A program made the translations under genes and the position numbers. Below, in pieces: positions 1-37,510 of a stretch of 37,510 nucleotides of DNA (the first letter of the stretch is position 1; each line of letters begins with the position of its first letter). This DNA comes from Flavobacteriales bacterium (lineage in GTDB: Bacteria; Bacteroidota; Bacteroidia; Flavobacteriales_D; Crocinitomicaceae), in the NCBI GenBank assembly GCA_947476955.1, contig CANJSS010000011.1, forward strand, positions 1 to 37,510. Direction: 5' to 3'. Under the pieces are notes generated by a model. It made no database searches, was not told where the DNA came from, and saw only the letters and a program-made list of their open reading frames with translations.

Positions 1-1
1 A

Positions 2-544
2 GTAGAACCATTCGCTTCTAAAATTAATTTCCAAGTAAAAGCTTTAAACAACCAAACATTGGTTGCACAAGATGCCGAAGAATTGTCAGATTTCCGTTCC
101 AAGGTCGCAGAACTAAATAGAAAAGTAAGCGGCACTTCGAATTTAATGCAAGAATCCAAAGAAAAAATGGGGATTTTGAAACATGCATTGCTCACCTATC
201 CGAATACTGAAATCAATCTAGTATCAGAAATAAAGTCTTTGGAGTTGCTTTATGATTCGTGTGCAATTGTATTGTGGGGAGACCGCTTAAAATCTTCTAA
301 AGAATTTGAAACACTTTCTGGTATTTCGGAAAGACTTGGTTTATTAGAGTATATGCTTTATGACAATACAACCGGTGTAACGAAATCCCATGGTACAACT
401 TTGGAATTGGTATCTGATCAATATAAAGATTTAAGAGTAAAACTAGATGGTTTAATTGTTCGCCTTACTGTTTTAGAAAAACAATTAGAGAAGGCTTCCG
501 TTCCTTACACTAAAGGGAAAGACCAAAATTGGAAAGAATATTGA
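2..544 (+). CDS. C-terminal part of a large probable BNR/sortilin-like repeat protein (5' truncated)
   Basis: The frame is open from the window edge with no stop before TGA at 542-544, so this is the 3' end of a longer gene; the TTG at 59 is not a convincing start. The visible 180 residues are helical and coiled-coil-like, rich in Leu, Glu and Lys, and end in a short Tyr-Thr-Lys-Gly...Trp-Lys tail. This layout (helical C-terminus and a final motif like YTxGxxxxW) resembles the end of the roughly 1000-residue Bacteroidota proteins annotated as WD40/YVTN/BNR or VPS10/sortilin-like glycosyl hydrolases. The repeat domain itself lies outside the window, so the family call is an inference. There is no T9SS sorting domain at its C-terminus. 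A strong hairpin follows directly after the stop. Confidence 0.5.
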   Translation, partial: VEPFASKINFQVKALNNQTLVAQDAEELSDFRSKVAELNRKVSGTSNLMQESKEKMGILKHALLTYPNTEINLVSEIKSLELLYDSCAIVLWGDRLKSSKEFETLSGISERLGLLEYMLYDNTTGVTKSHGTTLELVSDQYKDLRVKLDGLIVRLTVLEKQLEKASVPYTKGKDQNWKEY

Positions 545-580
545 AAAAAAAAGCGTCGATTATGTGAATCGACGCTTTGA
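545..580. terminator. Two-way intrinsic terminator between convergent genes
   Basis: A perfect 12-bp stem (550-561 paired with 567-578) with a 5-base loop lies between the plus-strand gene ending at 544 and the minus-strand gene ending at 597. Read on the minus strand the stem is followed by an unbroken run of about 9 T; on the plus strand the T run is only three bases. It should therefore work best for the minus-strand gene but can serve both. Confidence 0.85.
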
Positions 581-596
581 TATCCTATATCAGAAT

Positions 597-2231
597 TTAT
601 TTTTTAACAATTAATTTTCGCAAATCTGAAGCTCCTAATCGAATAAAATAGATTCCATCTGCTAATGTTAGTAGATCTAATTCAGTGTTTCCAATTCCTA
701 TAAAGGATTTATGAATTATTTGGCCATCAATTGTACTTAATTCAACCGAAAGATCAGCTTTTGTGCCATTCGAGATATATATTTTATCTTTTGCAGGATT
801 TGGATATACCGCTACTTCTAGTAGGTTTGCCTCCTCTATACCCAGCTCAATATTATCGACAGCATATATGCCATCTATGAGAATTGAAAAATCTGCACCA
901 ATTACGATATCGTTACCAACAACAGTTATGGAATGGTCGTTCAATTGCGGAATATATGGAACATCCAAACGGATGTAATAATTTCCACTTGGAATGGCTG
1001 TAAATTGGAAATTTCCGAGTACATCCGAATACGTAAACGCAACCACTTGATTGGAAATATTGAATAGTTTGACTAATGCGTTTTCATAAGGAACGGTTGG
1101 AGATTTTAAATAGGTTGTATCAATAATAACTGTTCCTGCAATAACACCCGAACCGTTCAGAACATTCAACGTATTTGAATTAATGTTTCCACTGTTCAAG
1201 AAACAAGGTAAACCAATCGCTTCTGCGGTTGACCAAGTATCTCCATTTGTATAATAAAGAGGAGCAACGCCAGGAAACAATGCAGGATCTGGAGTAAAGC
1301 GAACATGGTACATTCCTGTTTGAAGACTATCTGCTAAGTATGTTCCGTTTGTTACCGCTAATATCTGAATCGGCTGTGCTAAGGTTGTATCGCCAATGAA
1401 ATTGAACACTTCAATAATTCCTTCAGCTGGTGCACCATTCACCGTCAATGTTCCATTTATATCGTTGTAAGATTCTTGTTCATCTAAAAATATTGCAGAA
1501 TCAAAAACATAATCAGAAACATCTGCAATCACCAATTTGATATGGTAAGTAGCTCCTGACTGTGCAAAAAACTTAGCTTCAAAAGGAGTTGTATAGGCAT
1601 CAAAGACAAAACTTCCTGCGTTTGGTCCACTTAAATTATCGATGTAATATTGAGGATTTATCATTTGATTTACAGAATTGATCTCCACTGGAATAGTTGT
1701 ACCAGGCAAAACTGCAATATTAGCATAAGAACCATTATTTTCGGAGACCAAGAAGAGGAAACGATCCGTGTAAGGCGTATTCGCAAATTCCGGATATTCT
1801 TCGGATGCCAAAACATAGTTAAAGCGAATTGTATCCGACAAGGTTGGTGTAAAATCAAATTCAACAACACATGCATCAAAATTGGATGACATTTGTCCTG
1901 CGTTTGCGCCAAACTGCGCAATTTCAGCATCTCCAACTGTTCCTAAAGTTGTTGAGTTGAATACAGCACTAGGTTGTTGTGATCCTGAAACAATACCTGT
2001 AGACAAAACTAAACCGCTATTCAAACCTAAAATACCCCCATTTTCAAAACGACCAACTTGCTGCGGCACTGCCATTAATTGGACATTTGATACGCCATCG
2101 CATTGCACGCCAAAAATATTGGCAATCATCATTTCTAAATTTGAGATCTGCGTAAACTCAATAGTTTGAGAATAACTATAACCTGAAGTAAGAAAAACAA
2201 TGGATAGTAAGATTTTTTTTATACGATTCAT
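597..2231 (-). CDS. Secreted choice-of-anchor L protein with T9SS type A sorting domain
   Basis: 544 residues. Residues 1-21 form a signal peptide (basic start, hydrophobic core, cleavage near Ser-Gln). Residues about 30-255 match the choice-of-anchor L domain: LASEEYPEF at 141-149 and DSAIFL at 244-249 are typical of that family. Residues about 256-450 look like two carboxypeptidase-regulatory/SpaA-like beta-sandwich repeats. The last 73 residues (from 472) are a T9SS type A sorting domain, with the YPNPAKD motif near 476 and a Lys-rich end. The protein should cross the inner membrane by Sec and the outer membrane by T9SS, and end up on the surface or outside. The ligand and role are unknown. 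No TAnnTTTG box is visible near its start. It ends at a strong terminator. Confidence 0.85.
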   Translation of the reverse strand: MNRIKKILLSIVFLTSGYSYSQTIEFTQISNLEMMIANIFGVQCDGVSNVQLMAVPQQVGRFENGGILGLNSGLVLSTGIVSGSQQPSAVFNSTTLGTVGDAEIAQFGANAGQMSSNFDACVVEFDFTPTLSDTIRFNYVLASEEYPEFANTPYTDRFLFLVSENNGSYANIAVLPGTTIPVEINSVNQMINPQYYIDNLSGPNAGSFVFDAYTTPFEAKFFAQSGATYHIKLVIADVSDYVFDSAIFLDEQESYNDINGTLTVNGAPAEGIIEVFNFIGDTTLAQPIQILAVTNGTYLADSLQTGMYHVRFTPDPALFPGVAPLYYTNGDTWSTAEAIGLPCFLNSGNINSNTLNVLNGSGVIAGTVIIDTTYLKSPTVPYENALVKLFNISNQVVAFTYSDVLGNFQFTAIPSGNYYIRLDVPYIPQLNDHSITVVGNDIVIGADFSILIDGIYAVDNIELGIEEANLLEVAVYPNPAKDKIYISNGTKADLSVELSTIDGQIIHKSFIGIGNTELDLLTLADGIYFIRLGASDLRKLIVKK

Positions 2232-2506
2232 TCCTGTAGTTTTTAAGTTTTTAATAACCCTAAGACGCTTAATTTTTTAATTGAGTTGCGTGTTTGTTTT
2301 TATTTTTTAACATTCACTTTATGCTGAAACAACAACCGCATTGTGAAGTAACAAAAAATCTAGGAAATACAACTTACGAATGAATCCAAAAAAATCAAAG
2401 AAGGAATGATATTGTTTAAAAAAACCTAATATTGAATGGTGAAACAACTAAATGCATATTTTATTTTCTAAAAACTTTAGCAGGAATTTTAAACTGCTCC
2501 GCAAAC

Positions 2507-4954
2507 TTATTTCACCTCTATTGGATTTTTTACATTTTCTTTTGTTAATGCAATTTCAAGGACTTCATGCATATGATGCACAAAGTGAAAGGTTAATCCA
2601 TTTAAATACTCTTGTTTAATTTCTTCAATATCGTTTTTATTTTTCTCGCACAAAATGATTTCTTTGATTCCAGCTCTTTTTGCTGCAAGAATCTTCTCCT
2701 TTATTCCGCCAACAGGTAAAACTTCTCCACGCAAAGTAATTTCCCCAGTCATCGCTAGATTTGCCTTTACCCGCTTTTGAGTGAAAAGCGAAGCTAATGA
2801 TGTTAACATTGTAATCCCAGCACTTGGTCCATCTTTTGGTGTTGCACCCTCTGGAACGTGAATGTGCACATTGTGTTTATCGAAAACTTCCTGATCCAAA
2901 TTCAACCAACTGCTGTGGGCTTTCAAAAATTCCAATGCAATGACAGCAGATTCTTTCATTACATCGCCTAAATTTCCAGTTAACGTTAGTTTTCCTTTTC
3001 CTTTTGTAATGGAAGATTCAATAAATAAAATATCACCACCAACACTCGTCCAAGCCAAACCAGTTACTACTCCGGCTACTTCATTGTTTTCGTATTTTGT
3101 TCTGCCTCTGCCAGCTCCTAGAATTGTAAACAGATCTTCTTTTTTAATTTTAGTATCGAAGGATTCCTCCATTGCAATTTGTCTGGCTCGATTGCGAACT
3201 AATTTTGCAATCATTTTACTCAAGGAGCGAACACCAGATTCATTAGTGTATTCCATTACCAATTTCTCCAACACAATTTTATCTATGGAGATTTCCTTTT
3301 TCGAAATTCCGTGTTCTTCAATTTGTTTTGGCAACAAATGCCTTTTCGCAATTTCTATTTTCTCCTCAATAGTATAGCCATTTACTTCAATAATTTCCAT
3401 TCGATCACGCAATGGACCTTGCACTTCTGCTAGATTATTTGCAGTTGCTACGAACATTACACGCGAAAGGTCAAATTCTGTTTCTACATAATTATCGTAA
3501 AACGCATTATTTTGTTCAGGATCCAATACCTCTAAAAGTGCAGAAGAAGGATCTCCGTGGTTACTGCGCCCCAGTTTATCTATCTCGTCTAGAACAAAAA
3601 CCGGATTAGAAATTCCTGCTTTTTTAATGTTCTGCATGATGCGCCCAGGCATTGCGCCAATGTATGTTTTGCGGTGTCCACGAATTTCTGATTCATCGTG
3701 CAGTCCGCCTAAAGACATACGGATATATTTTCTTCCAAGCGCTTCTGCGATTGACTTCCCAAGAGAAGTTTTACCAACTCCCGGAGGACCATAAAAACAT
3801 AGTATTGGCGATTTCATGTTGCCTTTTAACTTGAGAACTGCCAAGTATTCCAGAATACGTTCCTTAACCTTTTCTAATCCGTAATGATCGCGTTCTAAAA
3901 TCTTTTTTGCGCGATTCAAATCCAAGTTATCTTTAGAATATTCTCCCCATGGTAAATCTAAAACAAGATCTAGATAATTCAGCTGAACATTGTATTCAGC
4001 GCCTTGCGGATTCATTCGTTGTAATTTGTCCAGTTCTTTGTAGAATAATTTAGAAACACGCTCGTCCCACTTTTTCACAATTGCGCGATCGCTTAAATCA
4101 TGCACATCCTGCTCTTGCGGATTATCGCCCAATTCGTCTTGTATTGTGCGCATTTGCTGTTGCAAAAAGTATTCACGCTGCTGACGATCCATATCCTTTC
4201 GCACTTTGGATTGAATTTCGTTACGCATTTCCAACATCTGTATTTCAAGGTTCAAATGCTCCAAAACCTTTATAACACGTTTTTCCATGTCTAATTCCTC
4301 CAGCATTTCCTGCTTTTTGGAGACATCTGCGTTCATGTTGGAGGATATGAAATTCACTAAAAATGTTGGACTGTCAATATTACCGATTGCAAAAGATGCT
4401 TCAGATGGAATATTCGGACTGTCGCGGATAATTTGAAGAGCAAGATCTTTAATGGTTTTAATCATCATATTCATTTCTTTACTCTTCTTGTCAAACGATT
4501 TTTCCTTTAGCAACTTAACTTTGGCGCGCATATATGGCTCCGTTTGGGTTGGTTGAACAAGTTCAAATCGTCTTTTTCCTTGAATAATCACGGTTGAACT
4601 ACCATCCGGCATTTTCAATAATCGAACTATTTGAGCAACCGTACCAATTTGATGAAGATCAGAGAATTCAGGTGATTCCTCTTCTTGATTTTTCTGAGAA
4701 ACAACACCAATTATCTTATTTCCCTTATTCGCCTCTTGAATTAATTTAATGGATTTATCGCGACCAACAGTAATTGGAATTACCACTCCGGGAAATAATA
4801 CATTATTGCGTAATGGCAGAATTGGCAAATCTTCCGGAAATTTTTGCTTGTTCATATTTTCCTCTTCCTCAGCAGTAATCAGAGGAATAAACTCAGCATC
4901 ACTTTCAGAACCTACGGTTAAATCAAAAAAATCAATATCGTGTATATCACCCAT
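2507..4954 (-). CDS. lon: ATP-dependent protease Lon
   Basis: 815 residues, full length for bacterial LonA. It degrades misfolded and regulatory proteins in the cytoplasm as a hexamer. Order of domains: LON substrate-binding domain at about 43-235, coiled coil at 235-290, AAA+ module with Walker A GPPGVGKT at 389-396 and Walker B ending DEID at 456-459, and protease domain with the catalytic Ser711 in the PKDGPSAG motif and the partner Lys754 in GGIKEK. All catalytic residues are present. The 40-residue acidic N-terminal extension before the LON domain is common in Bacteroidota. A TAnnTTTG box 17 bases upstream of the ATG supports this start. The gene stands alone, with 183 bases between it and the gene upstream. 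Confidence 0.98.
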
Positions 4955-4971
4955 TTTTGTTGTATTCTATT

Positions 4972-4979
4972 CAAATTTA
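4972..4979 (-). promoter_or_regulatory. -7 promoter box for lon
   Basis: TAAATTTG on the minus strand, an exact match to the Bacteroidota TAnnTTTG -7 element, 17 bases before the lon ATG. A clear -33 TTTG at the usual spacing is not evident. Confidence 0.55.
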
Positions 4980-5068
4980 TTATTTACCTAATTGTTATTG
5001 GAAAAAAGCATTTTTTTTAAGTCAAAGTGGCAGTAAAAATACTCCTTATGGATTATTTTTTAGATTAT

Positions 5069-5109
5069 ATGCGGTTTTCAAAGACAAAGCCTAGATTGTC
5101 AAACCGTAT
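5069..5109. terminator. Two-tier hairpin between the glmU-like gene and lon
   Basis: Outer stem of 9 pairs (5069-5077 with 5101-5109, one G-U pair), an unpaired TCAAA on one side, then an inner 5-bp stem (5083-5087 with 5096-5100) and an 8-base loop. It lies about 30-70 bases after the glmU-like stop codon and before the lon promoter. Neither strand has a proper T run after it, so it may be a factor-assisted terminator or an mRNA 3'-end structure rather than a classic intrinsic terminator. Confidence 0.45.
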
Positions 5110-5137
5110 GCCATCTAAAATAAACTGAAATTTTGTC

Positions 5138-6274
5138 TTATGTATCTTCGGACAGAAAAGTAAGAATTTCAATTTCTGAAGTGGAAAGTTGCAATCCTCG
5201 GCGCCCCATCATGTTATTTGCGTATTCGATTGCATTTTCAAATCGAAAAGGAACTAATTCCTCCGCCCCACCCCAACGGAAAGAAGGAATGTACTTTGGT
5301 GGAAATCCTGCGCCATAAATATTGGAAGAAACCCCAATTACAGTTGCCGTATTGAACATCGTATTGATTCCACATTTCGAATGATCTCCCATAAATAGAC
5401 CCATAAACTGTTCATTCGTTGGGATTTCCTTTTTTGCTTCGTAAGAATAAGTAGAGATATTCCCATAGTTATTTTTCAAATTAGAAGCATTGGTATCTGC
5501 TCCCAGATTGCACCATTCACCGATGCTTGAATTTCCAAGAAATCCATCGTGCCCTTTATTGGAATACGCTTGAAAAACAACATTATTTACTTCTCCGCCT
5601 ACTTTACAATGCGGTCCAATGGTTGTTGCACCATAGACTTTTGCACCCATTTTTAAAGCACTAAATTCACACATTGCCAAAGGTCCTCGAACGATAGATC
5701 CCTCCATGATTTCTGCATTTTCACCGACATAAATCGGTCCGTTAGAAGTGTTTAAAATTGCAGCTTCGACGCGTGCTCCTTTTTCCAGAAAGATTAAATG
5801 AGGGTTACCTATAACTGTATTTGTGGAAGATATTTTTTCAGAAACTCTTCCAGCTGTAGACAAATAAAAATCATATGCTATTGCGGCTTCATTCTTGTTG
5901 AAAACATCCCAGCGTTCCTTCAAGATTACTGGTATTTCGCCAATATATTCGACTTTATTGCTTCCATTTCCTTTTTTCGCTAACCAATTTTCACCCATCC
6001 ATAATTGCTCATCATCCGAAAGATTTTGAACAGCAACTAGAATCTGATCATTTGGCAGAAGCGCAGCGTTTACAACGATATCCGCATGTTCTGTATACGG
6101 AAATTTTCCAGAAAGGTATTTTTCTGTTTTGTAAAAAATTTCAGCATCCGGAAAACCAATTTTCCAACGTTCTTCATTGGTAAATAAACCGAGGCGAATA
6201 TTTCCAACTGGTCGCGTAAGTGTCAAAGGTGCAAATCGCGCATGCAAGCCGTTATCATCGATAAGTATTTTCAT
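5138..6274 (-). CDS. Alternate GlmU-family protein (putative sugar nucleotidyltransferase/acetyltransferase)
   Basis: 378 residues. It resembles the Bacteroidota alternate-GlmU family, whose members are thought to make UDP-N-acetylglucosamine or a related activated sugar. The N-terminal half has the family start (residues 1-30, with PLTLTRPVGNIR) rather than the GxGxRM loop of classical GlmU. The C-terminal half, from about 155, is a left-handed beta-helix of hexapeptide repeats. KGHDG at 240-244 and the Asn-rich stretch at 256-271 (NLGADT...NNYG) correspond to the acetyl-CoA and catalytic region of GlmU-type acetyltransferases. It starts 39 bases after the symporter gene on the same strand and probably shares its transcript. 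The substrate cannot be fixed from sequence. Confidence 0.8.
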   Translation of the reverse strand: MKILIDDNGLHARFAPLTLTRPVGNIRLGLFTNEERWKIGFPDAEIFYKTEKYLSGKFPYTEHADIVVNAALLPNDQILVAVQNLSDDEQLWMGENWLAKKGNGSNKVEYIGEIPVILKERWDVFNKNEAAIAYDFYLSTAGRVSEKISSTNTVIGNPHLIFLEKGARVEAAILNTSNGPIYVGENAEIMEGSIVRGPLAMCEFSALKMGAKVYGATTIGPHCKVGGEVNNVVFQAYSNKGHDGFLGNSSIGEWCNLGADTNASNLKNNYGNISTYSYEAKKEIPTNEQFMGLFMGDHSKCGINTMFNTATVIGVSSNIYGAGFPPKYIPSFRWGGAEELVPFRFENAIEYANNMMGRRGLQLSTSEIEILTFLSEDT

Positions 6275-6313
6275 TTATTTATTCATTTACCACATTACGT
6301 ATGGGTTGTATTT

Positions 6314-7810
6314 TTATTCTTGGATAGCTTTTTTTGAAATAATCCACAAGCCGAAAAACGTTAATAATCCATTCAAAATTAATAGTTCGTAGCCAAAATT
6401 ATAACCATTAAATATTTCTATTGAATTTTTATCCAACCAATAACAAATTAGTAAAACGGCAATACAAACAAATGGAACACCTAGCTCCATTAATTTTCTT
6501 TTTGTAAGAATTCCAAAGGAAAATAATCCGAGAAGTGGCCCGTAAGTATATCCCGCAATTGTTAAAATCAATCCAATCAAATCAATATCTGGATGTGCGT
6601 CAACATACCACTTTGTTCCGAGAATAATTAGTAAAAACAAAATGGAAAAACCGATATGAACCATTAATTTCAAACGTTGTTTTTCTTTCTCCTCGCGTGT
6701 ATTAAAATTCAGAAAGTCGATGCAAAATCCAGTTGTTAACGCTGCCAAAGCACTATCTGCCGACGCGTACGAGGAAGCAGTTATTCCCAATAGAAAAAAT
6801 ACTCCAGCAATTGTTCCAAAATTATTCAATGCTAAAGTTGGAAAAACGTGATCTGTTATAACTTTATCTCCAGCCATTGGCAAAGCAACACCTTTAGATT
6901 GAGCATATACATATAAAGCGCCTCCTAAAATCAGAAAAAGGAAGTTTGTAACAACAAGAACCGCTGTGAAAGAATACATGTTTTTTTGTGCATCTTTAAT
7001 TGTTCTGCACGTTAAATTCTTTTGCATCAAATCCTGGTCTAATCCTGTCATTGCTATCGCAAGGAACATACCACCAAAAAATTGTTTTGGGAAGTAGGTT
7101 TTAGACAGAGGATCATCAAAATAGAAAATTTTAGACATTGATTCGCCATTTGTAGCAGAGGTTGAACTTATTTTATCGAACAACCCGAAGAAATCAACAT
7201 GTAAAGCTTGGGAAATAATTACTGTACAAATAACAACCGCGCTAATTAAAAAAAACGTTTGAAAAGTATCTGTGTAAACAATTGTTTTTATTCCACCTTT
7301 AAATGTATAGACCCAAATTAGTGCAACGGTAATCACAGCAGTCAACCAATATGGCACGCCAAGATCCTGAAAAAGAAATAGCTGTAAAACAATTGTGGCA
7401 AGATACAATCGCGTTGCGGAGCCTAAAGTGCGCGATAAAATAAAAAAACTTGCGCCCGTTTTATAACTGACAATTCCAAACCTTTTGGAAAGGTATTCGT
7501 AGATCGATGTAACGTTAAGTCGGTAATACAGGGGCATTAGAATTTGTGCGATTACAACGTACCCTAGAACATAACCTAAAACAATCTGGAAATAAGCCAT
7601 ACCTTCTGAAAAAACTTTTCCTGGAACTGAAATAAAAGTAACACCGGAAAGTGATGCGCCAATCATTCCAAACGCTACGAGATACCAAGGACTTTGTTTA
7701 TTTCCTGTGAAAAAAGTTGCAGAATCCGCATTTCTGGATGTCAAATAGGATATGAAGATCAATACGCTAAAATAAGCGACCAATACAGAAATAATTAATG
7801 GTGTACTCAT
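6314..7810 (-). CDS. Sodium:solute symporter (SSS family)
   Basis: 498 residues with about 13 hydrophobic membrane-spanning segments across the whole length. The early segment with NADSATFFTGN and the following Gly/Ser-rich helix (GASLSGVTFISVPG, about 50-65) match the SSS fold, which couples uptake of a sugar, organic acid, vitamin or similar solute to Na+ inward flow. The substrate cannot be told from sequence. Many Bacteroidota SSS proteins of this type sit beside cell-wall sugar genes, and here the GlmU-like gene follows by 39 bases, so an amino-sugar or sialic-acid-like substrate is possible but unproven. It is divergent from the DUF7935-like gene across about 136 bases. Confidence 0.9.
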   Translation of the reverse strand: MSTPLIISVLVAYFSVLIFISYLTSRNADSATFFTGNKQSPWYLVAFGMIGASLSGVTFISVPGKVFSEGMAYFQIVLGYVLGYVVIAQILMPLYYRLNVTSIYEYLSKRFGIVSYKTGASFFILSRTLGSATRLYLATIVLQLFLFQDLGVPYWLTAVITVALIWVYTFKGGIKTIVYTDTFQTFFLISAVVICTVIISQALHVDFFGLFDKISSTSATNGESMSKIFYFDDPLSKTYFPKQFFGGMFLAIAMTGLDQDLMQKNLTCRTIKDAQKNMYSFTAVLVVTNFLFLILGGALYVYAQSKGVALPMAGDKVITDHVFPTLALNNFGTIAGVFFLLGITASSYASADSALAALTTGFCIDFLNFNTREEKEKQRLKLMVHIGFSILFLLIILGTKWYVDAHPDIDLIGLILTIAGYTYGPLLGLFSFGILTKRKLMELGVPFVCIAVLLICYWLDKNSIEIFNGYNFGYELLILNGLLTFFGLWIISKKAIQE

Positions 7811-7922
7811 ACTTCAGTTTGAAGGCTGAAATTACTATTTTTTGTTAAGAGCGAAATAAAAAAAGTACAATAAACACTACTTTTTAAGGACTTGATGTGC
7901 TTTCTGTTGTCAAATGGAATTT

Positions 7923-7930
7923 TATCTTTG
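7923..7930 (+). promoter_or_regulatory. -7 promoter box for the DUF7935-like gene
   Basis: TATCTTTG, an exact TAnnTTTG match, 16 bases before the ATG at 7947. It lies downstream of an in-frame ATG at 7914, which makes that earlier start unlikely. A TTTC about 18 bases further upstream is a poor -33 candidate. Confidence 0.6.
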
Positions 7931-7946
7931 TATAAAAATCACTATT

Positions 7947-8468
7947 ATGGATGTTATTTTACAGATTGCGTTAATTATTTTTCCAGCCGGAGGGGTTTTG
8001 TTGACCACTATTTTCTTCTTGAGAAAGGAAACAGCAAAGGAAATCCGTTCGATGCAAATAGAGCTGAAAAAGCAGCGTCAAGAGTATTTTTTGCCCAGCC
8101 GAGTAGAAGCCTACCAGCGTGCAATTTTATTTATGGAACGTATTCACCCGAATAGCTTGGTGATGCGTTTACACAATCCCGGATTACCAGCAAAAGCATT
8201 ACAAGCCGAATTCTTAAAAGCAATACGAGAAGAATACGATCACAATGTTGCGCAGCAATTATATATGACTCCGCAAGGTTGGAAAATGGTTAAAAATGCA
8301 AAAGAAGAAACGATAAGAATCCTGAATTTGGCTGGATCTCAAATGAAAGAATCATCGATGGGCTTAGAGCTTTCGGGAAAAATATTTGAAATAGTTGCAG
8401 AAGTTGGAACATTACCAACGGATATAACGGTGGATTATTTAAAGAAAGAGTTTCAGGAAATGTTCTAA
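7947..8468 (+). CDS. Membrane-anchored conserved Bacteroidota protein (DUF7935-like)
   Basis: 173 residues from ATG 7947, chosen over the in-frame ATG at 7914 because a promoter box lies between the two. An N-terminal membrane helix (residues about 3-24) is followed by a charged coiled-coil (28-45) and a soluble helical domain facing the cytoplasm. The core with LPSRVEAYQRAILFMERI, then LHNPG and the REEYDHNVAQQLY stretch, is a conserved signature of an uncharacterised Bacteroidota family, which I believe is DUF7935. No enzyme motif is visible. It converges on the S4 gene with a gap of 6 bases. Function unknown. Confidence 0.75.
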   Translation: MDVILQIALIIFPAGGVLLTTIFFLRKETAKEIRSMQIELKKQRQEYFLPSRVEAYQRAILFMERIHPNSLVMRLHNPGLPAKALQAEFLKAIREEYDHNVAQQLYMTPQGWKMVKNAKEETIRILNLAGSQMKESSMGLELSGKIFEIVAEVGTLPTDITVDYLKKEFQEMF

Positions 8469-8474
8469 CCTAAT

Positions 8475-8684
8475 TTAGATTAATATAATTCTCAAATCGT
8501 CTAACTCAATAATATCTCCAGAAATTAGCTTTGCGCGCTTGCGTGTTTCTACTTCGCCGTTGCGAATAACTTCTTCATTTTCCACTATATGTTTGGCATG
8601 ACCGCCCGTTTGCGCTACCCCAATAGCTTTAAGCAGTTGAATCAATTCAATATAATCTCCGTCAATTTTAAACTCTTGTTTCAT
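8475..8684 (-). CDS. Small S4-type RNA-binding protein (YbcJ-like)
   Basis: 69 residues, almost all a single S4 domain: the helix-turn around residues 14-35 (LLKAIGVAQTGGHAKHIV), then a basic strand pair with VIRNGEVETRKRAKL and GDIIELD. This is the size and pattern of YbcJ/RNA-binding S4 proteins, thought to bind structured RNA such as rRNA. It lies 91 bases after the meaB stop on the same strand and may be read from the meaB promoter. The A/T-rich spacer before it shows no TAnnTTTG box. Confidence 0.85.
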   Translation of the reverse strand: MKQEFKIDGDYIELIQLLKAIGVAQTGGHAKHIVENEEVIRNGEVETRKRAKLISGDIIELDDLRIILI

Positions 8685-8775
8685 CTGTTCTAATGCGCTA
8701 ATTTGTGGTAAAAAGGGAATGCTAAAAATAGGTCTTGGTACTTTATTGTTTATTTTTTTCTTCGAACGGCCTTTT

Positions 8776-9822
8776 TCACTTTCTTTTCTTTATTTTTTCT
8801 TTAAAAAGATTGTATAAATTTTCTGCTGCCAAAAAGGATGAAAGTTCCCCAACTTTTACCCTCGCTTCCATTGCCTTCAAATTCCGCGACATTTCCTCAT
8901 CCGCAAAAAACTCATTTAAAATCAATTCTTTTAAGGCTTCTGTGAGCCAGAAGGTATCTTGAATTTTTCGATTTTTTGCAAACCAACCATTGATTTTTGT
9001 TTTGTTAGCAAATGAATCAATTGTGTTCCAAACCTTTTCAATATTGTCATTATTCAGCGCACTACATGTAAAAGATGGCGCAATCCAATCACTTTGTTTA
9101 GGTGGGAAAAGATGCAATGCGTTTGCATATTGTTGGCTTGCAAGTTGCGCTTTTTGTAAATTATCTCCATCTGCTTTGGTTATTACAAGCGCATCTGCCA
9201 TTTCCATTATTCCCCGTTTAATTCCTTGAAGTTCATCACCGGCGCCGGCCAGCATCAATAATAAGAAGAAATCGACCATGGAATGTACCATTGTTTCAGA
9301 TTGTCCAACTCCAACTGTTTCTATCAAAACGACATCAAAACCGGCTGCTTCGCACATAAAAATGCTTTCCCGAGTTTTTCTTGCCACACCACCCAAAGTT
9401 GCACCCGCTGCGGATGGACGAATAAAAACGGATTCTAAAACAGATAATTCCTCCATTCGAGTTTTATCCCCCAAAATACTTCCGCCACTGGAAGCACTGG
9501 AAGGATCGATGGTAAGAATAGCTACTTTCATTCCTTTGTTAACCAGAACTTTACCAAAAGCTTCAATAAACGTACTTTTTCCAACTCCTGGCACTCCAGT
9601 AATTCCAATTCGAATGGAATTACCTGAAAAAGGCAAACACATTTGAATAAGTTCGTCAGCCATTTTCTTATCCTCGGGCAAGGTGCTTTCTACCAATGTG
9701 ATACACGTGCTTAGAGTTTCCCTATTTCCTGCAGTTAATTCCTTGAACAAAGCAGCAACTGAACGATCCTTGCGGCGCTTTTTGCGTTTTTCTAACCAAT
9801 TCTGTACCCGTTGCTTATCCAT
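8776..9822 (-). CDS. meaB: MeaB/ArgK-type G3E P-loop GTPase (methylmalonyl-CoA mutase chaperone)
   Basis: 348 residues. MeaB proteins use GTP to load and protect the adenosylcobalamin cofactor of methylmalonyl-CoA mutase. Visible motifs: Walker A GVPGVGKS at 76-83, the IDPSSASSGGSILGDKTRM region at about 105-123 (switch region typical of MeaB), IETVGVGQSE at 167-176 and the base-recognition ITKADGDN at about 214-221. The family's N- and C-terminal dimerisation helices are present. The mutase genes are not in the window. It is divergent from the yfcE-like gene, and a TAnnTTTG box 7 bases before the ATG supports the start. Confidence 0.95.
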   Translation of the reverse strand: MDKQRVQNWLEKRKKRRKDRSVAALFKELTAGNRETLSTCITLVESTLPEDKKMADELIQMCLPFSGNSIRIGITGVPGVGKSTFIEAFGKVLVNKGMKVAILTIDPSSASSGGSILGDKTRMEELSVLESVFIRPSAAGATLGGVARKTRESIFMCEAAGFDVVLIETVGVGQSETMVHSMVDFFLLLMLAGAGDELQGIKRGIMEMADALVITKADGDNLQKAQLASQQYANALHLFPPKQSDWIAPSFTCSALNNDNIEKVWNTIDSFANKTKINGWFAKNRKIQDTFWLTEALKELILNEFFADEEMSRNLKAMEARVKVGELSSFLAAENLYNLFKEKIKKRK

Positions 9823-9829
9823 GTATGAA

Positions 9830-9837
9830 CAAATTTA
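9830..9837 (-). promoter_or_regulatory. -7 promoter box for meaB
   Basis: TAAATTTG on the minus strand, 7 bases before the meaB ATG, within a 75-base divergent promoter region shared with the yfcE-like gene. The transcript leader would be only a few bases long. Confidence 0.55.
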
Positions 9838-9885
9838 CTAAATTGTATGGACGAATTGCAATAGAAACGGATAATTGGAATTTAG

Positions 9886-9893
9886 TACTTTTG
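9886..9893 (+). promoter_or_regulatory. -7 promoter box for the yfcE-like gene
   Basis: TACTTTTG, an exact TAnnTTTG match, ending 4 bases before the ATG at 9898. Transcription should begin at or beside the start codon, giving a leaderless mRNA. Confidence 0.6.
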
Positions 9894-9897
9894 TTTC

Positions 9898-10395
9898 ATG
9901 AAAAAAATTGGCTTGATGTCAGATACCCATGGATTTATAGATCCGAAAATCTACACCTATTTCAGTGATGTGGATGAAATTTGGCACGCGGGAGATGTTG
10001 GAACGATAGATGTAATTGACGAATTGCGAAAATTCAAACCCGTAAGAGGTGTTTTTGGGAATATTGACGATTACGCTATCCGCAAAGAATGGCCAGAATT
10101 TAACCGATTTACCTGCGAAGCTGTGGATGTTTTAATTACCCATATTGGCGGAAAACCAGGGAAATATAGCACAAATGCTTTACCTGAATTACAAAAAAAA
10201 GCACCGAAATTATTTATTTGTGGCCATTCACATATTCTATTGGTAAAAATGGATCCAACATTTAATATGCTTTGGATGAATCCGGGAGCCTGTGGATTCA
10301 AAGGATTTCATGCTGTAAAAACAATTTTACGCTTTTCCATTTCAGGGGACCGCATACACGATTTGGAGGCAATAGAAATTGGAAAACGCGTTTAA
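9898..10395 (+). CDS. YfcE/MJ0936-family metallophosphoesterase
   Basis: 165 residues, one calcineurin-like phosphoesterase domain with a two-metal site: D9 and H11 in SDTHG, D33 in HAGD, N55 in FGNID, H82 in THIGG, and H110/H112 in GHSH. All the metal ligands of the YfcE family are present. Members hydrolyse phosphodiesters in vitro; the cell substrate is usually unknown. It is the first of four plus-strand genes (this gene, porQ, cmk, ACT protein), separated from porQ by about 106 bases. The promoter box almost touches the ATG, so the start is well fixed. Confidence 0.92.
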   Translation: MKKIGLMSDTHGFIDPKIYTYFSDVDEIWHAGDVGTIDVIDELRKFKPVRGVFGNIDDYAIRKEWPEFNRFTCEAVDVLITHIGGKPGKYSTNALPELQKKAPKLFICGHSHILLVKMDPTFNMLWMNPGACGFKGFHAVKTILRFSISGDRIHDLEAIEIGKRV

Positions 10396-10501
10396 AAAAT
10401 AATCGAGCATAAACCACATTGTTTAACCGAAAAATAGCAATAACCAATATTTAATTCCTCCATTTAAAATTTTTCCATTTTCTTTGCGTTAATCTTCGAG
10501 T

Positions 10502-11533
10502 ATGAAAATCTTTTGTATTTTATTTCTTCTTACAATAAGCGGAATTGGTTTAGCTCAAACTGGCGGAACAAGCTCTTTTGCACTTCTAGATCTTACCTAT
10601 AATGCTCGAGCAGCTGGATTAGCGAATGATTTCATTTCTATTAAAGACCAAGATATTAATTTAGGAATTGCAAATCCATCGTTATATAATGAAAAAATGC
10701 ACACCTTACTTAGTGCCAACCAAGCGTTCTTGGCAGGAGGAATTAATTATGGACAAGTTGCTTATGGCCGGAAATTAAAAAGTGGCTTTTTAGGAACTTC
10801 CATTCGCTACGTTAATTATGGAAATTTTAAGCGAACTGACATCAACGGAACAAATCTAGGTACTTTTTCACCTTTTGAATGTATTATTGGCGCTGGATAT
10901 GGCAAACAGCTAAATCCGAGAATTTCAGTTGGAGGAAATGTAAATTTTCTCTATTCCCAATTGGAAAGTTACAACGCATTTGGGGCATCTATCGATCTTG
11001 CTGGAACGTATACAAATGCAAAAGAGAATCTCCTTGTCACTGCTTTAGTGAAAAATGCGGGTGTTCAATTCAATGCGTATTATGCGAAAAATCGTGCGCC
11101 GTTGCCAGCAGAATTTCAGATGGCTGGATCCTATAAACTAGAACACGCACCTTTTCGATTTTCGCTGCTCGCTCACCATTTAAACACCTGGGATTTAACG
11201 TATAAAGATCCAAATTTACTTCCTACAATTGACCCATTAACAGGCGATACTATTCCAGTTGAAACTGCAGGATTTGGTCAAAAATTAGCACGGCATTTCT
11301 CTTACCAGGTAGAAATTTTACTTTCTAAAAATATTCACCTTCGTACAGGATTTGATTACCATAGAAGGCAAGAATTGAAATTGGAACAGCGACCTGGAGT
11401 TGCTGGATTCACCTTTGGTGTTGGACTATATTTTAAAAGAATCTCAATTGATTACGGCTTTTCTGTTTTTTCAAGAGCAGGATTTAATACTATGTTAACA
11501 CTTTCCACCAATCTTTCCAGATGGAGAAAGTAG
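10502..11533 (+). CDS. porQ: Type IX secretion system protein PorQ
   Basis: 343 residues. PorQ is an outer-membrane beta-barrel of the T9SS attachment machinery. Here residues 1-18 are a signal peptide, followed by the family's N-terminal pattern (FALLDLTYNARAAGLA at about 26-41), and a body of alternating strands ending with the barrel-like C-terminus. The gene right before cytidylate kinase is a recurring porQ-cmk arrangement in Bacteroidota, which supports the call. A TAATCTTCG stretch about 3 bases before the ATG is a one-base-long variant of the -7 box. The T9SS cargo at 597-2231 shows the pathway is in use. Confidence 0.93.
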   Translation: MKIFCILFLLTISGIGLAQTGGTSSFALLDLTYNARAAGLANDFISIKDQDINLGIANPSLYNEKMHTLLSANQAFLAGGINYGQVAYGRKLKSGFLGTSIRYVNYGNFKRTDINGTNLGTFSPFECIIGAGYGKQLNPRISVGGNVNFLYSQLESYNAFGASIDLAGTYTNAKENLLVTALVKNAGVQFNAYYAKNRAPLPAEFQMAGSYKLEHAPFRFSLLAHHLNTWDLTYKDPNLLPTIDPLTGDTIPVETAGFGQKLARHFSYQVEILLSKNIHLRTGFDYHRRQELKLEQRPGVAGFTFGVGLYFKRISIDYGFSVFSRAGFNTMLTLSTNLSRWRK

Positions 11534-11636
11534 TAATCTTATTTTCAGTATGGTAAATTTTAGATTTTTTAGAATCTGAGGTTACTTTTCAAACTACGCT
11601 AGCAGCAAAACGCTTTTTTTTTGGCAAAACATTCCA

Positions 11637-11644
11637 TACTTTCG
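11637..11644 (+). promoter_or_regulatory. -7 promoter box for cmk
   Basis: TACTTTCG, one mismatch from TAnnTTTG, ending 4 bases before the cmk ATG. As with the yfcE-like gene, a leaderless transcript is predicted. A run of T and TTTG lies 13 bases further upstream, too near for a standard -33. Confidence 0.45.
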
Positions 11645-11648
11645 CTCT

Positions 11649-12344
11649 ATGCAAAAGAAAATCACAATCGCAATTGATGGTTATTCCTCCTGTGGTAAAA
11701 GTACACTCGCAAAAGCGCTGGCGAAGGAATTGGAATATATTTTTATAGATAGCGGCGCAATGTATAGAGGGGTTACAGTTTATTGTCTGCGAAATAATTT
11801 GTTACCCGATGGAATTCCTGCCGTTGCGGAAATAGAGACGATTTTGGGGAAAATCGATTTGAATTTTAAATTCAACCCTGAAACAAAGCAAGCTGATTTA
11901 TATTTAAATGGAGAAAACATTGAAAAATTGATTCGTTTGCCAGAGGTAGCTTCGAATGTTTCTAAAATTGCAGCACTTAAAAATGTACGCCACAAATTGG
12001 TTCTGGAACAAAGAAAAATGGGCAATAATGGTGGGATTGTGATGGATGGACGAGATATTGGATCTGTTGTTTTTCCAGCTGCCGAATTAAAACTCTTTAT
12101 CACCGCTCTTCCGGAAATTAGAGCGCAAAGGCGATACAAAGAATTAATAGAAAAGCAGGTTGAAACAAGCTACGACGAAGTTTTAGAAAACTTACGAGAA
12201 CGCGATTATTTGGATTCAACAAGAACAGAAAGTCCACTAATTCAAACTCCAGATGCAATTGTTATCGACACGAGTGATTTAACAACAGAAGAACAATTAA
12301 ATATCGCTTTGAATTACACGTTAGAAAAAGTACAGAAATTATAG
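11649..12344 (+). CDS. cmk: (d)CMP kinase (cytidylate kinase)
   Basis: 231 residues, normal for bacterial Cmk. It phosphorylates CMP and dCMP to the diphosphates with ATP. P-loop GYSSCGKST at 11-19, SGAMYRG (CMP-binding region) at about 35-41, MDGRDIGSVVFP at about 133-144 and the LID arginine pair QRRYKE are all present, as are the RDYLDSTR residues near 193. It follows porQ by about 115 bases, and an AT-rich weak hairpin near 11560 separates the two. An apparent own promoter lies directly before the ATG. Confidence 0.97.
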   Translation: MQKKITIAIDGYSSCGKSTLAKALAKELEYIFIDSGAMYRGVTVYCLRNNLLPDGIPAVAEIETILGKIDLNFKFNPETKQADLYLNGENIEKLIRLPEVASNVSKIAALKNVRHKLVLEQRKMGNNGGIVMDGRDIGSVVFPAAELKLFITALPEIRAQRRYKELIEKQVETSYDEVLENLRERDYLDSTRTESPLIQTPDAIVIDTSDLTTEEQLNIALNYTLEKVQKL

Positions 12345-12403
12345 AAATTATTCAATTTGTTAGGATTTTAAAATAATACACTAAAAATTAACACAATTTT
12401 CCT

Positions 12404-12411
12404 TACTTTTG
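12404..12411 (+). promoter_or_regulatory. -7 promoter box for the ACT-domain gene
   Basis: TACTTTTG, an exact TAnnTTTG match, 19 bases before the ATG at 12431. No clear -33 TTTG. Confidence 0.55.
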
Positions 12412-12430
12412 CTTTAAACTAAACACTAAC

Positions 12431-13093
12431 ATGGGTTCTCTAGGTAAAATCACAGAAGATATAATTAACAAAAGTCCCTTTCTTAGGGAAGCAATGACAG
12501 ATGATCTCATCAATATATCTGCTCTTGCACGAAAAATACTGCCAGAAATCGAACAAATTACAGGTAATAAAATCAAAGAAGGCGCGGTTGTAATGGCAAT
12601 TAAGCGCATGACTCCAGGATTGTACCGAAAACTCAATATTAAAATCAACAATGTGATGGGTGATTTGGGCGATTTTTTAGTTCGCAGTAACCTTACGGAT
12701 TATACGTTCGAAAATTCCGAATCGCTTAAAACAAAACAGTCGGCACTTCTGAGCGAAATAAACAAAGACAATGCTAGTTTTTTTACATTATGTAAAGGAG
12801 TGAGTGAAACAACGTTTATTGTAAGTTCGCAACATGCAGAGGCAATAGAACGAATTTTTAAAGAGGAACGATTAAAATCAAATACAAAAAATCTTGCTTC
12901 CGTTACGGTAAAACTTCCGCTAATCAATACAGAAGTTTATGGAATCTATTATTACATTCTAAAACACTTGGCCTGGGAAGGAATAAATATCATAGAAATC
13001 ATGTCTACTTCGAATGAATTTACGGTTGTTGTTCGACAGAACGATGTGGATCAGGCGTTTAAAATTTTAATAAATCTGAAAAACACGAATTAA
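12431..13093 (+). CDS. ACT-domain protein, often annotated aspartate kinase-like
   Basis: 220 residues. The C-terminal part (about 150-215) has the beta-alpha-beta pattern of an ACT domain (VKLPLINTEVYGIYYYILKHL then INIIEIMSTSNEFTVVV), like the regulatory half of aspartate kinases, where small ligands such as amino acids bind. The kinase domain is absent. The N-terminal 100 residues contain a helical segment (FLREAMTDDLINISALARKI) resembling a small nucleic-acid- or partner-binding helix bundle. This is a conserved Bacteroidota protein of unknown role and should not be read as an aspartate kinase. It converges on the small membrane-protein gene with only 13 bases between. Confidence 0.75.
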   Translation: MGSLGKITEDIINKSPFLREAMTDDLINISALARKILPEIEQITGNKIKEGAVVMAIKRMTPGLYRKLNIKINNVMGDLGDFLVRSNLTDYTFENSESLKTKQSALLSEINKDNASFFTLCKGVSETTFIVSSQHAEAIERIFKEERLKSNTKNLASVTVKLPLINTEVYGIYYYILKHLAWEGINIIEIMSTSNEFTVVVRQNDVDQAFKILINLKNTN

Positions 13094-13106
13094 AATATGT
13101 AATTCT

Positions 13107-13292
13107 TTAACTCTTGCACTGTTCTTCAGGCTTTGCACCGCACAATCCGCAAACAGCACCTTCTTCCTGCAGCAATGGGTTATTACTGGAACACGTTCCT
13201 GCAAATTTACCATCCTTTTTTGCCCAAATCTTAATAGCAATTCCGCCAAATGCGAGCGCTAAAAGTACAATTGTTAGTAAAATAAGTTGCAT
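13107..13292 (-). CDS. Small membrane protein with Cys-rich tail
   Basis: 61 residues. One N-terminal membrane helix (about 3-24) with the segment KIWAKKDGKFAGTC, then a tail with four cysteines (C34, C48, C51, C59), two of them in a CGLC pair. This size and pattern belongs to a small conserved Bacteroidota family usually named membrane or secreted protein. The Cys spacing could hold a metal or form disulfides, but this is unproven. A TAnnTTTG box 14 bases before the ATG supports it as a real gene of its own, 30 bases after the GIN-domain lipoprotein gene. Confidence 0.75.
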   Translation of the reverse strand: MQLILLTIVLLALAFGGIAIKIWAKKDGKFAGTCSSNNPLLQEEGAVCGLCGAKPEEQCKS

Positions 13293-13306
13293 GTTTCTTT
13301 TTTTTA

Positions 13307-13314
13307 CAAAATTA
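13307..13314 (-). promoter_or_regulatory. -7 promoter box for the small membrane protein
   Basis: TAATTTTG on the minus strand, an exact TAnnTTTG match, 14 bases before the ATG, inside the 30-base gap after the lipoprotein gene. Confidence 0.5.
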
Positions 13315-13322
13315 GGGAGAAT

Positions 13323-14066
13323 TTAATTAGCATCAATTAATTGTCCTTCTCCATAGTGATTTAGTTTAACAGAAATTGGCGTTCCTTTATAATAGATATC
13401 GCCACCAGTATCGATTTGTGCTTTCAATTTTACACCATTCGCATTAATTTTTGTAATTCCTTGTGTATTTGAAACTACGGTCAAGGAATCTGCTACCGTT
13501 AGCCCATACGTATCACAAAAACCATTACTTCGAAGATTAAAATTTGCTTTCTTTGTGTGACCCGTGAATGTAAAATCTCCCCAACCATGTGAAATTGTGG
13601 CAAAAATGGATTCAGAATTAAAATTCAATTTAACGGATCCTGCACCATCTCGAATTAAAAGATTAAGCCAATTAAACTCAATTAAACCTTGATTTGTTAA
13701 GGCTTCTGTTCCTTCAAAAATGATTTCATTAATTTGCTTAAAATGGATCTCCGCATGAATTTTCTTTTTGTAGGAACGCAGAAAAAAGCACTTATTTTCA
13801 TTTTTCACATCTACAAATCCATCTACAAAATCCACTTTTATAAAATTCACTAGCTTTTTACCACCAGTAATTATTATTTTTTCTATGGAATCCTGCACTA
13901 AAACATATTCAATATGTTCGTGAAGAAATAATTTAGAATATGGATCTAATTGAATTTCAATGTTTGTTTCTTCACCTGTAGATTTCCAACAGGCTCTATC
14001 TTCCGGTTTCTTGCAGGAAAATAAAATTAAAACTAAAAAGCTACAAATTAAACTGCGTGCCATCAT
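13323..14066 (-). CDS. GIN-domain (DUF2807) lipoprotein
   Basis: 247 residues. The N-terminus has a lipoprotein signal (LFSC, lipidated Cys18). The rest is a repetitive beta-strand body with the turns typical of the putative auto-transporter adhesin head GIN domain, for example FEGTEALTNQG, IRDGAGSVKLNF, SHGWGDFTFTG, NTQGITKINANG and DTGGDIYYKGTP, each one rung of a beta-helix. Such proteins sit in the periplasm or on the outer membrane; their role is unknown. The start ATG overlaps the stop of the PagL-like gene by 4 bases (ATGA), so the two are translationally coupled. Confidence 0.85.
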   Translation of the reverse strand: MMARSLICSFLVLILFSCKKPEDRACWKSTGEETNIEIQLDPYSKLFLHEHIEYVLVQDSIEKIIITGGKKLVNFIKVDFVDGFVDVKNENKCFFLRSYKKKIHAEIHFKQINEIIFEGTEALTNQGLIEFNWLNLLIRDGAGSVKLNFNSESIFATISHGWGDFTFTGHTKKANFNLRSNGFCDTYGLTVADSLTVVSNTQGITKINANGVKLKAQIDTGGDIYYKGTPISVKLNHYGEGQLIDAN

Positions 14067-15145
14067 TTCTTCAAATAATTAAACGTATACCCAATTCCCC
14101 ATTCCACGTAATCTGCCCTAGCCCAATGGGATTTCAAAATAATCTGTGTATTGATTCCATTTTTAAAATAATACCGCATCCCTACTCTGTGGTACAAGAA
14201 ATCTTCTGGCTGGTATTTATCTTTGACATACGTTCCCATTCCAATTGTTAAATGGAAATTATCTAATGGAACCAAATAGCCGATATAAAGTCCCATTTGT
14301 ATAATATCCCATTGCGTTTTCTGAATCTCTTTTTTGTAATTTAAAATTGCTTGTTTCGAAATAACATCAAACGCTATTTCAACGCCAACTTTTGGTTTAC
14401 TAAACCATCTAAAATTAGTACTAACTGCAAAAACCGGATACTGTTTGCCGCCAGTTGGAAAAGTTTCTTTAGAAGAACCAATCAGTGTAACTCCAAATAA
14501 CCATTTTTTAAACGGTAATTGATTTTGCATTACTAAAGTATCTTTCAGTTTAGATTGTATCGTTCTGGAATATCCTAAGGAAAGATACGGTAAATTAACG
14601 CCAAGATTAGGAACTTTGGAAGCGCCATTGCTAAAATGTGTCATATCTGCGCCTGCGGTAATTTTGTTGCGACCAAAGGTGTAGTAACTTTTAAAACCAA
14701 AACACACCAAAGCATTAAGATGAGCACTCATCGCAACATTTTTTGGATTAGTTATCGGATCGTATATTTTTGTTCCATAACCCAATCCAGAACCAATTTT
14801 AGCGGAAAATCCGAATTTATCAGAATGTGTAAATGGAAATTCAATAAAACTGTACGCTCCCCAATACGTGCCAAGAATTCTATTGTTTCCAACAGATCCT
14901 CCAAATAAAGTCACACCAACTTGAGGGTAATTAAACGCGCTATGCCATTGCTTTCTTCCTTTTGTTTGCTGAAAAAGAGATACTTCACCTGCAAAAGCAT
15001 GCCCTTCTGCTAAATGTCCCATTACGCCGCGATGAGCAGCAAGAAACCCTAATTTTTGACGAAATTCAATTCCCAATTCTTTTCCCATTTGAGCGTGAGA
15101 AGAAAATGCGAGAAATAACGATAGAATAACTTTCAGGTTATGCAT
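14063..15145 (-). CDS. PagL-like acyloxyacyl hydrolase (lipid A 3-O-deacylase family)
   Basis: 360 residues with a signal peptide (about 1-18) and an outer-membrane beta-barrel composition. The HFSNG motif at 170-174 gives His170 and Ser172, matching the catalytic His-x-Ser-Asn motif of PagL, which removes the 3-O-linked acyl chain from lipid A in the outer leaflet. The third catalytic residue could not be placed by eye. At 360 residues it is longer than proteobacterial PagL, as is common for Bacteroidota members. It leads a two-gene operon with the GIN-domain lipoprotein and is divergent from mazG. A promoter box lies 8 bases before the ATG. Confidence 0.8.
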   Translation of the reverse strand: MHNLKVILSLFLAFSSHAQMGKELGIEFRQKLGFLAAHRGVMGHLAEGHAFAGEVSLFQQTKGRKQWHSAFNYPQVGVTLFGGSVGNNRILGTYWGAYSFIEFPFTHSDKFGFSAKIGSGLGYGTKIYDPITNPKNVAMSAHLNALVCFGFKSYYTFGRNKITAGADMTHFSNGASKVPNLGVNLPYLSLGYSRTIQSKLKDTLVMQNQLPFKKWLFGVTLIGSSKETFPTGGKQYPVFAVSTNFRWFSKPKVGVEIAFDVISKQAILNYKKEIQKTQWDIIQMGLYIGYLVPLDNFHLTIGMGTYVKDKYQPEDFLYHRVGMRYYFKNGINTQIILKSHWARADYVEWGIGYTFNYLKK

Positions 15146-15153
15146 AGCTAGAA

Positions 15154-15161
15154 CAAATGTA
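15154..15161 (-). promoter_or_regulatory. -7 promoter box for the pagL-like operon
   Basis: TACATTTG on the minus strand, an exact TAnnTTTG match, 8 bases before the ATG. It lies in a 63-base divergent region back to back with the mazG box. Confidence 0.55.
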
Positions 15162-15191
15162 ATGATTTACGAAAGATTTCTAAAAAATTTC

Positions 15192-15199
15192 TACTTTTA
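15192..15199 (+). promoter_or_regulatory. -7-like box for mazG
   Basis: TACTTTTA, one mismatch from TAnnTTTG, 9 bases before the mazG ATG at 15209. Confidence 0.4.
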
Positions 15200-15208
15200 G
15201 AAAAAAAA

Positions 15209-15979
15209 ATGGACGAGCGACTTTTAGCTTTTGGGCGACTTTTGAAAATAATGGATGAACTCCGTGAAAAATGCCCTTGGGATAAAAAACAAACACTTGA
15301 ATCGCTGCGCCCATTAACTATAGAAGAAACCTACGAATTAGCAGATGCTATCATTGATAACGACCTAAAATCTCTGGAAGGAGAAATTGGAGATCTTTTC
15401 TTGCATTTGGTTTTCTACTGTAAAATTGGAGAAGAAAAAGGCGCTTTTTCAGTTGAAAGTGTGCTTCATGCGATTTGTGACAAATTGATTCACCGACACC
15501 CACATATTTACGGAGACATTGAGGCTACAACAGAAGAAGAAGTTAAAGCCAATTGGGAAAAAATTAAATTAAACGAAGGAAAAACTTCCGTTCTTCAAGG
15601 AGTTCCATCTTCCCTTCCTGCCATGGTGAAAGCGTCTAGAATTCAGGAAAAAGTAAAGGGAATTGGGTTCGAATGGGACTCGAAAGAAGCCGTTTGGGAA
15701 AAAGTAAAAGAAGAATTGGAAGAATTTCAGATGGAACAAACCAAAAATTCCGAACACATGGAGGAGGAATTTGGGGATGTCTTGTTTTCGCTTGTAAATT
15801 ATGCACGATTTGTACATATTAACCCCGAAAATGCATTGGCAAAAACCAACAAGAAGTTTATAGACCGTTTTCAATTAATGGAAAAAATGATTATCGATGA
15901 ACAGCAAAGTATTCAAGATATGAATCTCTCAGAAATGGATGTTTATTGGGAAAAAGCAAAAAAAATTCTAAAAAAGTAA
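15209..15979 (+). CDS. mazG: Nucleoside triphosphate pyrophosphohydrolase MazG
   Basis: 256 residues with two MazG domains, the normal length. MazG hydrolyses NTPs and dNTPs to the monophosphate and pyrophosphate, cleaning the nucleotide pool and affecting the stringent response. First domain: KCPWDKKQT at about 20-28, EETYELADAI (Glu pair, about 39-48) and EGEIGDLFLHL (about 59-69) give the EExxE...ExxD metal site. Second domain, from about 150: VKEELEEFQ and HMEEEFGDVLFSLVNYARF repeat the pattern. It is followed by about 106 bases holding a weak AT-only hairpin at 16002-16015 with TTTT after it. Confidence 0.96.
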   Translation: MDERLLAFGRLLKIMDELREKCPWDKKQTLESLRPLTIEETYELADAIIDNDLKSLEGEIGDLFLHLVFYCKIGEEKGAFSVESVLHAICDKLIHRHPHIYGDIEATTEEEVKANWEKIKLNEGKTSVLQGVPSSLPAMVKASRIQEKVKGIGFEWDSKEAVWEKVKEELEEFQMEQTKNSEHMEEEFGDVLFSLVNYARFVHINPENALAKTNKKFIDRFQLMEKMIIDEQQSIQDMNLSEMDVYWEKAKKILKK

Positions 15980-16052
15980 AACCACTAACTAAATATGTGC
16001 TACAATTAAAATTGTTTTAATCGCAATCGACTTACAAATCCAAAGAATATCT

Positions 16053-16060
16053 TATCTTCG
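16053..16060 (+). promoter_or_regulatory. -7-like box for the TonB-dependent receptor gene
   Basis: TATCTTCG, one mismatch from TAnnTTTG, 25 bases before the ATG at 16086. Confidence 0.4.
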
Positions 16061-16085
16061 AAAACTCAAAAGAACTGTTAATTCT

Positions 16086-18428
16086 ATGAAAATTTTTATA
16101 CTCCTAATATTCAACTTGTTAATTGTCAGTATTGTTTCTGCTCAAGATTTTTCCATTCGAGGATTTATCTACAACAAAACAAATGGGGAACCAATGGCAT
16201 TTGAGAAGATTCGTTTGATGAATGCTTCGGATAGTTCCACTATTTCCGGAGCATTAACAGATCTAAATGGTTTTTTCTCTCTGCCTAAAATCGCACCAGG
16301 ACGTTATATTTTGAAGGTTGACAATTTTTCCTATGTGACTTACACTAAAAATGTGGAAGTTAAACTTTCTAAAGGAATAATGGATGTTAAAATTGAATTG
16401 GAGAAATTGGACGCGGTTAAAGAAATGGACGAAGTAAATGTTAGCGCCCAAGCGAAGCAGAAGAAAAACGAAGTTTTAATTTCTCAATTAAAATTAGATA
16501 AAAAAGGGTTGGAGCGCATTCCAAGCGTTGGCGGTGAAAATGACATTGTGGGAGCATTCTCCGTTACACCTGGTGTTGTTACTACAGGAGATCAAGGCGG
16601 ACAATTATACGTTCGTGGAGGAACACCTATTCAAAATAAAATTTTATTGGATGGAATGACAATTTACAATCCATTTCACTCGATTGGTTTCTTCTCTGTT
16701 TTTGAAACAGAATTAGTTAAAAACGTAGACATTTACACCGGTGGATTTGATGCAAAATACGGTGGACGTATTTCTTCCGTAATGGATATTTCCTACAGAG
16801 ATGGAAATAGAAAACAATTTGGGGGAAAAATATCTACCTCTCCTTTTCTCGCGAAAGCAGTTTTAGAAGGTCCTTTTTCAAAAAGAAAAGATGGCTCATC
16901 GAGCGCTGGATCATATGTTTTATCGGGAAAACACAGTTTGTTGGATTATACTTCGAAAAGTTTGTATCCAAAAATTAATGACGGTAACGGTTTGCCTTTT
17001 AATTTTACCGATTTATACGGAAAAGTAACCTTTAACAGCGAAGGTGGCTCAAAATTTTCCGCATTTGCATTTCACAATAGAGATAGTGTAAATTATTCTG
17101 TTGCAGATTTAGACTGGAAAGCATCTGGAGGCGGAATGAACTTTCTACTCGTTCCTGGAACTTCACCAATGATTATTAAAGGTCACGTTAACGGAAGTAC
17201 CTATGAAACAACCTTTTCAGAGAATTTAGTGCAGCCAAGATTCAGTAAAATAGGTGGTTTCGATGTTGGATTTGATTTTTCGTATTTCTTAAAGAACGAA
17301 AGTGAAATGAATTACGGATTAAATTTTAGTGGATTCAACACTTCCTTTGTAACATTTAATGAAGTAAAACGAAAAATTGAAGCGACTAATTTCACAACTG
17401 AAATTGGCGCATATTTCACCTACCGAATTGTTAGAAATCGTTGGGTTTTGCAACCAAGTATCCGTGCTCAAGTATATGCATCTCTCGGAACAATTTCTAT
17501 TGAACCTAGAATTGGAGCAAAATTTAATGCAACCGAAAAATTACGCTTTAAATTATCCGGTGGAAGATTCTCGCAAAACTTTACATCGGCATCCTCCGAC
17601 AAGGATATTGTCAACTTGTTCAATGGTCTGTTATCTGCACCAACGAATGTACAGGAAAATTTCGTGAACCAGTTTCAAAGTGAAAAAAGCATTAAAAATG
17701 GAATCCAATACGCTTGGCATGCTATTGTTGGTGCAGAATATGATCTTGGAAAAAATATCTCCATCAACTTAGAAGGATACTACAAATATTTCTCACAATT
17801 AAGCAACATCAACCAAAATAAATTGTATGATGATTTGGCTCAATTTTCACAAATTGATGATGTGTACAAAAAAGATTTTATCATTGAAGATGGTGTTTCC
17901 TATGGTGCGGATTTACTAATTAAATACAGTAAAAACAGACTATTCTTATGGACAGTTTATTCTTACGGACATTCCACACGTTGGGATGGTTTTACGCAAT
18001 ATTACCCAGTATTTGACAGACGTCACAACATAAATTTAGTTGGAACGTATATGTTTGGCAAAAATAAAGACATCGAATTAAGCGTTCGTTGGAATTTAGG
18101 TTCCGGTTTACCATTTACACCGAATGCAGGATTCTACCAAGGTGAAAATTTCCAAAATGGCGTTGGAACGGATATTATCACGTCAAATCCTTCCAATGTA
18201 TCCACAAGTCTTGGAACATTCAACAGCCAGCGTTTACCATATTATCACCGATTGGACATCACCGTGAAAAAACATTTTGAATTTAAGAACAAAGACATTT
18301 TGGAGCTAGTTGGAAGTATTACCAATGTATACAACCGAAACAATATCTTCTACGTGAATCGTGTTACCTCGGAAGAAATTTACCAGTTCCCAATTCTACC
18401 AAGCCTAGGAATCAGTTATAAGTTTTAA
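16086..18428 (+). CDS. TonB-dependent receptor with carboxypeptidase-regulatory N-terminal domain
   Basis: 780 residues. Signal peptide 1-19; carboxypeptidase D regulatory-like beta-sandwich at about 22-105; plug domain at about 120-240, with the typical GGENDIVGAFSVTPGV, YVRGGTPIQNKILLDGM and GGFDAKYGGRISSVMDI stretches; then a 22-strand-type barrel ending in an aromatic Phe (SLGISYKF). It would carry a substrate across the outer membrane using TonB energy. There is no SusD partner next to it, so it is not a paired polysaccharide-uptake system; the substrate is unknown. It converges on the M61 gene with 21 bases between and no clear terminator hairpin there. Confidence 0.93.
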   Translation: MKIFILLIFNLLIVSIVSAQDFSIRGFIYNKTNGEPMAFEKIRLMNASDSSTISGALTDLNGFFSLPKIAPGRYILKVDNFSYVTYTKNVEVKLSKGIMDVKIELEKLDAVKEMDEVNVSAQAKQKKNEVLISQLKLDKKGLERIPSVGGENDIVGAFSVTPGVVTTGDQGGQLYVRGGTPIQNKILLDGMTIYNPFHSIGFFSVFETELVKNVDIYTGGFDAKYGGRISSVMDISYRDGNRKQFGGKISTSPFLAKAVLEGPFSKRKDGSSSAGSYVLSGKHSLLDYTSKSLYPKINDGNGLPFNFTDLYGKVTFNSEGGSKFSAFAFHNRDSVNYSVADLDWKASGGGMNFLLVPGTSPMIIKGHVNGSTYETTFSENLVQPRFSKIGGFDVGFDFSYFLKNESEMNYGLNFSGFNTSFVTFNEVKRKIEATNFTTEIGAYFTYRIVRNRWVLQPSIRAQVYASLGTISIEPRIGAKFNATEKLRFKLSGGRFSQNFTSASSDKDIVNLFNGLLSAPTNVQENFVNQFQSEKSIKNGIQYAWHAIVGAEYDLGKNISINLEGYYKYFSQLSNINQNKLYDDLAQFSQIDDVYKKDFIIEDGVSYGADLLIKYSKNRLFLWTVYSYGHSTRWDGFTQYYPVFDRRHNINLVGTYMFGKNKDIELSVRWNLGSGLPFTPNAGFYQGENFQNGVGTDIITSNPSNVSTSLGTFNSQRLPYYHRLDITVKKHFEFKNKDILELVGSITNVYNRNNIFYVNRVTSEEIYQFPILPSLGISYKF

Positions 18429-18449
18429 TTTCTTACACGGTATTCAGAT

Positions 18450-20159
18450 TCAGGAAATCCAAGCTGCTAAAGCGTTATCCTGAAGTTTTGTTGGGTTTTC
18501 AATTGGAATAATCGAATATTCTGAATAGAAATTGCGCATTACTTCCGGTAGAATTAATTCAACAATACGGCTCGAACGGATTACAGTAAGTTTTTTAACA
18601 TCGTTATCAAAATAAGTAAGCCATTGATCCAATTCACCAGCGCATAAAATCGCGTTTACAGCAAGAATTTCGTCGCCAATCATCATTCCAGACAAATCTG
18701 CAGGTCCGCCAGGATACAATGCTGTAACGGTAAAATTCGAAGCACTTGGAACGGTTTTAAACCCTAATCTGCCCAAAGAATAGCTTCTGGCTGGGATATG
18801 TTTCAATTCCAAACCTAAATAATCCAAACTCTCGGTTAAAATAGCTTCGTAAGGATTTGTTCCATGCACAAATTCAGCAAAAAATTCCTCAAATGAAATA
18901 CCGGAAATATTCTGCAATTCAGCGAGATAAATTTCCTCCGTTACGCCAACACCTTTATCTGCATAATCAAAAAACAACTGTTTCATGACCGTATCCAAAC
19001 TTGATTTATTTGTCGTAGCGCGCAAAATCATAACATCCATTACAAAAGCCAATAAACAGCCTTCGGTGTAAATGGAAACTTTTCTACCTGGCGCACCAGG
19101 AACATACCCATCCAACCACGTATCGAAGGAAGATTCACCAACAGAATAATTGAATCTGGCGTGGTTATCAAAATGCTTTTGCAGCTGCTGATTCAATTCA
19201 TTGAAATATTGATCTAATGTAAAAACGCCACTTTTCAGAAGAAATAAATCGCCCATATACGTTGTAACGCCTTCGCAAATATAGCCGAGTCTGGAGTAAT
19301 TTTCCTTTGTGAAATCATACGGAAACATTTCTGCCGGTCGAATCGTTTTCACGTTCCATGTATGGTATAATTCATGCGAAGAAACGCCCAAAAGTTCTTT
19401 GTAAAGCGAACCAAAAACGGCGTAGCTAGGACCTAATGCAATTACTGTTGATCTACAATGTTCGACACCATGGTAAATTTTTGTCGGCAGAATCTGACAT
19501 AAAAAATGGTATTCCTTCACAGGGAATTCGGTGAATTTTTCAATTTGTTTAGTTGTAAAAGCTTTAAAATCTGCAATTAGTCGCGGCCAATCCGGTTTTA
19601 CTTCTCCATTAAACCAAATGTGAAACAAGGTTCCATTGCACGAATATTCGCCATGCTTTAAATCTGCAGAGCAAATAAATGGTGAATCTGCTAATGCGTC
19701 AAAATTTTCTGCGGACAATACATTCCCTGATTGGTGCATTGAGCCTGCAATCTCCCAATTTGCAGGAATATGGATTTCCAGCGTTGTCGGTTGGTGTGCG
19801 TGTTCCAACGTAAAAACACAGCAATTTACTGGATTCACATATAATTGTTCACTGGAAAGATACGTTGAACCTGCATTTAAATCCGCAGCGTAATAACTGT
19901 ATTCTACCCGAATAGATTGTGTGGAAGCCGTATTTATTTCCCAAGAATCTTTTGTGCTTTTTGGTGTTTCGAGTCGTTTATTTTGATCGTTGTAGACCTT
20001 AAATCCTTTCACGTTTTTGGCAAAATTTCCAATTTCGTACCTCCCAGGTCTCCAACTTGGCATTCGCAAGATGGTCGTTTCACTCAAAACTTCAAAAACG
20101 ACTTGAATTTGAATGTACTGATTGGTTGGGTTCTCAATGCGAAATGAATATTTTACCAT
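18450..20159 (-). CDS. M61 family metallopeptidase with C-terminal PDZ domain
   Basis: 569 residues. It contains the zinc site HELYH at 262-266 and the third ligand Glu296 in the EGVTTY motif, followed by the M61 helical domain. The N-terminal beta domain (1-180) matches the M61 family. A PDZ domain at about 455-540 (GRLGFK...YPGGPADLSGMMIGDEILAVN) is usual for this family of glycyl aminopeptidase-like enzymes. There is no signal peptide: the first residues read directly into the beta domain, so it should be cytoplasmic, unlike many secreted relatives. It stands 65 bases after the FkbM gene on the same strand. Confidence 0.93.
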   Translation of the reverse strand: MVKYSFRIENPTNQYIQIQVVFEVLSETTILRMPSWRPGRYEIGNFAKNVKGFKVYNDQNKRLETPKSTKDSWEINTASTQSIRVEYSYYAADLNAGSTYLSSEQLYVNPVNCCVFTLEHAHQPTTLEIHIPANWEIAGSMHQSGNVLSAENFDALADSPFICSADLKHGEYSCNGTLFHIWFNGEVKPDWPRLIADFKAFTTKQIEKFTEFPVKEYHFLCQILPTKIYHGVEHCRSTVIALGPSYAVFGSLYKELLGVSSHELYHTWNVKTIRPAEMFPYDFTKENYSRLGYICEGVTTYMGDLFLLKSGVFTLDQYFNELNQQLQKHFDNHARFNYSVGESSFDTWLDGYVPGAPGRKVSIYTEGCLLAFVMDVMILRATTNKSSLDTVMKQLFFDYADKGVGVTEEIYLAELQNISGISFEEFFAEFVHGTNPYEAILTESLDYLGLELKHIPARSYSLGRLGFKTVPSASNFTVTALYPGGPADLSGMMIGDEILAVNAILCAGELDQWLTYFDNDVKKLTVIRSSRIVELILPEVMRNFYSEYSIIPIENPTKLQDNALAAWIS

Positions 20160-20224
20160 ATTAACTTGAATTTTATCCTATAAAAATAAGGAATTGCTAT
20201 TTATAATTGGAAGGTTGCTCCGGA

Positions 20225-21109
20225 TTAATTCGTTGTACTTTCGATGCAAATTACGTTATCGTGTTCCGGAAATTCCTCTACAGAAATTATTTCAACCAAC
20301 TTTGATTTTCTTTCCTTTCCGCCTTTCAACTTAAAGAAGCGATACTTTCCAAGAGAACGAATGAATTCGGCCATTTCAGAAGCAGAAGCGTGCATGTTTT
20401 CTCTCTTTTCAGAAAATTCAATAATTAGTATCGGTTTTACGCTTTGAATCAGATTTTTTGCGCCTTTTAACACTTCCATTTCAAACCCTTCAACATCTAT
20501 TTTAATCACTTTAGGATGAAATTCCTTCGGAAAAACAGAATCCAAACAAAAAACATCAATTTCAAATGACGCAGATTGCTCCGATTTCACAAGTAGCGAT
20601 GCACCTCCACGATTTACCTGCCAATTTTCAAAAATTTTAGTTTTTCCATCTACAGATCCAAGTGCAAAATCTCCAACAACAATATTTTTCAGTTGATTCA
20701 ATTCTATATTTTCTCTCAGTAAAGCTGCTGTTTCAGGCATTGCCTCGTAGGAAAAGACAGTGCCTTTTTGTCCGACTAAATAAGCAGCGTGAATGGAAAT
20801 CAAGCCAATGTTTGCACCGACATCTATAAAAGAATCTCCCTTTTGCAAAACAGCATTCAGGTAGGATAAAATTCCCTTTTCATACGTCCCAGTTTCGTGT
20901 AAACTCAATTCCACGCCCTTATCTTTTGATGGATCAATTTTTAGGTAAAACCCGTGTATGGTTTTTAAAATATACGCAGAAGATTTTTCGGCAATTGGAA
21001 GGAGCAATTTAGGCAGCAAAACAGAAAGTGCCCGAATTCCTTTAACATCTTTGTCTCGCAAGAAACTAATAATGCCATGGCGGATTGGGTAACTTTTGTA
21101 GGGAAACAC
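20225..21109 (-). CDS. FkbM-family SAM-dependent methyltransferase
   Basis: 294 residues. The SAM-binding loop IDVGANIGLISIHAA begins at about 95 (D96, G98), followed by the Glu in FSYEAMPE and the KIDVEGFEMEVLKGA stretch, the signature of the FkbM methyltransferase fold. These enzymes methylate hydroxyl groups on sugars, lipids or small molecules. The start lies 8 bases after the ABC-F stop, so the two are one transcript, but there is no obvious shared function. The target is unknown. Confidence 0.88.
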   Translation of the reverse strand: MFPYKSYPIRHGIISFLRDKDVKGIRALSVLLPKLLLPIAEKSSAYILKTIHGFYLKIDPSKDKGVELSLHETGTYEKGILSYLNAVLQKGDSFIDVGANIGLISIHAAYLVGQKGTVFSYEAMPETAALLRENIELNQLKNIVVGDFALGSVDGKTKIFENWQVNRGGASLLVKSEQSASFEIDVFCLDSVFPKEFHPKVIKIDVEGFEMEVLKGAKNLIQSVKPILIIEFSEKRENMHASASEMAEFIRSLGKYRFFKLKGGKERKSKLVEIISVEEFPEHDNVICIESTTN

Positions 21110-21117
21110 TGCTTGGA

Positions 21118-22743
<1,626 letters not shown>

Positions 22744-22760
22744 TCACCACTAATTTGCCG

Positions 22761-22768
22761 CAAAGATA
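22761..22768 (-). promoter_or_regulatory. -7 promoter box for the ABC-F gene
   Basis: TATCTTTG on the minus strand, an exact TAnnTTTG match, 20 bases before the ATG. Confidence 0.6.
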
Positions 22769-22836
22769 CGGAAAGATGAGGGAAAATGATAAAATGAATG
22801 CTTAGAATCCTTATTTCTCTTCTAAAAATAAATTAA

Positions 22837-23358
22837 TTATGCCTTTAACCATTTCAGATTTCTAGCATATAAGAAAACAAACAAGGCCGAGATACTTACA
22901 TTCCAAATAACCATAATCGTTGGAATATTTGCGGGAGAGACAAAGAAATACATCTGCACAAGCGCTAAGAGCGAAAAAATAATGTATAAATGAAACCCAT
23001 TTTTCTTGCCTTTCCACATCCAAAACACACCAAGTAAACCAACTATTCGAATCAAAACGGAAATTGCAGAATTTGCATAATGGTTTCTATTTAAAGCGTC
23101 TAACATGCGTTCAAATTGTTCCATCATTACTGCAAAACCTTCCGAACCAAGGGAACGCAATTCGTCCGCCATCCTTGCCCATTCTGTTTTTTGTTGCAGC
23201 ATTGCTTCTTCGCTCATCGGTCCAAAAGCCAATCCAATCAATCCCGAAAGAATTCCCAAACCAATAGAGATAAAACTCAAAATACACAAAACGGTTAAAA
23301 AACTTGGTCTCGCTTCTCTTCTCATTGAATTTTCATCCATTCCATCAACATTTTCCAT
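22837..23358 (-). CDS. Small integral membrane protein of unknown function
   Basis: 173 residues with about four membrane helices: about 20-45, then a soluble loop of 50 residues (EEAMLQQKTEWARMADELRSL...), then about 98-115, 120-140 and 147-165. No recognised domain or motif; similar small membrane proteins occur across Bacteroidota. The ATG lies 4 bases after the stop of the histidine ammonia-lyase gene, so it is probably co-transcribed with hisS-hutH. It could be a membrane partner of that operon, but nothing in its sequence shows this. Confidence 0.7.
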   Translation of the reverse strand: MENVDGMDENSMRREARPSFLTVLCILSFISIGLGILSGLIGLAFGPMSEEAMLQQKTEWARMADELRSLGSEGFAVMMEQFERMLDALNRNHYANSAISVLIRIVGLLGVFWMWKGKKNGFHLYIIFSLLALVQMYFFVSPANIPTIMVIWNVSISALFVFLYARNLKWLKA

Positions 23359-23362
23359 TTTA

Positions 23363-24847
23363 CTACATTTTATGTTTTACAAACTTAATACTTTCTAAAA
23401 TTAATGGCTGCAAATATTCATCATTGTGGACGAAATTTACGTTCAATCGAAAATCTGCTACTATTTTTTCCGCTATTGGGGATGATTTTAATGGTCTTCT
23501 AAATTCTAAGGCTTGAGCTGCATTTAGTAATTCGATTCCTTGAATTGTGAAGCAATTTTCAACCACTCGAAATAATTTTGTCGCAGCATTTGCGCCCATA
23601 CTCACGTGGTCTTCTTGCCCGTTGGAAGAATCAATTGTATCAATCGATGCCGGTGAACACAATTGTTTATTTTGACTCACGATGGAAGCTGCTGTATATT
23701 GCGGAATCATAAATCCGGAATTCAAGCCTGGATTAGCAACCAAAAAAGCAGGTAAACCGCGGGTTCCAGAGATCAATTTATACATTCTACGCTCCGAAAT
23801 ACTTCCCATTTCAGCTAAAGCAATTGCTAGAAAATCCATTGTTATTGCCAATGGTTGACCGTGAAAATTTCCAGCGGAAACGATTTCGTCTTCGTCCGGA
23901 AAAATGGTTGGATTATCCGTTACAGCATTGATTTCTCTTTCCACGATGGTTGCGCAGTAATCCAATGCATCTTTCGAAGCACCATGCACTTGCGGAATAC
24001 AACGGAACGAATATGGATCCTGAACATGTGCTTTTTCTTGGGAAATAATTTCACTTCCTGCAACCAGTTCACGGATGATTTTTGCCGTTTCAATTTGCCC
24101 GTTTTGTTTGCGAATCTCATTTACATTTGCTTGAAAAGGGTTCAATCTACCATCGTAGCCATCCAACGAAATCACAGCGATTTTATTCCATTGATGCCAA
24201 AGTTGGTGGCCTTTTCCAACACAATAAGAAGCATACGAACTCATGAATTGCGTTCCATTCAACAAAGCTAAACCTTCTTTTGACTGCAAGATTATTGGCG
24301 AAAGATTCAGCGCATGCAACACTGCAGCGGATTGTTGTTTTTTTCCTTGAAAATAAACTTCGCCTTCGCCAATTAGTGGTAATGAAAGGTGTGCTAATGG
24401 AGCTAAATCGCCAGAAGCGCCAAGACTTCCTTGCTGATAAACAACCGGGAAAATGGAATGGTTAAAAAAGTAGACCAAGCGTTCAACCGTTTCCAACTGG
24501 ACGCCAGAATGTCCGTGCGACAATCCTAAAACCTTCAGCAGTAGCATGCGTTTAACAATTTCCTGCGGAACTTCATCTCCAGTTCCACACGCATGCGAAA
24601 GAACCAAATTGCGCTGTAATTGTCCTAAATCTTCTTTTTCAATTGCTGTATTACACAACGAACCAAAGCCCGTGTTGATACCATAGATTAACTTATCGTG
24701 TCGTTGCACTTTTTCATCCAGATAGGTTCTACATTTTTGAATAGTAATCTTTGCAGAATCACCAAGTTCAATAACATACTGGTTATCTAAAATTTCTTCC
24801 ACTTCTTTCAGGGAAATCCATGCGTTAGACAGCGTGTATTTTTTCAT
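23363..24847 (-). CDS. hutH: Histidine ammonia-lyase
   Basis: 494 residues, normal for the MIO lyases. The MIO cofactor forms from Ala144-Ser145-Gly146 in [12 protein letters not shown]. Other family marks: YGINTGFG (about 55-62), [11 protein letters not shown] (about 78-88) with the His of the substrate site, and LLNGTQFM. The overall pattern fits histidine ammonia-lyase, which turns histidine into urocanate and ammonia, better than tyrosine or phenylalanine lyases, though this cannot be settled by eye. The start overlaps the hisS stop by 4 bases, an unusual pairing; no hutU, hutI or hutG gene is nearby. Confidence 0.9.
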
Positions 24848-26214
24848 TTCTTAAGTTTAAAAATCATTTCTTCCAAGCTCATTTCCTCCTGTTCACCAGT
24901 TTCCATGTTTTTCAGTTGAATTAAATTCTCCGCCATTTCTGTTTCGCCAACAATTGCAACAAAATCGACTTTTCTATCGTTGGCATATTTCATTTGCTTT
25001 TGCATTTTTGCCGAAGTTGGATATAACTCACAAGCGATATCATTTGCTCTTGCCTCGTAAACCAATTGCATGCAATGCGCTTGTTCTTTCTCCCCAAAAT
25101 TCACAAATAACAATGTCAATCCTTGATCCGTTTCTTTCGGAAACAATTCTAATTCGGTTAAAACATCGTAAATACGATCCGCTCCGAAAGATATTCCAAC
25201 GCCAGACATATCGTTCATTCCAAAAAGGCCAGTTAAATCATCGTAGCGACCTCCGCCACAAATACTTCCCATTTTAACGCCATTTGCTGTGACTTCAAAA
25301 ATTGCTCCCGTGTAATAGTTTAATCCGCGGGCAAGGGTTATATCAAATTCTATTTCAGCTTGCTGCAAACCGAGCGCTTGCACCTGATCCAAAATAAACT
25401 GTAATTCTGCTATTCCTTTCAATCCAATTTCACTTTGCGCTAAAAAACTAGACATTTTACTTATTTTTTCAGCATTCGTTCCGGAAAAGGAAAATAACGG
25501 TTGGATTTTTGAAATTGCCTCCGAAGAAACACCTTTTTCTAGTAATTCTTTCACGACGCAATCCTCCCCGATTTTATCCAACTTATCAATTGCCACGGTG
25601 ATATCTATCAGTTTATCCCTTTCACCGCTAACTTCTGCAATACCAGATAAAATCTTTCGATTGTTTAATTTTACGGTAAAACTTGGCAGTTTTAGATTCG
25701 CAAGAATCTCATCGAACAACAACACAAATTCCACTTCGTAGATTAAGGAATCGCTTCCTACGACATCTGCATCGCATTGGAAAAACTCTTGGTATCGCCC
25801 ATGTTGCGGACGATCTGCTCTCCAAACTGGTTGAATCTGGTAGCGTTTAAATGGAAAGGATAGTTCATTTTGGTGCTGTACCACAAAGCGCGCAAAAGGA
25901 ACCGTTAAATCGTAGCGAAGCGCTTTTTCAGCTAAGGAATTTGCAAATCGAGGTAAATTATCGTTTTGCAAAGCTTCCAAATCTGCTTTTTTTAGTTTAT
26001 CACCGGAATTGAGCACTCTAAAAATCAATCGATCCCCTTCTTCGCCGTATTTCCCCATCAACGTGGAGGAAAGCTCGAAAGAAGGCGTTTCAATTGGGGA
26101 GAATCCAAACTTTCGAAACGCTTTTCTAATCGTGTCAAAAATGTACGTTCTTCGTGCAACTTCAACCGGTAAAAAATCACGCGTACCTTTAGGAATGGAG
26201 GGTTTTTGTGCCAT
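24844..26214 (-). CDS. hisS: Histidyl-tRNA synthetase
   Basis: 456 residues, a class II synthetase charging tRNA-His. Motifs: PKGTRDFLP at about 8-16, [11 protein letters not shown] at about 100-110 (His-specific loop), motif 2 with [19 protein letters not shown] at about 130-148, [13 protein letters not shown] and motif 3 in [15 protein letters not shown]. The anticodon-binding domain follows from about 360. The last codons overlap hutH (4 bases). A TAnnTTTG box 19 bases before the ATG supports the start and suggests the hisS-hutH-membrane protein unit has its own promoter. Confidence 0.97.
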
Positions 26215-26233
26215 GTTTTAAATTGTATTTTGG

Positions 26234-26241
26234 CAAATATA
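26234..26241 (-). promoter_or_regulatory. -7 promoter box for hisS
   Basis: TATATTTG on the minus strand, an exact TAnnTTTG match, 19 bases before the ATG. The remaining 150 bases up to the decarboxylase-like gene are AT-rich with no T-box, attenuator or terminator hairpin that I can see. Confidence 0.55.
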
Positions 26242-26393
26242 AGAATTAGGGCTAACAAATAAGGTATTGTGAAAGTTGGTTTCAAATCTTAGGATTCCTT
26301 TTACAGCCTTTGAAATCTCTTAAAGTGAAAAACAGAAAGAGAATTTAGAATCAATATCGAAAAATTTCGGGTCTAAGATGCGACAATCGTTAC

Positions 26394-27434
26394 TCAAATC
26401 TTCTCTTTCCCCAGCCAACGCAGCACATTCTCGTACCAAATCTCATCGGATTCTTTTTGGGTGATAATTTCCGATTCTACAGCAAAATCAATAACGCGTC
26501 CGGGATAAGAGCGCGCAACCCCTTCCATTTCTCCCAATGGATATGGATCATCTAGTCCTGCAATTATTTGCGAAGAACCAGCCCGTGTTTTGATCAATTG
26601 AAACGTGTGCGAATCGTGCACAAGCGAATCAAAAAACAAATTTGGATGACCAAGTGCTTCTCTCGGATTTGTTGTTCCTTCAAACAAATCAGGTCTGCCG
26701 TCAAAACCTTGTAATCTTCGACCATAATTTGCCTGGCCTAACATACAACCGTGTGCAAAACAGGTTCGTACGTTTGGAAATTTATTCAAGATATCTTTCA
26801 AGGTAAACAAGTGCAATGTATCGGCAGTTTGAGCCATCATCCAAACCAGGTGAAACCGCCAGTAAACATCTTTTAATTTCACCATCTTTTCCGCATCGTA
26901 CGGATGAATTTCAACAGCCAAACCGTAGTGATTTGCCAATTCAAAAATGGGGAATACACTTTCATCGGCAATCGATAGCCATTCGCCATCTTTATTTAGA
27001 AAATGGGTTGGTAGACATAGTAATTTTAGCTTTAATACTGCAACACAGCGCTCAATTTCTCGCAAAGCATCTTCCATATAAAGCGGTTGAACAACGAAGC
27101 CACATGTAAATTTATCTGGTCGTCTTTGCTCCACACTTGCATTAAAATCGTTTTGCCAACGAATTGCATCGTGCGTATCCTGTCGTTCCCAGCCATTGCA
27201 ATACACTTGGGAAAGATTCAACATTACACCGTGATCTATAGCATAGCGATCCATCCACTCCAATTTTTCATCAAAGAAAAAACTTGGGTCTGTGATAGGA
27301 CGTTTCCAATCGTCTTGGCGCATGAATTTTTTATCCTCATCAATCCAAAACAATTTTTTATCCTTCATGAATTTTGGAATCTCATGTGGCTCTGGCAAAA
27401 TATGCCCGTGTCCATTGATCTTTGGCTTTTTCAT
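26394..27434 (-). CDS. Amidohydrolase-fold decarboxylase, ACMSD-like
   Basis: 346 residues. Metal-site residues of the amidohydrolase-2 family: H9 and H11 in NGHGH, H177 in EIHPYD, H228 in CFAHG and D295 in GLDDPYPLGE. The last motif closely follows aminocarboxymuconate-semialdehyde decarboxylase (ACMSD), a zinc enzyme of the kynurenine branch of tryptophan breakdown. A similar Bacteroidota protein is usually annotated simply as amidohydrolase. The other kynurenine-pathway genes are not in the window, so the substrate is inferred. It starts 33 bases after ftsY on the same strand, with a weak TAACTTTA box overlapping the ftsY stop. Confidence 0.82.
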   Translation of the reverse strand: MKKPKINGHGHILPEPHEIPKFMKDKKLFWIDEDKKFMRQDDWKRPITDPSFFFDEKLEWMDRYAIDHGVMLNLSQVYCNGWERQDTHDAIRWQNDFNASVEQRRPDKFTCGFVVQPLYMEDALREIERCVAVLKLKLLCLPTHFLNKDGEWLSIADESVFPIFELANHYGLAVEIHPYDAEKMVKLKDVYWRFHLVWMMAQTADTLHLFTLKDILNKFPNVRTCFAHGCMLGQANYGRRLQGFDGRPDLFEGTTNPREALGHPNLFFDSLVHDSHTFQLIKTRAGSSQIIAGLDDPYPLGEMEGVARSYPGRVIDFAVESEIITQKESDEIWYENVLRWLGKEKI

Positions 27435-27467
27435 TCGATTTATTGAATTTATTTTGGAAAGCTAAAG

Positions 27468-28421
27468 TTAGGAAAACAATGAATCTACAAATTCATGTTT
27501 ATTGAATAGTTGCAAATCTTCAATTCCTTCCCCAACACCGATGTATTTAACTGGGATTTTCATTTGATCTGAAATTCCAATCACCACGCCTCCTTTTGCA
27601 GTTCCATCCAATTTTGTAATTGCCAAAGCATTAATATCCGTAGCTAAAGAGAATTGTTTCGCTTGTTCGAATGCGTTTTGTCCTGTTGAGCCATCCAAAA
27701 CCAGCAGTATTTCATGCGGTGCATCTGGAATAACTTTTTCCATTACCCGTTTGATTTTGGTTAATTCGTTCATTAAATTAACTTTATTGTGCAACCTGCC
27801 TGCTGTATCTATTATAACCACATCTGCACCCTGAGATTTCGCAGATTGCAAAGTATCAAACGCAACGGAAGCTGGATCTGCGCCCATTCCTTGTTGAACA
27901 ATCGGCACGCCAACTCTATCCGCCCAAATTATTAATTGATCTACTGCTGCTGCTCGAAAAGTATCGGCTGCACCTAAAACTACTTTCTTTCCTGATGCTT
28001 TGAACTGGTGTGCTAATTTTCCAATTGTTGTTGTTTTTCCGACACCATTTACACCAACCACCATAATAACGTGGGGCATTCCACCGTGCTTTTCCACTTC
28101 AAAGTTACCCGTATAATCCGCATTATTTTCTTCTAACAATGCTGTAATCTCTTCTTTTAAAATTGTATTTAATTCATTCGATCCTAAAACTTTGTCCCGA
28201 GAAACACGTGCTTCAATTCTTTCAATTATCTTTAAAGTTGTATCTACGCCAACATCAGAGGTAATTAATACCTCTTCCAAATTATCCAGAACCTCATCAT
28301 CCACTTTGGATTTACCAACAATCGTTCGCGCAATCTTTGATAAGAAAGTATGTTTCGTTTTTTCAAGTCCTTTATCAAGACTTTCTTTTTTTTCTTTTGA
28401 GAACAATCCAAAAAATGCCAT
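27468..28421 (-). CDS. ftsY: Signal recognition particle receptor FtsY
   Basis: 317 residues. The NG module is complete: N-domain four-helix bundle at about 20-95, G1 P-loop GVNGVGKT at 123-130, DTFRAAAVDQL at about 153-163, DTAGRL at 205-210 and TKLDGTAKGG near 273. It receives SRP-bound ribosomes at the membrane and hydrolyses GTP. The long acidic A domain of E. coli FtsY is missing, leaving only a short basic N-terminus starting with FFGLFSK, as is common outside Proteobacteria. It lies downstream of the ribosomal-protein genes rpmB, rpmG and DUF4295, beyond a terminator-like hairpin, and upstream of the ACMSD-like gene. Confidence 0.97.
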   Translation of the reverse strand: MAFFGLFSKEKKESLDKGLEKTKHTFLSKIARTIVGKSKVDDEVLDNLEEVLITSDVGVDTTLKIIERIEARVSRDKVLGSNELNTILKEEITALLEENNADYTGNFEVEKHGGMPHVIMVVGVNGVGKTTTIGKLAHQFKASGKKVVLGAADTFRAAAVDQLIIWADRVGVPIVQQGMGADPASVAFDTLQSAKSQGADVVIIDTAGRLHNKVNLMNELTKIKRVMEKVIPDAPHEILLVLDGSTGQNAFEQAKQFSLATDINALAITKLDGTAKGGVVIGISDQMKIPVKYIGVGEGIEDLQLFNKHEFVDSLFS

Positions 28422-28471
28422 ACGGATATACTAATCGGTAATTATGAGAGATAACTAAAAGGTAAAAATAA

Positions 28472-28505
28472 GAAAAGCTTCCATTCAAATGAAAGGAAGC
28501 TTAAC
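28472..28505 (-). terminator. Terminator-like hairpin after DUF4295
   Basis: An 8-bp GC-containing stem (28475-28482 with 28495-28502) with a 12-base loop, followed on the minus strand by a T-rich stretch. It lies between the DUF4295 stop and ftsY and probably reduces read-through from the ribosomal-protein genes into ftsY. An AAAAGGTA on the plus strand (TACCTTTT on the minus, 28457-28464) could be a weak ftsY -7 box just after it. Confidence 0.65.
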
Positions 28506-28525
28506 TAAATATTTTAACGTAAGGA

Positions 28526-28681
28526 TTAGTTCTTATCGAACCACTCTTTAACTTTGTCGTTGTGAACGATTTCTTCTTTAAAAGTAAAAGAACCTGACTT
28601 TTCAGACTTGATCATTTTAATCACTTTTGTATGTTCTTTTCCGCCACCTTTTTGTAACGTTGCTACTACTTTCTTTGCCAT
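28526..28681 (-). CDS. DUF4295 protein, possible lineage-specific ribosomal protein
   Basis: 51 residues, very basic and rich in Lys, starting MAKKVVATLQKGGGKEHTKV and ending EWFDKN. The small size, basic start like L33's, and place directly after rpmG (7 bases between) in the rpmB-rpmG operon match the Bacteroidota family DUF4295. From memory, a novel small protein called bL38 was found in the Flavobacterium johnsoniae ribosome structure; this family is a good candidate for it, but I cannot confirm the identity from sequence alone. It ends just before a terminator-like hairpin. Confidence 0.85.
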   Translation of the reverse strand: MAKKVVATLQKGGGKEHTKVIKMIKSEKSGSFTFKEEIVHNDKVKEWFDKN

Positions 28682-28688
28682 GATTCAA

Positions 28689-28877
28689 TTATTTAATCTC
28701 CTTATGAACCGTCATACGCTTCAAAATAGGATTGAATTTCTTAATTTCCATACGATCAGGAGTATTCTTTCTATTCTTCGTTGTAATGTAACGAGAAGTT
28801 CCAGGTTTACCTGACTCTTTGTGCTCTGTGCACTCAAGAATTACTTGAATTCTATTACCTTTTGCTTTCTTAGCCAT
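28689..28877 (-). CDS. rpmG: 50S ribosomal protein L33
   Basis: 62 residues, matching L33 over its whole length: [23 protein letters not shown] and [19 protein letters not shown] are typical. Only one Cys (in LECTEH) is present and the CxxC pairs that bind zinc in some L33 copies are missing, so this is the zinc-independent form. It sits between rpmB (49 bases upstream) and DUF4295 (7 bases downstream). Confidence 0.97.
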
Positions 28878-28896
28878 TTCTATACTTTTTTACAGT

Positions 28897-28917
28897 CTAC
28901 CGTTTCACAACGGGTAG
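28897..28917 (-). other. Intercistronic hairpin between rpmB and rpmG
   Basis: An 8-bp stem (28897-28904 with 28909-28917, one bulged base) and a 4-base loop in the short gap between the two ribosomal-protein genes. On the minus strand it is not followed by a T run, so it is unlikely to end transcription. It may set the mRNA processing or stability between L28 and L33. Confidence 0.45.
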
Positions 28918-28926
28918 AACTAAGGA

Positions 28927-29163
28927 TTATTTTAGATAGCCTTTCTCGCGTGCTTCTTTTATGCAAGCGGAAATACCTTTCTTGTTAATTGTTCTTAACG
29001 CTGAAGTTGAAATTTTCAACGTAACGAAACGATCTTCATCAGGAAGAAAAAACTTCTTGGAGATTAAATTCGGGTAGAATTTACGTTTCGTTTTGCGGTT
29101 GGAGTGAGAAACATTATTCCCTACCATTACCGATTTACCCGTAAGTTGACAAACTCGTGACAT
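28927..29163 (-). CDS. rpmB: 50S ribosomal protein L28
   Basis: 78 residues, full length. It shows the L28 pattern: [25 protein letters not shown], then the strand with [18 protein letters not shown] and a basic end. The start ATG is preceded by about 70 AT-rich bases downstream of cinA. A TTACTTTG stretch there is a one-mismatch -7 box, so rpmB may begin its own operon with rpmG and DUF4295. Confidence 0.97.
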
Positions 29164-29236
29164 CTATTATTGTTTTATCCTTATTCTAAAATGGGTTGCA
29201 AAGTAACTACTTATTTCCTAAATCTACAAGTAAATA

Positions 29237-30490
29237 CTACTTTTTTTCAATTATTAACCCTAAAAGCTCGCATCTCACTAAATTTAAGGCGGTTAGAACT
29301 GTCATTTGGATATTTCTTTCTCGCTCATCTCCAAATTGAAACTGAAAAGAATGGGTTCTTTCCGCCAATGAAATCGCAATAAAGACTAATCCAACCGGTT
29401 TTTGAATTGTTCCACCGTCCGGACCTGCAACTCCAGAAGTTGCAATGCACAAATCAACTCCCAATTTTTCTCTGCCATTTTTAGCCATTTGCTCAACAAC
29501 TTGCTTGCTAACCGCGCCAAATTCGGCTAAATTAGTTGCAGAAACGCCAACTAGTCGTTGTTTTAATTCGTTGCTATATGTTAAAAAACTCCCAGAAAAA
29601 TAGTCCGATGCGCCTGCAATTGCGATAATACTATGGGCTAAAGCTCCTCCAGTGCAGCTTTCTACTGTTCCTATCTTCAACTTTTTTTTACGCAACAAAT
29701 CGCCAACAATCTGTGGCAATGTATCTTCCTCTTCTCCAAAAATATAGCGCGGGAACCTATCTTTCAACACCGTTAAATAGGCGTTTATCTCTTCTTTTCG
29801 TGAAATTCCTTCGTAAGACGTAATGCGCAGTTTCACGAGTCCTGGAGAAGGTAAATAAGCGAGTTCCAATCCACTTTCTCTTACTTCATTCTCCCAGCTG
29901 GCGATACTTTCTGCTAAAAAGGACTCACCTATTCCTTGCGTCAAAATGGTTTTGTGGTAAATTCCTTCCAATTCGAAACGTTGTTTCAAGCGAGGAAAAA
30001 CCTCATCCAACATGATTCCTTTCATTTCATAAGGAACACCAGGCATACTGATCAGAACTTTTTCCGAATGATTAAACCACATCCCTGCGGCAGTTCCGTT
30101 TAAATTTGGCAAAATTTCACATTTTTGCGGTAATTCGGCCTGTCGTATATTAGATTCGAGCATTGGGCGATTGCGCCGTGAGAAAAAACCTTCTATTTGC
30201 TGCAATGTTGGTAGGTGAATCTCCAATTCTGTATCAAAATATTCGCACAATGTGTGTTTTGTAATATCGTCTTTTGTAGGACCTAAGCCACCGGTTACTA
30301 ATAGTATATCACTGCGTAAAAATGCTGCATCAATTGCATGTATAATCGCTGATTTGTCATCTGAAATAGTCGTAACATGCACCACACGTAATCCAATTTT
30401 TGAGCATTGCTGACCAAGCCAAGTTGCATTGGTGTTTACCGTTTGACCAATCAATAATTCGTCACCAATCGATAGAATTTCAACTTTCAT
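29237..30490 (-). CDS. cinA: CinA-like protein (competence/damage-inducible) with nicotinamide-nucleotide amidase domain
   Basis: 417 residues from the ATG at 30490, chosen over an ATG 33 bases upstream because the protein family begins with MKVEILSIGDELLIG. N-terminal MPT-binding/COG1058 domain: TGGLGPTKDDITK at about 66-78 and MPGVPYEMKG. C-terminal PncC amidase domain: ESCTGGALAHSI, FGAVS and SGVAGPDGG, the catalytic residues of the enzyme that deamidates nicotinamide mononucleotide for NAD recycling. The start overlaps the end of the rlmD-like gene by 11 bases, so the two are translationally coupled. Confidence 0.94.
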   Translation of the reverse strand: MKVEILSIGDELLIGQTVNTNATWLGQQCSKIGLRVVHVTTISDDKSAIIHAIDAAFLRSDILLVTGGLGPTKDDITKHTLCEYFDTELEIHLPTLQQIEGFFSRRNRPMLESNIRQAELPQKCEILPNLNGTAAGMWFNHSEKVLISMPGVPYEMKGIMLDEVFPRLKQRFELEGIYHKTILTQGIGESFLAESIASWENEVRESGLELAYLPSPGLVKLRITSYEGISRKEEINAYLTVLKDRFPRYIFGEEEDTLPQIVGDLLRKKKLKIGTVESCTGGALAHSIIAIAGASDYFSGSFLTYSNELKQRLVGVSATNLAEFGAVSKQVVEQMAKNGREKLGVDLCIATSGVAGPDGGTIQKPVGLVFIAISLAERTHSFQFQFGDERERNIQMTVLTALNLVRCELLGLIIEKK

Positions 30491-31922
30491 GCGTTCGCAG
30501 TTTAAATTTTGCAATCGATTCAATATGACCGGTATGTGGAAATTGGTCTACCAAAGAAATTTTTTCCAATGCATAACCGGCTTTTGCTAATGTTTCAGCA
30601 TCTCTTGCTTGTGTAGATGGATTGCAAGAGATGTAAACGATATTCTCTGCTCCCAATTCGATTGTTTTAAGCAATGTCTTTGGTGCAATTCCAGCGCGCG
30701 GCGGATCTAAAATTATTGTTGAAATCGTTCCTATATATTCAGGGTGTTCTTTCAGAAATTTCCCGACATCTGCTGCATAAAAATTTATTCCATGGATGTT
30801 ATTTCTTTTGCAGTTTCTTTTTGCATCTTCAATTGCTTCTGCGACGATATCCACGCCAACAATCTCCACATTTGCTTTTCGAGTGGATAGAATTTGTCCA
30901 ATTGTTCCTGTTCCGCAAAACAAGTCCATCACTACTTTTCCTTCCGGAATTTCTTCCTCAAAAACATAGTTCAAGGCTTTGGTATACAATTTTTCGGCAC
31001 TTTTGGGATTCGTCTGAAAAAAGCTTTCCATGGAAATTTCAAAATTCAATCCCAATAATTTTTCAACGACCACTGCTTCCCCGCAGACCAATTTCCATTG
31101 GCCATTTTCTATTTTCGAGCGGTCGGCAACATTGTCGTTTACTGTATGTTGAAATCCAGCAAGTCGTTTCCCTAATTTTTCTTTCAGAAAATCTGCAAAT
31201 GCTGCTACGTCAAAGATTTCAATTCCATCTGAGGAAGTTACTAAATTTAACAATAACTGATCGTGCTCAAAGGATTTACGGACGACTATATGTCTAAAAA
31301 AACCTTCTTTTTTTGGTGGATGCCAAGCTGGCAAGCCAGTTTTTTGAAGAAAAACTCTAACATCTTTTAGGATTGTTTCCCACTGTTCATCAAATAAGCC
31401 GCTAGGTTTGTTTAAACTTTCCACCTTCCACCAAGTTCCACGTCGTTTGAAACCCAGGGCAAAGGCACCATCTTTTTCTTCGCCCGTTTCTAAATCGTGT
31501 TCAATAGTTGAAAAACTATATTCCATTTTATTACGATAATAGTAATGGTTTGGAGAAGATATAAATTCATCAAATCGCTCATTTAAATCGCGAATATTAG
31601 AAATTCTGCTAAAAACCTCTAAGGTTGAATTTTTCTTGTATTCTTCTTGCAGTTCAATTGGCACAAAAATATATGGTCCGCCTGAAATCTCTTGAAAAGG
31701 TAAAATAACTTCCTCTTTTGATCGCCGAATAATATCTTGGAATTTCGCTTCAGCGTGGCGTTTTCTTTTTTTCTCAATTTTGGCTCTAACCAATTGGCCA
31801 GGAAAGGTATTATCAACAAAAACTACATATTGACCGTTTTCAGTTTCTACCCTGGCTATTCCGCGCCCTCCGAAGGCATAATCGGAAATTTCTAATTCTA
31901 CACTATCCCCTCTTTGAAACAC
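30480..31922 (-). CDS. RlmD/TrmA-family RNA (uracil-5-)-methyltransferase lacking Fe-S cysteines
   Basis: 480 residues. N-terminal TRAM RNA-binding domain at about 1-60 (GDSVELEISDYAFGGRGIAR). The methyltransferase core has DLFCGTGTIG at 333-342, DPPRAG at 406-411, the catalytic Cys433 in SCNPST and the general-base region HIES near 466. RumA/RlmD enzymes methylate uracil-5 in 23S rRNA, so that is the likely job. The oddity: in this family an iron-sulfur cluster is held by cysteines near residues 74-100 and at about 170, but this protein has no Cys before residue 280; the site reads ISGGPYIFVP and NKPSG. It begins 34 bases after lpxA, and cinA overlaps its end. Confidence 0.88.
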   Translation of the reverse strand: MFQRGDSVELEISDYAFGGRGIARVETENGQYVVFVDNTFPGQLVRAKIEKKRKRHAEAKFQDIIRRSKEEVILPFQEISGGPYIFVPIELQEEYKKNSTLEVFSRISNIRDLNERFDEFISSPNHYYYRNKMEYSFSTIEHDLETGEEKDGAFALGFKRRGTWWKVESLNKPSGLFDEQWETILKDVRVFLQKTGLPAWHPPKKEGFFRHIVVRKSFEHDQLLLNLVTSSDGIEIFDVAAFADFLKEKLGKRLAGFQHTVNDNVADRSKIENGQWKLVCGEAVVVEKLLGLNFEISMESFFQTNPKSAEKLYTKALNYVFEEEIPEGKVVMDLFCGTGTIGQILSTRKANVEIVGVDIVAEAIEDAKRNCKRNNIHGINFYAADVGKFLKEHPEYIGTISTIILDPPRAGIAPKTLLKTIELGAENIVYISCNPSTQARDAETLAKAGYALEKISLVDQFPHTGHIESIAKFKLRTHES

Positions 31923-31944
31923 GCTTGCTGGATTTAATTTTTGG

Positions 31945-31952
31945 CAAAGATA
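31945..31952 (-). promoter_or_regulatory. -7 promoter box for the rlmD-like gene
   Basis: TATCTTTG on the minus strand, an exact TAnnTTTG match in the 34-base gap after lpxA, 22 bases before the ATG. A TTCG about 17 bases further upstream could be a weak -33. It suggests the rlmD-cinA pair is transcribed separately from the lpx operon. Confidence 0.55.
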
Positions 31953-31956
31953 CCAA

Positions 31957-32733
31957 TTAAATCATCCCGCGAATAATTCCTTTATCCGAAGATTCCACGA
32001 AATCCAAGATCAATTTACGGATAGCAGTATCGGGCATTGATTCTTTAATTGCAGTAATTCCTTTAGAAATATTGTTATTCTGAACGTATAAAAGGCGATA
32101 AATATCTTCAATTTCTCTCACTTGATCATCTGAATAACCTCTTCTACGGATTCCAACAGAATTTACACCCGCAAATGTCAAAGGTTCTCGCGCCGCTTTT
32201 ATGAATGGAGGAATATCTTTACGAATTAATGACGCGCCTCCAATAAATGTATGTGCACCGATGTGGGAGAATTGCTGCGCTGCAACTTTTCCTTCCAAAA
32301 TCGCATAATCGTCTATTACGACATGTCCAGATAATCCAACATAACTTGCTAAAATGACATTGTTTCCCAACTGGCAATCGTGCGCTACGTGCACATACGT
32401 CATTAACAAACAGTTATTTCCGATTCGTGTTGCCAATCTATCTTTTGTTCCTCGGTGAATCGTTACGCATTCTCGAATAATAGTATTATTTCCAATCTCC
32501 ACGGTTGTATATTCCCCATCAAATTTTAAATCTTGTGGGATAACACCTATCACAGCGCCAGGGAAAATCTCGCAATTTTCTCCAATTCGAGTTCCTGGAT
32601 AAATAGTAACATTTGGATGGATTTTTGTTTTAGCACCAATTACTACATCTTCATAAACTGTAGAAAACGGTTCAATAATCACGTTTTCACCTAATTTGGC
32701 GTCCGACGAAACATGTGCTAAGTTACTTACCAT
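31957..32733 (-). CDS. lpxA: Acyl-ACP-UDP-N-acetylglucosamine O-acyltransferase LpxA
   Basis: 258 residues. It performs the first acylation of UDP-GlcNAc in lipid A synthesis in the cytoplasm. Left-handed beta-helix of hexapeptide repeats at 5-185; catalytic His118 in HVAHDCQLGN (H125 in E. coli); IGAHTFIGGAS near 155-165; then the C-terminal helical domain with GVNSVGIRRRGYS. It is the last of three lpx genes, 4 bases after lpxC-fabZ. Confidence 0.97.
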   Translation of the reverse strand: MVSNLAHVSSDAKLGENVIIEPFSTVYEDVVIGAKTKIHPNVTIYPGTRIGENCEIFPGAVIGVIPQDLKFDGEYTTVEIGNNTIIRECVTIHRGTKDRLATRIGNNCLLMTYVHVAHDCQLGNNVILASYVGLSGHVVIDDYAILEGKVAAQQFSHIGAHTFIGGASLIRKDIPPFIKAAREPLTFAGVNSVGIRRRGYSDDQVREIEDIYRLLYVQNNNISKGITAIKESMPDTAIRKLILDFVESSDKGIIRGMI

Positions 32734-32737
32734 TTGA

Positions 32738-34135
32738 TTATTTATCCTTGATTATTTGCGCCAACATTTCTGCTTCCACTACTAGTTTACCATTTACAAA
32801 AGCCCTTCCAATCATTTCAACCAAGCCTCTTCGTATTGGCGAAAGTAAAGATAATTCAAATACTACTGTATCCCCAGGTACAACTTTTTGTTTGAATTTC
32901 ACCTTATCAATTTTCATGAAATACGTTGAATACAAATGTGGATCTTCCACTTTACTCAAAGCAAAGATTCCGCCAACTTGCGCCATTGCTTCAATTTGAA
33001 GAACGCCAGGAAAAACGGGATTACCAGGGAAATGTCCAGTAAAAATAGGCTCATTCATAGTGATGTTTTTTACACCAATAATTGAATTCTCATTGATCTC
33101 CATGATTTTATCCACCATTAAAAACGGATAACGGTGGGGCAATATTTTCTCTATGTCGCATGTCGTATATAAAGGATCTTTTGTTAAATCAAATTTCCTC
33201 CCTGCTTGTTCTTGCTTTTTAATTTGATCTTTTAACACCTTTGCGAAGCGTACATTTCCAAAATGACCAGGGCGAGCGGCAAGAATATGTGCTTTAATTG
33301 GTTTTCCAACTAATGCTAAATCGCCAACAATATCCAATAACTTATGTCTTGCAGGCTCATTTTCAAATTGCAATTTCGTACTATTTAAAACACCGATTCC
33401 ATCAATTGAAATTTTCAAATCTTCCTTACCCAGCAATTTTGCTAGTCGATTTAATTCTTCTTGACTGACATCTGTGCGCTCAACTAAAACAATTGCATTG
33501 TCCAAGTCTCCTCCTTTTATAAGATTATTGGTTGCAAGAAATTCTAATTCCCGCAAAAACACAAAAGTTCTACACGCTGCAAAATGCTCTTTAAATTCGC
33601 CGATATTATACATCGAAGCATGCTGAGTGCCTAAAACAGGTGATTTGTAATCTACCATAACTGTAATGCGGTAGTTTTGATCTGGAACAGCTAAAAATTC
33701 AATTCCTTTTTCGGTATCTTCCCAGGGAATAATTTCATCCAAAATAAAATATTCTCTAGCCGAAAGTTGCTCCTCGTAACCAACTTCCTCAATCGCCTTA
33801 ACAAACGTCAAGGAACTTCCATCCATTATGGGAACTTCCGGTGCATCTATTTTTATTAACGCATTATCGACCTGACAGCCATAAAGTGCAGCAAGAATAT
33901 GTTCTGTGGTATACACGCGTGCTCCTTTGTATTCAAGCGTTGTTCCTCGATCCGTTGCCACAACTAAATCAACATCTGCTTTAATAATTGGTTCACCCTC
34001 TAAATCAACGCGCTGAAATTTGTAACCGTGGTTATCCGGAGCCGGACAAATCTCAACTGTTACTTTCTCACCAGTGTGCAAGCCAATACCTTGCAATTTA
34101 ATTGCACTTTTTAATGTTCGTTGCTGTTCAATCAT
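32738..34135 (-). CDS. lpxC: Bifunctional LpxC deacetylase / FabZ 3-hydroxyacyl-ACP dehydratase
   Basis: 465 residues, a fusion known in Bacteroidota. N-terminal LpxC (1-305): zinc ligands His79, His264 and Asp268, and the base His291 in GHFGN, which deacetylates UDP-3-O-acyl-GlcNAc, the committed step of lipid A synthesis. C-terminal FabZ (about 325-465): hotdog domain with the catalytic His368 in TGHFPGNPVFPGV and Glu382 in IEAMAQ, the dehydratase of fatty-acid synthesis. Both active sites are complete. Joining them may balance use of 3-hydroxyacyl-ACP between lipid A and phospholipid. Gaps to lpxD and lpxA are 6 and 4 bases. Confidence 0.97.
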   Translation of the reverse strand: MIEQQRTLKSAIKLQGIGLHTGEKVTVEICPAPDNHGYKFQRVDLEGEPIIKADVDLVVATDRGTTLEYKGARVYTTEHILAALYGCQVDNALIKIDAPEVPIMDGSSLTFVKAIEEVGYEEQLSAREYFILDEIIPWEDTEKGIEFLAVPDQNYRITVMVDYKSPVLGTQHASMYNIGEFKEHFAACRTFVFLRELEFLATNNLIKGGDLDNAIVLVERTDVSQEELNRLAKLLGKEDLKISIDGIGVLNSTKLQFENEPARHKLLDIVGDLALVGKPIKAHILAARPGHFGNVRFAKVLKDQIKKQEQAGRKFDLTKDPLYTTCDIEKILPHRYPFLMVDKIMEINENSIIGVKNITMNEPIFTGHFPGNPVFPGVLQIEAMAQVGGIFALSKVEDPHLYSTYFMKIDKVKFKQKVVPGDTVVFELSLLSPIRRGLVEMIGRAFVNGKLVVEAEMLAQIIKDK

Positions 34136-34141
34136 GTATAA

Positions 34142-35182
34142 CTATTCTTTCGTTAATTCTTTTAGTTTTTTATCCAACTCATTTAATTTGGTAAGGATAA
34201 AAGGTAATTTTCTGAAACCAAAATAAGATTTTTTATAATCTTCAAGCGGAATACCGGGTGATCCCATCAATGTTGCAGCTTTTTTAACGGAAGAAGGGAT
34301 TCCAGATTGGGCAACGATTTTTGTTCCATCTGCAATATTTAAATGACCACTAATTCCTGCTTGACCTCCAATCATGACATTTTCTCCAATTTTTGCAGAT
34401 CCAGCAATTCCAACTTGTGCTGCCATTGCTGTATTTTTACCAATTTCAACGTTGTGTGCAATCTGACATAGGTTATCAATCTTCACTCCTTTTCGGATAA
34501 TTGTAGAACCCATTGTCGCTCTATCTATGGTAGAATTCGAACCAACTTCAACGTTGTCCTCCAAAATTACATTTCCGATTTGTGGAACTTTCTGGTATTC
34601 CCCATTTTGATCTGGAGCAAAACCAAATCCATCTGCACCAATTACGACTCCAGCGTGTATGATGCAATTATTTCCGATTTTACATTCCGCATAGATAGCT
34701 GCACCTGGATGAATTACACAGTCATTTCCGATTTCTACATTTTCACCGATATATACATTCGGGTAAATACTAACATTGTTTCCAATTTTTGCATTTTCGC
34801 CGATATAAGCAAATGCTCCCAAATACAAATCAACTCCTATTTGAGCGTTTCCAGAGATAAAAGAAGGTGTTTCAATTACAGGCTGTTTTTTGCTCATTTG
34901 ACTATAAACTTCCAGTAATTTTGCAAAGCAAGAATACGCATCATCCACTTTGACTAAAGTCAGTGTTGCAGGCAGTGGTTTATTAGGCTCAAATGTTTTA
35001 TTTACAATACAAATAGAGGAATTAGTTGTGTAGATATATTCTTCATATTTAGGATTGGATAAAAAGGAAAGTGTTCCAGGTTGACCTTCTTCAATTTTGG
35101 CCAAACCCGCAACTAGTGCGTTTGGATCACCAACTACATCTCCGTGGAGAATACCTGCTATTTGTTCGGCTGAAAATTCCAT
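34142..35182 (-). CDS. lpxD: UDP-3-O-acylglucosamine N-acyltransferase LpxD
   Basis: 346 residues. It adds the second 3-hydroxyacyl chain in lipid A synthesis. N-terminal uridine-binding domain (1-100), then hexapeptide-repeat beta-helix (about 105-300) with the catalytic His243 in IAHNVEIG and the family stretch [10 protein letters not shown] near 181-190, then a C-terminal helix. It leads the lpxD-lpxC/fabZ-lpxA operon, and the promoter box ends 4 bases before the ATG, so a leaderless mRNA is likely. Confidence 0.97.
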
Positions 35183-35186
35183 TTTC

Positions 35187-35194
35187 CAAAGGTA
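35187..35194 (-). promoter_or_regulatory. -7 promoter box for the lpx operon
   Basis: TACCTTTG on the minus strand, an exact TAnnTTTG match ending 4 bases before the lpxD ATG. A TTTG lies about 25 bases further upstream, somewhat too far for a standard -33. Confidence 0.55.
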
Positions 35195-35256
35195 TTAAAA
35201 CTTATTAATCGTGTTTTTGCAAAACGGCGTTTTTATCAACACCGAAGGTTTAATAG

Positions 35257-35982
35257 CTATTTACAATCGTTGTCAAACGGTAGTTCAAACGCGGTAATGT
35301 TAATTTTATTTTTATACCAAATTGCTTTGCACCCAATTTCACGGTTTTTCTTATCGATAAAAACTATAAAATGCTCTGGTTTTGGTCGAATACCATATTG
35401 GGTTTTTGAAAAGTCAATTCTTCCATTTTTTTTAATCAAACTAAAAATATCAAGTGCATTGATAAGTCCAAGCGCCTCTTGTTGGCACGTAACAAAATTA
35501 GATGTATCCGCAAAAATTAAATTTTCTTCCTTTGGGAAATGCAAAATCTCTCCAAATCCAGAAGTTGAGTTTTTTACTTTGTAAGCTGCTTTTTCGGAAA
35601 CATTTTGAGCCGTTTTTTTAGCGAAATGAACTTCAGAAATAAAACTTTCTTTCGGCAGTGTAAAGAAAAAACTAATTACTCCCTTGGAATCAAATTCTTT
35701 CTCGATTAAGTAAACTTTTGTTTGACCTTGTTTTGCACTTTTATCGAAAATTACTTCTCCATCGTTCAAAACGTTAATAATATCTTCTTTTGTAAGATTC
35801 TTTGCCCGCATCAATTTCAGTTGAGATTCAGGCAAAACGATTACCCGATCCAAGAAACTATTTTTCACTCTGTTTGCAGGTAACCAAGAACAACCTCGAT
35901 TTTGGAAGAAAAAGAAAACAAAAAAAAGTCCGATTCCGAAACCTATTCCATAATATTTTAACCGACGTATAAATGAGTCCAT
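35257..35982 (-). CDS. Membrane-anchored protein of unknown function, possible DUF4258-like region
   Basis: 241 residues from ATG 35982, chosen over an in-frame ATG at 36039 because a TATCTTTG promoter box lies between them. The N-terminus MDSFIRRLKYYGIGFGIG leads into one membrane helix (about 10-28). The body is soluble and mixed alpha/beta, with NLTKEDIINVLNDGEVIFD and a following strand pattern that faintly recalls DUF4258. Proteins with this start and a GCSW or TSC motif after the helix recur in Flavobacteriales, so I regard it as a real conserved gene, but the function is unknown. The gene sits between thioredoxin and lpxD. Confidence 0.7.
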   Translation of the reverse strand: MDSFIRRLKYYGIGFGIGLFFVFFFFQNRGCSWLPANRVKNSFLDRVIVLPESQLKLMRAKNLTKEDIINVLNDGEVIFDKSAKQGQTKVYLIEKEFDSKGVISFFFTLPKESFISEVHFAKKTAQNVSEKAAYKVKNSTSGFGEILHFPKEENLIFADTSNFVTCQQEALGLINALDIFSLIKKNGRIDFSKTQYGIRPKPEHFIVFIDKKNREIGCKAIWYKNKINITAFELPFDNDCK

Positions 35983-35996
35983 TTGAAAATTTTCTG

Positions 35997-36004
35997 CAAA
36001 GATA
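35997..36004 (-). promoter_or_regulatory. -7 promoter box for the membrane-anchored protein
   Basis: TATCTTTG on the minus strand, an exact TAnnTTTG match, 14 bases before ATG 35982 and inside the longer alternative reading frame, which it argues against. Confidence 0.6.
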
Positions 36005-36020
36005 CGAAAGACTTTGACGC

Positions 36021-36056
36021 AAAAAATAAACCGTTCCAAGCGAATGAAACGGTTTA
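36021..36056 (-). terminator. Intrinsic terminator after trxA
   Basis: A 9-bp stem (36027-36035 with 36048-36056) with a 12-base loop, followed on the minus strand by a run of six T (A run 36021-36026 on the plus strand). It lies 31 bases after the thioredoxin stop. Confidence 0.8.
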
Positions 36057-36086
36057 CTTAAATTTTATTTCTGTGGTAATCTATTT

Positions 36087-36404
36087 TTATAAAATCGCAT
36101 CCAATTTAGATGTTAATTGTGCTTTTGGAACTGCCCCAACAGATTTATCAGCAACTTCTCCATTTTTAATAAACAAGATGGTTGGAATATTTCGCACACC
36201 AAATTTAGCAGAAACGCCAGGATTAGCATCAACATTTACTTTACCGATTAGCGCTTTGCCTTCGTATTCGTTTGCCATTTCTTCGATAACTGGCCCAATC
36301 ATACGGCACGGTCCACACCATTCTGCCCAAAAATCCACTACTACCGGTTTATCTGATTTTAATACTAATTCCTCGAAGTTAGCATCTGTAATTTCTAAAG
36401 CCAT
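36087..36404 (-). CDS. trxA: Thioredoxin
   Basis: 105 residues, full length. Active site WAEWCGPC with Cys30 and Cys33, the following cis-Pro loop RNIPTILFI and the conserved Asp in [10 protein letters not shown] are all present. There is no signal peptide, so it is the cytoplasmic disulfide reductase. It is followed by a strong terminator and preceded by 123 AT-rich bases with a weak TAATTTTA box; it appears to be transcribed alone. Confidence 0.97.
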
Positions 36405-36527
36405 AATTTTATTTTTTTTGTTAATTCTTTATTGTTTTAAGCGTTTGCTAAAATTAATTACTTTTTGTGATGTAATGACTAGATTTTATATTTTTTTGGG
36501 GATTGTTCAATCTCAAATGCAATCAAT

Positions 36528-36929
36528 TCATAGGTTTTTTATGTTGATTTTTTTTACAGTCTTCTGATTTTCTGTTCGCAAACCATAAAAATAAGTGCCA
36601 TTTGGTATTTTTTTTGAATCAAATCGAATGATGTGTCCACCCTCATTGAAATCTTTCTCAACGACTAATTCGCACAAATTCATATCCTCATTTAAAATTT
36701 CAATTGCAACCTTTTTAGGTTCTTTTGTTGTGAAATATATTTCCATTTCACCAGCAACAGGATCTTTCTCCAGGCTATACAAGACGCAATAATCTGTATT
36801 TACAGGAACCCCTTTTCCAACAAAAGCAAGAACTTTTTTGTACAAAATATATCCCAAGAGTAGCAGTAAGGAGACAAATAGAATCCCGATTACCAGTTTT
36901 GAAATTGAAAAACCCATTAAAATCATCAT
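36528..36929 (-). CDS. Membrane-anchored protein with T9SS-sorting/FlgD-like beta domain
   Basis: 133 residues. One N-terminal membrane helix (about 8-28) with no signal-peptidase site, then a beta-sandwich-like region whose end (GGHIIRFDSKKIPNGTYFYGLRTENQ...KKI) has the pattern of the FlgD Ig-like or T9SS type A sorting domain. The usual PNP motif that opens a sorting domain is missing. It may be an envelope protein using that fold for another purpose. The start overlaps the DUF493 gene by 4 bases (ATGA). Function unknown. Confidence 0.65.
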   Translation of the reverse strand: MMILMGFSISKLVIGILFVSLLLLLGYILYKKVLAFVGKGVPVNTDYCVLYSLEKDPVAGEMEIYFTTKEPKKVAIEILNEDMNLCELVVEKDFNEGGHIIRFDSKKIPNGTYFYGLRTENQKTVKKINIKNL

Positions 36930-37195
36930 AACGTAATTACCCCTTTAATTTTCGACGCTTTTATATATATTTCAAGAATAGAATCTACTTCCAACACCAT
37001 TTCTTTTACAGAAATACTCATGTAATTTCCGTTTTTTGATGGGTGCATTATAAGATCTGCACTTTCGTTAAAAAAAGCAGTTACTAACGCGATTTTTTCC
37101 GATTCATTGGGTACAATAAATTTAAAAAGGTAAACTGCTGGCCATTCCAGTAATTCCAGTTGAATTCTTAAATTCCCAAAGATATCTTCTTCCAT
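36926..37195 (-). CDS. DUF493 family protein
   Basis: 89 residues with the ferredoxin-like alpha/beta pattern of DUF493/YbeD (EWPAVYLFKFIVP, SKNGNYMSISVKEMVLEVDSILEIY). YbeD relatives are thought to be regulatory, but no partner is proven in Bacteroidota. It overlaps the upstream gene by 28 bases and the downstream gene by 4, so three genes are translationally coupled. Confidence 0.82.
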   Translation of the reverse strand: MEEDIFGNLRIQLELLEWPAVYLFKFIVPNESEKIALVTAFFNESADLIMHPSKNGNYMSISVKEMVLEVDSILEIYIKASKIKGVITL

Positions 37196-37510
37196 TCTAG
37201 TTCCTTCTTATGCAGCAAATATAAGCGCTGCGACTCATAACCTATGCTGTTACCCTCAAAATCTATTATTTTACTCAAATCATAAAATGTTTGAATACCG
37301 CGATCTTTCAATTTTTGTAAATCTGTCAAAAGTTCCATTGGATCCTTTTCTTTTGCTAAAACAACTGGGGTTTCCAGCACTTTTATTTCTGGCCAAAACT
37401 GCATGTAACGCATATTTAGATTCAATAAAGCATGTATTGCCAGTTTCAATTGCGTGCAACTTTTTGAGTCTTGTATGGCTAAAAACAGCTGACTTTTAAT
37501 AGTTTGAAAC
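37168..37510 (-). CDS. Unrecognised gene, C-terminal part (5' truncated by window edge)
   Basis: The frame stays open to the window end, so only the last 113 residues are seen; the TTG at 37449 is not a convincing start. The fragment is helical with mixed charge and contains no motif I recognise (for example LLTDLQKLKDRGIQTFYDLSKIID). It overlaps the DUF493 start by 28 bases, so the two are coupled. No function can be given. Confidence 0.55.
   Translation of the reverse strand, partial: FQTIKSQLFLAIQDSKSCTQLKLAIHALLNLNMRYMQFWPEIKVLETPVVLAKEKDPMELLTDLQKLKDRGIQTFYDLSKIIDFEGNSIGYESQRLYLLHKKELEWKKISLGI

Follow-up and report, generated by a model that had tools for sequence, protein, structure and literature searches.

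The window (the whole 37,510-nt stretch that we analysed) is from contig CANJSS010000011.1 of a Flavobacteriales genome (GCA_947476955.1). On its minus strand we find, in order, a cinA-like gene, rpmB, rpmG, a short open reading frame, and ftsY (Table 1). (The name of the first of these is tentative.) The short frame opens with ATG, the gap between it and the rpmG stop codon is 7 nt (28682-28688), and its product is Lys-rich (12 K/R versus 7 D/E, pI 9.7). A preliminary description of this DNA had placed a Lys-rich protein of 51 residues 7 bases after rpmG, in an L28-L33 neighbourhood, and had remarked that its start is like that of L33. The coordinates, strand, length, ATG and gap were all confirmed; Pfam and NCBIfam both recover bL28 and bL33; and the similar start is the sequence MAKK, which the two proteins have in common.

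Table 1. Features of the bL38 locus in the window, and groups of bL38 loci from other genomes (listed by locus number).
Feature	Position or loci	Strand	Evidence
cinA-like gene, upstream of rpmB	29237..30523	-	same strand; tentative name
rpmB, bL28	28927..29163	-	PF00830, 97.8 bits; TIGR00009
rpmG, bL33, type without CxxC...CxxC	28689..28877	-	PF00471, 67.7 bits; NCBIfam PRK00595.1; type from sequence
bL38 / DUF4295 gene, 51 aa, Cys-free form	28526..28681	-	PF14128, 87.6 bits; phmmer to 9i5t_15, E = 4.6e-14, and to 7jil_4, E = 2e-6
bL38 codons 1-15, N-terminal tail	28637..28681	-	52-row family alignment; AlphaFold2 model; solved chains
bL38 codons 17-40, beta-hairpin (strands 17-25 and 32-40)	28562..28633	-	AlphaFold2 model, mean pLDDT 84.7
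bL38 codons 41-50, C-terminal helix	28532..28561	-	AlphaFold2 model
hairpin AAGCUUCC...GGAAGCUU, then U-rich stretch; probable intrinsic terminator between bL38 and ftsY	28475..28502	-	folding
ftsY, next gene downstream of bL38	27468..28421	-	TIGR00064, 361 bits
bL38-bL31-bS18 loci	L131, L132, L134, L135, L138-L142, L144, L145		
Cys4 bL38 loci	L148-L159, L198-L239		
graded zinc-knuckle loci (CPKC...CSNC in L243)	L240-L245		

The 51-codon frame is a real gene, far beyond chance. Its product matches PF14128 (DUF4295) well above the gathering cut-off of 27 bits, with residues 2-48 covering positions 1-47 of the 47 in the profile. Compared with the homolog from a genome of the same family (locus L003), the 51 codons show 14 synonymous and 4 non-synonymous differences. 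A search of the window's own 2.7 Mb genome with the Pfam model gave this single match. NCBIfam (release 20) has no family for the protein at E ≤ 0.001, and this may explain the continued use of the name "DUF4295." The preliminary description had also warned that such a short gene is easily missed by gene callers, and there is one published case. In PMC5395568, a 50-residue DUF4295 frame of Flavobacterium columnare ATCC 49512 is among the novel coding regions that were recovered from expressed intergenic regions. Table 5 of that source gives the frame a virulence-database match to "merozoite surface antigen." This label is probably spurious, because the DUF4295 family is bL38 (see below).

A hairpin begins 24 nt past the bL38 stop codon (that is, with 23 nt between them). 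The 70 nt at 28456-28525 (minus strand) fold with -17.8 kcal/mol (z = -6.15 against 200 shuffles). A rule-based terminator scan listed no terminator past bL38, and it was folding that identified the hairpin. Because this stable hairpin and a U-rich stretch follow the bL38 stop codon, rpmB, rpmG, and the bL38 gene are probably one transcript that ends before ftsY. Promoters of Bacteroidota differ from the sigma-70 type, so a sigma-70 scan (6 sites versus 2.6 expected) was set aside.

The preliminary description had suggested, with reference to the Flavobacterium johnsoniae ribosome, that the DUF4295 protein is bL38, and had proposed a comparison with the bL38 chain from that structure. The comparison bore this out. 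The F. johnsoniae 70S structure contains a chain labelled "50S ribosomal protein L38" (7jil_4), and the window protein shows full-length homology to it (residues 1-50 to 1-49; E = 2e-6). A second chain, 9i5t_15 from the Porphyromonas gingivalis 50S subunit, was deposited as a DUF4295 protein and has a still better phmmer score (E = 4.6e-14). These were the only two distinct sequences in the PDB to match the window protein at E ≤ 10. With a profile that was built from an alignment of 52 bL38 relatives (profile A1), the same two sequences were found at E = 4.7e-20 (9i5t_15) and E = 1.9e-16 (7jil_4), and there was no other match up to E = 10.

The predicted structure is consistent with this. The AlphaFold2 model of the window protein (mean pLDDT 84.7) has a tail, a hairpin, and a helix (Table 1), and the first three PDB rows from Foldseek are bL38 chains of P. 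gingivalis and F. johnsoniae, with probabilities of 0.98-1.00. The E values are only 0.025-0.28 because the solved chains have just 34-36 residues. VIA-align superimposes the model on the bL38 chains with Z = 3.7-3.9 (rmsd 1.7-2.0 over 34-36 residues); the next row is unrelated and has Z = 2.8, which counts as tied by that tool's own note. It is the sequence match, not the fold, that carries the identification; the fold supports it but is weak alone. We are close to certain that the 51-residue product is orthologous to bL38, which is a structural component of the 50S subunit, and it is an ordinary member of that known group rather than a new ribosomal protein. By analogy with the orthologues in the ribosome structures of two species, it would be located on the ribosome of this organism as well.

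Of the two solved relatives, the F. johnsoniae protein (PDB 7jil chain 4, with the same sequence in 9oz9, 9ozn, 9ozz, and 9p0e) has the same MAKK start and a hairpin-helix body like that of the window protein. It differs in having a one-residue gap near position 13, and identity over the 36 modelled residues is 42%. The P. gingivalis chain (chain 15 of 9i5t and 9i5v) is the closest solved relative (53-54% identity over the modelled part) and shows no notable difference from the window protein other than its deposited name, which is DUF4295 protein and not bL38. In both species the chain is modelled only from residue 14 or 15 onward. Yet conservation in the 52-row family alignment is among the highest at M1, A2, and K3, the first two of which are invariant.

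A protein that is also called bL38 was described in the Borreliella burgdorferi ribosome (gene bb0162; 8fmw and 8fn2). According to PMC10618245, it occupies a similar place on the 50S subunit to the F. johnsoniae protein, in structurally conserved surroundings. It contacts rRNA helices H97 and H95 (the helix of the sarcin-ricin loop) as well as uL6 and uL14, and an influence on GTPase binding was suggested. The same source reports that it is displaced by 14 Å from F. johnsoniae bL38 and is internally different, with an extra strand and helix. No Borrelia chain matched profile A1, or the Cys4 profile that is described below (A4), at E ≤ 10; the presence of 8fmw and 8fn2 in the search set was checked via the L28 chain only.

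If the binding site is alike in the window's organism, then the hairpin-helix body (residues 16-50) would, by analogy, dock near uL6, uL14, and 23S rRNA helices H95 and H97. The basic tail (residues 1-15) may reach into neighbouring rRNA or stay mobile. At the site used in F. johnsoniae, the protein would stiffen or prop the base of the factor-binding region, and most likely this would help assembly or the docking of GTPases. Given the probable cotranscription with rpmB and rpmG, bL38 would be made in step with other proteins of the large subunit. Literature searches by name found no paper on a bL38 mutant and no functional test of bL38.

To examine the distribution of bL38, we used 198 genomes from the GTDB phylum Bacteroidota with completeness of at least 90, including the window's own genome. 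The Pfam DUF4295 model matched 108 of these at E ≤ 0.001 (78 over the cut-off): all 49 genomes of the window's class, its own included, and 59 of the 149 others. Among 14 named control genomes, this model had a single match, in Bacteroides ihuae. Profile A1 matched 184 of the 198 genomes, with one match each. Its 52 source sequences come from the same 198 genomes, so they match by construction, and all of them were already Pfam matches; the gain over Pfam is 76 genomes (184 - 108), none of which contributed to the profile. When the Cys4 query and profile are added, bL38 forms are found in 197 of 198 genomes, including 148 of the 149 outside the window's class. Two of the 197 (G164 and G180) rest on single-query matches with E = 0.005 each, and the Cys4 profile gives 1.4e-4 and 2.9e-11 for these. 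The sole genome without a match to A1 or to the Cys4 query is a 1.6 Mb assembly (G189). Among 49 genomes with the FMO antenna protein (PF02327), which we take to mark Chlorobia within this phylum, 48 have a bL38 match. The preliminary description had called the protein lineage-specific. The term fits only when it is taken to cover Bacteroidota, in the GTDB sense, in full.

A pattern scan (A3), derived from four sequences, confirmed 20 of 126 stretches; its patterns are narrow and say nothing on absence from other phyla. Sixteen of the 20 loci are from organisms named Rhodothermales, Rhodothermaceae, Rhodothermus, or Roseithermus, and the other four are named only as Bacteroidetes or Bacteroidota bacterium. 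The order L28-L33-bL38 is present in 19 of the 20, and the twentieth locus starts at a contig end.

We also examined the gene neighborhoods of 70 bL38 loci (the 30 best Pfam matches and 40 that were chosen from the other 78). L33 lies on the same strand, 2-95 nt upstream of bL38 (median 22 nt), in 59 of the 70. For the other 11, there was no L33 in the DNA that was fetched around bL38. Homologs of the cinA-like gene are present in 15 of the 70 loci, most of which carry little DNA on that side. One locus (L042, 1902-2048) encodes an acidic bL38 with a short tail, which is unusual for a ribosomal protein and would be expected of a salt-in halophile.

A different arrangement was found for the more divergent proteins. 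In 11 of 18 genomes with weaker A1 matches, bL38, bL31, and bS18 are encoded in a row on one strand (the bS18 of two of these loci and the bL31 of one were checked by Pfam). We do not know of this gene order from elsewhere. As a second ribosomal gene order, it supports a ribosomal role for the divergent forms of bL38.

The lead to another form of the family was a weak A1 match in genome G120, to a 64-residue protein with CPKC and CKC motifs. With this protein as the query, 13 of the 14 genomes that lack an A1 match had a hit, with E values from 2.9e-28 (G097) to 0.005 (G164 and G180). Eleven of the 13 proteins have four cysteines (Cys4), and the two weakest are Cys-poor. The Cys4 proteins have a common start (MAKxxxFA[DE]K), a hairpin, and the motif CPxC...CKCNEK, with the first pair of cysteines preceding strand 1 and CKCNEK immediately following strand 2. 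In an alignment of 11 of these sequences (A4), every row has the four cysteines, as does a twelfth sequence (L159). The corresponding profile had 50 matches in the 198 genomes: 12 were strong (100-119 bits, in the Cys4 genomes) and 38 were weaker.

Among the 245 genomes of the class that includes G120, 68 have an A4 match of at least 68 bits along the whole profile. We inspected 42 of these and all 42 have CxxC...CxC. Overall, four cysteines are present in all 47 separate genomes that were inspected (12 from the first sample and 42 from the second, with 7 in both). One of the 245 genomes (G328) has two A4 matches, and 59 have none; among the 20 of these 59 that were listed, three (G009, G047, and G109) carry the Cys-free form. 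Three Cys4 proteins that we searched had no family over cut-off in Pfam or NCBIfam, and Cys4 bL38 would have stayed hidden because neither database models it.

The four cysteines probably hold a zinc ion. In the PDB, the Cys4 profile had nine matching sequences up to E = 10, none of which is a bacterial ribosomal protein, and the best was the zinc finger protein "Aart" (E = 0.0081, with no stretch passing alone). Foldseek with the model of a Cys4 protein gave no match at E ≤ 0.001, and the best four rows were serine integrase complexes (E = 0.18-0.57).

Other sequences fall between the two forms. Genome G236 has CPKC...CSNC, two relatives of G236 from the same family (f44) have DPDSGKE at the same turn and no cysteine, and three genomes of family f39 have CPDTNKE or CPDTGKE there, with one cysteine. 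As read from the sequences, these intermediates are a graded loss of the metal site. An RpoB tree was made for 30 of these genomes, with no outgroup, and at least three changes are required to explain the Cys4 state on it. (One RpoB match, at L197 (G172:C1:124629-126163), is split over two frames, which reflects a frameshift in either the assembly or the gene.) The Cys4 rows of the tree are in family f11 and in a second group (f13, f18, f25, f29, and f37; support 89/87). Within that second group, the Cys-free G093 sits beside G120, a Cys4 member of its family. The Cys-poor G180 and G164 are at the base of Cys-free groups, at forks with moderate support (89/86 and 90/84). The simplest reading of this unrooted tree is that, in the part of the phylum it covers, the ancestor had the Cys4 form and descendants lost it.

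Pairs of zinc and zinc-free ribosomal proteins include bL31, bL33, and bL36, and bL38 resembles these in having Cys4 and Cys-free forms within one family. To our knowledge, bL38 has not been counted among them, and it looks like an unrecognised pair of this kind. In the same genomes, bL33 likewise occurs with and without cysteines. The CxxC...CxxC type of bL33 is present in 11 of the 12 Cys4 genomes (no bL33 was found in the twelfth, G016) and in none of the 59 L33 proteins from the first 70 loci. The link between the two proteins is loose: G093 keeps cysteines in L33 only, and the L33 of three other genomes whose bL38 is Cys-free (G140, G152, and G164) keeps some cysteines. We also noticed that in several of the loci with CxxC-type L33 (L091-L100), L33 is followed, by eye, by a tRNA-like gene and a SecE-like frame; there was no L28 within the DNA examined at these loci. 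Because the two forms of bL38 occur in different genomes, nothing points to a switch between them in response to zinc inside a single cell.

Could bL38 have arisen by duplication of bL33, with the MAKK start retained? The genes adjoin, the proteins are of similar length, and their first four residues are identical, but BLASTP found no alignment of the two at E ≤ 100, which refutes paralogy at the level of pairwise sequence similarity. Also, the two proteins fall into separate Pfam families, and each match spans almost the entire profile. Because bL38 and bL33 do not align, the shared MAKK is no sign of duplication, and we give this idea practically no chance. It is also very improbable that the window protein remains attached to ribosomes only as a factor for 50S assembly or hibernation, or as an RNA-binding regulator of the rpmB-rpmG operon. 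The most conserved end of the protein is unmodelled in the solved ribosomes, which would suit a mobile end or an alternative partner, and our literature searches found no functional test. But orthologues are present in ribosome structures from two species of Bacteroidia, the sampled genomes have one bL38 match each, and the gene sits in two different ribosomal-protein gene orders.

A more serious doubt is whether the Cys4 proteins are zinc ribbons of other descent, with a chance likeness to bL38, in which case the 12 sampled genomes that bear them would lack bL38. The DUF4295 model had no match to two of the three Cys4 proteins and only a match below cut-off to the third (E = 0.036); the gene is found behind a GAF-GGDEF gene, not behind rpmG, in all 12 loci that we looked at; and the model is only fair (pLDDT 73). 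When 610 chains were compared with this model by VIA-align, two reached Z ≥ 2. The higher score (Z = 2.3) went to an unrelated chain, and P. gingivalis bL38 came second with Z = 2.0 (rmsd 2.8 for 34 residues). Yet hhalign aligns A4 with A1 at a probability of 97.3% (E = 2.3e-11), with the hairpins in register. The Cys4 profile also finds Cys-free bL38: of the 36 weaker A4 matches other than G164 and G180, 31 could be compared, and all 31 were on the gene that A1 or Pfam had found. Furthermore, no genome in the sample of 198 has both forms, and the intermediates with one cysteine or none keep the turn (CPDTNKE or DPDSGKE) and link the extremes. We therefore consider chance resemblance unlikely. 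On the sequence evidence, the Cys4 form is homologous to Cys-free bL38, and we infer that it too is located on the ribosome. In related lineages, a predicted Cys4 zinc site, absent from the window protein, would hold bL38 together.

Overall, we think it likely, with less confidence than in the identity of the window protein, that bL38 is an ancient constituent of the ribosome across the whole GTDB phylum Bacteroidota (Bacteroidia, Chlorobia, Rhodothermia, and further groups), with an undescribed Cys4 zinc-ribbon form (CPxC-hairpin-CKCNEK) and Cys-poor or Cys-free forms that arose by repeated loss. In open-licence articles from PMC, titles and the starts of abstracts revealed nothing on bL38 beyond F. 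johnsoniae and Borrelia, and nothing on a Cys4 form. The window's bL38 is itself already explained; what may be new to a specialist is how far the family extends and that it has a Cys4 form.

The window gene still goes by "domain of unknown function," and its annotation can now be changed to ribosomal protein bL38. Because the profiles and the Cys4 query reach 148 of 149 genomes outside the window's class (as compared to 59 of 149 for the Pfam model), bL38 may be useful as a marker for the phylum. By the same reasoning, one subunit protein may be missing from the ribosome models and protein counts of Chlorobia, Rhodothermia, and their relatives. If our reading of the family is true, then bL38 is a further ribosomal protein with zinc and zinc-free forms. 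With its Cys4 form, bL38 would join the zinc-holding ribosomal proteins, and living lineages would show the steps by which a zinc site decays.
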